Part shown: in pieces, positions 1-64,000 of the stretch
Layout: each line of letters opens with the position of its first letter
Numbering within the stretch: position 1 is the first letter of the stretch
Assembly: GCF_012027645.1 (NCBI RefSeq)
Contig: NZ_SNUU01000001.1
Coordinates: 372,001 to 436,000 of the forward strand
Direction of reading: 5' to 3'
DNA length: 64,000 nt
Origin: Thermococcus sp. 18S1
GTDB lineage: Archaea > Methanobacteriota_B > Thermococci > Thermococcales > Thermococcaceae
The notes under the pieces: generated by a model
Told to the model about the DNA's origin: nothing
Database searches by the model: none
What the model saw: only the letters and a program-made list of their open reading frames with translations
Made by a program: the position numbers and the translations under genes

Positions 1-498
1 CTCGGTCGTCCAGCCGTAGAGCTTGAGGAACTCCTCGCTGCTCATCTCGAGGATCGCCTTTATGCTGTCGACGACGGTGTAGCCGTATATGCGCCTGTCG
101 AGGAGGTGCATGTTGGCGACGACCTCCCCCCTGACGGCCCCAACGAGGTCCTTTATGGTTATCGGGAGGGCGAACTCCCGGATATCGAGTATGGCGCTCG
201 TGGGAAGCTCGCTGCCGAGGGTCTTGCTGAACGCACGGATCACGTTTCCACCGCGCTTCTCGTCTATCTCAAGGAGGGCCTCGACGAACTTCCGTATCGT
301 GGACGCGCCGGGGCTCTTTCTCCTGCCGCCCTCGTAGTCGCTTATGACCGAAGAAGAAACGCCGAGGTATTCGGCGAGTTCCGTCTGGCTGATTCCGAAT
401 ATCTCACGCCATTTGCGCATGGTTTTACCGGGGTCGGAGGAGAGGGTGATTTCCCCCGCTATCCTCTTTGCCAGGGCTTCTTTCTCCTTTTCAAGCAT
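1..498 (-). CDS. XRE-type HTH transcriptional regulator (3' end outside window)
   Basis: The gene runs off the left edge, so only the first 166 residues are visible. Residues 30-58 form a Cro/C1-type helix-turn-helix (ISQTELAEYLGVSSSVISDYE), followed by a basic linker (GGRRKSP). The remaining visible part is an alpha/beta segment I do not recognise with certainty; it may be the archaeal COG1709 regulator family. The ATG at 498 was chosen because an AT-rich archaeal promoter-like stretch (AAAAGCTTATAA) lies just upstream and a TAG closes the frame 45 nt before the start. It is divergent from dphB. Target genes cannot be inferred from the sequence. Confidence 0.8.
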   Translation of the reverse strand, partial: MLEKEKEALAKRIAGEITLSSDPGKTMRKWREIFGISQTELAEYLGVSSSVISDYEGGRRKSPGASTIRKFVEALLEIDEKRGGNVIRAFSKTLGSELPTSAILDIREFALPITIKDLVGAVRGEVVANMHLLDRRIYGYTVVDSIKAILEMSSEEFLKLYGWTTE

Positions 499-601
499 GT
501 TGGTAAAGTGTTCGTCAATCGTTATAAGCTTTTCGGCAATTGCCTAACATCCCTGCCCTCAAGCTTAAAAACTCCCCACCCTACGCTCCCCGGTGAGGCT
601 C

Positions 602-1396
602 ATGGCGATATACTTCATAGGGCTTGGCCTTTACGACGAGAGGGACATCACGCTCAAAGGCCTTGAGGTGGCCAGAAAGTGCGACCTGGTCTTCGCCGAG
701 TTCTACACGTCCCTTCTGGCCGGAACAACGCTGGACAGGGTTGAGGAGCTCATCGGTAAGCCTATCCGGAGGCTCAGCAGGGAGGAGGTTGAGCTCCACT
801 TCGAGCGCATCGTGCTGAGCGAGGCCAAGGAGAAGGACGTGGCCTTTCTGACCGCCGGCGACCCGATGGTGGCGACGACGCACTCCGATCTAAGGATAAG
901 GGCCAAGGAGCTCGGAATCGAGAGCTACGTCATCCACGCCCCGAGCATCTACTCGGCGATAGCGATAACGGGGCTGCAGATATACAAGTTTGGCAAGAGC
1001 GCAACCGTGGCCTATCCTGAGAAGAACTGGTTTCCGACGAGCCACTACGACGTGATAAAAGAGAACATGGAGAGAAACCTGCACACAATGCTCTTCCTCG
1101 ACATAAAGGCCGAGCAGAACCGCTACATGACGGCCAACGAGGCGATGGAGATACTGCTCCAGGTAGAGGATATGAAGAAGGAAAACGTCTTCACCCCGGA
1201 CACGCTGGTCGTGGTTCTGGCGAGGGCAGGCTCACTGAACCCGACGCTCAGGGCCGGCTACGTCAGGGACATGCTCAAGGAGGACTTCGGAAGGCAGCCC
1301 CACGTGATGGTCGTTCCGGGCAGGCTCCACATAGTGGAGGCGGAGTACCTGGTGGCCTTCGCTGGGGCCCCGAAAGAGATACTCGACGGAATCTAG
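602..1396 (+). CDS. dphB: Diphthine synthase (diphthamide biosynthesis methyltransferase)
   Basis: This is a 264-residue tetrapyrrole-methylase-fold SAM-dependent methyltransferase. It multiply methylates the modified histidine of translation elongation factor 2 in the diphthamide pathway. The N-terminal MAIYFIGLGL strand-loop and the GDPM SAM-binding motif (residues 86-89) are diagnostic, and the length matches archaeal DphB. The ATG at 602 is preferred over the in-frame GTG at 593 because the GGTGAG Shine-Dalgarno sequence overlaps that GTG. A TATA-like AAGCTTAAAAAC lies about 35 nt upstream. It is monocistronic, followed by tRNA-Val. Confidence 0.95.
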   Translation: MAIYFIGLGLYDERDITLKGLEVARKCDLVFAEFYTSLLAGTTLDRVEELIGKPIRRLSREEVELHFERIVLSEAKEKDVAFLTAGDPMVATTHSDLRIRAKELGIESYVIHAPSIYSAIAITGLQIYKFGKSATVAYPEKNWFPTSHYDVIKENMERNLHTMLFLDIKAEQNRYMTANEAMEILLQVEDMKKENVFTPDTLVVVLARAGSLNPTLRAGYVRDMLKEDFGRQPHVMVVPGRLHIVEAEYLVAFAGAPKEILDGI

Positions 1397-1438
1397 CGAA
1401 AGCTTTATATTTCTCCCCCCACCCATTATTCCGGGGAC
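1397..1438 (+). promoter_or_regulatory. Promoter of tRNA-Val
   Basis: The 42-nt gap between dphB and tRNA-Val holds GAAAGCTTTATATTTC, a good archaeal BRE/TATA match about 30-35 nt before the mature tRNA 5' end. Confidence 0.6.
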
Positions 1439-1516
1439 GGGCCCGTGGTCTAGCCTGGTTATGACGCCGCCCTCACACGGCGGAGGTCCGGGGTTCGAAC
1501 CCCCGCGGGCCCACCA
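1439..1516 (+). tRNA. tRNA-Val (CAC)
   Basis: The cloverleaf is complete. The acceptor stem GGGCCCG/CGGGCCC (1439-1445 with 1506-1512) has discriminator A1513. The anticodon stem CCGCC/GGCGG encloses the loop CUCACAC, giving anticodon CAC. The T arm contains GGTTCGAAC. The CCA (1514-1516) is encoded in the genome. No intron is present. Four nucleotides after the CCA a 23-bp palindrome begins (see repeat element A). Confidence 0.97.
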
Positions 1517-1814
1517 TAACAAACTTTTGCAGAGCAAAAGTTTGATCAAAAGGTCGTGATTCCTTTTGAGAGGCTAGATTTTTAGTGGGTTTTTCAGTGG
1601 TCGGATTGTACTTTGGATTCATTGTCAAAAGAGCGTTCTTTAACGGGTTCGACTTCAACTCGCGCTCCAGGGAGCGCTAAAAACTCGAACCCATTTTAGA
1701 TGCGTAGCTCAAAAGAATCTCAGTTAGAACTGCCAATTCAAGTGAAAACCTTCCTAAACAGCAATCCACAAAAGAATCACAAACTTTAATGAAACTTTGC
1801 CTGCGCAAAGTTTC
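1517..1814 (+). repeat. tRNA-flanking repeat element, copy A
   Basis: This is about 300 bp of non-coding, comparatively AT-rich DNA starting directly after the CCA of tRNA-Val. It begins with a hairpin (arms AAACTTTTGC 1521-1530 and GCAAAAGTTT 1534-1543, loop AGA). A central structure follows: GGGTTCGA 1645-1652 pairs with TCGAACCC 1685-1692 around the inner stem GCGCTCC/GGAGCGC at 1662-1677. It ends with a second hairpin related to the first (GAAACTTTGC 1791-1800, GCAAAGTTTC 1805-1814). A diverged inverted copy lies at 2068-2375. The hairpins could act as 3'-end processing or termination signals, or as ends of a small mobile element; the sequence does not decide. Confidence 0.75.
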
Positions 1815-2067
1815 AGCGCTGGCGGAAAAATGGCGTGCAATTCTAAAAACGCTTGTTGATCTGATAGTGTTTCACTCCCAACAATGTCAAATGACAAGGC
1901 TTGATATTAAACCCTCATTCACCTGCAGATTTCAGAATTCATGCTTGATTTTCCCAAAGCTGGCCTGGTTGGCAAAGTTCTGGGGGTGTGGGGGCGTTAG
2001 CCCCCGGAGTTTTAGAGAAGAACGGGGTTGTGGGGCGAAGCCCCACTCCGGGGGTTTGAGAGTACAG
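1815..2067. other. Gene-free centre between the two repeat elements, with nested GC hairpins
   Basis: No convincing gene is seen here; the short open frames lack family resemblance and normal codon use. The left part is AT-rich. The right part holds two strong hairpins: GGGGGC/GCCCCC with loop GTTA (1990-2005) and GTGGGGC/GCCCCAC with loop GAA (2030-2046). An outer pairing of CCCCCGGAG (2001-2009) with CTCCGGGGG (2046-2054) competes with the first hairpin and would enclose the second. Confidence 0.6.
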
Positions 2068-2375
2068 GAAACTTTTCTTGCGAAAAGTTTCATCAAAGTT
2101 CGTGATTCCTTCGTGAACTGCTATTTGGAAGGGGTTCTCACTTAAATTGGCAGTTGATTTGGATTCATTCCGCGAAGGCAACTTTCAATAGGTTCGACTT
2201 TTTTAGCGCTCCAGAGGAGCGCAGGTTGAAGTTGAACCCTCACGAGAAAAAGCCATGGAGCTAATCCAAGTTTCAAAAACAGACTTTAAACCCAAAACCC
2301 ATTCTCAGGGAATCAATGTTGAAAAAGAATCACCCACTTTTGATCAAACTTTTGCTCTGCAAAAGTTTGTATTAC
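2068..2375 (-). repeat. tRNA-flanking repeat element, copy B (inverted)
   Basis: Read on the minus strand this copy starts behind the CCA of tRNA-Arg and has the same order of parts as copy A. First comes a hairpin AAACTTTTGC-AGA-GCAAAAGTTT (2346-2368), which with its flanks is identical to copy A over about 33 nt. The central GCGCTCC/GGAGCGC stem lies inside a larger imperfect stem (about 2189-2240). The shared words CTGCCAATT and AGTGA follow, and a terminal hairpin with arms GAAACTTTTC/GAAAAGTTTC (2068-2091) closes the element. Similarity outside the hairpins is patchy but collinear, so both copies descend from one element. Confidence 0.75.
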
Positions 2376-2453
2376 TGGCGGGCCGGGCGGGATTTGAACC
2401 CGCGACCTTCGGCTCCGGAGGCCGACGCTCTATCCATGCTAAGCCACCGGCCC
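2376..2453 (-). tRNA. tRNA-Arg (CCG)
   Basis: On the minus strand the acceptor stem GGGCCGG/CCGGCCC (2453-2447 with 2386-2380) has discriminator G (2379) and an encoded CCA (2378-2376). The anticodon stem UCGGC/GCCGA encloses CUCCGGA, giving anticodon CCG, which reads CGG. The T-arm sequence is GGTTCAAATC. A TATA-like TTTTTAAAT lies upstream near 2480-2490 on the minus strand. The gene is convergent with tRNA-Val across the repeat region. Confidence 0.96.
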
Positions 2454-2512
2454 ATGCCCATAGTTATTCCAGGCGGGGATTTAAAAATCTAATTCTCCCC
2501 AAAATGGAACGC

Positions 2513-2538
2513 TGTACACATTAATACCCAAGTGCACA
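2513..2538. promoter_or_regulatory. Candidate operator upstream of the BlaI-like gene
   Basis: TGTACAC (2513-2519) and GTGCACA (2532-2538) form an inverted repeat (6 of 7 positions) with a 12-nt spacer. It sits just upstream of a TATA-like CTTTTTAG (about 2541-2549). BlaI/MecI-type repressors bind TACA-rich dyads, so autoregulation is plausible; this is inference from position and family. Confidence 0.4.
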
Positions 2539-2591
2539 AAAACTTTTTAGCCCCGACACCCTATCATACATCAGGGAAGGATGGTGGTAAC

Positions 2592-2957
2592 ATGGAGCCG
2601 CACGAGTTCAAGCTTACCGAGGAGGGAATGAAGGCAGTTCTCCCGCCTCTCGAGGCGGAGATAATGGAGCACATGTGGAAGGTCAAGGTGGCAACGGCCG
2701 GCCAGGTCTACGAGTACATGAAGGAGAAGCACCCCGACATAAGGCGTTCTACCATAAGCATACTCATGAACCGCCTCTGCGAGAGAGGGCTGCTCAAGAG
2801 GAGCGTCGAGAAGGGAAGGGGTGGAATGAGGTACGTCTACACCATAACCGCCACCAGAGAGGAGTTTGAAGAAAAGGTCGTCCAGAGCATACTGGATGCC
2901 CTTATGACGAACTTCAAGGAGGCGACCTACGCTTACCTGTCCAAGATTAAGAAGTGA
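2592..2957 (+). CDS. BlaI/MecI/CopY-family transcriptional regulator
   Basis: The 121-residue protein has a winged helix-turn-helix at about residues 15-90 (LEAEIMEHMWK, RSTISILMNRLCERGLLKR, then a wing with the basic GRGGMRY turn). A C-terminal helix is suited to dimerisation, as in BlaI/MecI. The ATG at 2592 was chosen over an upstream GTG at 2532 because the GGTGGT ribosome-binding site precedes it and the family starts here. Its stop overlaps the start of an M48 membrane protease. In bacteria, BlaI repressors pair with membrane metalloproteases (BlaR1) that inactivate them; a similar circuit here is inference. Confidence 0.85.
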   Translation: MEPHEFKLTEEGMKAVLPPLEAEIMEHMWKVKVATAGQVYEYMKEKHPDIRRSTISILMNRLCERGLLKRSVEKGRGGMRYVYTITATREEFEEKVVQSILDALMTNFKEATYAYLSKIKK

Positions 2958-3745
2958 TGACGATGCTGTTCATCATAATGGCCCTTGAAGTCCTTCTGGC
3001 AGTGATAGCACTGGCTGAGCTGGGCCTCGAAATATCGCTGGTGGCCTTCGGGACCGTGCTGGCGCTCTACGTGTGGGTCTCAACCCACGACATCAAGGGT
3101 GAGTACGTCCCACTCCAGCGGAGCGAGATGCCATGGCTCTACGACGGCATCGCAGAGATGGCCAAGAAGGCGGGCCTGCCGATGCCAAGGGTATACATAC
3201 TGGACGAGTATATCCCCAACGCGTACTCATTCAAGAACACGATAGTGCTCTCCCTCGGCCTGTTCGAAGTCCTTGACCAGGAGGAGATACTGGCGGTGGC
3301 CGCACACGAGCTGGGACACATAAAGAACGGCGACACCAAGACCTTCCCAGTTCTTGCCTACGGGAGGTATCTCATGGTGATGTTCACCGCGGTCCTGATG
3401 CTCCTGACCAGAAGCCTAGTTATCAGCGCCGCCTCACTGACGCTCCTGGGCCTCTATGAGGTGACCCGCGCGAACTTCCATAAGGAGAGGGAGTTCCAGG
3501 CGGACGAGACCGCCCTGAGGCTCCTCGACACACCGATGAACCTCAAACGCGCCTTGGAGGAGCTGAAGTACTACGAGGACCTCCGCGTCGGCATCAAGTC
3601 CAGCGTGCTCCCAAGCATCGAGCCTTCAATCGAGAGGAAGCAGAAAGTTCAAATAATCGAAACCCACCCAAGCTACGATGAGAGGATATTCCGGATCATC
3701 ATCGAGATAGACGGAAACAACATGTTCAACAAGCGCATGCAGTGA
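2957..3745 (+). CDS. HtpX-like M48 family membrane metallopeptidase
   Basis: This 262-residue zinc protease has two N-terminal membrane segments (about residues 1-40), the HELGH zinc motif at 117-121, a further hydrophobic pair at about 135-170, and the glutamate of the EFQAD motif at 179-183 as likely third ligand. M48 enzymes of this type cleave membrane or damaged proteins with the active site facing the cytosol. The ATG at 2957 overlaps the stop of the BlaI-like gene (TGATG), which indicates translational coupling. HtpX itself is the nearest family; it is shorter at the C-terminus than bacterial HtpX. Confidence 0.85.
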   Translation: MTMLFIIMALEVLLAVIALAELGLEISLVAFGTVLALYVWVSTHDIKGEYVPLQRSEMPWLYDGIAEMAKKAGLPMPRVYILDEYIPNAYSFKNTIVLSLGLFEVLDQEEILAVAAHELGHIKNGDTKTFPVLAYGRYLMVMFTAVLMLLTRSLVISAASLTLLGLYEVTRANFHKEREFQADETALRLLDTPMNLKRALEELKYYEDLRVGIKSSVLPSIEPSIERKQKVQIIETHPSYDERIFRIIIEIDGNNMFNKRMQ

Positions 3746-3751
3746 TGAACC

Positions 3752-4288
3752 ATGCCGGTTGAAATCTTCCTGGACAGGGAGAAGGCGGACAGGATAAAGC
3801 GAATCCGGCCGACCAAGGACGAGTACTTCATGCTTATAGCGAAGCTCGTGTCCCTCCGTGCCACCTGCCCGAGGCTCCGCGTTGGGGCCGTCGCCGTCAA
3901 GGACGGCTACATCCTCGCAACTGGCTACAACGGGGCCCCACGTGGAATGGACCACTGCATCGACGCCGGCTGTCTGATAGTCGATGGGCACTGCCACAGG
4001 GCCGTTCACGCGGAGCAGAACGTAATAGCCATGGCGGCCAGGAAGGGCATAAGCCTCGAGGGAGCAACGCTCTACGTCACTCACTTCCCCTGTGACATCT
4101 GCTTCAAGATAGTCATAAACGCCGGAATAAAGGAGATAGTCTACGAGGAGATGTACCCCAACGAGGCAACGGAGATTCTGCTGAAAGAGGCCCAGAGAAA
4201 AGGAATAGTGAAGATACGACAGTTCAAACTGCCAAAGGAGCGCGTTAAAGTGTTCCTGGAGGAACTCTTCGGGGAGTTCAAGGGTTAG
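3752..4288 (+). CDS. dCMP deaminase (cytidine/deoxycytidylate deaminase family)
   Basis: The 178-residue zinc deaminase has the HAE motif (H86, E88) and PCDIC (113-117), which supply the three zinc ligands and the catalytic glutamate. It probably converts dCMP to dUMP for thymidylate synthesis. The extra His/Cys pairs (HC at 68-69, CH at 81-82) match the additional metal site typical of dCMP deaminases. It follows the M48 gene by 6 nt and so is probably co-transcribed. Its last 4 nt overlap the convergent DUF2304 gene. Confidence 0.88.
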
Positions 4289-4650
4289 CTCTTCTTTTCA
4301 ATCTCCTCAAGCATTTCCCTTATTTCCTCAAGCTCTATCGCTATCTTCCTCGTCAGTTCGGTTATCTCCCGCTCGGTTTTATCGACCGTGAGGTAAACCT
4401 TGAAGACGAGTATGTAGGCGAGACCGATCCCTATGACGAACAGGGCATCGAGACCTCTCCCAAGGCCGAGGAGCTTTCTGATCTCGTTGGCTATCTGAAC
4501 CGGGAATATCGAGACCACCAGAAGACCGATGAGTATGGCCTCCCAGAAGAGAAAGTCGCCCCATTCGAACTCCCTGCGGCCGTACCTGCCCAGGACGTAC
4601 ACCATCAGGATGAGGACGACCGCTATAGCTATGTACTGGACCGCATACAT
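4285..4650 (-). CDS. DUF2304 family small membrane protein
   Basis: The 121-residue protein has three hydrophobic segments (about residues 4-22, 32-52 and 66-88) followed by a charged amphipathic C-terminal helix rich in E/K/I that looks coiled-coil forming. DUF2304 proteins are regularly found beside GT2 glycosyltransferases and are thought to assist glycan or lipid-linked sugar synthesis. The ATG at 4650 is preferred because GAGGTGAT lies 4-5 nt upstream; ATG 4656, overlapping the upstream stop, is the alternative. It is the second gene of an operon with the HAD-GT2 fusion. Confidence 0.8.
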
Positions 4651-4655
4651 ATCCA

Positions 4656-5978
4656 TCACCTCAGCTTATCGAACAGCAGGTTGAGCGCGATTTTAACGCC
4701 CTCAAATATGTTGGTGCCCTTTTTCATCGAGTACTCCGTGTAGACCGCCTTTATAGGAACCTCAACTATTCTGCACCCGCCTTTGGCGGCCTCAATGATG
4801 ATTTCACTCGAAACGGCGTACCTGTCGCAGGTTATCCTTATCCTAGCCGCGCAGTCGCGACTGAAACACCTGAGTCCGCTCTGGCTGTCGCTGACGTACT
4901 TCCCGGCAAAAACCGCCGTTATCGCGTCGAGGACGAAGTTGCCGAAGCGCTTGACAAACGGCATCTGGCTGGTATCGCCCTTGAGACGAGAACCAACCGC
5001 GAAGTCCGCTTTACCCTCGGCAACGGGCTTCATTACGCGGAGGGCGTCGCTCACGAGGTGCTGACCGTCGGCATCGAAGGTAAGGATCAGTCGGGCGTTT
5101 TTCCTGAGTGCGTAGGCAATGCCCGTGCCAAGGGCACCGCCGAGCCCTCTGTTGACCAGATGCGTGAGAACATGAACACCATTTGAGCGGGCTATCTCCT
5201 CCGTCCTGTCGCTGGAGCCGTCGTTGACAACGATTATCTCGTCGCGCCTGAAGTAGCGCAGCAGATCCTCCAGAACCGCGCCCACCATGCGCTCCTCGTT
5301 ATAGGCGGGGACGACGATATACGTGTCCAGAAGGGCCTCAATCAGACTTCTGAACTCCTCCATCGTTGGAACCTCAAATTCCGGCTCCACATCGACGGAG
5401 AAGCTCATCCTCCCGGACTCGTGGGAGGTTATCATGACCGAGAGCGCCCCAAGCTCCTTAGCCGGCAGGATATCGTAGCCGTGGTCGCCGACTACGAGGG
5501 TTCTGGTCGGCTCAACGCCGAGAGCCTCGATTATCCGTTTCAGCTGGCCAGCGTTCGGTTTAAGCTCCGCCGGAGGAACATCGTCCCGTGTGGACACCAC
5601 ACTGAAATATCCCGCTATGCCGTGCATCTCAAGGGCTCTGAGGGCTGCCTTCCTGGAGCTGCGGGTCATCACGGCCATCCGGATACCCCTTTCCTTGAGA
5701 AACTCCAGGGTTTCTCTGACGCCCTCAAAGAGAAAGCTCTCCGATATGCGCTCGGTTTCAAGCTCCACCATATGAGAATAGAGCTCTCCAAAGTCCCTTC
5801 CAGTTTCCCTCGCTATTCTCTGAAGGTTCTCGTACATCGGGGTGAGATCCCCGAGGATCTCCTCAGGTATCCCCTCCGCCAGGAGCCTGGATTTCAGCTC
5901 TTCCTTGAGTTGAGTGAAGGGTTTTGGAGCACCAACGAGCGTCCCATCGAGATCGAAGACTACAAGCCTCACGTCCAT
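4656..5978 (-). CDS. HAD-superfamily phosphatase fused to GT2 glycosyltransferase
   Basis: This 440-residue protein has two domains. Residues 1-215 are a HAD hydrolase with the DLDGT nucleophile motif near residues 9-13, a VMTRSSRK motif II and VGDHGYD motif IV. Residues 218-440 are a family 2 glycosyltransferase with VVPAYNEE, VVNDGSSD and the metal-binding FDADGQH motif, of the dolichyl-phosphate mannosyl/glucosyltransferase type. The start is ATG 5978 with GGTGG upstream; a GTG nine nt earlier is less likely. It is divergent from aglH and coupled to DUF2304. The fusion suggests that phosphate removal and sugar transfer act on one polyprenyl-glycan pathway; the exact substrates are unknown. 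Confidence 0.85.
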   Translation of the reverse strand: MDVRLVVFDLDGTLVGAPKPFTQLKEELKSRLLAEGIPEEILGDLTPMYENLQRIARETGRDFGELYSHMVELETERISESFLFEGVRETLEFLKERGIRMAVMTRSSRKAALRALEMHGIAGYFSVVSTRDDVPPAELKPNAGQLKRIIEALGVEPTRTLVVGDHGYDILPAKELGALSVMITSHESGRMSFSVDVEPEFEVPTMEEFRSLIEALLDTYIVVPAYNEERMVGAVLEDLLRYFRRDEIIVVNDGSSDRTEEIARSNGVHVLTHLVNRGLGGALGTGIAYALRKNARLILTFDADGQHLVSDALRVMKPVAEGKADFAVGSRLKGDTSQMPFVKRFGNFVLDAITAVFAGKYVSDSQSGLRCFSRDCAARIRITCDRYAVSSEIIIEAAKGGCRIVEVPIKAVYTEYSMKKGTNIFEGVKIALNLLFDKLR

Positions 5979-6034
5979 GCCGTCCACCGAAGGGTTTATT
6001 TTTGGGCGTTCCTACAAGCAAAGGGTGCCTGAAT

Positions 6035-6943
6035 ATGATAGAGGCTGCTCCGCTTATAGGTTTAACTCTAACGCTCATCCTCACCCCTTACCTCGCGGGG
6101 AGATTGAAGCGAGCGGGTATCATCGGAAGGGACATACACAAGCTCGACCGGCCAGAGGTTGCCGAGATGGGTGGACTGGCACTCCTCGCTGCCATCCCCC
6201 TGGCGCTGGCACCGTCCATCGATCCCGAAACCGCCAGGGCTCTCCTTGTATTCCTGCTCTTTGGAGTCGTTGGAATCGTGGACGACCTGACGGCACTCAA
6301 ACAGTCCCACAAGGTGGTCCTCTCCCTCCTGGTCGCGGTTCCGACTGCGTTCTTCGGGGTATCTTCGCGGATAGACATCCTCGGCCATACCATCGATCTC
6401 GGAATCCTCTACCCAGTCTTCGCGGTGCTTTTCGTTACGGGCTCGGCAAACCTGGTGAACCTGCTGGCAGGCTTCAACGGCCTTGAAATTGGAACCTCCG
6501 CCGTGGCCCTGGGCTTTCTGGCCGTGGTGACCGACGGGCCGGCAAGGGGTCTGGCGCTGGCGGGACTCGGCGCCGCTCTGGGGTTCCTGTGGTGGAACCG
6601 CTACCCCGCGAGGGTCTTTCCCGGCGATACTGGAACGCTGAGCATGGGCGCGCTGATTGGGCTCGTCGGAATACTCGGAAAGGTCGAACTTTACGCAGCG
6701 ATACTCCTCGTCCCGCACTTTCTGGACTTCGTGATAAAGGCTGTTGGGGTTAGGTTCGGGGTCAGGAAACACGGAAGAACGGAAGTACTGCCCGACGGGA
6801 CGCTGAAAGCACCGCCGTACCCCAGCTTCCTGGGAACGATAATGAGAACGGTAAAGGTGAACGAACCGAGGCTCGTCGCGATAGTCTGGGGGATAGAGTT
6901 CATTCTTGGGCTTCTGGTTCTTGCTCTTCATCTATCACTTTGA
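6035..6943 (+). CDS. aglH: Dolichyl-phosphate N-acetylglucosamine-1-phosphate transferase (MraY/WecA/AglH family)
   Basis: The 302-residue polytopic enzyme (about 10 membrane segments) transfers a sugar-1-phosphate from a UDP-sugar to dolichyl phosphate, the first step of the lipid-linked oligosaccharide used in N-glycosylation. The family motifs are LDRP (37-40) with MGG (45-47), VDD (82-84), the NLLAGFNGLE loop and FPGDTG. The start is ATG 6035 with GGGTG upstream; an upstream in-frame ATG would add an unrelated arginine-rich stretch. It is divergent from the HAD-GT2 gene. Its last 44 nt overlap the convergent cas6. Confidence 0.88.
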   Translation: MIEAAPLIGLTLTLILTPYLAGRLKRAGIIGRDIHKLDRPEVAEMGGLALLAAIPLALAPSIDPETARALLVFLLFGVVGIVDDLTALKQSHKVVLSLLVAVPTAFFGVSSRIDILGHTIDLGILYPVFAVLFVTGSANLVNLLAGFNGLEIGTSAVALGFLAVVTDGPARGLALAGLGAALGFLWWNRYPARVFPGDTGTLSMGALIGLVGILGKVELYAAILLVPHFLDFVIKAVGVRFGVRKHGRTEVLPDGTLKAPPYPSFLGTIMRTVKVNEPRLVAIVWGIEFILGLLVLALHLSL

Positions 6944-7649
6944 CCATTCCGAAGCCGTACCTCGTTTTTTCCCCAAAACCGTTCTCATAGCCGAAGCGGG
7001 CGATCTCGGAGGAGCCGGTGTACCGGAATATCATGAGCGAGCCGCGGTAGTAGGTGTCCTTAACGAGTATCCTGACGGGCTTGAACTTGACAACGTCTAT
7101 TGAGAAGTCCCTCTCCTCGGGCATCTCCCCCATTATGGCAGAATAGCGCATGAGCATTACCTTGCGGAGCTTGTCGAAGAAGCTCTCCTCGTTGGGGTAG
7201 AGATCCCATATCTTCATCCTGTTGCCGCTCAGCTTAACCGTCCTGACCATTATCGGACTCAGCGTCGAAAACAGGGCACTCTCCTTTATCCGGGGTTCCT
7301 TGAGAACCTTTATGTCATCCGCGATGAAGGTGGCGTCCCCTATCTGCAGAACGGGGCTGTCTATAAAGCCCTCAACGACTGCCTTTATCAGCTCGTTCGA
7401 GGAGGACGAGATGTATAGCGAGACGTCGTCCGAGAGAACCCTAATGCCCCTGTCGGGGATGAGCTCGCGCTTCCGCACCATTATGCGGGAGAACGTGAAG
7501 TAGTCAACGTGACTAACTTCAGCTTCCCTGGCTATTTCAGGGGAAACTATGGCCATTTTGGCCACTAACTGAGTGTAAACGTCATAATTGTAGTTAAACG
7601 GCAGAATCGTGCCCTCCTCTGCGGGCCTGAACTTTATCTCCACCCTCAT
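6900..7649 (-). CDS. cas6: Cas6-family CRISPR RNA-binding/processing protein, solitary
   Basis: This 249-residue RAMP protein has the Cas6 C-terminal glycine-rich loop (GFGEKTRYGFGMV, near residue 225) and a tandem ferredoxin-like pattern. Cas6 cuts CRISPR transcripts in the repeat. There are no other cas genes and no repeat-spacer array anywhere in the window. Compared from memory with the P. furiosus enzyme, the N-terminal Tyr/His/Lys catalytic triad is not evident: the tyrosine position reads A/K and the lysine position near YFTFS reads D. A non-catalytic RNA-binding form is therefore possible. ATG 7649 has a GGGGTGGG element upstream. Confidence 0.82.
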   Translation of the reverse strand: MRVEIKFRPAEEGTILPFNYNYDVYTQLVAKMAIVSPEIAREAEVSHVDYFTFSRIMVRKRELIPDRGIRVLSDDVSLYISSSSNELIKAVVEGFIDSPVLQIGDATFIADDIKVLKEPRIKESALFSTLSPIMVRTVKLSGNRMKIWDLYPNEESFFDKLRKVMLMRYSAIMGEMPEERDFSIDVVKFKPVRILVKDTYYRGSLMIFRYTGSSEIARFGYENGFGEKTRYGFGMVKVIDEEQEPEAQE

Positions 7650-7772
7650 TACAACCCACCCCTCGGTATAACCTTTCTATACTCTGCGTTTAAAGTTAAT
7701 AAGAATTTCGCAAATTAAACCAACGAAGGATTACTTCAAAGAGATGTTTGGAGAATCCGCACGTTTGGTACC

Positions 7773-7788
7773 AAAAGTATATAAATCG
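7773..7788 (+). promoter_or_regulatory. Promoter (BRE/TATA) of the PAN gene
   Basis: AAAAGTATATAAATCG is a near-consensus archaeal BRE plus TATA box. It is about 80 nt before the PAN ATG, which predicts an untranslated leader of roughly 55-60 nt; most other genes here have much shorter leaders. Confidence 0.6.
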
Positions 7789-7865
7789 TCCCGCCAACCT
7801 TCTGGGGAAGGATAGAGTTAAAAAGACCCTTCTACAGAAACCTTAATTGTGAGAGGTGAAAGGTT

Positions 7866-9062
7866 ATGAGCGTTGAAAACGTCGATATCAAACCAACGGA
7901 CGAGTACGATGATTACGTCATATATCTGAAGAGACGCATAAGGCAGCTTGAGCTCCAGGTGAGAACCCTGGAAGCCGACAAGGAGAGACTGGAGAGAGAG
8001 CTTTCCCGCCTGAGAATGGAGATGTCCAGGCTCAGACAGCCCCCTGCCTTCGCGGGGACGCTTCTCGAACTGCTCGACGAGGACAGGGCAATAGTCCAGA
8101 ACTTCAACGGCCCGCGCTTTGTCGTCAGGATAGCGCCATGGATCGAGCGCGAGAACCTCAAGCCGGGTTCTAGGGTGGCCCTCGACCAGAGAACGATGGC
8201 CGTCGTGGAGGTCCTCCCCAGCGAGAAGGACCCGAGCGTCCTCGGATTCGAGGTCATCGAGAGACCGACCGTCAGTTACAAGGACATCGGCGGCCTGGAG
8301 AAACAGCTTCAGGAACTCAGGGAGGCAATAGAGCTTCCGCTCAGGCACCCGGAGCTCTTCGAGAAGGTCGGAATCGAGCCGCCCAAGGGGGTTCTCCTCT
8401 ACGGTCCGCCCGGTTGCGGAAAGACCCTCATGGCCAAGGCCCTGGCCCACGAGGCCAATGCAACATTCATCCGCGTCGTTGGCAGCGAACTCGTGAGAAA
8501 GTTCATAGGAGAGGGCGCCAGACTCGTCCACGAGCTGTTTGAGCTCGCCAAGGAAAAGGCCCCGACCATAATCTTCATAGACGAGATCGACGCAATAGGA
8601 GCGAAGAGGATGGACGAAACCACGGGCGGCGAGAGGGAGGTCAACAGAACCCTCATGCAGCTCCTGGCGGAGATGGACGGCTTCGACCCGAGGGGCAACG
8701 TCAAGATAATCGCCGCCACCAACAGGCCGGACATCCTCGATCCAGCTCTGCTGAGACCCGGCAGGTTCGACAGACTCATAGAGGTCCCGCTCCCAGACTT
8801 CCGCGGCAGGCTGGAGATAATCAAGGTGCACACGAGGAAGATGAACCTCAGGGACGTCGACCTGCGCGTAATCGCGGAGATGACCGAGGGAGCCAGCGGT
8901 GCGGACCTCAAGGCCATAGCGACCGAGGCAGGAATGTTCGCCATAAGGGCGAGGCGCGAGTACGTCACCCAGGAGGACTTCATGAAGGCCATCGAGAAGG
9001 TCTTCGGCGCGGAGCAGAGGCTCGCCCAGCAGATAGCGATGCACGAAGTCATGTACGGCTGA
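7866..9062 (+). CDS. pan: Proteasome-activating nucleotidase (PAN)
   Basis: The 398-residue AAA+ ATPase forms the hexameric unfoldase that feeds the 20S proteasome. An N-terminal coiled coil (about residues 15-58) is followed by an OB-like domain (60-130) and the AAA domain with Walker A GPPGCGKT (180-187), Walker B IIFIDEID (235-242) and arginine-finger region RPGRFDR. The C-terminus ends in MYG, an HbYX-type motif that docks into the proteasome alpha ring. GAGGTGA precedes ATG 7866. Its 3' end overlaps the convergent MFS gene by 14 nt. The beta subunit lies at 45 kb. Confidence 0.96.
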
Positions 9063-10182
9063 GCCGTCTCTCTTTTCTTCCTTCAATACCCTCCTCCAGT
9101 TTTATGACCGCCCACGCCAGCATGTACATAGCTGGTATCGACAGGAACGCCTTCTCGTAGCCGAAGTGATCTATCAGGAGACCGACGAGATATGGCCCCA
9201 CCGTGGCCCCAAAGAATCCCACCATGTTGACGAAGCCCATGACAGAACCGAGGTTCTCTCCGGTGGCCTTCTCAGAGGTGTAGGCGGTGACTATGGCACC
9301 GACGGAGTAGAACGTGATGCCCAGAGGGAGGATAACCCAGGGAGACGCCGTCACGGCCAGGAGGAGCGTGAGGAGGGCGTTGAGTCCGAAGACCACAGCC
9401 ACGCTGCGCCGGCCAATCCTGTCGTACAGTCCGCCTCCAACGAGAGAGCCAGCGATTCCGATAACCGAGAGAAGGGAGAACAGCAGGGACGCGGTTTCAA
9501 GGGAGACCCCCGCGTTCACCAGGAAGGACACAAGGAACGTGAGGAGACCAAAGAAGGCGGCGAGGACTATGAAGTTCGCCGCGCTGAGGAGGAAAACGTT
9601 CCGCGGGATTGAGAACGTAACCCTGGAGGGTCTGGACACCTCGCCTCTGACGGCAAGGGCCAGTGCGATTCCTATCATCGTGCTCAGAACCGAGAGCACG
9701 AGAAAGGCGTAGCGCCACTCGAGGTTCACAGCTATGGGGACGACTATCAGAGGCGCTATCCCGCTGCCGACGGGCGGGCCGACCATGAAGACACCCAGTG
9801 CGGAACCCTTCCTCTCGCGATAGACCTCGCTTATCAGGGCAGTTGCGGGGGCGTAGTACAGGCCGGAGAAGATTCCATAGAGGGCCCTGATAGCGAGGAG
9901 GTCCCAGTAGCCGCGGGCAAAGATGATAAGGGCCGAAGAGAGTGAATAACCGATTATGCTGAGGGTGAGGAGACGTTTTCTGCCGATTCTGTCGCCGAAG
10001 TAGCCCGCAGGAACCTGGACAAGGGCGTAGGGTAGGAGAAGGGCGGTCATCAGAAGCCCGGCCTCGGCGTTGTTTATTCCCAGCTCCGCCTTTATCATTG
10101 GTATGAGGGGAGGGATCGCCATCCTGTGGGCGTAGTTGAATATCCAGCCGAGGCTCACGAGGGCAAGGAGCTTCTTCCTCAT
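9049..10182 (-). CDS. MFS transporter
   Basis: The 377-residue protein has 12 predicted membrane segments in two halves. The MFS signature between TM2 and TM3 reads [11 protein letters not shown], and the equivalent in the second half is [10 protein letters not shown]. The substrate is unknown; the pattern suits a proton-coupled organic anion or drug transporter. ATG 10182 lies about 25-30 nt downstream of CTTTTAAAC, so the transcript is probably leaderless. It is divergent from rio2 and overlaps PAN tail-to-tail. Confidence 0.85.
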
Positions 10183-10280
10183 GGTCTTCGATAAACAGTT
10201 GAACGTTTAAAAGTCTGTTGGACAGGAGCGGCCAACTACCTTTATAAATTCCGGCCAGAAACCGAGTTTAGGGAAGAAAG

Positions 10281-11210
10281 ATGGTGAGCAAGCTACTGGC
10301 ACTGGAGGCCTACCCTAACCTGCGGGACCTTGACTTCAGGATACTCAGAGGGGTAGAGCTGAACATGCGGCACCACCGCTGGGTGCCACTGGAGGACATC
10401 GCGCGCTTCACGAGAACTGACATCGAGACCGCCTCGTTCAGGCTGGGGAAGCTCGACGACTGGGGGCTCGTGGCTAGAAGAAGCGACATAGGCTACATAG
10501 GATACCAGCTCACAATACACGGCTACGATGTCCTCGCCATAAGGGCGCTCGCGAAGAAGGGCGTTATCGAAGCGATAAACCCCGCCCATGTGGGCGTGGG
10601 AAAGGACGCCGACGTTTACATCGGAATGACCCCCTCGGGTGAAAAGGTCGCCGTCAAGTTCAACCGCATCGGTGGAAGAACCGCATCGCGGAGGGCAGGC
10701 TACCACGGCCACGTCTTCCAGGATAAGCGCCACACGAGCTGGCTCTACGTCTCAAGGCTCATCGCGAAGAAGGAGTACGAGGCGCTGACCCTGCTGAGCC
10801 CGATAGCCCGGGTGCCGAGGCCTGTAGCATGGAACAGGCACGTGGTCGTCATGGAGTTCATAGAAGGAACCGAGCTGGCGGAGCTTCGCGACACGGACCT
10901 GACACGGGAAGAGGCGAAAGAGATACTCGACCGCGTCCTGGAGGAGTACCTCAAGATAGTCCGCTTCGGCATCGTCCACTCGGACATGAGCGAGTTCAAC
11001 GTGGTTCTGACCCACGACGAGGGCGAGATACTCATAATAGACTGGGCCCAGCACATAACCACAGCCCATCCGGAGAGCTACGAACTTCTGAAGAGGGACC
11101 TGAGGGTGGTGCTGAACGCATTCAGGAGAAGGTGGCGTGTGGAGAAGAGGTTTGAGGATGTCTGGCCGGAATTTGAAAAGGCCTGGCTCGAGAGCCGGGG
11201 TGAGGGATGA
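10281..11210 (+). CDS. rio2: RIO2-type serine/threonine protein kinase
   Basis: The 309-residue atypical kinase acts in maturation of the small ribosomal subunit. The N-terminal winged helix (about residues 1-90) is specific to RIO2. The kinase domain has a GVGKDADVY nucleotide loop, catalytic K126 (VAVKFNRIG), the HSDMSEFN catalytic loop (233-240) and the metal-binding D254 (IIDWAQ). A TATA-like CCTTTATAAATT lies about 40 nt upstream. It overlaps the next gene by 4 nt (ATGA). Confidence 0.93.
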   Translation: MVSKLLALEAYPNLRDLDFRILRGVELNMRHHRWVPLEDIARFTRTDIETASFRLGKLDDWGLVARRSDIGYIGYQLTIHGYDVLAIRALAKKGVIEAINPAHVGVGKDADVYIGMTPSGEKVAVKFNRIGGRTASRRAGYHGHVFQDKRHTSWLYVSRLIAKKEYEALTLLSPIARVPRPVAWNRHVVVMEFIEGTELAELRDTDLTREEAKEILDRVLEEYLKIVRFGIVHSDMSEFNVVLTHDEGEILIIDWAQHITTAHPESYELLKRDLRVVLNAFRRRWRVEKRFEDVWPEFEKAWLESRGEG

Positions 11211-11701
11211 TGGTAATAAAATACGAACCCCTGAACAGGCGTGAGAGGATCATGAGGCTCTTCAGAGAGGCCATAGAGGCGGAGAATGCCCGAGACCTCG
11301 AAACCGCCAAGCGGAAGCTGGACGAGATAATGGAGCTGGCGAGGGACGAGGAGCCGGAGTTCTACTTCGAGGCCTGCTTCAGACTCGCGGAGATTTTCCT
11401 TCAGGAGGACAACTACAGGGGAGCCGTGAAGTGCGCGGTACGCGGAATAGGCCGCGCCCCCAGTGAAGACCTCTACCGGCTCGGGGTAAAGAGGCTCGGA
11501 GACATTCTGTTCATTATGAAGGAGGAGAACCTGCTCGATGAGATAGCGGAGGACATGGACGTTACGCTGGGCCTGGTGAAGGACGACGAGGAGCTTTACC
11601 GCTTCGTCCAAACGCTCGTGAGGATAGCAAAGGGAGAAAATGTTGAGGAACGGTTCTCGCTGGAGGAGTTCAACGAGATAATCGGGTTCCTCAAAGGATA
11701 G
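11207..11701 (+). CDS. TPR-like helical protein of unknown function
   Basis: The 164-residue protein is almost entirely helical with TPR-like helix pairs (about residues 12-80, for example RLFREAIEAENARDLETAKRKL cut to its pattern of paired amphipathic helices). No catalytic motif is seen. It is translationally coupled to rio2 (GGGGTGAGGG then ATGATGG), so it may be a partner in ribosome maturation; that is inference. The last 11 nt overlap the convergent radical SAM gene. Confidence 0.75.
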   Translation: MMVIKYEPLNRRERIMRLFREAIEAENARDLETAKRKLDEIMELARDEEPEFYFEACFRLAEIFLQEDNYRGAVKCAVRGIGRAPSEDLYRLGVKRLGDILFIMKEENLLDEIAEDMDVTLGLVKDDEELYRFVQTLVRIAKGENVEERFSLEEFNEIIGFLKG

Positions 11702-12638
11702 ATTGAATGACATGCCTCACGTAGTCCCTTTCCGGACTTTCGGGGAAGTTGTAGGGCTCTTTCTTTGGCCTTTCATTGTAGTACGGTCTGTTGCAGCCCG
11801 GACAGCCGTGGGTGGCGAATATCTCGGGCGGAATCACCGAGGCAAGCTCATCAACATCGATTCCAAACCCGACGAGGGAGCCTCCCCCATCGAACTCAAA
11901 GTCCTCGGGTGCGGCGAGTCCTTCCTTTATGAGGTAGTGGGCCACCTGGATTCTCCTGTACCTGGCAAGGCTCGGGGGCTCTGCGTTCTCAAGGCGGGTT
12001 CCCCTTATGGGCGTGAACGCGAAGAGGGAAACCCAGGCACCCATCGAATACGCCCGCCCAATGGTCTCCACTGCCTCTCTATCCGTCTCTCCGAGCCCAA
12101 TTATCAGGTGCACGAGGGCCTTTCCATCACCGAAGACTTCGATGACATCTTTAGTAAAGCGCCACATGTCGTCCCAGGAGTAAAGGGACTCCTTGATCTC
12201 CGGATAGAGCCTCTCGCTGGCCACGTCGAGGCCGACACCTATGTAGTCAACCCCCCTTGATTTGAACTCCACAAGAGTGCCCCTGTCCACGGGGGTTATC
12301 GAGACTGAGACCGGAATGCCCAGAGGCTGGAAAATGTCGAGAAGTTCGAGAACGTCGGAGACCAGGCTCGGATAGTCAACCGTCTGGAGGCATATCCTCG
12401 CAAAACCGCCCGCGGGAAGGCGTTCAATGACTTCCTCCACATCAAAGGCAGGCCAGGTTATGCGTGACAGCCTCTTGAGGTCCGCCTCGCTTCCCCTAGC
12501 CTGGGGACAGAAGGCGCAGTTGTTGCGGCAGCGGCCTTCGTGATACGTCATGAGGTACGCCGTTGTTGGTCTGGCCAGCATCCGGGCCTTTATCAGCCCC
12601 ATCGCTATGGCGGTTCCGTAGGAGACCCTGATCTTCAT
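11691..12638 (-). CDS. Radical SAM protein
   Basis: This 315-residue enzyme has the iron-sulfur motif C37-x3-C41-x2-C44 (CRNNCAFC). The core looks like the biotin/lipoate-synthase branch (ICLQTVDYP, IGVGLDVAS, LIIGLGETD). The C-terminal CPGCNRPYYNERP may bind a second metal cluster. The reaction is not known; a role in cofactor or lipid modification would fit. It overlaps the upstream MFS gene by 4 nt on the same strand. Confidence 0.82.
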   Translation of the reverse strand: MKIRVSYGTAIAMGLIKARMLARPTTAYLMTYHEGRCRNNCAFCPQARGSEADLKRLSRITWPAFDVEEVIERLPAGGFARICLQTVDYPSLVSDVLELLDIFQPLGIPVSVSITPVDRGTLVEFKSRGVDYIGVGLDVASERLYPEIKESLYSWDDMWRFTKDVIEVFGDGKALVHLIIGLGETDREAVETIGRAYSMGAWVSLFAFTPIRGTRLENAEPPSLARYRRIQVAHYLIKEGLAAPEDFEFDGGGSLVGFGIDVDELASVIPPEIFATHGCPGCNRPYYNERPKKEPYNFPESPERDYVRHVIQSIL

Positions 12639-13810
12639 TTTTTCCTACCTCCCAGTATGAGGGGCGCGTGGACTATTATAAGTGATGCGGCCGCTATGAA
12701 CGGGAGCAGCGGGAAGACCCCGGTGTAGCCCCTGATGCCGGCGACGTAGCCGAGGGTCACCTGACCGCCGAGCATTCCAAGGTCGAAGAACATCGTGTAG
12801 ACGCTCGAACCCATCGTCCTTATCTTCTGAGGAAGGTTTCCAAGGGCCATGAGCTGCATAGCGGGAACGGAGAGGCCGAAGCCGGCCCCGATGATGAATG
12901 CACTGACGTAGGAGTAGGGCGGGAGCCTGTAAAGGATCAGCACTATGTAGCCGAGGATAACGAGGAGCATGCCAGCACGTATGACTGGAATCGGGCCCAT
13001 TCTGTCGGCACTCTTGCCGCCAACGAGCCTCATTACGAAGCTCGATATCCCGATGACCATCATGTAGAAGCCGAACAGGCTCTGAGGCATGCCCAGTACC
13101 TTGTAGAGCGCGGGGAGGTACGTTATGACGCCGGCGTAGGAGAAGGAGAAGAAGAACAGTGCCAGCGACGCGGCAACGAAATAGCTCCTGAGGAGCTCCG
13201 AGTAGCTGACGTCCTCGTGCCTCTCCTCCCTCCTGGCAACGGCCCTTCTGCCATCGAGCCAGACCGGGACTACGAGGACGAGGCCAACGAGGGAGAACGC
13301 CACTGTGAAGGAGAATGCCCCGACGAAGCCGAGGATGTCGGAGAGGTAGCCTCCGAGGGCGGGGCCGATTATGTTGCCGAGGGAGAACATCATGCCCCTC
13401 CAGCCCAGGGTCTCACCGACGCGTCCCTCAGGTGCGAGGTCAACGGCTGTTGAGAGGCTGGAGGGGAAGAATATACCCATCGAAAAGCCGTGAATCGCCC
13501 TTGCGAAGGCGAATATCCACAGGTTCCCCAGGAGCGCGGAGGTTATGTAGAGAACCCCCGCCAGCATTCCCAGGACGTTGCCTGCCATCATTGCCTGGAA
13601 CCTATAACCTTTGTCGCCGATGAGACCGCCGATGGGCTTTGAGAACAGGGAGACAACCGAGGCAACCCCTGCCACCAGGCCAACCAGGAAGGGGGTGGCC
13701 TCAAGGGTTATCGCGAAGGGCGATATTATGGGGTTGACTACGCTTATTCCCAGGAAGAAAAAGAAGGTCGAGAAGTTGAGTAACCAGATGTCCCTGAGAG
13801 CTCGGTCGAT
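12635..13810 (-). CDS. MFS transporter with no canonical start codon
   Basis: This 12-TM MFS protein of about 391 residues has the signature GGLIGDKG. The only ATG/GTG/TTG start in frame (GTG 13675) falls within the second membrane region. The open frame continues 46 codons upstream to the TGA of the asparaginase gene, and that stretch encodes a convincing first membrane helix (WLLNFSTFFFFLGISVV, PIISPFA). No ATG, GTG or TTG exists in it. An ATC at 13810 placed 8 nt after a GGGGG sequence is the best candidate near-cognate start. A sequencing error or coupling to the upstream stop are alternatives. Substrate unknown. Confidence 0.75.
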   Translation of the reverse strand: MDRALRDIWLLNFSTFFFFLGISVVNPIISPFAITLEATPFLVGLVAGVASVVSLFSKPIGGLIGDKGYRFQAMMAGNVLGMLAGVLYITSALLGNLWIFAFARAIHGFSMGIFFPSSLSTAVDLAPEGRVGETLGWRGMMFSLGNIIGPALGGYLSDILGFVGAFSFTVAFSLVGLVLVVPVWLDGRRAVARREERHEDVSYSELLRSYFVAASLALFFFSFSYAGVITYLPALYKVLGMPQSLFGFYMMVIGISSFVMRLVGGKSADRMGPIPVIRAGMLLVILGYIVLILYRLPPYSYVSAFIIGAGFGLSVPAMQLMALGNLPQKIRTMGSSVYTMFFDLGMLGGQVTLGYVAGIRGYTGVFPLLPFIAAASLIIVHAPLILGGRKK

Positions 13811-13813
13811 GGC

Positions 13814-14734
13814 TCAAACCCCCGCTACGGGTTCATCCATGCCGTCTCTCATGAAGGCATGGCTCATGTGCTTCGTATTCTTCGCGAAGCCCACGTTGCC
13901 CTTGGCATCAACCATTATTATGCCCATAGTATCTGCGCCGAAGTAGCGCGTTGCGAGGCTTATAGCTGCATCGCTCGCAGCCTGGGCGTCCATTCCGAGC
14001 CTGACGAAGTCCGTGGCGCTCTTGGCCAAGGCGAGCTTTATCGCCACTTCGCCGAGACCTGTGCAGGAAGCCCCGGCAACCTCGTTGGCGTAGGTTCCAC
14101 CGCCGATTATCGGGGTGTCGCCAACCCTGCCGAACATCTTGAGGAAGACCCCACCGGTGGACGTTCCGGCGACAACTTCCTCGCCGTCGAAGGCAACCGC
14201 TCCGACCGTGCTCCTAAGGACTTCTGGGTACTCCTTTATCAGCTCGTTGAGCTTCTTCCAGTGCCTTGTCTCACCGGTTTCGAGCAGCTTTTTCCTCAGC
14301 TCCTCCCACTGCTTCAGCCTCTCGTCGGTCACGGGGTTGTACTCCTCGAAGCCCATGAGCCTGGCGAACTTTACCGCCCCCTCGCCGTTGAGGAGCACGT
14401 GATCGGTCTTCTCCATCACCTTCCTCGCAACGCTTATTGGGTTCTTGACGCCCCAGATTCCGGCAACGGCTCCGGCTTCGAGGGTTCTTCCGCGCATTAT
14501 TGCCGCGTCCATCTCGACCTTGCCGTCGAGTGTGAGGACGCTTCCGGTTCCCGCGTTGAAGATCGGGTTGTCTTCAAGAACCTTGACCGCTTCCTCGACC
14601 GCGTCCAAGGCAGAACCCCTCTTGAGTTCGCGCCAGCCGGCCAGAACAGCCTCTCTAACACCTTCGATGACCTTTGGAATGCGCTCCTCCTTCCTTATAG
14701 TGCCGGCACCGCCGTGAACTATTATCGCGACCAT
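13814..14734 (-). CDS. Plant-type L-asparaginase / isoaspartyl peptidase (Ntn hydrolase)
   Basis: The 306-residue precursor is cleaved autocatalytically before Thr176 (RSTVGAVA), which becomes the nucleophile of the beta chain. Supporting motifs are HGGAG (7-11), NPIFNAGTGS (56-65) and GTSTGG (190-195). It hydrolyses isoaspartyl dipeptides and asparagine. ATG 14734 has GGTGAT upstream; ATA/CTC codons before it belong to an in-frame extension without support. The gene is immediately followed by the MFS gene, so co-transcription is likely. Confidence 0.92.
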   Translation of the reverse strand: MVAIIVHGGAGTIRKEERIPKVIEGVREAVLAGWRELKRGSALDAVEEAVKVLEDNPIFNAGTGSVLTLDGKVEMDAAIMRGRTLEAGAVAGIWGVKNPISVARKVMEKTDHVLLNGEGAVKFARLMGFEEYNPVTDERLKQWEELRKKLLETGETRHWKKLNELIKEYPEVLRSTVGAVAFDGEEVVAGTSTGGVFLKMFGRVGDTPIIGGGTYANEVAGASCTGLGEVAIKLALAKSATDFVRLGMDAQAASDAAISLATRYFGADTMGIIMVDAKGNVGFAKNTKHMSHAFMRDGMDEPVAGV

Positions 14735-14800
14735 GAGAATCACCGTAATAAAAAGTCCTCGAACGGTTAAAAGAATTGTGGAAACGGGAAGATAGGAACT

Positions 14801-15715
14801 TCAGCTCAGCGCCATGTTGATTATCGTCTCACCGATGTTCTCAAGGTACTCGAGAATCCTGCGGTAGCTCTCGAGGGCTATCGACTGGCGGTAGTCTATC
14901 GAGCGTATCTCCCCCTTGAGCTCGAGCATCAGCCTGTCGATCTTCGTGAGGTCGCGCTCCTCGATTTGAGCCATCATCTGGCCGAACTTCTCCTTAAGGT
15001 ACGGAACGTTCACCTCGCCCGGGTTCTCGGCGATGCGCGTTATGTGGTCTCCGATGCGCTCGATGTTCCGGACTATGAAGAGTATGCCGAGCAGGTCAAA
15101 GGTCCTCTTGATTATGCCGCTCTCCTCGGTGACACCGCGCTTGGTGAGGATTCTGTTGACCGCGCGGATTATGAGGAAGTAGAACCTGTCAAGCTCGTTC
15201 TCGAGGTCGTTGATGTCCCTGAGTATCTCCTCCTCGCCGGGGTTCTGAATGAGAAGCTCAAGGTCACCGAGCATGGACATTATGAGCGAGCGAATCCTGT
15301 TGAGGAGCTCGGCCAGGTTGACCTCCTCCTCGTCGAGGAGACTCTTGGCCACCATCCTCTGGGGCTCGTCGAGGATTATCTCAACACCGGGAAGGCTCTG
15401 GAGAACCTTGCGCATCTTCACCTTGTATATCGGCATCTCCTCAGCCAGGTGAATCTCAAGAACATCGTAGCCCTGGATGTAGGCGGAGATAACGAGCCTG
15501 ACCGCCATGTCTGGGGAATACTCGCGGGATATCGTAAGAACCTTCCTCTCGCTTATCTCCTTCGGCTCCTTGGGGAATATCGTTATGCTCCCGTCGGGGT
15601 TTACGGAGAGCGGAACGACGTCTCCCTGGCTGAGGCCGTGTTCCCTGACCCACTTCTTGGGGAGGGATATTATGTATGAACTCCTGCCGGTAAATTGGAT
15701 TTTCCTGAACTCCAT
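14801..15715 (-). CDS. PhoU-domain regulator with AbrB-like DNA-binding N-terminus
   Basis: The 304-residue protein begins with an AbrB/SpoVT swapped-hairpin domain (MEFRKIQFTGRSSYIISLP, then KKWVREHGL), followed by two PhoU three-helix units (about 115-200 and 205-300; the ERIGDHITRIAE motif binds metal in PhoU proteins). Archaeal homologues are annotated as phosphate uptake regulators. The start is ATG 15715 with GGTGAT upstream. No phosphate transporter gene is adjacent, so its target is elsewhere or different. It is divergent from an MFS gene with 88 nt between starts. Confidence 0.85.
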   Translation of the reverse strand: MEFRKIQFTGRSSYIISLPKKWVREHGLSQGDVVPLSVNPDGSITIFPKEPKEISERKVLTISREYSPDMAVRLVISAYIQGYDVLEIHLAEEMPIYKVKMRKVLQSLPGVEIILDEPQRMVAKSLLDEEEVNLAELLNRIRSLIMSMLGDLELLIQNPGEEEILRDINDLENELDRFYFLIIRAVNRILTKRGVTEESGIIKRTFDLLGILFIVRNIERIGDHITRIAENPGEVNVPYLKEKFGQMMAQIEERDLTKIDRLMLELKGEIRSIDYRQSIALESYRRILEYLENIGETIINMALS

Positions 15716-15783
15716 AGATATCACCGCCGATATATAGACGAGGGGCGGCCTATAAAAGGCTTCGGTTCGACAGACTTATAAAC

Positions 15784-15801
15784 GCTAAGATTAACGTTAG
15801 C
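15784..15801. promoter_or_regulatory. Dyad between TATA box and start of MFS gene
   Basis: GCTAA (15784-15788) and TTAGC (15797-15801) form an inverted repeat. They lie between the TATA-like ACTTATAAAC (about 15774-15783) and ATG 15804, which itself is at the expected transcription start. A repressor bound here would block initiation. Confidence 0.4.
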
Positions 15802-15803
15802 AC

Positions 15804-16970
15804 ATGTTCCAGGACTACAGCAGGGACGCGAAGATACTCATAGCGGCCAACGCGGCGGGTCAGCTGTTCCTCCAGTTCTCGATATTCATCATGCCGTTCT
15901 ATCTGGCGGTTTTAGGCTACGATATGGCGGCGATGGGAACGTTCTTCTCGATACAGACGTTCACCGGAGGACTCTTCTTCCTGATAGCGGGTCAGGTCTC
16001 ACTGAGGCTTGGTTACCGGAGAACCCTCATCATCTCGGCCCTCCTCGGGCTCGCCGGAAGGCTCCTCCAGGTGGCGGCGATAAACGACTACGTACTCGCT
16101 TTAGGCTTCTTCCTGGTCGGCGCGAACATGGGTCTGAGACAGCCGAACTTTACCGCCCTGCTCAGCGAGGAGGTCGGCGAGGAGAGGCGCCATCATGCGT
16201 TCTCTATAAGCTTCGGTCTGGGAACGATATTCAACGCCCTGGGAGTCCTCATAGCGGGCTTTGCCCCGGGCTTTTTCGTGGGGCTCGGGCTGACGGAGGG
16301 GATAGCCTACAGGCTGGTCATCTCGCTGGCGCTCCTCCAGTTCGCCCTCGTGATTCCGGCGCTGTTGATGATACGGGACGTTCCCGTGAGGAACCCGAGG
16401 ATAAACTGGAACCGCGAGCTGGTCGTCAAGATACTCAAGTTCTCCCTCCCGAGCGCACTGATAGGCTTTGGCGCGGGAATAACTATACCCTACATGAGCC
16501 TCTACTTCAAGCTCCAGTTCGGACAGACACTGGCGGCCATAAGCGGGATATTCTTCTTCCAGCAGTTAGCTATGGGCCTCGGTTCCTTCGGCCTTCCAAA
16601 GCTGGTTCACAGGATAGGACCTGTGAAGGTGATAACTTCCTTCCAGAGCATAGCGGCCTTTCTCTTCGCGATATTTCCATCCATAGAGACGTTTCTGCTG
16701 GCGGCACTGCTCTACGTCGTCCGCTCCATCCTCATGAACATAGTCTGGCCCATAAACGACTCCTTCATGATGGGCTTCTTCTCGACCGAGGAGAAGGCAA
16801 CGGCCGCCGGAATAAGGAGGGCCTTCTCGACCTTCATGCGCGGCGGGGGAAACTACGTCGGCGGCCTGCTCTTCGGCATGTCACTGAGCTATCCGTTCTA
16901 CGCGACTGCCCTTCTGTACGTCATAGCAACGGCGATATTCTACGCCTTCTTCATAAAGCACAACGAGTGA
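15804..16970 (+). CDS. MFS transporter
   Basis: The 388-residue, 12-TM transporter has the cytosolic loop signature QVSLRLGYRR after TM2 and KLVHRIGPVK in the second half. Glycine-rich helices (GFGAGITIPYMSLYF) resemble the TCR/Tet and sugar efflux branches, but the substrate is not identifiable. The start is an ATG about 25 nt after the TATA box, suggesting a leaderless transcript with a dyad between the two. Confidence 0.84.
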   Translation: MFQDYSRDAKILIAANAAGQLFLQFSIFIMPFYLAVLGYDMAAMGTFFSIQTFTGGLFFLIAGQVSLRLGYRRTLIISALLGLAGRLLQVAAINDYVLALGFFLVGANMGLRQPNFTALLSEEVGEERRHHAFSISFGLGTIFNALGVLIAGFAPGFFVGLGLTEGIAYRLVISLALLQFALVIPALLMIRDVPVRNPRINWNRELVVKILKFSLPSALIGFGAGITIPYMSLYFKLQFGQTLAAISGIFFFQQLAMGLGSFGLPKLVHRIGPVKVITSFQSIAAFLFAIFPSIETFLLAALLYVVRSILMNIVWPINDSFMMGFFSTEEKATAAGIRRAFSTFMRGGGNYVGGLLFGMSLSYPFYATALLYVIATAIFYAFFIKHNE

Positions 16971-16981
16971 AAAGAGAAAAG

Positions 16982-17566
16982 TCAGCCCTTCGCGAGCTCG
17001 ATTCCCCTCTCAAGGGCCCTGAAGTTGGTCTCCCAGAGCTTCTCCCTGAGGGTGAGCCTTATTCCCTCAAGCAGGGAGTCCTTCTTGAGGGGCACGAGGC
17101 CCTTTCCGTAGGCGTAGCCGAGCATCAGGACGCCGAGGGTCCTGGGGTTTATCCCATCGGCCTCACGCTGGAAGTCCATCATGTACACGGGGCAGATTCT
17201 TCCCAGGGCGGCCTCTATTTCGTCCAGCCCCGGGTACTTCTCCTTCCCGACGAGGGTCGTGGCCGTGTGGATTGGGTAGGCGTTTATCACGGCCGTGCTG
17301 TTTTTACCCAAAAACCGGGCGTTCCTCAGCGCCTCGGCAGGTTCAAGGGCGAGCATGAGGTTTGCTCTGCCCTCCTCGATTAGGGGGGAGTAGACCTCCT
17401 CGCCAAAGCGGAGGTAGCTGAGAACGCTTCCATAGCGCTGGCTCATTCCAAGGGTTTCACCTATCCTGACGTTGTAGCCCTCGTGCATGGCGGCGTTTCC
17501 AACGATCCTTGAAAGAGTCAATCCACCCTGGCCGCCGACACCGGTGATTATCAGGTTGAACTCCAT
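16982..17566 (-). CDS. iorB: Indolepyruvate:ferredoxin oxidoreductase beta-like subunit, unpaired
   Basis: The 194-residue protein is the gamma-type domain of 2-oxoacid:ferredoxin oxidoreductases, with GVGGQGGLTLSRI near residues 8-20 and the GMSQRYGSV signature. IorB with IorA converts aryl pyruvates from aromatic amino acids to aryl-acetyl-CoA. Here no iorA lies beside it: the flanking genes are an MFS transporter and lysS. It may be a paralogue serving a distant alpha subunit. ATG 17566 has GGTGGT upstream. Confidence 0.85.
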   Translation of the reverse strand: MEFNLIITGVGGQGGLTLSRIVGNAAMHEGYNVRIGETLGMSQRYGSVLSYLRFGEEVYSPLIEEGRANLMLALEPAEALRNARFLGKNSTAVINAYPIHTATTLVGKEKYPGLDEIEAALGRICPVYMMDFQREADGINPRTLGVLMLGYAYGKGLVPLKKDSLLEGIRLTLREKLWETNFRALERGIELAKG

Positions 17567-17687
17567 CGACACCACCGGCAGGCTTTGGAAGGGAAGCGAT
17601 AAAAACCTGTTGTCAAGAAAATTCGGCTGACTGAGGGGAGACTCGAAAATACCACAAGGAAAGGGCAGAAAAAGTTGAAGAACTAAA

Positions 17688-19268
17688 TCAGCCCTCCAGG
17701 CGGAGGCGCCTGATGACGAAGTCCCTGTCGAGGGAAGCCAGGAAGCTCGCGAGCCTTGGACCACGGTCCTTGCCGATGAAGACGTTGTAGAGCGCCTTGA
17801 ACCACTCCTTGCTTGGGATTTCACGCTTTTTGGCGGCGTCGTAGATGGCGTTGTTGAGTTCCTCAACGGTGAAACTCTCACGGGAGCTGAGCCACTCCGC
17901 GACCTCGAGCATAGCCTCCCGGATTTCAGGCCTAAGCTCGATCTCTGGGGGCTCTTCCAGGATGCTGAACTTCACGTTGTCGGGGGCGTACTTCTCAACC
18001 CAGTTCCTAGCCAAGCGTATGCGGAGCCTTATGCGCTCAACGTCATCCTCGCCGAGCTCCTCCGGAACGTGACCCTGCTCCTGGAGAACGCGGATTATAC
18101 CCTCCTCGTCGAGGTGCGGCATCTGGACGAGCGTAACCAGGAACCTGAAGGGCGCCTGCGCAGTCAGCCTGTCAGGAACCTTCGGCATCGAGAGCTCGTA
18201 GGTCCTCTTGAGCTCCTCTTCCTCCTCCGGGTTCTTGGCCTGCTCAATGCCGAAGTAGATGCGCTCCACCTTGTCGAACTCGTCGTAGAGGTTGAGAAGG
18301 CCCAGGCCGAGGTCTATCTTGAGCTCTTTGTTCGGCCTCGCCTTGGCGTATATGAAACGGATTATTCCCGGCTCGAGCACTTCGTAGAGGTCGCTGAGGA
18401 GTATAACGTTGCCCTTGCTGCCGGACATCTTGCCCTTCTGCCCCTTGATTCCGACGAACTCGTACATCAGGTCTATGGGTGAAGGCCAGCCGAATATCTT
18501 CTCGACTATCTCCCTGCCGGTGTCGTACGAGCCGCCCGCGGCGAGGTGGTCCTTTCCGGCCGGCTCGAAGTCCACCCTGAAGTGCGCCCAGCGCATCGGC
18601 CAGTCAACTCTCCACCTGAGCTTGACGTTGCCGTCCCTTATGTCGGTCTCGCCCTCGCTACCGCAGTGGGGGCACTTGTAGGAGACCTTCCACTCGCCGT
18701 CCCACGAGACGAACTCCGCCTCCTTCCTGCACTTCGGGCAGTAAACCATAACCGGCTGCCAGTCCTCCTCAAGGGGCGGCTGCTTGGCCCTCTCGCGGTA
18801 TTTGTCGAGTATGGCCTTTATCTCTTCGCGCTTGGCCAGGGCGAGCTTTATCTCCTCGGCGTACTCGCCGGACTTATACAGCTCGTAGGCGTGGAGGAAG
18901 TCCACCTCTATGCCGAGCTTTGACACTTCCTCTTCGAATATGGCCATGAAGTGCTCCGCGTAGCTGTTGTGGCAGCCCCACGGGTCCGGAACCTCGCGAA
19001 CCGGCCTCGTGAGGTGCTCCTTCCACTCGGGCGGCACGTTCTTTGGAACCTTCCTAAAGCGGTCGTAGTCGTCCCACATGTGGATGTGGCGGACCTTCTT
19101 TCCCCTGTCCCTGAGGGCGTGGCCAACTATATAGGCCGTGAAGAACTCCCTGAAGTTCCCTATGTGAACGTAACCGCTCGGAGTTATTCCGCTCTCCACA
19201 ACGTATTCATCCCTGTCGCCGCGTTCCCGGATAATCTTTTCAGCCATGTAGTCTGCCCAATGAACCAT
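17688..19268 (-). CDS. lysS: Lysyl-tRNA synthetase, class I
   Basis: The 526-residue class I LysRS is of the type found in most euryarchaea. HIGN is at 35-38 and KMSGSKGN at 280-287. A zinc knuckle CPKC...CPHC (177-202) is inserted in the catalytic domain, followed by an alpha-helical anticodon-binding C-terminus. ATG 19268 is supported by GGTGGTGAG directly upstream and by family alignment; the frame is open 44 codons further but without homology. It is divergent from the 19400 gene. Confidence 0.96.
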
Positions 19269-19344
19269 TCTCACCACCGCGCTTAGGTCTGCGGAGGGGC
19301 TTTTAAGCTTAAGCTTGGCATGGAGAACAACTTCAAGAGGGAAA

Positions 19345-19360
19345 ATTTTATAAATTTTGA
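19345..19360. promoter_or_regulatory. Near-symmetric TATA box between lysS and the 19400 gene
   Basis: AAAATTTTATAAATTTTG is almost palindromic and could serve either strand. It is the clearest TATA element for the rightward gene, about 45-50 nt from ATG 19400. Confidence 0.5.
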
Positions 19361-19399
19361 TGGTAAAACCACAGACAAAAGTAACATGGAGGCACCCCA

Positions 19400-20284
19400 A
19401 TGGAGTTAGAGATGAGGAGGATGCAGGTGTTTTTCCCGGCGTCGCTGGAGATTCAGGAGGAACTTCTCAAGGCCGGTTTCAGGGTACCCTATGACAAAGA
19501 GAGCGGGAGAAAAACACCGATTCCTGTGGTGGTGGGCTCGCGAGAGGAGAGGCGCATCAGGAGGAGCCGCCTGCTGAAGGCAGGAGACTTTGAAAGCGAC
19601 GGCAAATTTGCCATGCTGCCCGGCGAAAGAACGTTCCTCGATATGGAGCTCACGGAAAGAGGCTTTCTGGTGCTCAGGCCAAAACCGGCCGAGTACCACC
19701 TCGAGGAGATGGGCTTCGTCTCCGTCCCTACCAGGGTCTGGGGAACGTGGGCGAGCTTTTCGCTTCCCTTTTCGGCATACGATGAACTGGTGGATTTCCT
19801 GGGCGAGTTCAGGAACGATAACGGAAACGGATTCTACACCGCCTCCAGGGGCTCCGGCGGAAGGATAGAGGTCTACGCCTACAAGGGAAGAAGCAGAAAA
19901 GACCTGGGGATTCCTGTTTTTGGTTACGCCCTCGGGCTCCACGGACTGACTCTGGCGGAGGAGTACTTAAGGGAGAAGGCCAGAGAGAACGGGGTTCCCG
20001 AGGATAGGCTCCGCTACCTCAGGCTCGGTCTGAGAAAGAGGAAGGAGACCAAAGCGGGCCTCAAGGTTGGCCTTGTCTGGGAGAACGGAAGGCCAGTCGA
20101 GATAACGCTCAAGCTCTCGACGACTGAGCCGAGGGTTAAAATCCATGGGCTCTACGGCGAGTTGGTCGGAAAATCCCGGGGAGAGCTCGCGAGGACGGAT
20201 GACTGGTACATCGTCGTCCACGCGGGCGATTTCATCACGGCTTTGGAGGCCGTCGGAAGGGCCTTCGGGGGCAACTCATATTAA
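19400..20284 (+). CDS. Uncharacterised protein, 294 aa
   Basis: I do not recognise this protein. It is soluble, basic and without signal peptide or membrane segment. The N-terminus has a short basic helix pattern ([18 protein letters not shown]), the middle is aromatic-rich ([14 protein letters not shown]), and the C-terminal half is beta-rich with several basic strands ([20 protein letters not shown]). The composition suggests nucleic-acid binding, but no motif proves it. The ATG at 19400 follows GGAGG. It stands alone between divergent lysS and a polyprenol-kinase-like gene 33 nt downstream. Confidence 0.7.
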
Positions 20285-20316
20285 CCCCAACCCCCTCTTC
20301 TTTTTTGGTGAAATAA

Positions 20317-20928
20317 ATGCTCCCCGGCTGGATACTCTATGCCGGCATCGCTGCGGCCTTTATACTTCTCGCCATCGGGCTCACGAAAAGGCTCGGGCCG
20401 GAATGGGCCTGGGTAAACAGGAAGATAATCCACTTCAGCATCGTCCCGGCCGTTTTGATGTTCTACTACGGGAAAATACCTCCAGAGGTCTTCAGCGGCG
20501 CGGCGTTCGTCTTCGGCCTATTCCAGCTCTGGCCGCATCTCAAAAAGAGGGAGTTCTCGTGGTATCAGATAGAACACAACTACGGTGAGGTCTTCTTTGC
20601 CTTCTCCGCCTCGGTCGTCCCGATGGTTCTGCCAAGGGAGTACGCCACCGCCCTGTTACTGGCAATGGCAATAAGCGACGGGGTGACCGGAATAATCAGA
20701 CACTTCTACTTCAAGCGGCACGGCTTCAACGTGAAGCTGAGAAAGCACTGGACTGGAAGCGCTGGATACCTCCTAACGGCTCTCGTTATAGCGTTTCTGC
20801 TGCTCGACACGGCAGCAATAGGAAAAATAGGATGGGCGGTCATTCTGACCCTGGCGGAATATCAAGGCAGGCTGGATGACAACCTGGCGGTGCCTCTGGT
20901 GGGAAGTCTTCTCTTTCTCCTCTACTGA
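20317..20928 (+). CDS. Dolichol kinase / phosphatidate cytidylyltransferase-like membrane protein
   Basis: The 203-residue protein has about seven membrane segments and the RKIIHFS motif (around residues 35-41) shared by SEC59-type dolichol kinases and VTE5-type phytol kinases. A conserved AISDGVTGIIRH loop and a KHWTGSAGYL loop follow. A CTP-dependent polyprenol kinase role, supplying dolichyl phosphate to glycosylation, is the best guess; a CDP-archaeol-related activity is an alternative. GGTGAA precedes ATG 20317. The last 7 nt overlap the convergent DUF366 gene. Confidence 0.75.
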   Translation: MLPGWILYAGIAAAFILLAIGLTKRLGPEWAWVNRKIIHFSIVPAVLMFYYGKIPPEVFSGAAFVFGLFQLWPHLKKREFSWYQIEHNYGEVFFAFSASVVPMVLPREYATALLLAMAISDGVTGIIRHFYFKRHGFNVKLRKHWTGSAGYLLTALVIAFLLLDTAAIGKIGWAVILTLAEYQGRLDDNLAVPLVGSLLFLLY

Positions 20929-21488
20929 GCCCACCTGACCTTCAGGCTGTCCTTCTTCACCTTGTTGAACTCCTCGACGAGGGCCTTTCCGGTTCTCTCC
21001 ATGAAGTCCTCGACGTCGGTAATGCCGAGTTCCCTGAGGCCGATGGCATCTACGCCCTCCGGGATTCCCTTTGCTTCCACGTTTATTCCGATGTGAATCT
21101 TGACGCTGACCGGCGAAACGGTGGCTATCGAGATGCTGAGCTTCCTCCCGTTCACGTAGATGTCGTCGCCCTTTCTCGTAGTTTTTACTCCATATTCAGC
21201 CAGAACCTCGCAGAGCTTGGCTATGAAAAGCTTCTGAAGCGTTGAGGCAAAGAGAGTGTTGACGAGGTCAAAGACCTCGATTATGTAGTGAACCATGTCG
21301 TCGCTCTTGATTTCCTTGCTCGCGCGAAGGTCTTCGATGTCAATCATCTCCTCCACTTTAACGTCGCACTTCCCGCGGAAGACGACGAGAGAGTTCCCGA
21401 GTATTCCGAAGTTCCTGTATGCCCAGTGGCTCCCTATCGCGGAACCGTCGTAGTCTATGCGCCTATCCTTCACGATGAGCAGCTCCAT
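20922..21488 (-). CDS. DUF366 family protein
   Basis: This 188-residue archaeal protein of unknown function is recognisable from the N-terminal IDYDGSAIGSHWAYRNFG and the conserved GRKLSISIATVSPVSVKIHI stretch. It has mixed alpha/beta structure and no membrane segments. ATG 21488 is chosen for the GGTGAT just upstream. It follows the HAD phosphatase gene by only 4 nt, so the two form an operon. Confidence 0.78.
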   Translation of the reverse strand: MELLIVKDRRIDYDGSAIGSHWAYRNFGILGNSLVVFRGKCDVKVEEMIDIEDLRASKEIKSDDMVHYIIEVFDLVNTLFASTLQKLFIAKLCEVLAEYGVKTTRKGDDIYVNGRKLSISIATVSPVSVKIHIGINVEAKGIPEGVDAIGLRELGITDVEDFMERTGKALVEEFNKVKKDSLKVRWAQ

Positions 21489-21492
21489 GATA

Positions 21493-21969
21493 TCACCCCA
21501 TCCTCTCAAGGAGTTTCCTCAACTCCTCAAAACTTTTGGCGTCCCTCCACATGTGGATGAACTGGATAGAGGGGACGGTGGTTTTAACGTCTTCGATGTG
21601 TATATCTCGGTCGTCCACGTAGATGGCTTCCTCAACGTTGTATCCCGAAAGCTCCATCTCCCGGAGTGTTCTCGCTATCATATCCCCTTTGTTCGGGTGG
21701 TTTTCAATTTTCGGAAAAATGAAGTAGTCCCATAGGCCGAAGCCCTCAAGGATCGGCCTGACCCTCTCCTCAACGTTCCAGCTCGCTATGCTCAGAACGA
21801 ACCTGCCACTTGCCCATTCGAGGAACTCCCTGACTCCCGGGAAGAGATGGAGTTCTTCGCCTGTAGAATCAACCAGATAATCACCATGGAACTCATAGGG
21901 CGGCGTAAGCCGGGATGCATCCTCGTGATTCCAGAGGGTACCATCGAGATCGAGAATTAACAGCTTCAT
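21493..21969 (-). CDS. HAD-family phosphatase, magnesium-dependent phosphatase-1 type
   Basis: The 158-residue capless HAD enzyme has nucleophile motif DLDGT (7-11), motif II IASWNVEER, a conserved lysine in FPKIENHPNKGD, and motif IV VDDRDIHIEDV. This pattern fits the MDP-1 group acting on small phosphate esters or protein phosphotyrosine; the true substrate is unknown. It is the first gene of a two-gene operon with DUF366. Confidence 0.85.
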   Translation of the reverse strand: MKLLILDLDGTLWNHEDASRLTPPYEFHGDYLVDSTGEELHLFPGVREFLEWASGRFVLSIASWNVEERVRPILEGFGLWDYFIFPKIENHPNKGDMIARTLREMELSGYNVEEAIYVDDRDIHIEDVKTTVPSIQFIHMWRDAKSFEELRKLLERMG

Positions 21970-22077
21970 TTCATCACCAAGAAAAGCTCCGCTGAAGGAT
22001 TTTAACGGTTGCGGAAAAGCATTATGACTGGAAGTTTAACACTGAGATGCAATCAATCAGAAACGAGATTTAGGGCC

Positions 22078-22102
22078 AGGACCGTGCACAGGCCGATTGA
22101 CC
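22078..22102 (-). other. 3' arm of pre-23S rRNA processing stem
   Basis: This segment is perfectly complementary over about 24 nt to 25182-25207 on the other side of 23S. A second block (GCCCAGCCCCC, 22111-22121) pairs with 25164-25174. The two helices with the unpaired bases between them form the bulge-helix-bulge cut by the tRNA-splicing endonuclease, whose gene (endA) is at 40 kb. Confidence 0.8.
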
Positions 22103-22128
22103 TATCAAATGCCCAGCCCCCCTTTCAG

Positions 22129-25155
<3,027 letters not shown>

Positions 25156-25181
25156 CCTACTCAGGGGGCTGGGCATTTTTT

Positions 25182-25207
25182 GGGTCAATCGGCCTGTGCA
25201 CGGTCCT
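25182..25207 (-). other. 5' arm of pre-23S rRNA processing stem
   Basis: It pairs with 22078-22102; see that entry. It lies between tRNA-Ala and the mature 23S 5' end. Confidence 0.8.
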
Positions 25208-25276
25208 CATCGTGATCCCTGTTCGGGATCTCGGACCCTTCCACCCCGAGCCGGGCTCGGGATGTGCATCTCTTCG

Positions 25277-25353
25277 TGGTGGACCGGCCGGGATTCGAAC
25301 CCGGGGCCTTCGGCTTGCAAAGCCGACGCTCTCCCAGGCTGAGCTACCGGCCC
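25277..25353 (-). tRNA. tRNA-Ala (UGC) in the rRNA spacer
   Basis: On the minus strand the acceptor stem GGGCCGG pairs with CCGGUCC, the discriminator is A, and CCA is encoded at 25279-25277. The anticodon stem UCGGC/GCCGA holds loop UUUGCAA, giving anticodon UGC. A tRNA-Ala in the 16S-23S spacer is standard for euryarchaea. Confidence 0.97.
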
Positions 25354-25359
25354 ACGGAT

Positions 25360-25396
25360 GGCAGGCCCAACACCTCTTAAACCCCCCGGACGGATT
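25360..25396 (-). other. 3' arm of pre-16S rRNA processing stem
   Basis: GGCAGGCCCAACACCT and CCGGACGGATT on the plus strand are complementary to two blocks at 26939-26977 upstream of 16S. The paired blocks with unequal internal loops are a bulge-helix-bulge processing stem. Confidence 0.78.
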
Positions 25397-25406
25397 TTCC
25401 GGCGAT

Positions 25407-26892
<1,486 letters not shown>

Positions 26893-27541
26893 TGAGCAAG
26901 GAGTACGGCCGGTGGGACTTCCCTCAAGGGGAAGTACCAATATCCGTCCGGGGTTTGGTCGAGGTGTTGGGCCTGCCTTACCCCCGAGGGGTCCGCCTTT
27001 CGGCGTTTCCTCGGGAGCGCACATTGCTGTGACCCGAGCTGGAGGGCGGGGTTCATCGTGGGTGCTTTGCACCCTGTCCCCCCGACGCCGCCGTCTTGGC
27101 GCTCGGGTTTTGTCGCGCCCTGTTCGGGCGCTCCATCCAATAGGGGGGAACCCCACCGATACAAAATTTTTGCAAAACCCCTCCCAGGGCATATTTTTAA
27201 AAAAGAAGCTGTCAAAAAGCACCAATAAAATGCACAATTTTAGACATAAAAATGACAAAAAATTTTTGCATGGTAAAAGGGAGGAAAAGGATGAGAAGCA
27301 GAAAACCCGAGACCACCAAAGCAAGACACCCATGTTGAGCCCACCATCATGCCCAACCCAAGACTCCCTTAGCCACCCACCCCACGTAGCACGGTAGGAT
27401 TACCAAGACAACACATATCGGGAGCCCCCCTCCACAAAGGGAATCACGAACCCATGCCATCAACCACAAGGAAGGAATCACCATAAGAAGCCAGCTCCAA
27501 AAACGTCAGAAAGGTTAAGAGAGTGGCGAAGGGAAAACCCC
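26893..27541 (-). other. Leader and upstream region of the rRNA operon; no protein gene
   Basis: On the minus strand the proximal part (26893-27170) is the transcribed leader with the 5' arm of the pre-16S stem at 26939-26977. The middle (27183-27260) is AT-rich and contains the promoter. The distal 280 nt up to the prs stop have a strong strand bias, C/A-rich on plus and G/T-rich on minus, with no credible start, family match or RNA fold that I can recognise. It may be untranslated 3' sequence of prs read from the other side or promoter-upstream DNA. Confidence 0.6.
27183..27205 (-). promoter_or_regulatory. Putative rRNA operon promoter
   Basis: On the minus strand the sequence CTTTTTTAAAAATATGCCC gives an A/T-rich BRE/TATA. 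It lies about 300 nt before 16S, upstream of the processing stem, which is the correct position for the rRNA promoter. Confidence 0.5.
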
Positions 27542-28381
27542 TCACAGCTTCAGTATCTCGGGCACAACGCTTATCCTCGAGACCGGTGTGGGTATCGTGT
27601 TGGTGACCGCCAGCTCGTCAACGGCTTTGCTTACGCGCTCTATCGCACCCTCCGCAAAGACACCGTGCGTAGCCGCGACAAAGACCTTCTCCGCCCCCAT
27701 ATCCCTGAGCAGGTTTGCCGCCCTGATCATTGTCCCGCCGGTGCTTATGATGTCATCGACTATGAGCACGTTCTTCCCTTTAACGTCCACATCGACCGGT
27801 TCCATCCTGACCTCCGTCGGGGAGACGCGGACCTTGTGGAAGTGGCTGTACTCAAGGCCCAGCTTTTCGGCAACGGCCTTCGCCCTCATCAGAGCACCCT
27901 TATCTGGGGCGAGGACAACGCCCTCACCGAGCTTCTCCCCGAAGTAGTCGGCGATGACCCCCGCAGGGGAGAGGTTGACCGCCTTACCCGGGAAGAACTT
28001 GAGGGTCTCGGGGTTGTGGAGGTCGAAGACGTAGAGCTCGTCGTAGTAAACCGCGAGGGTTCTCATCACAGCCCTCACGCTCACCGGCTCCCCTTCCTTC
28101 GTGACCCTGTCCTGTCTTGAGTAGGCAAAGTACGGAACGACCGCCCTTAGCCTCTGAACCCCCCTCTCGCGCAGGGCATCGGCGAGGAGGATCATCTCGA
28201 CCAGGTGCTCGTCCTGGGGTTTGAAGGTGGACTGAACGAGGGTAACTTCCTCCGAGGAGCCAAGAACCCTGACGTATTTCTCCCCGTCGGGGAACCGCTT
28301 TATCTCGACATCGAGAACCCTGCCGCCGAGGGCCTTAATTTCGTCCTCCAGATGCCTGGCACCGCTTCCAATCACGAACAT
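27542..28381 (-). CDS. prs: Ribose-phosphate pyrophosphokinase (PRPP synthetase)
   Basis: The 279-residue enzyme makes PRPP from ribose 5-phosphate and ATP for nucleotide, histidine and tryptophan synthesis. It has the [15 protein letters not shown] loop, [12 protein letters not shown], and the PRPP-binding [13 protein letters not shown]. The length is that of the short archaeal class. ATG 28381 is preceded by GGGGTGAT; two in-frame starts 6-9 nt upstream overlap that site. A DUF1614 gene lies 57 nt upstream on the same strand. Confidence 0.94.
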
Positions 28382-28437
28382 GAGCATCACCCCTGTTTGC
28401 CATTGGAATGTTCAATACCTCCCTTAAAAACCCACCG

Positions 28438-29142
28438 TTATACCAGGAGGACGGCAATTATGCCCGCGAGGAAAATGCCGTCGAAGGTGCCGGCGCCTCC
28501 TATGCTGACCATCGGCGCGCCGAGGTTCTTGATCCTGTTCCAGTTCATCAGGTCGGCACCTATCAGGACGCCGAGGGTCCCGCTGATGTAGGCAACGGCG
28601 TTCGGGTTGCTCCCACCGAGGAGCCAGCCGAGGAGTATGGCCATCAGGGGCGGCAGGAAGAGGGGCATGGCTATTCCAAGGCCCCTGACAGGTCTGGCAA
28701 CGGCATGGCTGAAGAGGGAGGCTATGAGAACCGCCAGAAATGTGTTGAACAGGAGGGCCCACTTGCCGAAATACACCATCCTAAATATCTCATAGACGGC
28801 CACGCTTATGGGAACGATGGCCCCTCCAACGTTTATGGCGATGATTATGCGCCTCTCCTCCCAGTCAAAGAACGGAACTGGATAGGCTATTCCAAAGAAC
28901 CGAACCTCCCTCACCCTCACGACCGGCTCGTAGGACGTTTCTTCCGCGATTGGTATGTTCAGGAAGCTTCCCACGAGTGCAAAGATGAAGAGCGCATATG
29001 CGACGTCCGGGGGAATTCCCAGCTTCTCAAACGCGGCCATAACGACCCCCGAGAAGAACACGAAGATGATGATGAAAAGAGCACCTATAACCAGGAGCAC
29101 GGGGAGTGAAACGGGCGGGATTATGAGGCGACGTCTGTTCAT
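28438..29142 (-). CDS. DUF1614 family membrane protein
   Basis: The 234-residue protein has about seven membrane segments. The signature region INVGGAIVPISVAVYE and the glycine-rich C-terminal MVSIGGAGTFDGIFLAG are typical of DUF1614. Function is unknown. GGTGGT lies before ATG 29142. It precedes prs on the same strand and may share its transcript. Confidence 0.78.
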   Translation of the reverse strand: MNRRRLIIPPVSLPVLLVIGALFIIIFVFFSGVVMAAFEKLGIPPDVAYALFIFALVGSFLNIPIAEETSYEPVVRVREVRFFGIAYPVPFFDWEERRIIIAINVGGAIVPISVAVYEIFRMVYFGKWALLFNTFLAVLIASLFSHAVARPVRGLGIAMPLFLPPLMAILLGWLLGGSNPNAVAYISGTLGVLIGADLMNWNRIKNLGAPMVSIGGAGTFDGIFLAGIIAVLLV

Positions 29143-29339
29143 CCTGCACCACCGTGATGGACCGCCACCCTTCAGGGGCTCGAAATTTCCGCGACCACCA
29201 ATGAAAGGGCTGAAACGGAGTATATAAAACCTGCGCCGGCTTCCCGGGAATCGGAGGATATAGAGGGAACTCCGAAAAAACGGACGGCGGGGAAAACTTT
29301 AAGTCCACCTTACCCAAACCAGTTGAGGAGGTAGAGCCG

Positions 29340-29975
29340 ATGAAGATTATCTGGTATGGACATGCGTGCTTTTGGGTCGAGACCAACGGTGTGAGACTCC
29401 TCATCGACCCGTATCCCGAGGTGGACGATGACAGGATAGGCGAGGTTGACTACATACTGATAACCCACGAACACGTGGACCACTACGGCAAGGTGGAGCT
29501 CCTCTCGCGACTCCGCGACGCCACGGTGATAGGGCCCAAGCCGGTTTACATGACCGCCATCAGCGACGGTGTGACGAAGGTCAGGGAGATAGAGGACGGC
29601 CAGACCATCGAGCTCGAGAACGGCGTTAAGGTGACCGCCTTCTACATGGAGCACCCCTCGAGCCAGTACCCCCTGGGCTACCTGATAGAGGGGGACAAGT
29701 CCCTCTTCCACACGGGCGATACATACTCCACCCCCGTCCTCCAGAGACTCCGCGGAAGGGTGGACGTTCTCCTGGTGCCGATAAGCGGCCGTTCAACGGC
29801 CAACGAGCGCGAGGCGGCCCAGATTGTCGAGGACATGCGCCCTCGCCTCGTCATACCCATGCACTACGGCACCTATGGAACCGGAAGCCCCGAGAAGCTC
29901 AGGGATGAGCTCCAGAAGAAGCGCATCTGGACCCTCGTCAGGCCCCTTGAACTCTACGAAGAGTTCACCCTTTAG
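29340..29975 (+). CDS. UPF0173 metallo-beta-lactamase-fold hydrolase
   Basis: The 211-residue protein has zinc-binding HEHVDH (43-48), a [11 protein letters not shown]-terminus, FHTGDT and PMHYGTYG. It belongs to the UlaG-like/UPF0173 branch, which are small-molecule hydrolases of unknown physiological substrate. The start is ATG 29340 with a strong GGAGGT. It lies 11 nt before radB, so it is probably co-transcribed. Confidence 0.88.
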
Positions 29976-29986
29976 CGGTGAAGCGG

Positions 29987-30667
29987 ATGCTCTCAACGGG
30001 GGTCAAATCACTTGACGAGCTTCTGGGCGGGGGCATCGCCCCCGGCGTCCTGACCCAGATTTACGGGGGTTTCGCCACGGGGAAGACGACGCTGGCGGTT
30101 CAGATAGGCCTTCTCAGCGGCGGAAAGGTTGCATACATCGACACGGAGGGCGGCTTCTCCCCGGAGAGACTGAGCCAGATGGCGACCGCGAGGGGACTGG
30201 ATCCGGAGGGGGCCCTTCAGCGCTTCATTCTGTTCACCCCCTCGGATTTCAAAGAGCAGCGGCGCTCCATCGGGGGCCTGAAGAAGATCGTCGATGGGAC
30301 GTTCTCCCTCGTCGTCGTTGACTCGATAACCGCCCACTACCGAGTCGAGGAGAACCGAAGGGGCCTGAGCGCGGAGCTTGGCAAGCAGCTCCAGGTGCTC
30401 CTCTGGATAGCGAGGAAGAAGGACATACCGGTAATAATCATCAATCAGGTTCACTTCGACAGCCGGGCGGAGAGGATGAAGCCCGTTGCCGAGCACACAC
30501 TCAACTACAGGACGAAGGACATTCTCCGGCTGGATAGACTGAACGTTCCCGGCCTTCGGGTCGCCGTTCTGGAGAGGCACCGCTTCAGGCCGGAGGGGGG
30601 CATGGTCCACTTCAGGATAACGGAGAAAGGAATCGAAGAAGCCCTGAGCGGCGAGGAGGATAAATAA
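29987..30667 (+). CDS. radB: DNA repair and recombination protein RadB
   Basis: The 226-residue RecA-fold protein is a paralogue of RadA lacking the N-terminal DNA-binding domain. Walker A is GFATGKTT (28-35) and Walker B LVVVDSI; RadB binds DNA and assists RadA and the Hjc resolvase. GGTGAA precedes ATG 29987; the GTG 9 nt upstream overlaps that site. The convergent FAU-1 gene ends 7 nt downstream. Confidence 0.93.
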   Translation: MLSTGVKSLDELLGGGIAPGVLTQIYGGFATGKTTLAVQIGLLSGGKVAYIDTEGGFSPERLSQMATARGLDPEGALQRFILFTPSDFKEQRRSIGGLKKIVDGTFSLVVVDSITAHYRVEENRRGLSAELGKQLQVLLWIARKKDIPVIIINQVHFDSRAERMKPVAEHTLNYRTKDILRLDRLNVPGLRVAVLERHRFRPEGGMVHFRITEKGIEEALSGEEDK

Positions 30668-30673
30668 AAGGGC

Positions 30674-32089
30674 TCAAACCCTCTCGTAAACCTCCTGCAC
30701 TATTCTGAGAACCGCTTTGTAGAGCTTCTCGCTTATCGTGCCTTCCTCGTAGTGCTCCGCCAGCTTCTCCTTGTCGATTATCTCCTTCTTGCCGTCGGGC
30801 CACCTGACGATGTCCACCTCGAGGTCGATGTAGCGGGCCCTGTCCGGATATATCTCCACCGGCGTGTTTATGTTGTAGTACTCGCCCTTCAGGTTGCCGT
30901 CGCGGTCGTAGTAGCGGTGCACAAACCACCACTTTCCTTCCTCTATCTCCGTGATGACGTAGTCACCGAACTCTATCGGCAGGTCAAGACCATCGTAGAA
31001 CTTTCCGGGCTTGAGGTGGCGCTTGAAGGTGACCCTGAGCGGGTTCATGGAGACCTCCTGAACTTCACCCGGCCCTATCTTTATCCTCTGACCGTCGGGT
31101 TTGTTGTGCTCGAGGCTGAAGAGCCAGCCCCTCCTCGGCCCTTTGTTGGCTACGATCGACTCCCAGAAGCCCTGCCTGACCTTCTCCCTCTGACCGGGTA
31201 TCTTGGCCAGTATTCCCTCCGCTATCTCCACCGCGAACCCGAGTTCAAGGTCGTGGGCCTTCAGCTGGTGGTGGCCCTCAACCGTCGGAACCACCTTGTT
31301 CCGTATCTCGTCGAGCTTCTTCTTCGCCCCGCCACCGAACTCGACCTCGTAAATACTGCGTCCCTCAATCAGAAGGGACGGGGCCGCGTAGGAGTCAGCC
31401 CTCGCAAGAGTGTCGGCCAGCTTCGAGAGCGCCACTATCTCATCGCGAAGAAGGTTCCAGTCCTTGTAGGCGGCGGCGGTTCTCCACAGGATGCCCCACT
31501 CCCCGAGGTCAACACTCAGGCCCAGGATGCGGAGCCTCTCGCGCTCGCTCTGGTCCCTTATCTTCCGGGATATCTTGACGTGCCTCTGGGCACCAACGGG
31601 CTTCGGAATCAGAACCGCGTAGTCACCGGGGATCGTCAGGGTGACGCTCAGCTGGGGGAGCAGGTTGTGCTTTTTGACCTGGACGAGGAGTTCGTCGCCC
31701 TCCCTGGCACGGGGAAGGTCCTTAACCGGTATCGTACCTATGGCGCTCCCAATGTCCACGTAGACGTATCTCTCGTCCCTCTGAACGACTATTCCCTTGT
31801 AGATGCCGTACAGCTGGTAGGGAAGCTTCCGGAAGAAGACATCTATGAATTCGTCCTCGAGAACCTCCCTAACCTCCTCAACCTTCGTCCCGACGAGGAT
31901 GACCCCGTGGTGGTCCTTCTTGTCGTAGACGTCAACATCGAACTCGTCGTAGGTCTTCTCGAGGTTGAAGCGCTCGACGATCCTGTTGCTCGGCTGTGAA
32001 ATCCCGAATCCCCTGTCGAGGAACAGTTTGGTGAGGGCAGTGCTGTATATGCCCCTAACCCGGACTGTAACTCCTGTGTCTGTAGACAC
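30674..32089 (-). CDS. FAU-1 family RNA-binding protein / ribonuclease
   Basis: The protein of about 471 residues starts with an RNase E/G-like S1 RNA-binding region ([21 protein letters not shown] near residues 100-120; [10 protein letters not shown]) and ends with a DUF402 domain ([25 protein letters not shown] as overall pattern, DKEKL). P. furiosus FAU-1 binds AU-rich RNA, and homologues process 5S precursor RNA. GTG 32089 is taken as start because GGTGGTGA lies just before it; GTGs at 32095 and 32098 are alternatives. It overlaps the end of the upstream coiled-coil gene by about 35 nt. Confidence 0.85.
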
Positions 32090-32798
32090 CTTCACCACCC
32101 CTCATCTTCTTTTCCACCACTCCTATGAGCGTGAGACCCTCGAGTATCTCGCCGGCGTCAGCGACACCGCTCAGCTTCTCAACGTTTCTCGCCTCAACCC
32201 AGAGCAGTCCCCTGGAGTGCCAGTCTCTCAAAGCGGCTTCAACCTTGTGAACGTCACCGGGATGAGTATAGAGCCTGAGGAGGAACCTTTTAAGGGTACC
32301 GAGTTCGGCCTCGAGCGTCTTGACCTTCCTGAGCTCCTCCATTATACCCGCGGGTACCTTTTTTTCCTTTTCGCCTCCGGTAAGGAGCGCCATTCCCTCG
32401 ACCTCTGAGGTCAGCTCGCCGAGGGCCTTTCTAACGGCGTAGTCGTAGACCCTGTGAAACTGAACGAGCCTCTCCATCGCGGTCTCCAGCTTCACGCGGG
32501 AATCGTAGTCGTCCCTCGAGAGGAGGGAGAGAAGCTCCTCGAGCCGGAACTTCATTTGATGCTCGTTGCGGTAGAGCTCCTTAGCCTGCGCCTCCGCGTA
32601 GCTCCCGACCCCGCTCATCTCGCGGTAGAGGCCCGCGGCCACCTCAAGCTTCTCCCGGGACACGGTGTGAAGGGCCTTAACGGTCTCCAGAAGAGCCTCC
32701 CTGCCCTTCTCACCGTAGATAGCAGGGAATTTGTTCTCAAAAGCGGAATGAAGCGATTCCAGGCGGGAAAGTCGGGACTTAATCTCCTCAACGTTCAT
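32055..32798 (-). CDS. Helical protein of unknown function, coupled to FAU-1
   Basis: I do not recognise this 247-residue protein. It is almost wholly helical and highly charged, with heptad-like stretches at about residues 1-60 and 75-150, so coiled coils are likely. The last 60 residues look like a small winged-helix unit ([21 protein letters not shown]). No signal peptide. The ATG at 32798 follows a GGGGG run. The long overlap with FAU-1 indicates coupled translation and suggests a functional link to RNA handling, which is inference. Confidence 0.68.
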
Positions 32799-32933
32799 GG
32801 GAAAACCCCCTGGCCATAACTTGTCCCCTCCCCCTACTTGTAGTTTTCGATGAAGTCCTTCGAGTGCGTTAAACGAAAGTGCTTACCCAAAATCTTTTTT
32901 TAAGCCAAAAGGCTAATCCAAGCGGTGCTTCAG

Positions 32934-33860
32934 ATGGTGCTCTACGACCGCTTCGGCAGACCCGCGACCAACCTCAGGATATCCCTCACCCAGGACTGCA
33001 ACTACCGCTGCTTCTTCTGCCACCGCGAGGGACAGCACTTCAACGCGAGCCTTGAACTGACCCCATCGGAGATAGAGCGGCTCGTCAGGGTGGCGTCGCG
33101 CCTTGGAATAAAAAAGGTCAAACTTACCGGGGGGGAGCCCACCGTCAGGGACGATATACTTGAGATAGTGAGGCGCATAAGGCCATACGTGGTCGATCTC
33201 TCCATGACCACGAACGGGAGCAGGCTGAAGGAGCTGGCGAAGCCGCTCGCCGAAGCGGGCCTCAACCGCGTCAACGTATCCCTCCACAGCCTGAAGCCAG
33301 ACGTTTACCGCAGAATCACCGGCGTCGATATGCTCGACACCGTTCTCGAGGGCATAGAGGAGGCGGTAAAGTACCTCAGCCCGGTGAAGCTCAACATGAC
33401 GGTTATGAAGGGACTGAACGATGGAGAGATATGGGACATGGTGGAGTTCGCCGCGAAGACCGGGACGATACTCCAGCTCATCGAGCTTGAGGCCCCGAGG
33501 GAGATGACGGAGACCAGGTTCTTCAGGAAGTACTTCTACCCGCTCAAGCCCGTGGAGGAGCGGCTGGAGGAAATGGCCGTGGAGACCCGCGAGAGGAGGA
33601 TGCACAGGAGGAAGAAGTACTTTGTCCCCACCGACCACGGCGTCGCGGAGGTCGAGGTGGTCCGGGCGATGCACAACACGGTGTTCTGCGCCAACTGCAC
33701 GAGGCTCCGCGTCACGTCGGACGGGAAGTTCAAGACGTGCCTGCTGAGAAAGAATGACCTCATCGACTTCGCGACGGCCCTCAGGAACGGCGCAAGCGAC
33801 GGAGAGCTCGTGGAGATATTCCGGCAGGTCGTCCTCATGAGGGAGCCGTACTGGAAATAG
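32934..33860 (+). CDS. moaA: GTP 3',8-cyclase-like radical SAM protein (MoaA)
   Basis: The 308-residue enzyme for the first step of molybdopterin (here tungstopterin) biosynthesis has the radical SAM cluster C22-x3-C26-x2-C29 and a second cluster near the C-terminus ([10 protein letters not shown], then C about 13 residues later in KTCLL). [11 protein letters not shown] and NVSLHSL are typical. Tungsten enzymes make this cofactor essential in Thermococcales. ATG 32934 follows GGTGC; an upstream TTG/ATG pair is less likely. A TATA-like CTTTTTTTAAG lies about 35 nt upstream. Confidence 0.9.
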
Positions 33861-33886
33861 TTTAATACTCAGACACCCTAGAATAA

Positions 33887-35792
<1,906 letters not shown>

Positions 35793-35801
35793 TGAAGATC
35801 C

Positions 35802-37298
35802 TCACTTCTTCCCCAAAAAGTCGAACAGCGTCGCCTGCTTGCCCTTCTTCTTGGGCTTGTCTATCTTCCCGGACTCCTCCGGCTCTTCCACGCTCTCCAT
35901 CTCTTCCTCGGCCTTCTCAAGCTCCTCCTCGCTTATCTCTTCCTCCGCCTCTTCTCCGACCTCTTCCTCCTCCGCGGGCTCAACCTCTTCCTCGGGCTCC
36001 TTCTCAGAGGCAACCCTCACGTGCTCCTCGAGCTCCCCGCGCTCCTTGAGCCTCTTCTCGATGTTCATGCTCTTGCCCCATATCGTCCTGGCTTTCTCCT
36101 TGTCCCCGACTATGAACTCGACCTCCTTGAGGTCAAGATCGAGGTAGACGACGAAGTGCGCCGCCATGTCCGGGTTGTACTCGAATATCGCCTTCAGGAC
36201 GTTGAGGGTCTCCAGGGCTTCGAGCTTCGCCATGTGCATCTCGCTCATTATCTTCTTGAGCACCGAATCCCTCAGTCCCCTTTCGGCCTTGCTCTCCGTG
36301 AGGAGCTTTATGGTCTTGGGCGGGTAAATCCTCACGAAGCCCTTCTTTTTGACGCCCGCAACGGCAACCCCCGCCGTCATCATGTCCGTGGCGTACTTCC
36401 AGAGGCCGTAGTTCCCCGTCCTCTGCGTCCTGCCGAGGTATATGTCAGCCCTGCTGAGAGCCTCGTAGGCCCTCGCTATGTCCTCGGGCTTGTAGTAGAC
36501 GTAGGGAAGGTTCTCGTCTATCCACTGGAGGAGCTCGTGGGGGAACATGTCAACGCCGAGCGTTGCCATCCTGGCTTTCTTCGCGTTGTCAGTGGCAAAA
36601 ATCTGCGCCAGTGCCTGGAAAACGCTCTTCTCGGTGTCGCGGTAGGCCAGAATCTGGGCCGCGTCCTCGACCCCGCCCGTGACGACGGTCTGAAGATCGT
36701 TCACCGCGGCACGGAGGTCGCCGCCCGCGTGCTTGGCGATGTCGTAGAGCAGTTCCTTTGGAACCCTCTTGCCCTCGTGGTGGAGTATTCTGGCGAGGGC
36801 TTTGATGATGTCGCGCTGGGTCAGGCGCTTGTACTCCACTATCTGCGCCCTGCTCCGTATCTCCCTGGGAACCTCCCAGTAGTGGTTGGCGCTCATTATG
36901 ATGGGGTTCCTCGCCTTGTCGATGAGCTTCGCTATCTCCCTCGCCCCCGTTGGCTCGATGTTGTCGGCCTCATCGAGGAATATGAGCTTCCGCCTCTTTC
37001 CGAGGATGTCCATGGTGTAGGCGGCCTGAACGTAGCGCTCTATCTTCTCGTACGTCCTCTCGTCGCTCGCGTTAAGCTCTATGACCTCGAAACCGTACTC
37101 CCTGGCCAGGGCATAGACGGTGGTCGTCTTACCGGTTCCGGGCGGTCCCGCGAGGATGAGGGCCTTCTTCTTTGGGGGCTTCCCCTCCAGCCACGCCCCT
37201 ATCCAGGCCTTAACCTGCTCTATGGCCTTGGTCTGACCGACTATCTCATCCAGCCGCCTCGGCCTGTACTTCTCGACCCAGGGCACTTCCCTCGGCAT
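35802..37298 (-). CDS. rfcL: Replication factor C large subunit
   Basis: The 498-residue clamp-loader AAA+ subunit has Walker A GPPGTGKT (51-58), Walker B FLDEADNI and sensor 1 MSANHYW. A collar domain, a long acidic stretch (about 410-480) and a C-terminal PCNA-interacting peptide [11 protein letters not shown] follow. With RfcS it loads PCNA at primer ends. It overlaps rfcS by a TGATG at 37304; the start is taken at ATG 37298 with GTGAT upstream, and ATG 37304 is possible. Confidence 0.94.
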
Positions 37299-37303
37299 GG
37301 CCA

Positions 37304-38284
37304 TCACTTGCCCATTATGGTGAACTGCGCCAGGAGAGCCTCGAGCTGTATCATCTCGTTGGCGCCCTCAACGAGGCGGAAGTTGTACTCACCTATCTTA
37401 TCCGCCAGTGCAACTTTCCTGTCCTCGGGAATCGGCAGGTTGAAGACCTCCCTGTGCATCTGGATCAGCACGTCCTCACCGCTGAGGCCCTGCTTGAGGA
37501 GAATCTCCCTGAGCTTCTCCCTCGCCTTGAGGAAGTTGCCCTCCAGTGCCAGGTTCATCATATCGCGCACATCCTCCGGCCTGGCCCTGCTCGCGACGAG
37601 AAAGACGTTCTCATCGGTTATCGTTTTATCGAGCGCCGCGGCCGCCTGCAGGACGTTTATTGCTCTCCTGAGGTCTCCCTCGGCAACGTACAGTATGGCC
37701 TGGAGGCCGTCCTCCGTCAGCTCGAGCCCCTCGTTCTCCGCTATGTGCCGTATGCGCTCGGCCACGTCCTCGTCGTTGAGCGGCCTGAAGCGGAAGATTG
37801 CACAGCGGCTCTGGATGGGTTCGATAATCTTGGAGGAGTAGTTGCAGCTCAGGATGAAGCGAACGTTGTTCGAGAACATCTCCATCGTTCTCCTCAGCGC
37901 CTGCTGGGCGTCCTGGGTCAAAGCGTCCGCCTCGTCGAGGAAGATTATCTTGAAGCTCGCCCCGCCTATCGGCTTGGTTCTCGCGAACTCTTTCACCTTC
38001 TCACGGATGACGTTTATGCCGCGCTCGTCGCTCGCGTTGAGCTCGAGGAAGTTGTGCCTCCAGTGCTCCCCGAAAAGCTCGCGGGCGAGGGCCAGAGCGG
38101 CAGTCGTCTTTCCGACGCCGGGCGGGCCGGCGAAGAGAAGGTGCGGCATGGAGCCGGTTTTGGCGTAGTGCTTGAGCCTTTTGACTATGTGAGCCTGACC
38201 GACGATGTCATCGAGCCTCGCGGGCCTGTATTTCTCAACCCAGGGCTTTTCAAGAATCCTAACTTCCTGAACTTCATCCGGCAT
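37304..38284 (-). CDS. rfcS: Replication factor C small subunit
   Basis: The 326-residue subunit has Walker A GPPGVGKT (53-60), [10 protein letters not shown], the SRC arginine-finger motif in QSRCAIFRF, and the clamp-loader collar domain. Several Thermococcales rfcS genes carry inteins in the P-loop; here the P-loop is uninterrupted. ATG 38284 is preceded by GGTGAT. First gene of the rfcS-rfcL operon. Confidence 0.95.
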
Positions 38285-38437
38285 GGTTATCACCTACCCA
38301 AATCTAAACGGCACTTGGGGATATTAAGGTTACCGGTGAGTGGTGCCCCCCTCTGGGGGCCCTGTTCAGCGGCTGCACCAAAGGAGGCACTGCAAAACTT
38401 TTATACCTCGATGACCAAAAAACGACCGGTGGTTCTC

Positions 38438-39625
38438 ATGGCAAAGCTGGACTGGATTAAGGAAGAGCTCAAAGAGCTCAAGGACAAGGGCTTGTATGTA
38501 ACCATAAGAAAGCTCGAGAGCTCCCAGGGACCCTGGGTCGTCGTTGACGGAAAGCGCGTTCTGAATATGTGTTCGAACAACTACCTCGGTTTGGCCGCAC
38601 ACCCCAAGATAAAGGAGGCCGCGATAAGGGCCATCCTCGACTACGGCGTCGGTGCCGGAGCTGTTAGGACCATCGCCGGTACCATGGAGCTCCACGTGGA
38701 GCTCGAGGAGAAGCTGGCCAAGTTCAAGAAGAGGGAAGCTGCAATACTCTTCCAGAGCGGCTACAACGCCAACCTCGGCGCTTTAAGTGCTCTCCTCACC
38801 AAGAAGGACAACGGCGTGTTCATCAGCGAGGAGCTCAACCACGCGAGCATTATAGACGGAATGCGCCTCAGCGGTGCTCCGAAGGTCATCTACAAGCACC
38901 TCGACATGGACGACCTCAAGAAGAAGCTTGAGGAGAACAAGGACAAGGAGAAGAAGATAATCGTCAGCGATGGTGTCTTCTCGATGGACGGTGACCTCGC
39001 CCCGCTGCCGGAGATGGCGGAGCTGGCCGAGCAGTACGATGCGATGCTCTACATAGACGACGCCCACGGTGAGGGTGTCCTCGGAGACAGCGGAAGGGGT
39101 ATAGTTGACCACTTCAAACTCCACGACCGCGTTGACTTCGAGATGGGTACGCTGAGCAAGGCCTTCGGTGTCATCGGCGGCTACGTCGCCGGACCGGAGG
39201 AGGCCATCGACTACCTCCGCCAGCGCGGAAGGCCGTTCCTCTTCTCAAGCGCCCCGAACCCGCCCGACGTCGCCGCGGCCATAGCTTCCGTCGAGATACT
39301 CCAGCACAGCGACGAGCTCGTCAGGAAGCTCTGGGACAACACCCACTTCCTCCAGAACGGGCTGAGGGACCTCGGCTACGACCTCGGCGGAACCAAGCAC
39401 CCGATCACCCCGGTCATGCTCTACGACGAGAAGACCGCCCAGGAGTTCTCAAGGAGGCTCTACGACGAGTACAACATCTTCGCGCAGGCCATCGTCTACC
39501 CGACCGTCCCGCTCGGAACCGCGAGGATAAGGCTCGAGCCTTCAGCGGCCCACAGCAAGGAGGACCTCCAGTACGTGCTGGATGCCTTCGAGGACCTCGG
39601 AAAGAAGACCGGGTTCCTGAAGTGA
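38438..39625 (+). CDS. kbl: 2-amino-3-ketobutyrate CoA ligase / glycine C-acetyltransferase (alpha-oxoamine synthase)
   Basis: The 395-residue PLP enzyme is of fold type I. The PLP lysine is K241 in GTLSKAFG, with NNYLGLA (47-53), DDAHGEG (207-213) and SGYNANLGA. Kbl follows threonine dehydrogenase and converts 2-amino-3-oxobutyrate plus CoA to glycine and acetyl-CoA. Related enzymes (ALA synthase, serine palmitoyltransferase, BioF) share the motifs, but threonine breakdown fits this order best. A CTTTTATACC TATA box lies about 40 nt before the ATG at 38438. It is divergent from rfcS. Confidence 0.88.
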   Translation: MAKLDWIKEELKELKDKGLYVTIRKLESSQGPWVVVDGKRVLNMCSNNYLGLAAHPKIKEAAIRAILDYGVGAGAVRTIAGTMELHVELEEKLAKFKKREAAILFQSGYNANLGALSALLTKKDNGVFISEELNHASIIDGMRLSGAPKVIYKHLDMDDLKKKLEENKDKEKKIIVSDGVFSMDGDLAPLPEMAELAEQYDAMLYIDDAHGEGVLGDSGRGIVDHFKLHDRVDFEMGTLSKAFGVIGGYVAGPEEAIDYLRQRGRPFLFSSAPNPPDVAAAIASVEILQHSDELVRKLWDNTHFLQNGLRDLGYDLGGTKHPITPVMLYDEKTAQEFSRRLYDEYNIFAQAIVYPTVPLGTARIRLEPSAAHSKEDLQYVLDAFEDLGKKTGFLK

Positions 39626-39648
39626 GGGCTTTTTCCCTTTTACTCTTC

Positions 39649-40044
39649 TCACATGCCTCCTGAGAAGGAACCGAAGACGATGAAGCCAAGAACGTACGAA
39701 GCAAAGAGGGCGACAAGCCCAACGCCCATCAGCTCCTGTAGTTTTCCCTGGCTGGATTCCTCCCCATAAAAGCCCATCCCAAGCATGCGCCTGTTGTCCG
39801 CTTTAGGAACAATCCAGCTGAGGGCCACCGCCCAGAGGATTAACAAAATGGCCGCCACGTACAGGTTACCACCGAACAGGACTATGAAGTGCAGAAAACC
39901 GAGCGCAAAGGAAAGCAGGGACACCACCAGGAACAGCAAGATCGAACCCCGGCCCGGCCAGGAACCGAGGAAAATACGATGATAGGCGACACGAAGGAGA
40001 AGCCAGAGAAAAGGCCACAGAAAGAGCGCAATGAGAGGTACCAT
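39649..40044 (-). CDS. Small membrane protein of unknown function
   Basis: The 131-residue protein has four hydrophobic segments (about residues 3-22, 37-55, 62-80 and 108-128). No family recognised. The ATG at 40044 overlaps the endA stop (TGATG) and has GGTGAA 6 nt upstream, so translation is coupled to endA. Functional connection to tRNA splicing is not implied by any motif. Confidence 0.7.
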   Translation of the reverse strand: MVPLIALFLWPFLWLLLRVAYHRIFLGSWPGRGSILLFLVVSLLSFALGFLHFIVLFGGNLYVAAILLILWAVALSWIVPKADNRRMLGMGFYGEESSQGKLQELMGVGLVALFASYVLGFIVFGSFSGGM

Positions 40045-40574
40045 CAAAACTTCACCCACTCAATCTTATAGTACACCACGTCGTTGTCCTCGTCAACGAC
40101 GGCCATCACCATGTTCTTCCTGACGCCGTGGGCGACGCGGACGCGGGCGGTAATGTCGTTCGGAGAAAAGCGGAGGTTCTCAGGAACCACCCATATCAGC
40201 CACTGGGAATGCTCGTCCATTCCGCGCCTGTAAACGCGGAAGTGGGAGCCGAACTTGAGGGCGGACTTCACCGTGTACCCTCTGTCGCGCAGGTCGGTGT
40301 AGACGAGGAGCTTTATGTCGAACTGGTCGTCCCTCTTCCTTCCGAGTTCGACCAAATCCTGGAAGGAAAGCTCCCTTTCGCCGTCGAAGACCCGTATCTT
40401 GCCCTTCTCCATCAGGTAGGCCGCCTCTATGAGCGAGAGGAAGAGCTTCCCGTTCACGACCTCGCCGAAATACCTCTTGTTGTAGAACTGGTTTATCGCC
40501 TTCTCCCTCTCGCTGAAGACCCTGTCCCCGCTGAGCTGAAAGATTATCGGTTCCTTCAATTCCTTCCACCCCAC
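40044..40574 (-). CDS. endA: tRNA-splicing endonuclease EndA
   Basis: The 176-residue archaeal endonuclease cuts bulge-helix-bulge structures in pre-tRNA introns and pre-rRNA. The C-terminal catalytic domain contains YTDLRDRGYTVK, KFGSHFRVYRRG (probable catalytic Y100 and H111) and VRKNMV (probable K153). The start is uncertain: GTG 40574 is inside the end of rimI, and TTG 40559 is an alternative. It is the middle gene of rimI-endA-membrane protein. Its substrates include the rRNA processing stems seen at 22-27 kb. Confidence 0.93.
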   Translation of the reverse strand: MGWKELKEPIIFQLSGDRVFSEREKAINQFYNKRYFGEVVNGKLFLSLIEAAYLMEKGKIRVFDGERELSFQDLVELGRKRDDQFDIKLLVYTDLRDRGYTVKSALKFGSHFRVYRRGMDEHSQWLIWVVPENLRFSPNDITARVRVAHGVRKNMVMAVVDEDNDVVYYKIEWVKF

Positions 40575-41059
40575 TCGTCCGCGGGCAGGAGCATGTAGTA
40601 CGCGTCCTCCCCGTCGGCGTAGTAGCCAATTATACGCTTGATCCGCCTGAAGCCGAAGCGCTCATAGAGCCTTATGGCATTTTCGTTGCTTACGCGAACC
40701 TCCAGGCCTATGTAGCGGGCCCCCTTGTTTATGAGCCTTTCGATGACCTCAGTGAGGAGGGCGGAGCCTATGCCGTTGCCCCGGTACGCCGGATCGACGG
40801 CTATGCTCATGATGTGGCCCTCGAGGTCCGGCCTAAGGTATCCCATAACGTAGCCGATGACCCTTCCGTTGTACTCGGCGACCAAAAAGGTGTCCGGGTT
40901 GTTCTCCAGGAAAACCAGGAAAACGCCCCTCGGGTAGTCCTCCCTGAAGGACTCGCGCTCTATTCTCATGACGTCGGGGATATCGAAGAGCCTGGCGGGC
41001 CTTATGGCCACCATGGCCAGTGGGATCCTCCCCCCAAACTGACGGATGGAGACGCTCAT
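40556..41059 (-). CDS. rimI: RimI-type protein N-terminal acetyltransferase (GNAT)
   Basis: The 167-residue GNAT has the acetyl-CoA loop RGNGIG in VDPAYRGNGIGSAL and a C-terminal NENAIRLYERFGF. It is close to archaeal Ard1/NatA-like acetyltransferases that modify ribosomal and other N-termini. The ATG at 41059 was kept although the first 15 residues are poorly conserved; ATG 41014 is an alternative start. Overlaps endA by 19 nt. Confidence 0.86.
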   Translation of the reverse strand: MSVSIRQFGGRIPLAMVAIRPARLFDIPDVMRIERESFREDYPRGVFLVFLENNPDTFLVAEYNGRVIGYVMGYLRPDLEGHIMSIAVDPAYRGNGIGSALLTEVIERLINKGARYIGLEVRVSNENAIRLYERFGFRRIKRIIGYYADGEDAYYMLLPADEWGGRN

Positions 41060-41182
41060 ATCCTATTCTACGCGCCAGAGCTTTTAAGGGTTGAGGGAGC
41101 TACCGGTGCCCCCAAAACATTCCAGCGTCCCGTTTCGAAGGGTGAGCTTTCAAGAAATAGGGAATAAACAAAAACAGGGAAC

Positions 41183-43129
41183 TCACGAAATTGATGCCGC
41201 AACCCCAGTGAGCATCTCCGCGTAGTCGAAATCGACCCCCTCCATGTAGGCCGTTATCTTGTCTCCCGTTCCCCACCGGTCATCCCCGGCGAGGACGATA
41301 ACAACCTGCCCGCTGCTCCAAACGCCCGTCCTTATGAACATTCCTGCCTTTCCAGTCCGAACCGCGTTCTGTTCCTCCGTGCTCAGAACCTGCCGCACGT
41401 AGGCCCCAACACCGTCGTAGGCATCCGGGCCGCCGAGTATCACCACCACCTCGGCGCCCTTGTGGGAGTTGAACTCATCAGCGGTGACCCGTTTCACAGG
41501 AAAGCCCAGCGCCTCGAGCTGAGAGGCGAGGAGTTTACCTTTTATGTTCCAGTCGATATCGTTGGCAAGTACCACGACCTCCGGCTTCTCCGGCTCGGCA
41601 TAGGAGATGCTCCAGTTGATGAGCTCCTTCAGGACATTGAACTCATCTTTACCACCGGCTTCAAGCTCGAACGAGACGTATGCGGCCCGGTAGTCCCCAT
41701 CACTGGCCAGTATGGCCCCACTGTAGTCAGAGGTGCGAGCCAGGAGGACAGGGTATCTCCCTCTAACGGTACGGAGGAGCCTCATCCTTTCAAGGAACTT
41801 CCTCTCAAAGCTCAGCTCCATCACTGTTCCGTTGTGCTCAAACGCCACCCCGCTGTCCGAGACCGAAACCTTCGTGAGAACCTCCGGAAGGAGAAGGGAA
41901 GCCGCCGCCGAGAAGTTGAATTTCTGTCCGGTTAGCCCTTCCACAGCACCCTCCACCTGACGGAACCTCAGCCCGTTCTCGTTAGCGAACTTCACAAGGC
42001 TCCTCTTTGCAATACCAAGCTGGGTCTCGGGCAGAAGGCACTGCCAGCCGACGACGGTGGAGACGTTCAAACTAACCTGACCACCGTCGAAGGGCCCCTG
42101 CTTCATGAGCATCATGGGGTAGCCTGTGTTCACGTTCATCGTCATCACAGGGACGTCACTCATGTTGAGTGCGTCCCTGACAGCCACGGCAAGCTGGAGC
42201 GGCTCCATGCGGAGCATCGAGGCAACGCTGACGTTTCCGGGTGAGCCTATGTGCTGGGGATTCGTGGAGTCCAGCAGGGTTCCGGCGGTGACTATCAGAC
42301 CGGCATGGGTTGACCGGAGGTAGTCCTCAAGGGCGTTCATCTCCCGGCTGTCCAGTCCCCATTCAGGCACCCACAGGTTCGATAGTACAACGACCTGCGG
42401 CTGAAACTTCTCGAGGGCCTCCGGAAGCTCATCCGGGGAGACGATGCTGATGTTGTAGTCCTTCGCGAGGAACTCCCAGTGATGCTCCACAAGGAACTGT
42501 CCCGCACCCCTGTTGAGGGGTCTGAGGACGGCCTCAAAATCCGAGAGATTGTAGTGATAGAATGCCCGGGATGCGTTTACCTGCGCGGTTATCCAGTCAA
42601 AGGAACGCTCGAATGCCAGGGCTTCAACGGAGGGATCAACTATAAGAACCCTCGGGCCCTCGGGATTGACAACGTAGTACGTGTAGACCGGGCTAAATGA
42701 GACGTGGTTCTCAACGTCGGTGACCTTTATTTTGAACTCCACCTTGCTTCCCGGAGCCGCCCCGGGTATGGTGAACCTGCGGTAGAACACGTAGAAATTC
42801 TGGGTCTCCCCGTAGAACCTGGCTCTGAGGGCCGCCGTAATGGCGTTCTCAGCCGTCGTTTTCAGGTAGGCCTCCTTCCATTCCCCCCCGTTTATTCGGT
42901 AGTACGCCTCAATCTTGCCCGAGCCCGTTGTGACACCGTAGTCGTCGGCGACGAGGAAATAGACGGTGTACTCGGTGTACGGCGCAACCGCTGAACCCTC
43001 CGGGGGATTGCCCACTATCACTATTGGAGGCTGAGGAGCGGTCACTATCACGGTCGGGGACGCGACCGGCAAAACCAGGACTAACAATAACAGCGTCGTA
43101 AAAAGCGCGGCGGTTTTATTCGTACCCAT
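41183..43129 (-). CDS. Large secreted protein with Ig-like and cell-surface domains
   Basis: This 648-residue protein has a clear signal peptide (residues 3-27). A beta-rich Ig-like domain (about 35-160: YYRINGGEWKEAYL, FKIKVTDVENHVS) precedes a Rossmann/amidotransferase-like region (about 160-330: RVLIVDPSVEAL, QVVVLSNLWVPEW, GLIVTAGTLLD). The C-terminal third has a strand-helix repeat (VVVLANDIDWN, VVVILGGPDAYDG) like cell-wall-binding type 2/S-layer modules. There are several N-glycosylation sequons. No membrane anchor. It is divergent from the FecCD permease. Function unknown. Confidence 0.72.
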   Translation of the reverse strand: MGTNKTAALFTTLLLLVLVLPVASPTVIVTAPQPPIVIVGNPPEGSAVAPYTEYTVYFLVADDYGVTTGSGKIEAYYRINGGEWKEAYLKTTAENAITAALRARFYGETQNFYVFYRRFTIPGAAPGSKVEFKIKVTDVENHVSFSPVYTYYVVNPEGPRVLIVDPSVEALAFERSFDWITAQVNASRAFYHYNLSDFEAVLRPLNRGAGQFLVEHHWEFLAKDYNISIVSPDELPEALEKFQPQVVVLSNLWVPEWGLDSREMNALEDYLRSTHAGLIVTAGTLLDSTNPQHIGSPGNVSVASMLRMEPLQLAVAVRDALNMSDVPVMTMNVNTGYPMMLMKQGPFDGGQVSLNVSTVVGWQCLLPETQLGIAKRSLVKFANENGLRFRQVEGAVEGLTGQKFNFSAAASLLLPEVLTKVSVSDSGVAFEHNGTVMELSFERKFLERMRLLRTVRGRYPVLLARTSDYSGAILASDGDYRAAYVSFELEAGGKDEFNVLKELINWSISYAEPEKPEVVVLANDIDWNIKGKLLASQLEALGFPVKRVTADEFNSHKGAEVVVILGGPDAYDGVGAYVRQVLSTEEQNAVRTGKAGMFIRTGVWSSGQVVIVLAGDDRWGTGDKITAYMEGVDFDYAEMLTGVAASIS

Positions 43130-43222
43130 CACCCCTACACACTACAACCCCGAACTATTTATCTTTTCCTTTCGAGCACCGCACCCAAAAGCTTTAAACG
43201 CCTGGACAAATAATCCGACTCC

Positions 43223-44236
43223 ATGAGGAGATGGCTCCCCGCGCTGGCACTGCTCTCGACAGCCGCACTGTTCCTAGGGGTCTACGTGGGCTCCGTGGGC
43301 ATAAGCCCGTCCGACGTCACCGCCAGCATAGCCTACGGAATAAAATCGACGCTCTCTCACTTCACCCAGATCAACCCAGGTGAAAAGCCGAGGTACTTCG
43401 TGATAATATGGGAGCTCCGCCTCCCAAGGGTTCTCCTGGCTTATCTCGTCGGGCTCTCCCTCGCCTCAGCGGGCGTCGCTTCCCAGGCCCTCTTCAGGAA
43501 CCCCCTAGCTGATCCATACATCATCGGGGTTAGTGCCGGCGCCGGAATCGGGGCCGCGCTGGGTGCCATCTACGCCCCCTCCCACATGGGCTCCCTCGCC
43601 CTCGCCTCCGCCCTGCTCTCGGTCTTCATAGTTTACTCCGTCTCACGGGTCGATGGCCACGTCCCGGTCGACACCCTCCTCCTGGCGGGAATAGCGTACG
43701 GCTTTCTGGCGAGCGCGGTAACGTGGTACCTCATCATAAGCCAGGGGGAGAGGGCTCACGTAACATGGATGTGGCTCATGGGAACGTTCAACGGTGCCGG
43801 CTGGGGCGACGTTGGAGAGATGTTCATCGTCTCCGCCCTGGGGACGGGCTTCCTGATATGGAAGTGGCGCGAGCTGAACCTCATCCTCCTGGGCGAGGAG
43901 AGCATAGCGCTTGGCCTCGACCTGCACCTCTACAGAAAGCTCTTCATCGGAGCGATAGCGGTTCTAACGGCCTTCGCCGTCTCAACCGCGGGAATAATCG
44001 GCTTCATAGGCCTCGTCAGTCCGCACATAATGCGCCTCCTCATGGGCCCGAACCACAGAAGCCTGACCCCCGCGAGCGCCCTCTTCGGAGGTGTTCTTCT
44101 CGTCTTCGCAGACCTGCTCGCCAGAACCATCGCAAAACCAACCGAACTGCCGGTGGGCATCATAACCGCCCTGATGGGGGCGCCCTTCTTCCTGTACCTC
44201 CTGATGAAGCACAAGAGGGGTGAGCTGTACTCATGA
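43223..44236 (+). CDS. FecCD/BtuC-family ABC transporter permease
   Basis: The 337-residue permease has about 10 membrane helices and family motifs LRLPRVLLAYLVGLSLA, NPLADPYIIGVSAGAG and FIGLVSPHIMRLLMG. Such importers carry cobalamin, heme or iron chelates. A GCTTTAAACG box about 25 nt upstream suggests a leaderless start at ATG 43223. It overlaps the ATPase gene by 4 nt. No BtuF/FhuD-type substrate-binding gene is adjacent. Confidence 0.9.
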   Translation: MRRWLPALALLSTAALFLGVYVGSVGISPSDVTASIAYGIKSTLSHFTQINPGEKPRYFVIIWELRLPRVLLAYLVGLSLASAGVASQALFRNPLADPYIIGVSAGAGIGAALGAIYAPSHMGSLALASALLSVFIVYSVSRVDGHVPVDTLLLAGIAYGFLASAVTWYLIISQGERAHVTWMWLMGTFNGAGWGDVGEMFIVSALGTGFLIWKWRELNLILLGEESIALGLDLHLYRKLFIGAIAVLTAFAVSTAGIIGFIGLVSPHIMRLLMGPNHRSLTPASALFGGVLLVFADLLARTIAKPTELPVGIITALMGAPFFLYLLMKHKRGELYS

Positions 44237-44964
44237 AGGCTCTCGAAGTCAAAGTTTCCTTCGCCTACGGCGAGAGGGAGGTTCTAAAGGGCGTCGAGTT
44301 CACGGCGGGGAGGGGTGAGCTCCTCGCGATAATCGGGCCGAACGGTGCCGGAAAGAGCACCCTGCTGAAGGCCATGGTCGGGATTCTGAGACCGAGGGGG
44401 AGCGTGAGACTCGACGGAAGGGACCTTCTCTCAATGAGACCGCCGGAGAGGGCAAGGCTCATAACCTACGTCCCGCAGAGCTCCTTCCCCGAGTTCGCCT
44501 TCACCATCGAGGAGTTCGTTGAGATGGGCTCCTACGCAACAAGGGGCAACGTTGAGGCGGCTTTAAAGCGCGTCGGCCTCTGGGAGCGCAGGAAAGAGCC
44601 GGTTACGAACCTGAGCGGCGGCGAGTACCAGCTGGCCCTGATAGCGAGGGCCTTAGCACAGGGGAGCGAGGCGATACTCCTGGATGAGCCGACGAGCCAC
44701 CTGGATATAAACCACGCCCTCATGGTGATGGAGCTGCTGAAGGACCTCAAGGAGGAGAAGATAATCGTGGCCGTTCTCCACGACCTCAACCTGGCCCTCC
44801 GCTACGCGGACAGGCTGATTCTGCTCCACAGGGGCGGCAAATACTGGGAGGGAACCCCCGGAGAACTGGAACCGGAGGTTCTTGAGGAAGTCTACGGGGT
44901 GAAGGCAAGGATAGCGGAGGTCGATGGCCACAGGGTCGTTCTGCCGGAACTCGCAAAGGTTTAA
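44233..44964 (+). CDS. ABC transporter ATP-binding protein (FecE/BtuD family)
   Basis: The 243-residue ATPase has Walker A GPNGAGKS (35-42), a Q-loop VPQSSFPE, the signature [15 protein letters not shown], Walker [13 protein letters not shown] and switch histidine in [13 protein letters not shown]. It pairs with the FecCD permease just upstream, forming a core importer for a metal chelate or corrinoid. psmB begins 36 nt downstream, but with its own ribosome-binding site. Confidence 0.92.
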
Positions 44965-44999
44965 AACGTCGGGTGAGAAGATGGGTCAGGGGTGAGAGA

Positions 45000-45602
45000 A
45001 TGGAAACTAAGAAAACCGGTACCACCACCGTGGGAATAAAGGCCAGAGACGGCGTTGTTCTGGCCGCTGATACGCAGGCTTCCCTCGACCACATGGTTGA
45101 GACCCTCAACATCAGGAAGATAGTCCCTATCACCGACAGGATAGCGATAACCACTGCGGGAAGCGTCGGCGACGTTCAGGCCCTGGCGAGAATGCTCGAG
45201 GCTGAAGCCAGATACTACCAGTTCACCTGGAACAGGCCCATGAGCACCAAGGCCATGGCAAACCTGCTCAGCAACATCCTCAACGAGAACAAGTGGTTCC
45301 CCTATCTCGTCCAGATAATCATAGGCGGCTACGTTGACGAGCCGACCTTAGCGAACCTCGACGCGCTCGGCGGCCTCGTCTTCGACGACTACACCGCAAC
45401 CGGTTCGGGAAGTCCCTTCGCCATAGCCGTCCTTGAGGATGGCTTCAAGAAGGACATGAGCGTTGAGGAGGCCAAGGAGCTCGCGGTCAGGGCCGTCAGA
45501 ACCGCAGGAAAGCGCGACGTTTACACCGGCGACAGGAAGGTCCAGGTCGTCGTCATAACGAAGGACGGCATGAAGGAAGAGTTCGTCGAGTTCAAGGAGT
45601 GA
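45000..45602 (+). CDS. psmB: Proteasome beta subunit
   Basis: The 200-residue catalytic 20S subunit has a seven-residue propeptide METKKTG followed by the nucleophile Thr8 (TTTVGIK). Lys40-equivalent and SGSPFA near the active site are present. ATG 45000 has GGGGTGAGAG upstream. Together with alpha subunits encoded elsewhere and PAN (7.8 kb) it forms the archaeal proteasome. Thermococcales usually have two beta subunits; this is one of them. Confidence 0.95.
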
Positions 45603-45616
45603 ACCGTTCAACGGTT
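45602..45616. other. Perfect dyad after psmB
   Basis: AACCGT-TCA-ACGGTT, 15 nt, starts on the last base of the psmB stop and is followed by CCCTTTTTAATT. It could be a terminator-like hairpin for psmB or a regulatory site for the gene starting at 45657. Confidence 0.35.
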
Positions 45617-45656
45617 GCACCAAAGCCCTTTTTAATTCTCTTTTCGAGTTGGTAAC

Positions 45657-46748
45657 ATGCGGAATCTCCCAGAAAAGCTGGCGGTTCTCGGGCTGATAAT
45701 CCTGCTCGTATCGTCGCTCTACGCAGCTGAAAGGCTAACCGTCAGCCCAAGCGCGGTTCTCGGAGAGGTAAGCGGAATACTCGATCAGGTTCAGGAGATA
45801 AGGAACCTCACCTTCAAGGAGAGGCCGAAGATAGTCGTTCTGACCAAAGATGAAGCCTTGGCAAAATGGAAGCCCGGAAAAGCCGACATCGAGAGGATGA
45901 AAATAGAAGAACTGACCTACAAGATGACCCTTCTCCTCCCCCCGGATTATCAGTACATCAAAAAAGAAACGGAGCGGAGCGCGGGATGGATAGCCGCGAC
46001 GGTGGGGGATACCATCTACATCATCCAGGAGAACTTCATGTCGAACCCTGACACCGCCAGGAGGACGATAGCCCACGAGAGCGTCCACGTGCTCCAGAAG
46101 CAGTGGTTCGACGCAAAGTACGGCGCCGAAACCTACGACGGCACCATAGCGGTTCAGTCCCTCATCGAGGGTGACGCGGACCTCGTCGCGGATCTCTACT
46201 GCGAGAGGAACGGGATACCGATTCACAAGATACGCTCGCTGAGCGGGAATCCCCTAGCTGACCTCCACATCTTCCCCTACGTCTTCGGCGACCGCTTTGT
46301 GAGATACCTCTACGAGAAAGGCGGCTGGGGGCTCGTTAACGAGGCATACAGCCGCTATCCGGTCTCGGCACAGCAGGTCATGCACCCGGAGCTGTACCTC
46401 GAAAACGTTACCCCCCTCAACGTCACCCTGAGCGCACCGCCAAACTCACGGATTCTCAAGGAGGACAGACTCGGCGAGTACTACGTCTACCTCCTCCTCA
46501 GGGACGTTGCGAAGCTTGAGGACGAGACCGCCTGGAACGTCTCAAGTGCGTGGCGCGGGGATAAGCTCCTTCTAACCCAGAACGCTACGGGCTACCTCCT
46601 CCAGTGGAAGGTCGTCTTCTCAAGCGAGAAAGCCGCGGAGGCCTTTGGGGAAACCATCTCCAAGCTCGCGGAGGGCAACACCTACGCGAACTACACGATA
46701 AGGATTGAAGGGAACTCCGTTCTCCTGATCGCCGAAAGGAGGGACTGA
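45657..46748 (+). CDS. Membrane-anchored or secreted putative zinc metallopeptidase
   Basis: The 363-residue protein has an N-terminal hydrophobic helix (about 8-24) without a clear cleavage site. The zinc motif HESVH is at 140-144 (TIAHESVHVLQ) and a likely third ligand E171 lies in LIEGDADLVADLY, giving an HExxH + EGxAD gluzincin-like arrangement. I cannot assign it to a named peptidase family. The CTTTTTAATT box is about 20-25 nt upstream of ATG 45657. threonine synthase follows after 1 nt, so they are probably co-transcribed. Confidence 0.75.
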   Translation: MRNLPEKLAVLGLIILLVSSLYAAERLTVSPSAVLGEVSGILDQVQEIRNLTFKERPKIVVLTKDEALAKWKPGKADIERMKIEELTYKMTLLLPPDYQYIKKETERSAGWIAATVGDTIYIIQENFMSNPDTARRTIAHESVHVLQKQWFDAKYGAETYDGTIAVQSLIEGDADLVADLYCERNGIPIHKIRSLSGNPLADLHIFPYVFGDRFVRYLYEKGGWGLVNEAYSRYPVSAQQVMHPELYLENVTPLNVTLSAPPNSRILKEDRLGEYYVYLLLRDVAKLEDETAWNVSSAWRGDKLLLTQNATGYLLQWKVVFSSEKAAEAFGETISKLAEGNTYANYTIRIEGNSVLLIAERRD

Positions 46749-46749
46749 T

Positions 46750-47880
46750 ATGAGGCTGATCTGTCCCATCTGCGGTAAAACCTACGACGAACCGGTTCAG
46801 AGGTGTGAATGCGGCGAGCCGGTCGAGTTTGAAAGGTTCACCGGCGAACCGTACATAGGAAAGAGCGTCTGGGAGCGGTTCTGGGACTTCTGGCCGGTGG
46901 AGCCGGCACTGGAGCTCTCCCTCGGCGAGGGCGACACGCCCCTTGTGAAGTCGGGGCTCGGCGAAGAGCTTGGAGTGAAGCTCTACCTCAAGAACGAGAC
47001 AGTAAACCCGACGTGGAGCTTCAAGGACAGGGGCACTTTTCTGGCGATGAGCCATGCCCTAAAGGCCGGCTACAAGACTGTTGGAACCGTCTCCACAGGA
47101 AACATGGCGGCGAGCGTTTCGGCCTACGCTTCCCGCTTTGGGTTGAAGGCGAAGATTCTCGTCTCCGAGAGCGCGAGCGACGAGAAGCTGAAGGCCGTTT
47201 CGGTTTACGGCGGCGAGGTCATCAGGGTTCACGGTGACTACGGGAGGCTCTACTTCGAGAGCCTGAAGTTGGGAGAAAGGCTCGGGGTCTACTTCATGAA
47301 CTCGGACAACCCCTTCAGAATCGAGGGCTACAAGGGCATCGCCTTCGAGATAGCCGAGGAGATAAGCCCGGACTACGTCCTGATTCCGACGAGCTCGGGC
47401 GGGCTCTTCCGGGGAATAGCCAAAGGCTTCATCGAGCTCCACGAGAGCGGTCTAATCGATGACCTCCCAACCCTCATAGCGGTTCAGGCCGAGGGCTGTT
47501 CACCCATATGCAGGGCTTTTAAGGAAGGCAGGGAGAAAATCGAGCGCTTTGAGAGCCCCAAGACTATAGCAAAGGCCATAGCCAACCCGTATCCACCGAG
47601 CGGGAACGCGGTTCTGAGGCTCATGCGGGACTTCGGCTGGAGCTGTGTTGCCGTTTCCGACGATGAGATACTCGAAGCGCAGAGGAAGCTCGCCGGCGAA
47701 GGCCTCTTCGTCCAGCCGGCGAGTGCGACAGGCATAGCGGCGCTGGAGAAGCTCGACCTTCCAAGCGGAGCCAAGGTCGTTTCCATACTCACGGGTTCAG
47801 GGTTAAGAACCCTCAAGAGCGCCCCACAGGGAGGGATTAAGGAGTGCCCGCTCGGGATGCTGGAAAGCTGTTTGAGGTGA
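46750..47880 (+). CDS. thrC: Threonine synthase
   Basis: The 376-residue PLP enzyme makes threonine from O-phosphohomoserine. An N-terminal zinc ribbon (C5, C8, C19, C21) typical of archaeal ThrC precedes the fold type II core with PLP lysine K92 in WSFKDRGT and GTVSTGNMAASV. The C-terminus has STGL/TGSGLR-type loop. GGTGATACC between it and the next gene indicates an operon. Confidence 0.92.
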   Translation: MRLICPICGKTYDEPVQRCECGEPVEFERFTGEPYIGKSVWERFWDFWPVEPALELSLGEGDTPLVKSGLGEELGVKLYLKNETVNPTWSFKDRGTFLAMSHALKAGYKTVGTVSTGNMAASVSAYASRFGLKAKILVSESASDEKLKAVSVYGGEVIRVHGDYGRLYFESLKLGERLGVYFMNSDNPFRIEGYKGIAFEIAEEISPDYVLIPTSSGGLFRGIAKGFIELHESGLIDDLPTLIAVQAEGCSPICRAFKEGREKIERFESPKTIAKAIANPYPPSGNAVLRLMRDFGWSCVAVSDDEILEAQRKLAGEGLFVQPASATGIAALEKLDLPSGAKVVSILTGSGLRTLKSAPQGGIKECPLGMLESCLR

Positions 47881-47884
47881 TACC

Positions 47885-48670
47885 ATGCTGATTGGAGCCG
47901 CGGTTATGCCCCACGGGAACCCCGTTCTAGAGCCGGAGGATGAGGAAACGAGAAGACTCGCGGAGGTTCTCAGGAAGATCGGCAAGGAGTTCAAAGGGGC
48001 CGAGGCCTACGTCCTCATAAGCCCGCACAACGTCCGGATGAGCGACCACCTCGGCGTGGTCATGGCGGAACACCTCGTCTCGTGGCTCGGCTTCGAGGGC
48101 AAAGAGCTTCCCGGAGAATGGGAGACCGAGAGAGACCTCGCGAGGAAAATCTACGAGTCGGCGAAGGGTGCCGGCCTGCCCGTTGTTGACCTGAACTTCG
48201 CCGCGCTGAGCGGTGAGTACTCGCGCTGGCCCCTGAGCTGGGGGGAGCTGATTCCGCTCCAGTTCCTCGAAAGGAAACCGCTCGTTCTCCTGACTCCGGC
48301 CAGAAACGTGTCCAGAGAAGCCCTCGTTCGCTTCGGCGAGATTATCGCGGAAGTCGCAGAGAGGAGCGAGAAGAGGGTGGCCTTCATAGCCAGCGCCGAC
48401 CACGGGCACGGACACGATGAAAACGGCCCGTACGGAAAGGTGAAGGAGAGCGAGGAGTACGACAGGCTCGTCATGGAGATCCTCTCTGAAAACAGGCTGG
48501 AAAGGCTCATGGAAATCCCCGAAGAGCTCGTGAGAAAAGCCCTGGTGGACAGCTACTGGCAGCTCCTCGTCCTCCACGGGCTTCTGAAGAGGGTCTCGAT
48601 GAAGGTGAGGGAAACCGCCTACGCCTGTCCAACATACTTCGGCATGGCTGGAGCGCTGTGGGTTAGGTGA
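47885..48670 (+). CDS. LigB-like class III extradiol dioxygenase family protein
   Basis: The 261-residue protein has the metal-site pattern of the LigB/MEMO superfamily: MPHGNP (8-13), ISPHN (43-47), and IASADHGHGHDENGPYG (about 170-186). Aromatic ring cleavage is unlikely in this physiology, so the true reaction is unknown. GGTGATACC precedes ATG 47885, 4 nt after thrC. The AlaX gene ends 2 nt downstream on the other strand. Confidence 0.85.
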   Translation: MLIGAAVMPHGNPVLEPEDEETRRLAEVLRKIGKEFKGAEAYVLISPHNVRMSDHLGVVMAEHLVSWLGFEGKELPGEWETERDLARKIYESAKGAGLPVVDLNFAALSGEYSRWPLSWGELIPLQFLERKPLVLLTPARNVSREALVRFGEIIAEVAERSEKRVAFIASADHGHGHDENGPYGKVKESEEYDRLVMEILSENRLERLMEIPEELVRKALVDSYWQLLVLHGLLKRVSMKVRETAYACPTYFGMAGALWVR

Positions 48671-48671
48671 T

Positions 48672-49133
48672 TCACAGAACGTCAAAGCTTATCTCAAGCA
48701 GCTCCTTGCTCCTCCAAAAGCGGACCTTTCTGATTTTTATCTCCCCTATTTCTCCCGTCGTTGCGGTATGTTCCTCCTTGCAGGCGTTGACGTTCCAGCC
48801 CTCTATGACGACGACCCTGAGGGTTCTTACCTCCGGCGGAATCGGGAAGAGGTCGTACATGTCCTCACCGAAGCGCTCCTCGGCCTCGTCTCTGGGCAGC
48901 TCGTAAACCTGAACCGGGACGTTTTCCCTTACCTTCTCATTGGCGAGGCGCTCTATCTCGGCAACCTCCTCGGGCGTTGGCTTCCGGTCGAACTTGACGG
49001 TCAGCCGCCCATGGTTTCCGTCCACGTAAACGCTCGCCGTCCACTTGGCGTTTTCACCCAGAACCTTGACGACGGCGCCCTTGACCACGTGCAGGGCGGT
49101 GTGTGTTCTAACCTCCACCGACGGCATAGGCAT
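48672..49133 (-). CDS. alaX: Alanyl-tRNA editing protein AlaX (short form)
   Basis: The 153-residue free-standing editing domain hydrolyses mischarged Ser-tRNA(Ala) (or Gly). Zinc ligands come from HTALH (11-15) and the CKEEH motif near residue 117. It lacks the N-terminal glycine-rich and C-terminal extensions of longer AlaX forms, so it is AlaX-S. ATG 49133 is the first start; ATG 49127 is possible. Confidence 0.9.
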
Positions 49134-49372
49134 CGTTCCATATTCTCGGGGGAATTATTAACGGTTGCGGACGTTGGTAACGGCAGGGCGGGTTATCAAC
49201 CCCACAGGTAAATTCAAACGGAGATTATCCAGCGGCTCTTGAATGTTTTTCAGTCCACTGATGGCCGTACCGAATAATCCCCGCCAGGAGCTTGCACCAT
49301 TAAACAAAAACCGTTATAAATGCCAAAAACGATACACCAGTGCCTGATTAAAAACTTTTGAGGTGGTCAAAA
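49134..49372 (+). promoter_or_regulatory. Intergenic region with the promoter of the 49373 gene
   Basis: 239 nt between divergent alaX and the CpgS-like gene. The TATA CGTTATAAATGCC is at about 49312-49323. The 170 nt upstream contain the imperfect hairpin GTTGGTAAC...GGTTATCAAC (about 49173-49200) but no RNA gene that I recognise. Confidence 0.5.
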
Positions 49373-50716
49373 ATGGCCGAGAAGAAGAGGAAGAGGGTTC
49401 TCATTTTGGGCGCCGCCGGAAGGGACTTCCACAACTTCAACGTGTTCTTCCGCGACAACCCCGACTACGAGGTCGTTGCCTTCACCGCCACTCAGATTCC
49501 GGACATCGAGGGCAGGGTCTACCCGCCCGAGCTCGCCGGCGAGCTCTACCCGAACGGAATTCCGATCTGGAGCGAGGATGACATGGAGAAGATAATCAAG
49601 GAGCACGACATTGACGTCGTCGTCTTCGCATACTCCGACGTTCCGCACGAGCACGTCATGCACCTCGCGAGCAGGGCCCACAGCGCTGGCGCCGACTTCT
49701 GGCTCCTCGGCCCGAAGAGCACCATGCTCAAGTCCAGCAAGCCGGTCATAGCGGTCACCGCCGTCAGGACCGGCTGTGGAAAGAGCCAGACCAGCAGGAA
49801 GGTCGCCCAGCTCCTCCAGGAGATGGGCTATAAGGTCGTCGCGATAAGGCACCCGATGCCCTACGGCGACCTCAGGAAGCAGGTCGTCCAGCGCTTCGCC
49901 AGCTACGAGAACCTCGACAAGCACGAGTGCACCATCGAGGAGCGCGAGGAGTACGAGCCCTACATCGACAGGGGCATGGTGGTTTACGCGGGCGTTGACT
50001 ACGAGAAGATCCTCCGCGAGGCCGAGAAGGAGGCCGACATAATTCTCTGGGACGGTGGAAACAACGACTTCCCGTTCTACGAGCCCGACCTCTGGATAGT
50101 CGTCACCGACCCGCACAGGCCCGGCCACGAGCTCAAGTACCACCCCGGTGAGACCAACTTCAGAGCTGCTGACGTCATAATCATCAACAAGATCGACACC
50201 GCCAACAGGGACGACATCCAGAAGGTCCGCGAGAGCATCGAGAAGGTCAACCCGAACGCCGTCATCATCGACGGTGCCTCACCGCTCTACGTCGACCAGC
50301 CGGAGCTCATCAAGGGCAAGCGCGTTCTCGTCGTTGAGGACGGTCCGACCCTCACTCACGGCGGCATGAAGTACGGTGCCGGCTACATCGCCGCCAAGAA
50401 GTACGGAGCCAAGGAAATAATCGACCCGAGGCCCTACGCCGTCGGCTCGATCATCGACACCTACAAGAAGTACAGCCACCTCGACGTCATCCTGCCGGCC
50501 ATGGGCTACGGCGAGAAGCAGATCAGGGAGCTTGAGGAGACCATCAACCGCGCAGATGCCGACGTCGTCATCATGGGTACCCCCATCGACCTCCGCCGCG
50601 TCATGAAGCTCAACAAGCCGGCCGTCAGGGTCAGGTACGAGCTTGAGGAGATCGGCGAGCCGAAGCTCAGGGACGTCCTCAAGGAGTTCGTCGAGAAGCA
50701 CGTCAAGAAGGAGTGA
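49373..50716 (+). CDS. Cyclic 2,3-diphosphoglycerate synthetase-family GTPase-like protein
   Basis: The 447-residue protein has an N-terminal Rossmann domain (VLILGAAGRDFHNFNV) and a P-loop domain with VRTGCGKSQTSRKV (about residues 132-145), IIINKID and a C-terminal alpha/beta part. It matches the CpgS family, which in some methanogens makes the thermolyte cyclic 2,3-DPG. Thermococcales are not known for that solute, so the substrate may differ. The TATA AACCGTTATAAATG lies about 60 nt upstream and GAGGTGGT before ATG 49373. Codon use is highly optimised, suggesting strong expression. Confidence 0.85.
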   Translation: MAEKKRKRVLILGAAGRDFHNFNVFFRDNPDYEVVAFTATQIPDIEGRVYPPELAGELYPNGIPIWSEDDMEKIIKEHDIDVVVFAYSDVPHEHVMHLASRAHSAGADFWLLGPKSTMLKSSKPVIAVTAVRTGCGKSQTSRKVAQLLQEMGYKVVAIRHPMPYGDLRKQVVQRFASYENLDKHECTIEEREEYEPYIDRGMVVYAGVDYEKILREAEKEADIILWDGGNNDFPFYEPDLWIVVTDPHRPGHELKYHPGETNFRAADVIIINKIDTANRDDIQKVRESIEKVNPNAVIIDGASPLYVDQPELIKGKRVLVVEDGPTLTHGGMKYGAGYIAAKKYGAKEIIDPRPYAVGSIIDTYKKYSHLDVILPAMGYGEKQIRELEETINRADADVVIMGTPIDLRRVMKLNKPAVRVRYELEEIGEPKLRDVLKEFVEKHVKKE

Positions 50717-50726
50717 TCCTTCTTTT

Positions 50727-51485
50727 TCATTCTCTTCTTCTCAGAACCAGCCAGACGTCGTTTCCCTCGAACCCACAGCGCCGATAAAGCGCCTCCGGGT
50801 TCGTTCTGTTGTCAAGCTCGCCTGAAACCGTCGTGAAGACCGCCAGACTTTGCAACCTGCGAAGGAGTTCAAACACCATGGCCTTTCCAAGGCCCATCCC
50901 TCGGTAGGAGGGGTGAACCTGTATCCATTCCAGCGAGCCCTCGCCGATGGAGCGGTCCAAGTCCGCTATCCCAAGGGCAACGGGCTCATCTCCCTCAAGA
51001 ATCCAGAGCCAGAGCGACCGGTCGAAAGCGGGACTTAACGTCCACGACCCAACTTCACTGGAACTCGCGTTGATGTCCTCGTAGCAGAGGTTTATGAAAT
51101 CCGCCACTTTACTGGCCTCAGCGAGCACGTCCACCTCACTGAAGGAGAAGCCCACCGGCAGGAACGGTTCTTCGAGAGCCGCACCTCGGTGAACGAGCCT
51201 GAAGTACCTCTCAACATAGAATTCCTCCAGGTCGAGAGCCCCAGCTAGCCTCTCATGCAGAAGCACAAAATTCAGGCCCCCAATATCGGGGGGAACGCCG
51301 TTCGAGTCCCAGTAGACGTAGAGCCCCATGCCCTTTCTGGCTTCTAGATGGACGACTTCCCCTCCGCGAACGTCCGTGGAGGTCTCCATTCCGTCAAGCA
51401 TCGCCAGGGTCTTCCAGAGGGCGTTCGGAAGGGTTCCGGCTGGATCGCGGAGGTACAGTCCTGTTAGTGCCGTTTTAAAGTCCAT
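50727..51485 (-). CDS. GNAT family N-acetyltransferase
   Basis: The 252-residue protein carries a GNAT domain in the C-terminal half with acetyl-CoA loop RGMGLGKAMV (VHPSYRGMGLG) and a terminal NPEALYRRCGFEG motif. The N-terminal half is alpha/beta without clear assignment. Substrate unknown. The AAGTTTAAATTT box is about 25-30 nt before ATG 51485, so the message is probably leaderless. It is convergent with the 49373 gene. Confidence 0.82.
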   Translation of the reverse strand: MDFKTALTGLYLRDPAGTLPNALWKTLAMLDGMETSTDVRGGEVVHLEARKGMGLYVYWDSNGVPPDIGGLNFVLLHERLAGALDLEEFYVERYFRLVHRGAALEEPFLPVGFSFSEVDVLAEASKVADFINLCYEDINASSSEVGSWTLSPAFDRSLWLWILEGDEPVALGIADLDRSIGEGSLEWIQVHPSYRGMGLGKAMVFELLRRLQSLAVFTTVSGELDNRTNPEALYRRCGFEGNDVWLVLRRRE

Positions 51486-51569
51486 AATAACAATGCTCCC
51501 GGGGAAATTTAAACTTTAGGGTTACGGAAAGCTTTTTTATCGCGGGACGTCACATCGGCAGGTGGTCGC

Positions 51570-51839
51570 ATGGGAGGTGCAATAATCTTCGGGACAGTAT
51601 GGGTGCTCGGCATGTTCCTAATGGCACTCCAGCTGCTCGCCCTTGTGTGGGTCATCTACGACGTCCTCACAAAGCAGAAGAGAATGTCGGACGTTGAAAA
51701 GGTCATCTGGATAGTCCTGGCGTTCCTTTTCACAATACTGGGGGCGCTGGCGTACTACCTTCTCGTCAAGAGAAGTGGCAAATACGAGGAGAAACCTGAG
51801 GAAGCCATCTCTTCCGAGGACTCCGTCAGGGTGTACTGA
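51570..51839 (+). CDS. Small membrane protein with PLDc_N-like domain
   Basis: The 89-residue protein has two membrane helices (about 5-30 and 43-66). The pattern VWVIYDVLTKQKRM-SDVEKVIWIVLAFLFTILGALAYYLLV (seen in parts) is that of the phospholipase D N-terminal membrane domain family, which occurs alone in many archaea. Role unknown. GGTGGT precedes ATG 51570. A hairpin-rich spacer follows. Confidence 0.72.
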   Translation: MGGAIIFGTVWVLGMFLMALQLLALVWVIYDVLTKQKRMSDVEKVIWIVLAFLFTILGALAYYLLVKRSGKYEEKPEEAISSEDSVRVY

Positions 51840-51857
51840 CCGGAAGCCTTTTAGGCA

Positions 51858-51925
51858 TGATGACCAACTATCTCTGCCCGGGGAGTGCCGCCGAAGGCGG
51901 AGCCGATGAACTTGGGCGGGTTATT
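51858..51925 (+). other. Candidate structured element downstream of the PLDc_N-like gene
   Basis: CTGCCC and GGGCGG can pair around an asymmetric internal loop (GGGGAGTG opposite GCCGATGAACTT) capped by the stem CCGCC-GAA-GGCGG. The arrangement looks like a small folded RNA, but I cannot match it to a named riboswitch, H/ACA or C/D class. It may simply be a 3'-end hairpin of the upstream gene. Confidence 0.3.
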
Positions 51926-51994
51926 ACCCCCTTTTCACGGCGTTTCTAAGAAGTTGTGATGCAGCTACGTCCCCCTTCCAGTATTATACCCTCC

Positions 51995-52067
51995 GGGAGG
52001 AGGGAAATGTATAAATACCCGGAGGGAGGAGGGAAATGTATAAATACCCGGAGGGAGGAGGGAAATG
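51995..52067 (+). repeat. 29-bp tandem promoter/ribosome-binding-site repeat
   Basis: Two complete 29-nt copies (51995-52023 and 52024-52052) and a third partial copy of 15 nt (52053-52067). Each full copy contains GGAGGAGGGAAATG (a Shine-Dalgarno plus ATG) followed by TATAAATACCCGGA (a TATA box). The partial copy supplies the real start codon at 52065. TATA of copy 2 (52038-52045) would start transcription close to that ATG; TATA of copy 1 (52009-52016) would give a leader with a strong ribosome-binding site. Confidence 0.85.
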
Positions 52068-52661
52068 GGCTACTCTGTGGATAGGCTTGAGAAGAAGCTA
52101 AAAGGAGATTACGATAAGGGCTTGTGGATAACCTTTTTTATTGGCTCCTTAGCCCTTGGATTAGCGACTCCCTGGGTTGCGTTTGATTTGGACAACTCTT
52201 CAGGAGGGGTTATCAGTTTTATTGCAGTAATGGCTAGTATGGCATTTATCCCTCTGGGGATTATTTCAGTCTTGGCCGCAATATATGAAGTTCAAGCAGA
52301 CGCCCAAGAGTTCGTGGAGGCTTATAAAAGAGACTATCCCAAGGAACCGGAAATTGATCTCCTTGAATCAGGATACAAAAAGGCCCACGAGTATCAGAAC
52401 AAAGCATTCAAAGATGCCCTAACTGCATGGCTTGGTCTTGGAGTTTACGTCGGGCTCGTAGAGTTGGCGCTTTTAGTCGACAACGTGGTCGTTAAGAATT
52501 GGTCGTACCTTTGGGCTGTACTGGGTATATGCTCGATAGCCTCTTTTATCGGGTTTGTTTTAACGATAATCTCCTACCTCCGCAAGCGCTCCATAGAGAA
52601 GGCCCTCTTCGCCATTCAGCTCAAAAAGAGCGATAAAGCAGAAATCTCGATCAAGATTTGA
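52065..52661 (+). CDS. Orphan membrane protein, 198 aa
   Basis: No family recognised. Four membrane helices are predicted (about residues 20-40, 48-70, 120-140 and 150-170), with a charged cytosolic helix between the second and third (QADAQEFVEAYKRDYPKEPE). Base composition is more AT-rich and codon choice (ATA, TTA, GAT, AAA) less GC-biased than in neighbours, which points to recent acquisition. Transcription is from a duplicated promoter. The 3' end overlaps the convergent PIN toxin gene by 11 nt. Confidence 0.72.
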   Translation: MGYSVDRLEKKLKGDYDKGLWITFFIGSLALGLATPWVAFDLDNSSGGVISFIAVMASMAFIPLGIISVLAAIYEVQADAQEFVEAYKRDYPKEPEIDLLESGYKKAHEYQNKAFKDALTAWLGLGVYVGLVELALLVDNVVVKNWSYLWAVLGICSIASFIGFVLTIISYLRKRSIEKALFAIQLKKSDKAEISIKI

Positions 52662-53142
52662 GCTCTCCTGCGCTTTCCAATATTTTTCCGAGAACATCCT
52701 CAGAAATCCTGAAGCCGTGCTTCCTGAGCTCTTCGATGTATGGCCCAACTGCAGGGATCAAACTCTTCCTCTTCGCGAGAAACAGAATTCCAAGTGTCCC
52801 AGTGACTTTCAGCCCAAAGCCCCTCGCAACTTTCCTCGCATCTTTGTCGTCCAGAATCAGCAGGCCAAACTTATTTTCAAGAGCTGCAACTATCGTCTCC
52901 GCCTCGCCGTAGTCTATCATCTCGAGGAGGAACCTAAACAGTTCATGATCCCTTATCGAAACCCTTCTCAGAAAAGACGCCTCCGCGATTAACAGGGCCT
53001 CATCGTGACCATGACCCTCAACGACGGTCTCATGATAGACACCATCCGTGATGTACACTTCCTCAAAGAGCTCACCAAGGACATCCAATAGACCGAGTTT
53101 CGCGAGAAAGATTAGAGGGGAGGAATTAACTATCACCCTCAT
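52651..53142 (-). CDS. PIN-like DUF3368 toxin
   Basis: This 163-residue protein is a PIN-fold nuclease relative. Acidic positions fit the active site: N6/S7 at the first motif (VIVNSSPLIFLAKLG, where N replaces the usual D), E in DYGEAETIVAAL, and D in LLILDDKDARKVA. DUF3368 proteins are the toxins paired with UPF0175 antitoxins. It overlaps the antitoxin gene by 4 nt. RNA-cleaving activity is inferred from the family. Confidence 0.85.
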   Translation of the reverse strand: MRVIVNSSPLIFLAKLGLLDVLGELFEEVYITDGVYHETVVEGHGHDEALLIAEASFLRRVSIRDHELFRFLLEMIDYGEAETIVAALENKFGLLILDDKDARKVARGFGLKVTGTLGILFLAKRKSLIPAVGPYIEELRKHGFRISEDVLGKILESAGELKS

Positions 53143-53390
53143 GAGAGCTCCTCCAGAACTTTAAGGTCGTTTTCAAGCTCTTCCTCATCGTATGGAATTC
53201 CTTTGCCTTCTTTAGCGAGTATCTCAAGGAACTCCCACTTGCTAACCCCCGCAAGCTTTCTCGCCTGCCCAAAGGACAGTATCCCCTTTTCGTAGAGCCT
53301 TATGGCAAGTTCAACCTTGACCCTGCCCTCTACCTCATCTTCCGGGAGCTTAATCATTCCCGGAAGCTCAACCACAACCCTCTTTCCCAT
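53139..53390 (-). CDS. UPF0175 family antitoxin
   Basis: The 83-residue protein has an N-terminal strand (VVVELPGMIKLP) and the UPF0175 helix-turn-helix-like ELAIRLYEKGILSFGQARKLAG, seen in segments, followed by an acidic C-terminus that should bind the toxin. ATG 53390 has GGTGGGAG upstream. Promoter candidates on the minus strand are GTTAAATAGG (about 53423-53432) or the symmetric TTTATAAG at about 53447-53456, next to the duplicated dyads. Confidence 0.85.
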   Translation of the reverse strand: MGKRVVVELPGMIKLPEDEVEGRVKVELAIRLYEKGILSFGQARKLAGVSKWEFLEILAKEGKGIPYDEEELENDLKVLEELS

Positions 53391-53447
53391 TCTCCCACCG
53401 TTCTCCCTTTGCGTTCCGAACCTATTTAACGCCTTCGCATTGGATGC

Positions 53448-53510
53448 TTATAAATCATGAGAACTTGCACTTCTCAATCTTTATAAATTCTTGAGAACTA
53501 ACAGTTCTCA
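53448..53510 (+). promoter_or_regulatory. Duplicated TATA-plus-dyad promoter of the DUF4143 ATPase gene
   Basis: Two copies, 33-34 nt apart, of the same arrangement: TTATAAAT (53448-53455 and 53481-53488) followed by a 19-bp dyad (TGAGAACTTGCACTTCTCA at 53458-53476 and TGAGAACTAACAGTTCTCA at 53492-53510). The dyads fall between each TATA and its expected start site, so a bound dimeric repressor would block initiation. The UPF0175 antitoxin or the ATPase's own regulator could be the ligand. Confidence 0.65.
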
Positions 53511-53519
53511 GGTGTTGGT

Positions 53520-54698
53520 ATGAGGTTGGGTGATTTGGCATACATGAACCCCTGGTGGGAAGGAAAGGAAGACTACCACGCGAGGCGCTGGAGGGAGCAG
53601 AAAATCCATTGGTGGCCTAAATGGGTTGATGAACTCTCGCTCGAACCATTCTCGCTCAACTTCGTCCTCGGCCCGAGGCAGGTGGGAAAGACCACGGGAA
53701 TAAAACTCCTCATCCAGGAACTCCTGAAAGGAAATCCACCGGAGTCGGTTCTATACATCAACGTTGAAATCCTCTCGGGCCATAAAGAACTTTCAGCCCT
53801 GCTGAGGGAGTTCCAGGAGCTGAAAGAAAAGGAGGGCATTAAAACCGGATACGTCTTCCTAGATGAAGCCTCATCACTTGAAGGCTGGTGGAGAGGAGTT
53901 AAGCCGCTCATCGATGCGGGTCTCTTGGAGGACGACGTGGTCACGGTTACTGGATCAAGCTCTCTGAAGGTAAAGCGGGACATAGAGTTGTTCCCTGGAA
54001 GGAAGGGGAAGGGAAAAACCCTCGAGGTCATGCCACTGTCTTTCAGGGAATACGTTGAAGTGATGGGTCTGAAAAGGCCAGAACTCCACAGGGAAAAGAC
54101 ACTGAAACTCTTTGAGGAGTACCTGAAAACCGGTGGCTTCCCGGGATCAATCAACGGCCTCCCCATGGACGATCTTCTCGGAGCGTACGTAGGGGAATTC
54201 GTCCGTTTCGGGAAGAGCCTAGAAATATCCAGAGAAACCCTAGCGGCAGTAATCCGAAGCGCTCCTTCGGCGACGAGTTTTAGGGCACTGGCAGGAATGA
54301 CCTCAGGATACTCCTACAAGGTGGTGCAGGACTACATCGAGTTCTTTAGGGAGCTGTATGTGCTCGGGATAGCGTACCTCCGTCAGGGAGACCAGGTGCT
54401 CTACAAGCGGGAGAAGAAGTTCTTCTTTAGGGATCCGCTTTTAGCGAGGCTCTTCTCAGCGTGGAGCGGGGCGGAACTTAGAGAGGAAGCGCTCTACGAG
54501 TGGCTCGTTCAGGAGCACCTGTACCAGAGGTTTGGAGAAGTTTACTATTACAGGAATTCCTACGAGGTTGATGCGATAGCAGGTGACTTGAAGGTTGAGG
54601 TAAAGGCAGGAAAAGCCCATAGGAAATACCCAAAGAGCGTCACTGTGCTCGAAAAGGAAGATGTGCCCTTTTTCCTCCTTGACATCACTCCCCCATAA
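53520..54698 (+). CDS. AAA_14/DUF4143 family ATPase
   Basis: The 392-residue P-loop ATPase has Walker A GPRQVGKT (51-58) and Walker B GYVFLDEASSLEGW (about 114-127), and the sensor motif VTGSSSLKVKRD. The C-terminal DUF4143 portion has nuclease-like features (DAIAGDLKVEVKAGK, a PD-(D/E)XK-like D-x-ExK pattern). This family expanded in Thermococcales and is often strain-variable; proposed roles in defence or mobile elements are not proven. ATG 53520 with GGTG upstream. Last 14 nt overlap yjbQ. Confidence 0.85.
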   Translation: MRLGDLAYMNPWWEGKEDYHARRWREQKIHWWPKWVDELSLEPFSLNFVLGPRQVGKTTGIKLLIQELLKGNPPESVLYINVEILSGHKELSALLREFQELKEKEGIKTGYVFLDEASSLEGWWRGVKPLIDAGLLEDDVVTVTGSSSLKVKRDIELFPGRKGKGKTLEVMPLSFREYVEVMGLKRPELHREKTLKLFEEYLKTGGFPGSINGLPMDDLLGAYVGEFVRFGKSLEISRETLAAVIRSAPSATSFRALAGMTSGYSYKVVQDYIEFFRELYVLGIAYLRQGDQVLYKREKKFFFRDPLLARLFSAWSGAELREEALYEWLVQEHLYQRFGEVYYYRNSYEVDAIAGDLKVEVKAGKAHRKYPKSVTVLEKEDVPFFLLDITPP

Positions 54699-55098
54699 CC
54701 TGCACTATGACGCGCCTGTGCCTCGGTATCACGTCCAGCTCGACGAAGAAAATCTGCTGCCAGGTTCCGCGAACGAGCCTACCTTCAACGACGGGGAAAC
54801 ACTCGCTCGCCCCGAGGAGCGTAGCGCGGAGATGGCTGTGGGCGTTGTCGTCTATCCTGTCGTGGAGGTAGCCTTTGCCCTTGGGAACAAGCTCCCTCAA
54901 AGCTCGCTTGAAGTCCTCCAGAAGGCCGGATTCGTGCTCTATCGTAACTATCGCACCCGTTGCCCCGGGAACGAAGACCAGAACCTGTCCGTTTTCTATT
55001 CCAGACTCCTCGACGATTCCCTCCACCTCACGGGTTATGTCGATGAGGTCAATCTCTCCCTTCGTTTGAAACCTCAGTTCCCTCGTGAGAACCTTCAT
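54685..55098 (-). CDS. YjbQ/UPF0047 family protein
   Basis: The 137-residue protein has the UPF0047 motifs GATGAIVTIEHESGL, NAHSHLRATLLG and GTWQQIFFVELD. YjbQ of E. coli can substitute for thiamine phosphate synthase at low level. Here it is in an operon with a ThiN-domain regulator, which supports a thiamine link. ATG 55098 has GGTGGTGG upstream and lies inside the end of the VanZ gene (50-nt overlap). Confidence 0.88.
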   Translation of the reverse strand: MKVLTRELRFQTKGEIDLIDITREVEGIVEESGIENGQVLVFVPGATGAIVTIEHESGLLEDFKRALRELVPKGKGYLHDRIDDNAHSHLRATLLGASECFPVVEGRLVRGTWQQIFFVELDVIPRHRRVIVQVMGE

Positions 55099-55378
55099 AC
55101 CACCACCCCGCGATGAGTCCAAGGGTGAAGCCTATTAGGTTTGCGCCTATGTCGGCGAAGGAGAACGTCCTCCCTGGGACGAAGAGCTGGAAGAATTCCA
55201 GGAGGAACGGCAGGGGCAGCAGATAGGCCCACCAACGCCATCCAATAAAGCCCAGAGCGGCAAATTCTACCAAATGGGCCAGTTTATCCCCGTTGGCCAC
55301 GGGCGACGACGGAACCCTCGGGGTCAGGTTCAGAAACAGAAGGAGGAGCGCGTAGAGGAGGAGAAGCCTTCGCCTCAA
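55049..55378 (-). CDS. VanZ-like membrane protein
   Basis: The 109-residue protein has four short membrane segments and the VanZ signature of DKLAHLVEFAALGFIGW (residues 31-47) and SFADIGANLIGFTLG near the C-terminus. Role in archaea unknown. It overlaps thiR by 4 nt and yjbQ by 50 nt, so all three are translated from one message. Confidence 0.8.
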   Translation of the reverse strand: MRRRLLLLYALLLLFLNLTPRVPSSPVANGDKLAHLVEFAALGFIGWRWWAYLLPLPFLLEFFQLFVPGRTFSFADIGANLIGFTLGLIAGWWYEGSHEGTEVSNEGRD

Positions 55379-56265
55379 AGGTTCCCCACCAGCCTCTTGA
55401 GCTTCTCAACGACGTCGAAGGGGGTCTCACCGAATATATAGACCAGCGGTTCAACCCCAAGGCCACCCACGTCAACGACCGCGTCGTAAGAGTCGCGCCT
55501 GAAGACATCCGCTATAGCCCTCACGGCCTCCTCTTCGCTCAGTCCACCGGTTTTAACCCTTCCAACCTTGAACCCCGCCGCAGTCAGGGCGGATTCTATG
55601 TCCGGCCCGTACCTGATGTTGAGAACGCTCCGTATCTCAGGCCTGACCTCGGCCAGCTTAACGAGTATGCCCGCGGTAAAACCGCTCGCCCCGAACTCTG
55701 GCGGGAGGGCAAAGGCTTTACCCTTGGCGGCGGTTATCCTTCCCGGAATCGCCGCAACGTCTTCTATGCTCCGCGGGGACGGAAGGGAGTAGGCGAAGTT
55801 GCTCCTGACCTCAGGGATAAGGGCGGGAAACTTTTCATCCCTGAGGAGTTCGTTGAGCGCCATGTTCAGAACCTCGAGAATCTCGCCGCGGCTGGGACCC
55901 ACGGAGAACAGCGAGCGGCACGCTTCCTCGCTCACCCCGGCGTATTCAGCGTAGAACCTGCACAGAAAACCGTTTTGAAAGAGCTCGAACACACGTCTCG
56001 CCACAAGAAGCACGGCATCCTCCCTGCTCCCCCCGAAGAGTATGAAGGAAGAGACATCACTGGCTATGTCTTCGAGCCTCTCAGCCACCTCCGCGGGGGG
56101 CACCTTATACTTCCCGGCCAGATATTTGCTGACCATCGCCTGGGTTATGCCAAGGTACTCGGCTATCTGGGACTGCTTCATCCCCTCACGGTAAAGCCTC
56201 TCCGCTATCTTGGCCCTGAGAAAAGGCATCAGCTCCTCGGCTACGTACACGCTGGGCGTCCTCAT
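55375..56265 (-). CDS. thiR: ThiR: HTH regulator with ThiN (thiamine phosphate-binding) domain
   Basis: The 296-residue protein joins an N-terminal XRE-type HTH (residues 28-52, MKQSQIAEYLGITQAMVSKY) to a C-terminal ThiN domain (about 125-296; GASGFTAGILVKLAEVRPEIRSV, seen in parts, and VVDVGGLGVEP). ThiN is the archaeal thiamine-phosphate synthase domain; in this architecture it senses thiamine phosphate and controls thiamine genes. First gene of an operon with VanZ and YjbQ. ATG 56265. Confidence 0.88.
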   Translation of the reverse strand: MRTPSVYVAEELMPFLRAKIAERLYREGMKQSQIAEYLGITQAMVSKYLAGKYKVPPAEVAERLEDIASDVSSFILFGGSREDAVLLVARRVFELFQNGFLCRFYAEYAGVSEEACRSLFSVGPSRGEILEVLNMALNELLRDEKFPALIPEVRSNFAYSLPSPRSIEDVAAIPGRITAAKGKAFALPPEFGASGFTAGILVKLAEVRPEIRSVLNIRYGPDIESALTAAGFKVGRVKTGGLSEEEAVRAIADVFRRDSYDAVVDVGGLGVEPLVYIFGETPFDVVEKLKRLVGNL

Positions 56266-56351
56266 GCTACCACCCTAAAACCAGGTTATGGAAACTTCGA
56301 ACCCGGCTTTAAAGGGTTACCGTCGACAACTTTATGTCAAAAAACGTTTAA

Positions 56352-57311
<960 letters not shown>

Positions 57312-57767
57312 ATGGCCGAGCTCAAGGTTACCGCCATCAGGGAGGGAACGGTCATAGACCACATCCCGGCCGGAAAGGGTTTGAAGGTCATCGAGATACT
57401 CCGCCTCAACCGGCCGAACGGAGGCGTTCTGCTTCTCGCCTCGAACGTCCACAGCGGAAAGCTCGGAAGGAAGGACATCGTCAAGATAGAGGGCAGGTTC
57501 CTGAGCGAGGAGGAGGTCAACAAGATAGCCCTCATCGCCCCAACTGCCACCGTCAACATAGTGCGGGACTACAGGGTGGCCGAGAAGTTCAAGGTCGAGA
57601 TTCCCGATAAGATAACCGGAATCCTCCGCTGTGCCAATCCGAACTGCGTCAGCAACCACGAGTACACCGTTTCAAAGTTCTACGTCGTCTCAAGGGAGCC
57701 CCTCAAGGTGCGCTGCCACTACTGCGAGAGGACGATGGAAGAGGAGGAAATACTTGGGAACCTCTAA
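57312..57767 (+). CDS. pyrI: Aspartate carbamoyltransferase regulatory subunit
   Basis: The 151-residue subunit has an allosteric N-terminal domain (nucleotide-binding IDHIPAGKGLKVIEIL, residues 14-29) and a C-terminal zinc domain with four cysteines (CANPNC and CHYC). It forms the dodecameric ATCase with PyrB. It begins on the base after the pyrB stop. Confidence 0.95.
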   Translation: MAELKVTAIREGTVIDHIPAGKGLKVIEILRLNRPNGGVLLLASNVHSGKLGRKDIVKIEGRFLSEEEVNKIALIAPTATVNIVRDYRVAEKFKVEIPDKITGILRCANPNCVSNHEYTVSKFYVVSREPLKVRCHYCERTMEEEEILGNL

Positions 57768-57823
57768 CTATTTTTTATAAAATCTTTCGAAAAGCTTTTT
57801 AACTTTTTCAGATAGTGTTAACT

Positions 57824-59053
57824 ATGAATTCAATGAGAAAAACAGTGACGGTAATCTTGATAACTCTGCTCATTATAATCTCCGGTTGCCTGGGAATGAA
57901 CAAAAACGAAAAAGAGCAAACCCCACCCAATCCCGTGAGCAGTACAGTCACGCCCATTCAAACACTCCCGATCAAACTTCCACCGGCGGAACCAGGGGAT
58001 TATGAACTCCTCATGAAGGAGTACCCTTCTATACGGGAGGTCATAGAAAAAGCGTTCAATGCATCTCTGGAATCCCCGGATATCCACTATTCCATCGAAG
58101 TGTTCTCCTCAATCGCACGGAAACGGCGTCTTACTCAAGCCGAGCTGGGGATACTAAACCTCACCCTCAGAGCCAACCTCTGCTACTTCTCTAAGAACGA
58201 GCCCCCAGGTAACGATTACTATGTGGTCTCATTCTCCAGGGAGCGGCCCCTTGAAAGCATTCCCTACGTGGAATGTCAGAACTTCACGAGCACGCTGCCC
58301 TTCGTGTACTACAGGGGGCGCGGTTTTCAGTATTACCCCGTGACCGCATCCAACTGGGCATATCACTACCTGAAGACCGACCAGCACAGAAGGGCCGAGG
58401 AGCTTCTAAAAGAAATGCTCCCTCTAATGGAGGTGGTTAATCAGAGCCCCGGCGAAGCAGGAATCTTCAACGTTTATTTCGAGCCACCGGGCACAAGGAA
58501 AATCCCTCTTCCATGGACCTCATCGTTTTCACAGGGAATGCTCGCCGGCCTTTACGCGTGGCTATACAACGAGACCGGTAACGAGACATACCTGCACGCG
58601 GCCCATCGGCTCTTTAACTCGTTCTACCTGCCTCCCGAACACGGAGGTTTCGTCGAGAACACGGACTATGGAATCTGGTTTCTCGAGTACCCCTACCGCC
58701 CGGACTTTTTAGTCCTCAACGGCCACATAATCACCATGAAGGGGCTGTGGCTCTACCACAGATTTACGGGCGATGAGCGGGCGCTAGAACTCTTCAACGC
58801 GGGCGTGGAAAGCGTTAAACAGACACTTCCGGACTGCGATAGCGGTGGGTGGAGTCTTTACTCGGTTAAAGGGCCAGAGGCCAGGGAAGACTACCACAGG
58901 CTCCACATCAAGCTCCTCGTCTGGCTATACACCAAGACCGGGGATGAAACGTTCATGGACTACGCCGAGAGGTGGAACGGCTACCTTGAGGAAAGGGGGC
59001 TCAAAAAAGAAAACCTGGGAGCACTACTTCAGCAGATGAGGAACACGCCTTAA
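57824..59053 (+). CDS. Lipoprotein of the D-glucuronyl C5-epimerase-like family
   Basis: The 409-residue secreted lipoprotein has a signal peptide with lipobox SGC (about residues 18-20), a low-complexity Thr/Pro linker (about 25-50) and an (alpha/alpha) toroid domain that matches the C5-epimerase C-terminal family: TASNWAYHYLKT, GMLAGLYAWLYNETG, EYPYRPDFLVLNGHI and GGWSLYS. It probably acts on uronic-acid polysaccharide or is a carbohydrate-binding relative. Composition is more AT-rich than neighbours. TATA TTTTTTATAAAATC lies at about 57771-57784. It overlaps the ECF gene by 30 nt. Confidence 0.8.
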   Translation: MNSMRKTVTVILITLLIIISGCLGMNKNEKEQTPPNPVSSTVTPIQTLPIKLPPAEPGDYELLMKEYPSIREVIEKAFNASLESPDIHYSIEVFSSIARKRRLTQAELGILNLTLRANLCYFSKNEPPGNDYYVVSFSRERPLESIPYVECQNFTSTLPFVYYRGRGFQYYPVTASNWAYHYLKTDQHRRAEELLKEMLPLMEVVNQSPGEAGIFNVYFEPPGTRKIPLPWTSSFSQGMLAGLYAWLYNETGNETYLHAAHRLFNSFYLPPEHGGFVENTDYGIWFLEYPYRPDFLVLNGHIITMKGLWLYHRFTGDERALELFNAGVESVKQTLPDCDSGGWSLYSVKGPEAREDYHRLHIKLLVWLYTKTGDETFMDYAERWNGYLEERGLKKENLGALLQQMRNTP

Positions 59054-59608
59054 CACGGGTGTCGTCGCGGCCAGTCCTACAAAGACGTCGATGGCGCTCT
59101 GGATGACGTTGGGCAGGCCAATGGCAACCCAGAAGGGAACCCCAGTCCATGCCTCAACAGTCTCGACAACCTTCTCCTGGGGAACGCCCAGCCATATCTC
59201 AAGGGCCACGTAGTAGTTGAGCGCCACCATCAGGGGAACCCTGACCGCGATGCCTATCAGGAAAGCCAGGACTGCAAAGGCTATGGTCTTCCCCCTGTCG
59301 GCGTTCTCAAAGTCAAAGCGGGTGAGCCTTCTGGATACCTCCAGCCCAATGAGAACGCTGAAGGTTGCGGTGGCCTTCATCATGCCGCCCAGCCAGCTTG
59401 CCGACGATATGAGCCCCAGCCCCATGAACAGCAGGAATACCGCGATTATACCTCCTGCGAAGCCCGTGAGGAGGTAAGCCATTATTATGGGGACCGCCAC
59501 GAGGTCTATTTTCATGCCCCACATTGTGGGCATCTCCACTGGGATAACCTCCAGCATGAGCGAAAGCCCCAGCATCATGCCGATTAAAGCTATCTCCCTC
59601 GAACGCAT
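59024..59608 (-). CDS. ECF transporter substrate-specific (S) component
   Basis: The protein of about 194 residues has six membrane helices and the N-terminal alanine/methionine-rich pattern of ECF S components (IALIGMMLGLSLMLE), plus NYYVALEIWLG in the middle. It binds a vitamin or cofactor precursor and works with a shared EcfAT module encoded elsewhere. Substrate cannot be assigned; riboflavin-, thiamine- or pantothenate-type S proteins are possible. ATG 59608 with GGTGAT upstream is preferred; ATG 59644 lies inside the TATA box. Confidence 0.82.
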   Translation of the reverse strand: MRSREIALIGMMLGLSLMLEVIPVEMPTMWGMKIDLVAVPIIMAYLLTGFAGGIIAVFLLFMGLGLISSASWLGGMMKATATFSVLIGLEVSRRLTRFDFENADRGKTIAFAVLAFLIGIAVRVPLMVALNYYVALEIWLGVPQEKVVETVEAWTGVPFWVAIGLPNVIQSAIDVFVGLAATTPVLRRVPHLLK

Positions 59609-59630
59609 CCTCACCCACATCACCGGAGGA

Positions 59631-59677
59631 AATTTGTTCCACATTTTATAAATTTTTGTTCGTATTTTGGAACAAAC
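59631..59677. promoter_or_regulatory. Operator array around the ECF gene TATA box
   Basis: Two direct half-sites (ATTTGTTCCA at 59632-59641 and TTTTGTTCGT at 59654-59663, 22 nt apart) and one inverted half-site (TTTGGAACAAA, 59666-59676) flank CATTTTATAAATTT (59642-59655), the TATA box for the leftward gene. Spacing of two helical turns suggests cooperative binding by one regulator. Confidence 0.55.
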
Positions 59678-59728
59678 TTCCGCCGAGAACCTTAAAAGTC
59701 CACCCTCCCGAGATAGGAGGGAAGAACC

Positions 59729-60526
59729 ATGTTCACGGTCGAGGGAATATCAGAGCTGGTCATGGAGATAAGGCGTGAGAACGGCTTTCCGGAGAGCCCG
59801 TTCAGGATAGACGAGGTTCGCTACGACGAAGAGGAGGACAAGCTCTTCATAATCGCCCACGACAGAACCGACAAGAGCGTCGTCATAGGCAACAGCTTCG
59901 TCATCGGGAAGCTCCGCGAGAGGCTTGGAGTTAGGCAGGTCACCGTCTACTCAAACCTCGACTTGGAGATAAAGCGGAGGAAGCTTGAGGGGGCCGAAAA
60001 ACTTCTCCCCAAAGAGCTTGAGTTCCTCCTCCCGATAATCGAAGCGGAGAAGAGGTTTCCCCCACGAAAGTGGCCGGAAGTCCGGGGAGACCTCAAAACG
60101 CTCGTCTTCATGAGCTTCAACGCGAAAGCCTTGCTCGGCTTTGCCGAGAAGCTGAACCTTCCCCACGATGCCGTTGGAATCAGGTACGCGTTCCCAAGGT
60201 TGAAGTACGAGCCGATAGAGGCCGAACCGGAGGAACTGTTCTTCCCGGACGAGGGGAAACTTATCGGGATCGCGGAGGAGCGCGGGGCAAAGCTCATCCT
60301 GGCGGACTTTCCCTTCGGCCTAAGGCTCGAAAAGGGGATTTATCTCCTCAACCCATTCCGGTTACTTCACATAGGCTTCTTCGAGCTGAAGTACCTGTTC
60401 GGCTTTGACATGCCGACCGTTTACGACAAAACGGCATTGATCAGGTTCGTAACTTCCCTGACCTACGAGGGGCTTATGGAATCGACCGACGGGGCGAATC
60501 TAATCTGGAGGATGTGGAGAAGATGA
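59729..60526 (+). CDS. Uncharacterised protein, 265 aa
   Basis: I do not recognise this protein. It is soluble, with an N-terminal alpha/beta half (IDEVRYDEEEDKLFIIAHDR, VVIGNSFVIGKLRERLG) and a C-terminal half rich in aromatic residues (GIYLLNPFRLLHIGFFELKYLFG). No catalytic motif is obvious. First gene of a four-gene operon with a P-loop kinase, a DUF523-like protein and a flavodoxin. ATG 59729 with an upstream GGAGGG. Confidence 0.7.
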   Translation: MFTVEGISELVMEIRRENGFPESPFRIDEVRYDEEEDKLFIIAHDRTDKSVVIGNSFVIGKLRERLGVRQVTVYSNLDLEIKRRKLEGAEKLLPKELEFLLPIIEAEKRFPPRKWPEVRGDLKTLVFMSFNAKALLGFAEKLNLPHDAVGIRYAFPRLKYEPIEAEPEELFFPDEGKLIGIAEERGAKLILADFPFGLRLEKGIYLLNPFRLLHIGFFELKYLFGFDMPTVYDKTALIRFVTSLTYEGLMESTDGANLIWRMWRR

Positions 60527-61095
60527 TAGTCGGTGTCGTTGGAAAGATAGCCGCCGGAAAGACGACGGTTGCAAAGTTCTTCGAGGAGAGGGGATTCTGC
60601 AGGGTTTCCTGCAGCGACCCGCTGATAGACCTGCTCACCCACAACGTCTCGGACTACTCGTGGATTCCAGAGCTGCCGGAGAAGGCCGAACCGACGCGTG
60701 AGAGACTCATAGAGTTCGGGAAGTGCCTCAAGGAGACCTACGGCGAGGACATACTCATAAGGCTCGCCGTTGACAAGATGAGGCACTGCGAAAAGGTAGT
60801 CATAGACGGCGTCCGCTCCGAGGGAGAGATAAGGGCCGTGAAGAGGCTCAGCGGGAAGGTCATCTACGTCGAGGCAAGGCCAGAAATAAGGTTCGAGCGT
60901 CTGATGAGGAGAAAGGCCAGCAAGGACAAAGGCATAAGGAGCTTCGCCGACTTCAAGGCCATGGACGACGCCGAGGAGAGGTTATATCACACGAGCGAGC
61001 TTAAGGGCTTAGCTGACTACGTGATAGTCAATGAAGGGACTCTGGAGGAGCTGAGGGAGAAGGTGGAGGCGATAATTGAAGAGGTGGTCGGATGA
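60523..61095 (+). CDS. P-loop kinase of the dephospho-CoA kinase/UPF0200-like type
   Basis: The 190-residue NMP-kinase-fold protein has Walker A GKIAAGKTT (7-15), the lid region RLMRRKASKDKG and DGVRSEGEIR. It resembles bacterial dephospho-CoA kinase, but archaeal CoA synthesis in this order uses a different GTP-dependent enzyme, so the substrate is open (UPF0200-type archaeal kinases). ATG 60523 overlaps the preceding stop (ATGA). Confidence 0.82.
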   Translation: MIVGVVGKIAAGKTTVAKFFEERGFCRVSCSDPLIDLLTHNVSDYSWIPELPEKAEPTRERLIEFGKCLKETYGEDILIRLAVDKMRHCEKVVIDGVRSEGEIRAVKRLSGKVIYVEARPEIRFERLMRRKASKDKGIRSFADFKAMDDAEERLYHTSELKGLADYVIVNEGTLEELREKVEAIIEEVVG

Positions 61096-61673
61096 AGCTC
61101 CTCATCATCGCCCCCTGCCTGTTGAGCCCTTTTTACGTCTACCGCGGGGCAAAGGGGAAGGAGTACGAGACGGCGAAACTTTTGAGGGAGCTGATTGGAG
61201 AGCTCGACGAGGACTGGCAGGTTCTGGCTTATCCGTGCCCCGAATACGAGCTGATTGGCTGGCCGAGGGCACCGGCGAACAGGGAAGTTTACGAGAGGCT
61301 GGGCATGCGCGAAAGGGCGAAGGTGATAGCCGACTTCATAGGAAGGGTCCTGACCGAGGAAAGGCCCGAGAAGGTCGTTTTCGTTGGGGTTAAAGGCTCC
61401 CCGACCTGCGGGGTCTTCCACACGAGCTCAAGCGACCCGGAGAGCTATCCCTACTCGGCCATGCAGGAGTTCTTCTACCTGAGCAAGGAGGAGAGACTGA
61501 GCCGCTCGAAGGAGATAGTCGAGGGACAAAACTTCCGGCTGGTGAACCTGCCCGGGATACTCTTCGAGATACTCATGGCGCGGTTTCCGGAGGGAACCTA
61601 CATCGAGTTCGATAAGGATGCTATCGATGAGAGCATCGAGGAGCTGAGGAATGTCCTATGCGGGCCCTCATAG
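61092..61673 (+). CDS. DUF523/TudS-like protein
   Basis: The 193-residue protein carries three conserved cysteines, C9 (APCLLSP), C49 (YPCPEYELIGWPR) and C106 (KGSPTCGVF), in the same context as DUF523. Members such as bacterial TudS bind a 4Fe-4S cluster through these and remove sulfur from thiouracil. A desulfuration or sulfur-transfer role is inferred. It overlaps both neighbours (4 nt and 16 nt). Confidence 0.78.
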   Translation: MKLLIIAPCLLSPFYVYRGAKGKEYETAKLLRELIGELDEDWQVLAYPCPEYELIGWPRAPANREVYERLGMRERAKVIADFIGRVLTEERPEKVVFVGVKGSPTCGVFHTSSSDPESYPYSAMQEFFYLSKEERLSRSKEIVEGQNFRLVNLPGILFEILMARFPEGTYIEFDKDAIDESIEELRNVLCGPS

Positions 61674-62140
61674 TCTACGTCTCGATACACCACCGGAACA
61701 CGGAGAAGATAGCCAAGGCCATGGCGGAGGTTCTCGGGGCAGACCTCGTCAAGCCCTGGAAAACGGAACCGAATGAGCTCATGGAATACGACCTCATAGG
61801 TTTCGGCTCTGGAATATACTGGTGGAGGCACCACTGGGGCCTCTTCAAGCTCGTTGAATCCCTGCCCAGAATGGACGGAAAAAAGGCGTTCATTTTCTCA
61901 ACCGCAGGGATGAACATAAGATGGTACAACCACAGGAAACTAAAGAAAGCCCTGAGGGAGAAGGGCTTCGAGGTAGTTGGAGAGTTCTCCTGCAGGGGCT
62001 GGGACACGAACGGCTGGCTTGCCAAGATAGGCGGCCTTAACAAAGGGCATCCGAACGAGAGGGACGCAGCCGAGGCGAGGAGGTTCGCGGAGAGGCTGAA
62101 GGCAAAAGTGTTAAATCCTCCTGCGCCAAAGAGCCGTTAG
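61658..62140 (+). CDS. Flavodoxin-family protein
   Basis: The 160-residue flavodoxin-fold protein has an FMN phosphate loop SIHHRNTEKIAKAM (residues 9-22) and IGFGSGIYWW as second loop. It resembles flavodoxins involved in protoporphyrinogen oxidation or electron transfer. Last gene of the operon 59729-62140; it may supply electrons to the DUF523 partner. ATG 61658 lies within the preceding gene. Confidence 0.86.
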   Translation: MRALIVYVSIHHRNTEKIAKAMAEVLGADLVKPWKTEPNELMEYDLIGFGSGIYWWRHHWGLFKLVESLPRMDGKKAFIFSTAGMNIRWYNHRKLKKALREKGFEVVGEFSCRGWDTNGWLAKIGGLNKGHPNERDAAEARRFAERLKAKVLNPPAPKSR

Positions 62141-62150
62141 ATGATGCAAC

Positions 62151-62717
62151 ATGATGTGGTACACGCACGTGGTTTTTGGGGTTCTATTCTACCTGATAGC
62201 GGTTCTCTTCGGAGCCCCGATGAGCTTTCTGGACATCGGTATGGCCGCCTTCGGCGCCCTGATGCCCGACATAGATCACCCCAAGTCGTACATCTCGACC
62301 AAGCTGCCCGGAGGCTCTGTTATGCCTCGGTTCGTGGAGCACAGGGGGCCGACTCACACCATAGAGGCTGGAATACTGATAACCGCCCTCGTAGGAGGCA
62401 TGGCGTACTGGATAACCAACAGCTACTGGCCGGCGGTGGCGTTCTTCATCGGCTACATCTCGCACCTCTTCGCAGATACGCTGACGGTTTCGGGCATCAA
62501 ATGGAGCCATTTCTCAAACTTTCACCCGAGGGGGAAGATAAAAACAGGAACAAGGGGAGAGGGACTGGTTCTGATACTGGTGACATTCACCACGGTGATG
62601 CTGTTCGCCTACATCGTCATGCCGGAGGAAACGAGCAAAAACCTCGGCTGGGTCATGCTGATAGCCCTGATGGCGACCTTTGCGATAATAGGGAAGAAGC
62701 TGAAGAGGCTGAAGTGA
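62151..62717 (+). CDS. YdjM-type metal-dependent hydrolase, membrane-bound
   Basis: The 188-residue membrane protein has four to five helices and the YdjM/LexA-binding signature ALMPDIDHPKS (37-47), EHRGPTHTIEA (63-73) and HLFADTLTVSGI. His/Asp positions form a likely metal site in the membrane. Substrate unknown. It starts 10 nt after the flavodoxin gene and ends 1 nt before the convergent mutase gene. Confidence 0.85.
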   Translation: MMWYTHVVFGVLFYLIAVLFGAPMSFLDIGMAAFGALMPDIDHPKSYISTKLPGGSVMPRFVEHRGPTHTIEAGILITALVGGMAYWITNSYWPAVAFFIGYISHLFADTLTVSGIKWSHFSNFHPRGKIKTGTRGEGLVLILVTFTTVMLFAYIVMPEETSKNLGWVMLIALMATFAIIGKKLKRLK

Positions 62718-64000
62718 TCATGCCTTGGCTATTGCCCCCCTCACCAGCCTCTCCGCCTTCGCCATGAGCTCTTTAGCCTTCTCCTCGGTGTGGGCTTCCA
62801 GAGTTATGCGCATTATTGGCTCGGTTCCGCTGGGGCGGAAGAGGATCCACCAGTCGGAGCTCTCGATTCTAACGCCGTCTATGTCTATGAGCCTCTCGTA
62901 GTCGAAGCTTCTGAGGGCCTCGTGGGCAATTATTTCCATCGCCTTCCCCTTCTTCTCGTTGGGGCAGGGTATCTTCGCCCTCAAGGTTACGTAGCGCGGA
63001 ACTTCCTTTGCCAGCTCGCTCAGCGGGCCGAGTTTGTCTATCATCTCAAGGACGAGAGCTCCAGCGAAGATGCCATCGGGGGTGAGGTTCCACTCGGGCA
63101 TTATCCACGTCCCGCTCGGCTCGCCGCCGAAGACGCCGCCGTGCTTGGCCAGCTCATCCGCCACGGCAACGTCCCCGACGCGCGTCCTTATCACCTCGCC
63201 ACCGAGGGGTTTGACGTAGTCGTCCAGGGCAAAGCCCGCATCAACCGTCGTCACGATTTTGCCCTTTCCGAACTTCCTGAGCATGTAGCCGGCTATAAGT
63301 GAGAGCATGACCTCGTACTCGATGAAGTTGCCCTGATCGTCCACAACGCCAATTCTGTCCGCATCGCCGTCGTGGGCTATGCCGACGTCGGCCTCCATAG
63401 CCTTCACGGTCTTTGCCAGCCCCGAAAGGCTCCTCGCGTTCGGCTCAAGCTCCCTGACGAAGAAACCGCTCGGGTGGGAGTTGAGGCTTATCACGCGGTT
63501 GCCCATCTCTCTCTGGAGGTAGGGGCTCAGAATCGAGCCGGCCCCGTTGCCGGAGTCGAGAACGACGGTGTAGGAACCGTCCAGGTGGACCATCTCAAGG
63601 GCGGCCTCTATGTACTCCTCCCTCGGGTCGGCCTTTCTGAGGCGTCCAATCTCGTTCCAGGGCGCCTTCTTGAAGTTCCCGGACTCCAGAACAGCCTCAA
63701 GCCTGTTTTCCATCTCGGGGGTGTATGCCATTCCGTTGGCCTGCCAGACCTTTATGCCGTTGTACTCGGGCGGGTTGTGGCTTGCGGTGATTGTAACGCC
63801 TGCGTCGGCACCGTAGAGCCTGATGGCGAAGCCAGTGAGGGGCGTGGGCGCGAGGCCGATGTCTATGACGTCTATTCCCGCCGACAGGAGCCCGCTCACA
63901 AGGGCCCTCTTCAGCATCTCGCCGCTCGTCCTCGTGTCCATACCGACGACGACCGTTCCCTCACCGAGGCAAGTCCCCAGGGCCCTGCCGACGCCCAGGG
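62718..64000 (-). CDS. Phosphoglucosamine/phosphomannomutase (5' end outside window)
   Basis: This alpha-D-phosphohexomutase is truncated at the right edge; about 427 residues are visible. Motifs are catalytic serine TASHNPP with YNGIK, metal-binding [15 protein letters not shown] sugar loop and RPSGTEP phosphate loop. It interconverts hexose 6- and 1-phosphates for UDP-GlcNAc or GDP-mannose. The open frame continues to base 64000 ([12 protein letters not shown]), so the first residues are missing. Confidence 0.92.

What the first reader, a model, noticed from the sequence alone, without database searches (positions are those of the whole stretch)
1517..2375. Paired inverted ~300-bp elements, each fused to the 3' end of a tRNA gene
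Seen: tRNA-Val (CAC) and tRNA-Arg (CCG) converge. Each CCA is followed within about 4-7 nt by the same ~300-bp non-coding element: a start hairpin (arms AAACTTTTGC / GCAAAAGTTT, identical over about 33 nt between copies), a central GCGCTCC/GGAGCGC stem, and an end hairpin (GAAACTTT... / ...AAAGTTTC). The copies are diverged but collinear, so the structure seems to be retained. The short open frames inside show no family resemblance. Inference: either a small mobile element that inserts behind tRNAs, or a structured 3' trailer acting in tRNA maturation or termination. I know of no named element like it.
Basis: partly seen in the sequence, partly recalled or inferred. Interest (0 to 1): 0.65.

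Follow-up and report, generated by a model that had tools for sequence, protein, structure and literature searches.

The report
Palindromic repeats stacked behind archaeal tRNAs
In the heat-loving archaeon Thermococcus and its relatives, a 300-letter palindromic DNA repeat with no gene in it keeps landing right behind the last letter of tRNA genes, pushing older copies away; it is a previously undescribed kind of mobile-looking element at the very places where these chromosomes are known to rearrange.

Summary
Copy A (1520-1815, +) follows tRNA-Val by 3 nt; copy B (2068-2369, -) follows tRNA-Arg by 6 nt. In three genomes, 37 of 97 high-scoring ends start 3-9 nt after a tRNA CCA, on the tRNA strand (about 0.01 expected). 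The family occurs in 55 of 58 Thermococcus genomes sampled and in four sister genera; plasmids, phages and Rfam gave nothing. Several apparent exceptions proved to follow intron tRNAs, tRNA 3' fragments or a C/D sRNA. Comparison of related genomes shows polar stacking: a newer element lies between CCA and an older one whose outer hairpin half is missing; A sits on a truncated 'type 2' element and B on a truncated 'type 3'. Paired boxes covary strongly, yet G.T and A.C mismatches are equally common, so the palindrome looks maintained as DNA, not RNA; it is not a terminator. Best reading: a non-autonomous palindromic DNA element family aimed at small-RNA gene 3' ends. The enzyme is unknown; Y1/RAYT is absent from most carriers. 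It adds inverted repeats where Thermococcales chromosomes are reported to invert.

The parts
1439..1516 (+). tRNA-Val (CAC) with encoded CCA; landing site of copy A
   Evidence: ARAGORN; Rfam tRNA 62.9 bits
1520..1815 (+). Element copy A (type 1), imperfect palindrome of about 296 bp, 3 nt after CCA
   Evidence: orthologue at the same tRNA 97% identical in G001
1520..1544 (+). A: tRNA-proximal terminal hairpin (11 bp, 3-nt loop)
   Evidence: I13
1556..1562 (+). A: proximal inner box GTGATTC, inverted partner of 1774-1780
   Evidence: (I6)
1662..1677 (+). A: central hairpin GCGCTCC-AG-GGAGCGC
1774..1780 (+). A: distal inner box GAATCAC, inverted partner of 1556-1562
   Evidence: (I6)
1791..1814 (+). 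A: distal terminal hairpin
   Evidence: I15
1815..1979 (+). Truncated older 'type 2' module behind A; begins with only the 3' half of its hairpin (AGCGCTGGCGG...GTGCAATTCTAAA)
   Evidence: 89% over 65 nt to the type 2 element directly behind tRNA-Pro in G013 and 85% over 33 nt to the one directly behind tRNA-Val in G013; the limit near 1979 is approximate
1976..2067 (-). Truncated older 'type 3' module behind B (GC-rich stems)
   Evidence: 98% (89/91) to the module directly behind tRNA-Cys in the same genome, lacking its first 36 nt
2068..2369 (-). Element copy B (type 1), 6 nt after the tRNA-Arg CCA
   Evidence: 91% to the element at the same tRNA in G013
2068..2091 (-). B: distal terminal hairpin
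   Evidence: I17
2206..2222 (-). B: central hairpin GCGCTCC-AGA-GGAGCGC
2345..2369 (-). B: tRNA-proximal terminal hairpin
   Evidence: I14
2376..2453 (-). tRNA-Arg (CCG) with encoded CCA; landing site of copy B
   Evidence: ARAGORN; Rfam tRNA 67.8 bits

Best explanation
A and B belong to a family of non-coding, non-autonomous, roughly 300-bp palindromic (foldback, MITE-like) DNA elements of Thermococcaceae. They arrive in one preferred orientation at the 3' end of small stable RNA genes, overwhelmingly tRNAs, joining 3-9 nt after CCA. Shown by comparison: position, preferred orientation, symmetric anatomy with coupled inner boxes, presence/absence at orthologous tRNAs, and polar stacking in which the element next to CCA displaces an older one whose outer hairpin half is lost. 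Inferred: an unidentified trans-acting enzyme recognises the two matched ends (hairpin plus box) and the tRNA 3' region; joining takes place at the tip of the older terminal hairpin; selection tolerates the site because the tRNA and its promoter stay intact. As a by-product the copies provide inverted repeats between convergent tRNAs that could serve as breakpoints for chromosomal inversions.
For: Ends: 37 of 97 strong ends in three genomes start within 12 nt of a CCA on the tRNA strand (chance about 0.00013 per end) and 70 of 97 lie within 1 kb downstream (chance 0.022). Several 'exceptions' turned out to follow an intron-containing tRNA (L039, L293, L294), tRNA-Trp (L288), tRNA 3' fragments (L287, L295) or a C/D sRNA (L042, L289). 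Dispersed: 55 of 58 genus genomes and four sister genera, none in a fifth. Turnover: at orthologous tRNAs the 5' flank is conserved in all 108 comparisons while the module at CCA changes class. Stacking: tRNA-Ile in G001 carries a new element in front of the orthologue of the G000 element, which keeps only TGCGTGAAGTTTG of its hairpin; similar at Val(gac), Cys, Leu(gag), and behind A and B. Matched ends: the same 7-mer box on both arms in 28 of 32 non-redundant elements, with five box types; 13 of 19 box pairs have two-sided changes, score 0.422 vs 0.181 shuffled and at most 0.09 when slid. Orientation: the AAGCTTT-type hairpin is distal in 24 copies, proximal in 0; core motif 25 vs 8. DNA level: G.T about equal to A.C.
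Against: No autonomous partner or transposase was identified; Y1/RAYT is absent from the own genome and from 18 of the 21 others tested. No clean empty site with target duplication was found: replacements remove part of the older module rather than duplicate a target. Some orthologous tRNAs differ by a synteny break rather than a simple insertion. The core-orientation signal is imperfect (8 of 33 classifiable copies inverted). Covariation would also be expected from a structured RNA.
Confidence: 0.66

Rival explanations
1. The elements do not transpose; they are copied between tRNA loci by homologous recombination, gene conversion or tRNA-targeted inversion, which swaps the 3' flanks of tRNA genes.
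For: Near-identical copies sit behind tRNA-Leu(gag) and tRNA-Leu(caa) in G001, tRNAs whose 3' ends are identical, and related copies behind Ile/Val(tac) (3'-end identity 0.96). Hybrid modules exist (type 2 hairpin with type 1 body). Some tRNA 3' flanks are entirely replaced. Convergent partners of tRNA-Val differ between species, seven kinds seen.
Against: Across loci, element similarity is not consistently correlated with tRNA 3'-end similarity (Mantel rho 0.21, 0.03, -0.03, -0.03 in four genomes). Copies also sit behind a C/D sRNA, which shares no sequence with tRNAs. Distal boundaries fall at the distal hairpin, which crossing-over would not predict.
Confidence: 0.22
2. A structured RNA: the tRNA transcript reads into the element, whose rod-shaped fold acts in tRNA 3' maturation, stability or termination, or is itself a processed ncRNA.
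For: Nearly every copy folds better than shuffled sequence (mean z -6.2 for 32 copies); paired boxes covary.
Against: G.T and A.C mismatches are about equally frequent (43/37 and 16/16), whereas RNA tolerates G.U. The proximal hairpin is never followed by a T-run (0 of 50). Most tRNAs lack it and it turns over between close species. An arm pairs only slightly better with its own partner arm than with others (34.1 vs 28.4, p 0.012). No Rfam match.
Confidence: 0.1
3. REP/REPIN-type sequences moved by a RAYT (Y1 transposase).
For: Dispersed palindromic hairpins, inverted pairs, non-autonomous.
Against: No Y1_Tnp gene in the own genome or in 18 of 21 other genus genomes tested, most of which carry many ends; REPs are not tied to tRNA 3' ends.
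Confidence: 0.03
4. Palindromes are kept symmetric by mutation (template switching in quasi-palindromes) rather than by any function.
For: Explains two-sided changes without RNA wobble bias.
Against: Does not explain placement at CCA, preferred orientation, stacking, or why boxes are matched while the spacers between them are much less so.
Confidence: 0.08

Closest known systems
MITEs / foldback elements (non-autonomous inverted-repeat transposable elements)
   Same: Short, non-coding, multi-copy, inverted ends, whole element nearly palindromic, dispersed, variable between species
   Different: Lands at one defined place (3-9 nt behind tRNA CCA) in a preferred orientation and stacks; each end carries its own hairpin; no partner transposase and no target duplication found
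REP / REPIN with RAYT
   Same: Hairpin-bearing repeats in inverted pairs, non-autonomous
   Different: No Y1_Tnp gene in most carriers; no GTAG foot 5' of the hairpin; tRNA-linked
tRNA-integrating archaeal plasmids and viruses (pT26-2 family, TKV, pTN3; PMC6972569, PMC5495485)
   Same: Use tRNA genes as chromosomal sites
   Different: They recombine within the tRNA and duplicate its 3' part as att sites; these elements start after CCA, carry no tRNA piece at the distal end and no integrase
Tn7-like elements and tRNA-targeting eukaryotic retrotransposons (own knowledge)
   Same: Directed, orientated, safe-harbour insertion next to a gene end
   Different: No encoded proteins, only 300 bp, polar stacking with loss of the older outer hairpin half

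Membership tests
MITE | Short non-coding element with terminal inverted repeats in several copies | tested here: met
MITE | Target-site duplication on insertion | tested here: inconclusive
   Junctions at Ile, Val(gac), Cys and Leu(gag) show loss of part of the older module, no duplication; no clean empty site was available
MITE | Ends shared with an autonomous transposon or transposase in the genome | tested here: inconclusive
   All end-to-end distances seen were short (about 170-310 bp); no longer copy with a gene noticed; not searched exhaustively
REP/REPIN-RAYT | Y1 (RAYT) transposase in the genome | tested here: not met
   PF01797 in 3 of 22 genomes, absent from the own genome
tRNA-integrated mobile element (att-type) | Duplicated tRNA 3' segment at the distal end | tested here: not met
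   Distal junctions read show none
Intrinsic terminator / structured trailer | Hairpin followed by a T-run | tested here: not met
   0 of 50 proximal hairpins
Structured RNA family | Compensatory pairing with tolerance of G.U over A.C | tested here: not met
   Covariation present but G.T 43 vs A.C 37 and 16 vs 16
Rfam families | Covariance-model match | tested here: not met
   No match at 1517-2375 apart from the two flanking tRNAs

The most novel reading that the evidence does not exclude
A mobile DNA element that is guided to the mature 3' ends of small stable RNAs in general (tRNAs, intron-bearing tRNAs, a C/D sRNA), adding new copies at the RNA end in a polar stack, and whose inverted copies between convergent tRNAs help cause the rapid chromosome shuffling of Thermococcales.
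Probability: 0.3. Interest if true: 0.88.

Novelty: new variant of a known kind. Interest (0 to 1): 0.72.

Why it matters
Thermococcales chromosomes rearrange very fast although insertion sequences are rare, and inversion endpoints were traced to tRNA pairs in opposite orientation; some of those pairs (Leu/Thr) are too unlike to be recombined by the proposed pTN3 integrase (PMC5495485). A dispersed family of inverted repeats sitting exactly behind those tRNAs is a direct, testable alternative or complement. It would also be a rare prokaryotic case of a very small element tied to one precise position behind any tRNA, with an enzyme still to be found. Genome annotation leaves these stretches as empty intergenic DNA.

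Tried and rejected
RAYT/Y1 mobilisation: rejected. RNA terminator or trailer: rejected by T-run and wobble tests. Rfam family: none. Plasmid, phage or viral carrier: no match. Copying by tRNA homology as the only route: no consistent correlation. Coding capacity: no Pfam match. A first alignment with automatic strand flipping turned about half of the copies round; the orientation was then fixed by the tRNA. Literature searches aimed at such repeats found no description; absence from this open-access library is not proof of absence.

Full report
OBSERVATION. The window lies in a 2.0-Mb Thermococcus genome (G000). tRNA-Val(CAC) (1439-1516, +) and tRNA-Arg(CCG) (2376-2453, -) converge. Copy A occupies 1520-1815 (+), copy B 2068-2369 (-); they begin 3 and 6 nt after CCA.

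FAMILY AND PLACEMENT. BLASTN finds partial or full relatives all over the own genome and in 22 of 24 other genus genomes, none in the 16 genomes of other families in that sample. A sequence-only model of the end (R1) finds ends in 55 of 58 genus genomes (often 20-50 each), fewer in four sister genera, none in a fifth (g8). In G000, G001 and G021, 37 of 97 strong ends start within 12 nt (in fact 3-9) of a tRNA CCA on the same strand, against 0.00013 expected per end, and 70 of 97 lie within 1 kb downstream of a tRNA. Several of the rest are not real exceptions: L039, L293 and L294 follow an intron-containing tRNA that ARAGORN missed; L288 follows tRNA-Trp with its C/D intron; L287 and L295 follow 3' fragments of tRNAs; L042 and L289 follow the same C/D sRNA (weak sR44 match, clear C and D boxes) in two genomes. 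Some copies (L034, L041, L290, L291, L292) have no recognised small RNA in front. In four genomes, 50 of 173 tRNA 3' flanks start with a type 1 element and 23 more with related modules (cloverleaf-hairpin form, type 2, type 3).

TURNOVER AND STACKING. In 108 orthologous tRNA comparisons among G000, G001 and G013 the 5' flank is always conserved, while the module at CCA changes class freely. At tRNA-Ile, the element touching the tRNA in G000 is found in G001 about 290 nt further out, behind a newer element, and has lost the 5' half of its outer hairpin (remaining TGCGTGAAGTTTG). The same arrangement is seen at Val(gac) and Cys in G013 and Leu(gag) in G001. In the window, A is followed by a type 2 module that starts with only the 3' half of its hairpin; type 2 touches tRNA-Val directly in G013. 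B is followed by a type 3 module lacking its first 36 nt; type 3 touches tRNA-Arg directly in G001 and tRNA-Cys in G000. So both copies in the window look like later arrivals that displaced older ones. The direction of change is inferred from truncation, not observed.

DNA OR RNA. The copies fold well (mean z -6.2 for 32 copies). Across 20 distinct rows, 13 of 19 pairs in three box helices show changes on both sides; score 0.422 against 0.181 for shuffles and at most 0.09 for slid partners. In 28 of 32 non-redundant elements the inner 7-mer is identical on both arms although five versions exist. That alone would suit an RNA. However, on the tRNA strand isolated mismatches within paired arms are G.T 43, A.C 37, or 16 and 16 under a stricter rule. 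An RNA transcribed with the tRNA should favour G.U over A.C; a duplex-DNA palindrome should not. The arms as a whole are only slightly better matched within an element than between elements (34.1 vs 28.4, p 0.012). The proximal hairpin has no T-run behind it in any of 50 copies. I therefore favour matched DNA ends. Template-switch correction of palindromes could add to the symmetry.

ORIENTATION. The AAGCTTT-type hairpin occurs only at the distal end (24 vs 0) and the asymmetric core motif is on the proximal side in 25 of 33 classifiable copies, so arrival is directional, with some exceptions.

MECHANISM. Shown: place, preferred orientation, precise distal boundary, polar stacking, matched ends. 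Inferred: an unknown enzyme acting in trans on the two ends, with the tRNA 3' region as guide and the older hairpin tip as joining point. Y1/RAYT enzymes are absent from the own genome and most carriers. Copying between tRNAs by homology alone is not generally supported (no consistent Mantel correlation), though the near-identical Leu/Leu pair in G001 may be such a case. Insertion at mature 3' ends of tRNAs and a C/D sRNA raises the possibility that RNA 3' ends or their R-loops guide the process; this is speculation.

REARRANGEMENT. Upstream of tRNA-Val the dphB gene is constant across the genus, but the convergent tRNA downstream is one of seven kinds (Arg(ccg), Ala(cgc), Gly(tcc), Leu(tag), Pro(tgg), Leu(cag), Arg(tcg)). 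Cossu et al. (PMC5495485) traced inversions to tRNA pairs in opposite orientation and noted that the Leu/Thr pair is not recombined by the pTN3 integrase. The elements described here lie exactly in such intervals. Whether they are cause or bystander was not tested; loss of downstream synteny was somewhat more common with an element at either tRNA (16 of 65) than without (5 of 43), which is only suggestive.

KNOWN OR NEW. Closest in behaviour are MITEs or foldback elements; membership is partly met (short, inverted ends, copies) and partly open (no target duplication, no partner found). It is not REP/RAYT, not an att-type integrant, not an Rfam family, not a terminator. I found no published description in the searchable library.

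Noticed in passing
window 1976-2067 and own-genome tRNA-Cys, tRNA-Arg(tcg) flanks (L033, L032): A second, GC-rich repeat module (type 3: ACGAAAGACAAGGGGGCTCCGCCCCC...) also starts directly behind tRNA CCA ends, 98% identical between places.
   Followed up: partly
L210, L223 (G001 tRNA-Leu(caa), Leu(gag)); L049 (G000 tRNA-Leu(caa)): Some terminal hairpins are expanded into a cloverleaf-like form: closing stem CAAACT/AGTTTG (type 1) or CAGC/GCTG (type 2) with three inner hairpins.
   Followed up: partly
L042:2984-3043 and L289:1198-1257: An unannotated C/D box sRNA (weak sR44 match, clear C/D boxes) with repeat elements starting right behind its D box in two genomes, of different element types.
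   Followed up: partly
L287 (about 1467-1505, - strand) and L295:1140-1173: Lone 3' fragments of tRNAs followed by an element, probably attachment-site remnants of integrated mobile elements.
   Followed up: no
tRNA-Val next to dphB, loci L078-L098 and L158-L187: The convergent tRNA downstream of tRNA-Val is one of seven kinds in different species, pointing to repeated breakpoints between tRNA 3' ends.
   Followed up: partly
window 2532-2957: Gene behind tRNA-Arg encodes a penicillinase-repressor (BlaI/MecI-type) winged-helix protein (Pfam), followed at 2954-3745 by an ORF with the HELGH motif typical of M48-type metalloproteases.
   Followed up: no

Follow-up and report, generated by a model that had tools for sequence, protein, structure and literature searches.

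The gene studied here lies on the minus strand of the window, the 64-kb stretch of DNA that was analysed (C1:372001-436000), at C1:378903 of the contig, and encodes a Cas6 of an already known kind, Cas6nc. The features of the locus, in window coordinates, are:

6900..7649, minus strand: Cas6nc open reading frame, 249 aa, with N- and C-terminal Cas6 Pfam domains and no catalytic triad
6939..6980, minus strand: glycine-rich loop GFGEKTRYGFGMVK, residues 224-237, largely invariant among orthologues
7563..7565, minus strand: codon of V29, in the column of PF1131 Tyr31; Leu, Val, Ile or Met in 87/87 orthologues
7518..7520, minus strand: codon of E44, in the column of PF1131 His46; His in 0/87 orthologues
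7503..7505, minus strand: codon of D49, in the column of PF1131 Lys52; Asp in 79/87 and Gly in 8/87 orthologues
6035..6943, plus strand: glycosyltransferase-4 family gene (PF00953), tail-to-tail with the Cas6nc gene
7866..9062, plus strand: proteasome-activating AAA ATPase (PAN-like) gene, divergent from the Cas6nc gene

The Cas6nc frame opens with the ATG at 7649 and closes with the stop at 6900. Its 3' end overlaps that of the PF00953 gene at 6900-6943; the latter frame is listed from 5924, and its likely start is the ATG at 6035. The Cas6nc product is matched by the Pfam families Cas_Cas6_C (E 1.3e-28) and Cas6_I-A (E 6.2e-16) and scores 149.6 bits against NCBIfam TIGR01877 (cas_cas6), above the curated cut-off of 58.65. 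Together with the C-terminal glycine-rich loop, this identifies it as a member of the Cas6 family (TIGR01877/PF01881).

The sequence-only reading had described a solitary Cas6 with an intact glycine-rich loop and without an evident catalytic triad, in 64 kb free of CRISPR arrays and other cas genes. Indeed, the loop is intact, and the window contains no match to the strain's own CRISPR repeat with up to three mismatches allowed; the sole direct repeat of at least 20 nt within 120 bases is a spacer-less 3 x 29 nt tandem and no CRISPR array. Among the Cas1, TIGR01877, RAMP and DevR matches listed for the genome, the Cas6nc gene alone falls inside the window. Thus, no linkage to an array or to genes of these cas families was found that would make it part of a CRISPR-Cas locus. 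'Solitary' is correct for the locus and incorrect for the genome, which has arrays (152 repeat matches). In addition to the Cas6nc gene, the genome carries three Cas6 genes some 0.9-1.35 Mb away, which lie at C1:1296631, 1304138 and 1729007. The tandem, at 51986-52072, consists of three copies of a 29-nt purine-rich unit and runs into the start of an open reading frame at 52065-52661. Elsewhere in the window, a 16S-tRNA-23S rRNA operon occupies 22128-27131 on the minus strand, with a Pab19 H/ACA RNA upstream.

When compared with solved structures using phmmer, the window protein gave E-values of 5.9e-98 for 3UFC, 3.8e-92 for PH0350 (3QJJ/3QJP), 1.5e-39 for 5YI6 and ~3e-28 for PF1131. PH0350 is presumably the protein referred to as PhCas6nc, the structure of which has reportedly been known since about 2012, and 5YI6 we take to be M. 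maripaludis Cas6b. PhCas6nc (PH0350; 3QJJ, 3QJL, 3QJP) and PfuCas6nc (3UFC) are full-length orthologues of the window protein and display the same triad loss, and the suspected likeness to the non-catalytic Cas6 of P. horikoshii is therefore one of orthology. In PMC3652601, 3UFC is named the non-catalytic P. furiosus Cas6. Similarly, a review (PMC3727216) refers to PhCas6nc as an inactive P. horikoshii homologue; its reported ligand is single-stranded CRISPR repeat RNA. According to the review, PfuCas6 and PhCas6nc both use the inter-domain cleft to bind unstructured repeat RNA, mainly by the first ~10 nt of the RNA. PF1131 (3PKM, 3I4H) has the Cas6 family and the glycine-rich loop in common with the window protein, but it belongs to a separate clade and carries Tyr31/His46/Lys52, whereas the window protein lacks this triad.

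The alignment behind the triad assignment comprised 87 of the 89 intact orthologues (all except G070 and G085), 22 other Thermococcaceae Cas6 proteins and PF1131, the triad of which is Tyr31, His46 and Lys52. The number His46 follows PMC3652601, and PMC3727216 is the source for the Tyr/His/Lys triad itself. Among the orthologues, the Tyr31 column is occupied by Leu (45), Val (21), Ile (19) or Met (2), the His46 column by Glu (61), Gln (12), Ser (8), Lys (3), Asp (2) or Arg (1), and the Lys52 column by Asp or Gly in the proportions listed above. Not one of the 87 has the triad of PF1131-type catalytic Cas6 proteins, and what had been judged by eye for a single gene holds for all of them; orthology to PH0350 and 3UFC combined with triad loss makes the window protein one of the PhCas6nc type. 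By contrast, Tyr is present in 21, His in 22 and Lys in 21 of the 22 thermococcal paralogues, with the full triad in 21/22. The lone exception, at both Tyr and Lys, is the strain's own Cas6 at C1:1296631. This gene (C1:1296631-1297380; L003:1471-2274) keeps the His, has Ile in the Tyr and Lys columns, adjoins a Cas4-like open reading frame (judged by eye) and lies near Cas1.

In a tree of 55 Cas6 sequences, 25 of them nc members, with supports taken from bipartitions on the unrooted tree, the nc clade is monophyletic (bootstrap 100). It groups with the Cas6 of genome G114 (86) and then with 5YI6 (77), and the catalytic thermococcal clade is supported at 95. These two type I-B-like proteins are the nearest non-thermococcal relatives of the nc clade in the tree and possess the triad that the window protein lacks. 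Tyr, His and Lys are all present in the aligned outgroup Cas6 proteins (G114, Methanofastidiosia, Bacteroidia, the III-A type of G019 and 5YI6) and in PF1131. Because the outgroup proteins carry the triad and the nc clade is monophyletic, its loss is derived. Judging from these sequences, Cas6nc most likely descends from an ancestor similar to a type I-B Cas6; the G114 gene adjoins Cas7/Cst2 and a Cas5-like gene. Within the nc clade, 22 positions carry a basic residue (Lys/Arg) in 97% or more of the orthologues. At 14 positions, the residue fixed in the nc clade differs from that of the catalytic clade. The mean net charge is +0.5, compared with +11 in the catalytic paralogues; the window protein, at -4, is more acidic than its counterparts in eight genomes of group g3 (+2 to +4), and the differences seen from PhCas6nc and PfuCas6nc are ones of sequence only. 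Over 190 genome pairs, the median dN ratio of nc to catalytic Cas6 is 1.06, nc is the more alike of the two in 36% of pairs, and identity averages 0.662 in nc as against 0.682 in catalytic Cas6. Thus, Cas6nc evolves no slower than catalytic Cas6.

An intact orthologue is found in 89 out of 94 Thermococcaceae genomes; of the 74 that are near-complete, 72 have it. In the five genomes without an intact copy, the gene is split (G014) or was not found (G046, shown as 90% complete, and G041, G088 and G091, 53-80% complete). In a search of 115 genomes of the phylum, none of the matches listed outside Thermococcaceae exceeded 200 bits, whereas intact orthologues score above 400. The surroundings of the gene are conserved as well. 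Across 78 loci, the PF00953 gene lies tail-to-tail in 67, representing all six genera and including all eight loci fetched from g3; array coordinates in PMC3124441 match genome G064, which places P. abyssi in g3. The PAN-like gene is divergent in 46 of the 78 loci and on the same strand in 8 more. The PF00953 gene is missing from the locus in 11/78 (in G033 the contig ends upstream). One Thermococcus sub-lineage (L036, L037, L064-L069, L098 and L105) has the locus without this neighbour, and in 8 of its 10 loci the PAN-like gene comes next on the same strand. In G014 (L205, L206), the orthologue is in two pieces ~23 kb apart and in opposite orientation, apparently through a single ~23-kb inversion that has one of its breakpoints within the gene. 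This one-contig genome has 100 repeat matches, two intact other Cas6 genes and no Cas1, and is a natural knockout of the Cas6nc gene with CRISPR repeats retained. As G014 carries it in pieces and no copy was found in G046, the Cas6nc gene is not indispensable.

Matches to one repeat type, counted with the 5-base-gap form of the repeat pattern, are present in 89/94 Thermococcaceae genomes; a pattern with a 6-base gap found stray or variant copies only and was discarded. Cas1 is absent from 14 of the 74 near-complete genomes; its absence is reported for T. onnurineus NA1 (PMC4158269). Five of the 14 (G008, G027, G045, G079 and G090, four of them drafts) have no second Cas6 as judged by TIGR01877, their sole match to this model being Cas6nc, and they gave no matches to PF10040, RAMPs or DevR-Cas7 either. 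The PF10040, RAMP and DevR searches covered 16 genomes each, picked for few signs of CRISPR together with the strain's own genome, and 'no other cas matches' refers here to Cas1, TIGR01877, PF10040, RAMPs and DevR only. BLAST or the nc profile proved unsafe for showing that no other Cas6 is present, as they overlooked the III-A-type Cas6 of G019 (L202:17261-17983), which TIGR01877 detects; G019 is outside the CRISPR-less set. So are G003 and G044, in which Cas6nc is the only TIGR01877 Cas6 and Cas1 is present. G037, which has RAMP matches and no Cas1, contains a relic of a second Cas6 with in-frame stops, and its Cas6nc gene is intact.

In all five CRISPR-less genomes the Cas6nc gene is intact. 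In the order G008, G027, G045, G079 and G090, they contain 6, 1 (degenerate), 11, 0 and 4 repeat matches, and their terminal-branch dN/dS values, obtained from automatic triplets, are 0.119, 0.067, 0.051, 0.000 and 0.018. The background, 69 terminal branches each having 8 or more synonymous changes, has a median of 0.067 and an interquartile range of 0.036-0.138. Neutrality over the whole branch predicts 75, 150, 138, 34 and 54 nonsynonymous changes; 9, 10, 7, 0 and 1 were observed, limiting the neutral share of the branch to at most 0.151, 0.049, 0.030, 0.021 and 0.021 (95% upper bounds). Hand-chosen triplets gave 0.119, 0.091-0.093, 0.053, 0.033 and 0.000. In these five genomes, which gave no other cas matches, purifying selection thus acts on the Cas6nc gene. 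CRISPR loss may have been recent, for which the surviving repeats in G008, G045 and G090 leave room; that all five losses date from the final few percent of their branches is unlikely, unless the surviving CRISPR-less lineages are all very young.

What such a protein might do can be weighed against this distribution. That the gene is a relic in decay and no longer has a function is hardly credible: the split copy of G014 and the absence from G046 are what decay would produce, but intact copies in nearly all genomes and the low background dN/dS contradict this reading for the family overall. It is also improbable that the protein has kept RNase activity through a rearrangement of its active site. 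Triad loss by itself is no proof of inactivity by analogy with SsoCas6 (Sso1437), which likewise lacks the canonical His and is reported to cut RNA (PMC3652601). Moreover, a nearby His is common (H47 in the window protein; His in 62/87 and Tyr in 12/87 orthologues). However, the H47 position is not conserved, with neither residue in 13/87, the whole triad has given way to hydrophobic and, for the most part, acidic residues, and the literature cited above terms PH0350 and 3UFC inactive or non-catalytic.

A role as a CRISPR accessory is a more substantial possibility, though one we would not back at even chances. Cas6nc would then bind the 5' part of the repeat, which is what remains as the 3' end of the crRNA after the cut by a catalytic Cas6, and by protecting it or competing for it would tune crRNA maturation from distant arrays. 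The repeat-RNA binding described for PhCas6nc agrees with this, and the ligand is on offer in most hosts, this strain included. On the other hand, selection persists in the five genomes without other cas matches, even where no repeat (G079) or a single degenerate one (G027) is left, the gene is broken in the repeat-rich G014 with its two intact Cas6 genes, and the same non-cas neighbours recur in most loci. The retention and the breakage argue against a role tied solely to CRISPR. The 'helper to a distant array' of the sequence-only reading is accordingly possible in a genome that has arrays and disfavoured as the protein's only task.

Over the accessory role we favour a non-cutting binder of single-stranded RNA whose role does not need CRISPR, a reading for which the sequences give about an even chance. 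On this proposal, a Cas6 would have lost its cutting triad before the Thermococcaceae radiated, and its gene would have become fixed among housekeeping genes, away from any CRISPR locus. The protein most likely uses the cleft between its two RRM-like domains to grip unstructured RNA, which it leaves uncut; PH0350 suggests the binding, and the replaced residues and the label in the literature suggest the absence of cutting. The gene has probably been retained for a cellular RNA-binding job without a CRISPR requirement, with CRISPR-repeat binding perhaps inherited or a second activity. Orthology, derived triad loss, the conserved locus and purifying selection without other cas matches are direct observations behind this proposal; that the window protein binds RNA, what its target is and which cellular role it has we infer. 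The near-zero net charge does not favour generic RNA binding. That Cas6nc is an exapted Cas protein, kept vertically throughout the lineage as a core-genome RNA binder of Thermococcaceae with a CRISPR-independent cellular target, we put a little short of even.

In the literature within the range of our search, which left most subscription papers aside and gives a weak negative at best, PhCas6nc is mentioned only as an inactive homologue, and we found no account of the distribution or role of Cas6nc. The near-universality of the gene, its conserved non-CRISPR locus and its retention without other cas matches are the interesting part of the results and favour, rather than prove, a CRISPR-independent role. 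With them, what had been a curiosity becomes a question open to experiment, namely, what job a dead CRISPR nuclease does in the cell. As genetic tools exist for both T. kodakarensis and P. furiosus, the role of Cas6nc is within experimental reach. If the proposal is true, a CRISPR RNA-processing enzyme would have been repurposed as a housekeeping RNA binder.
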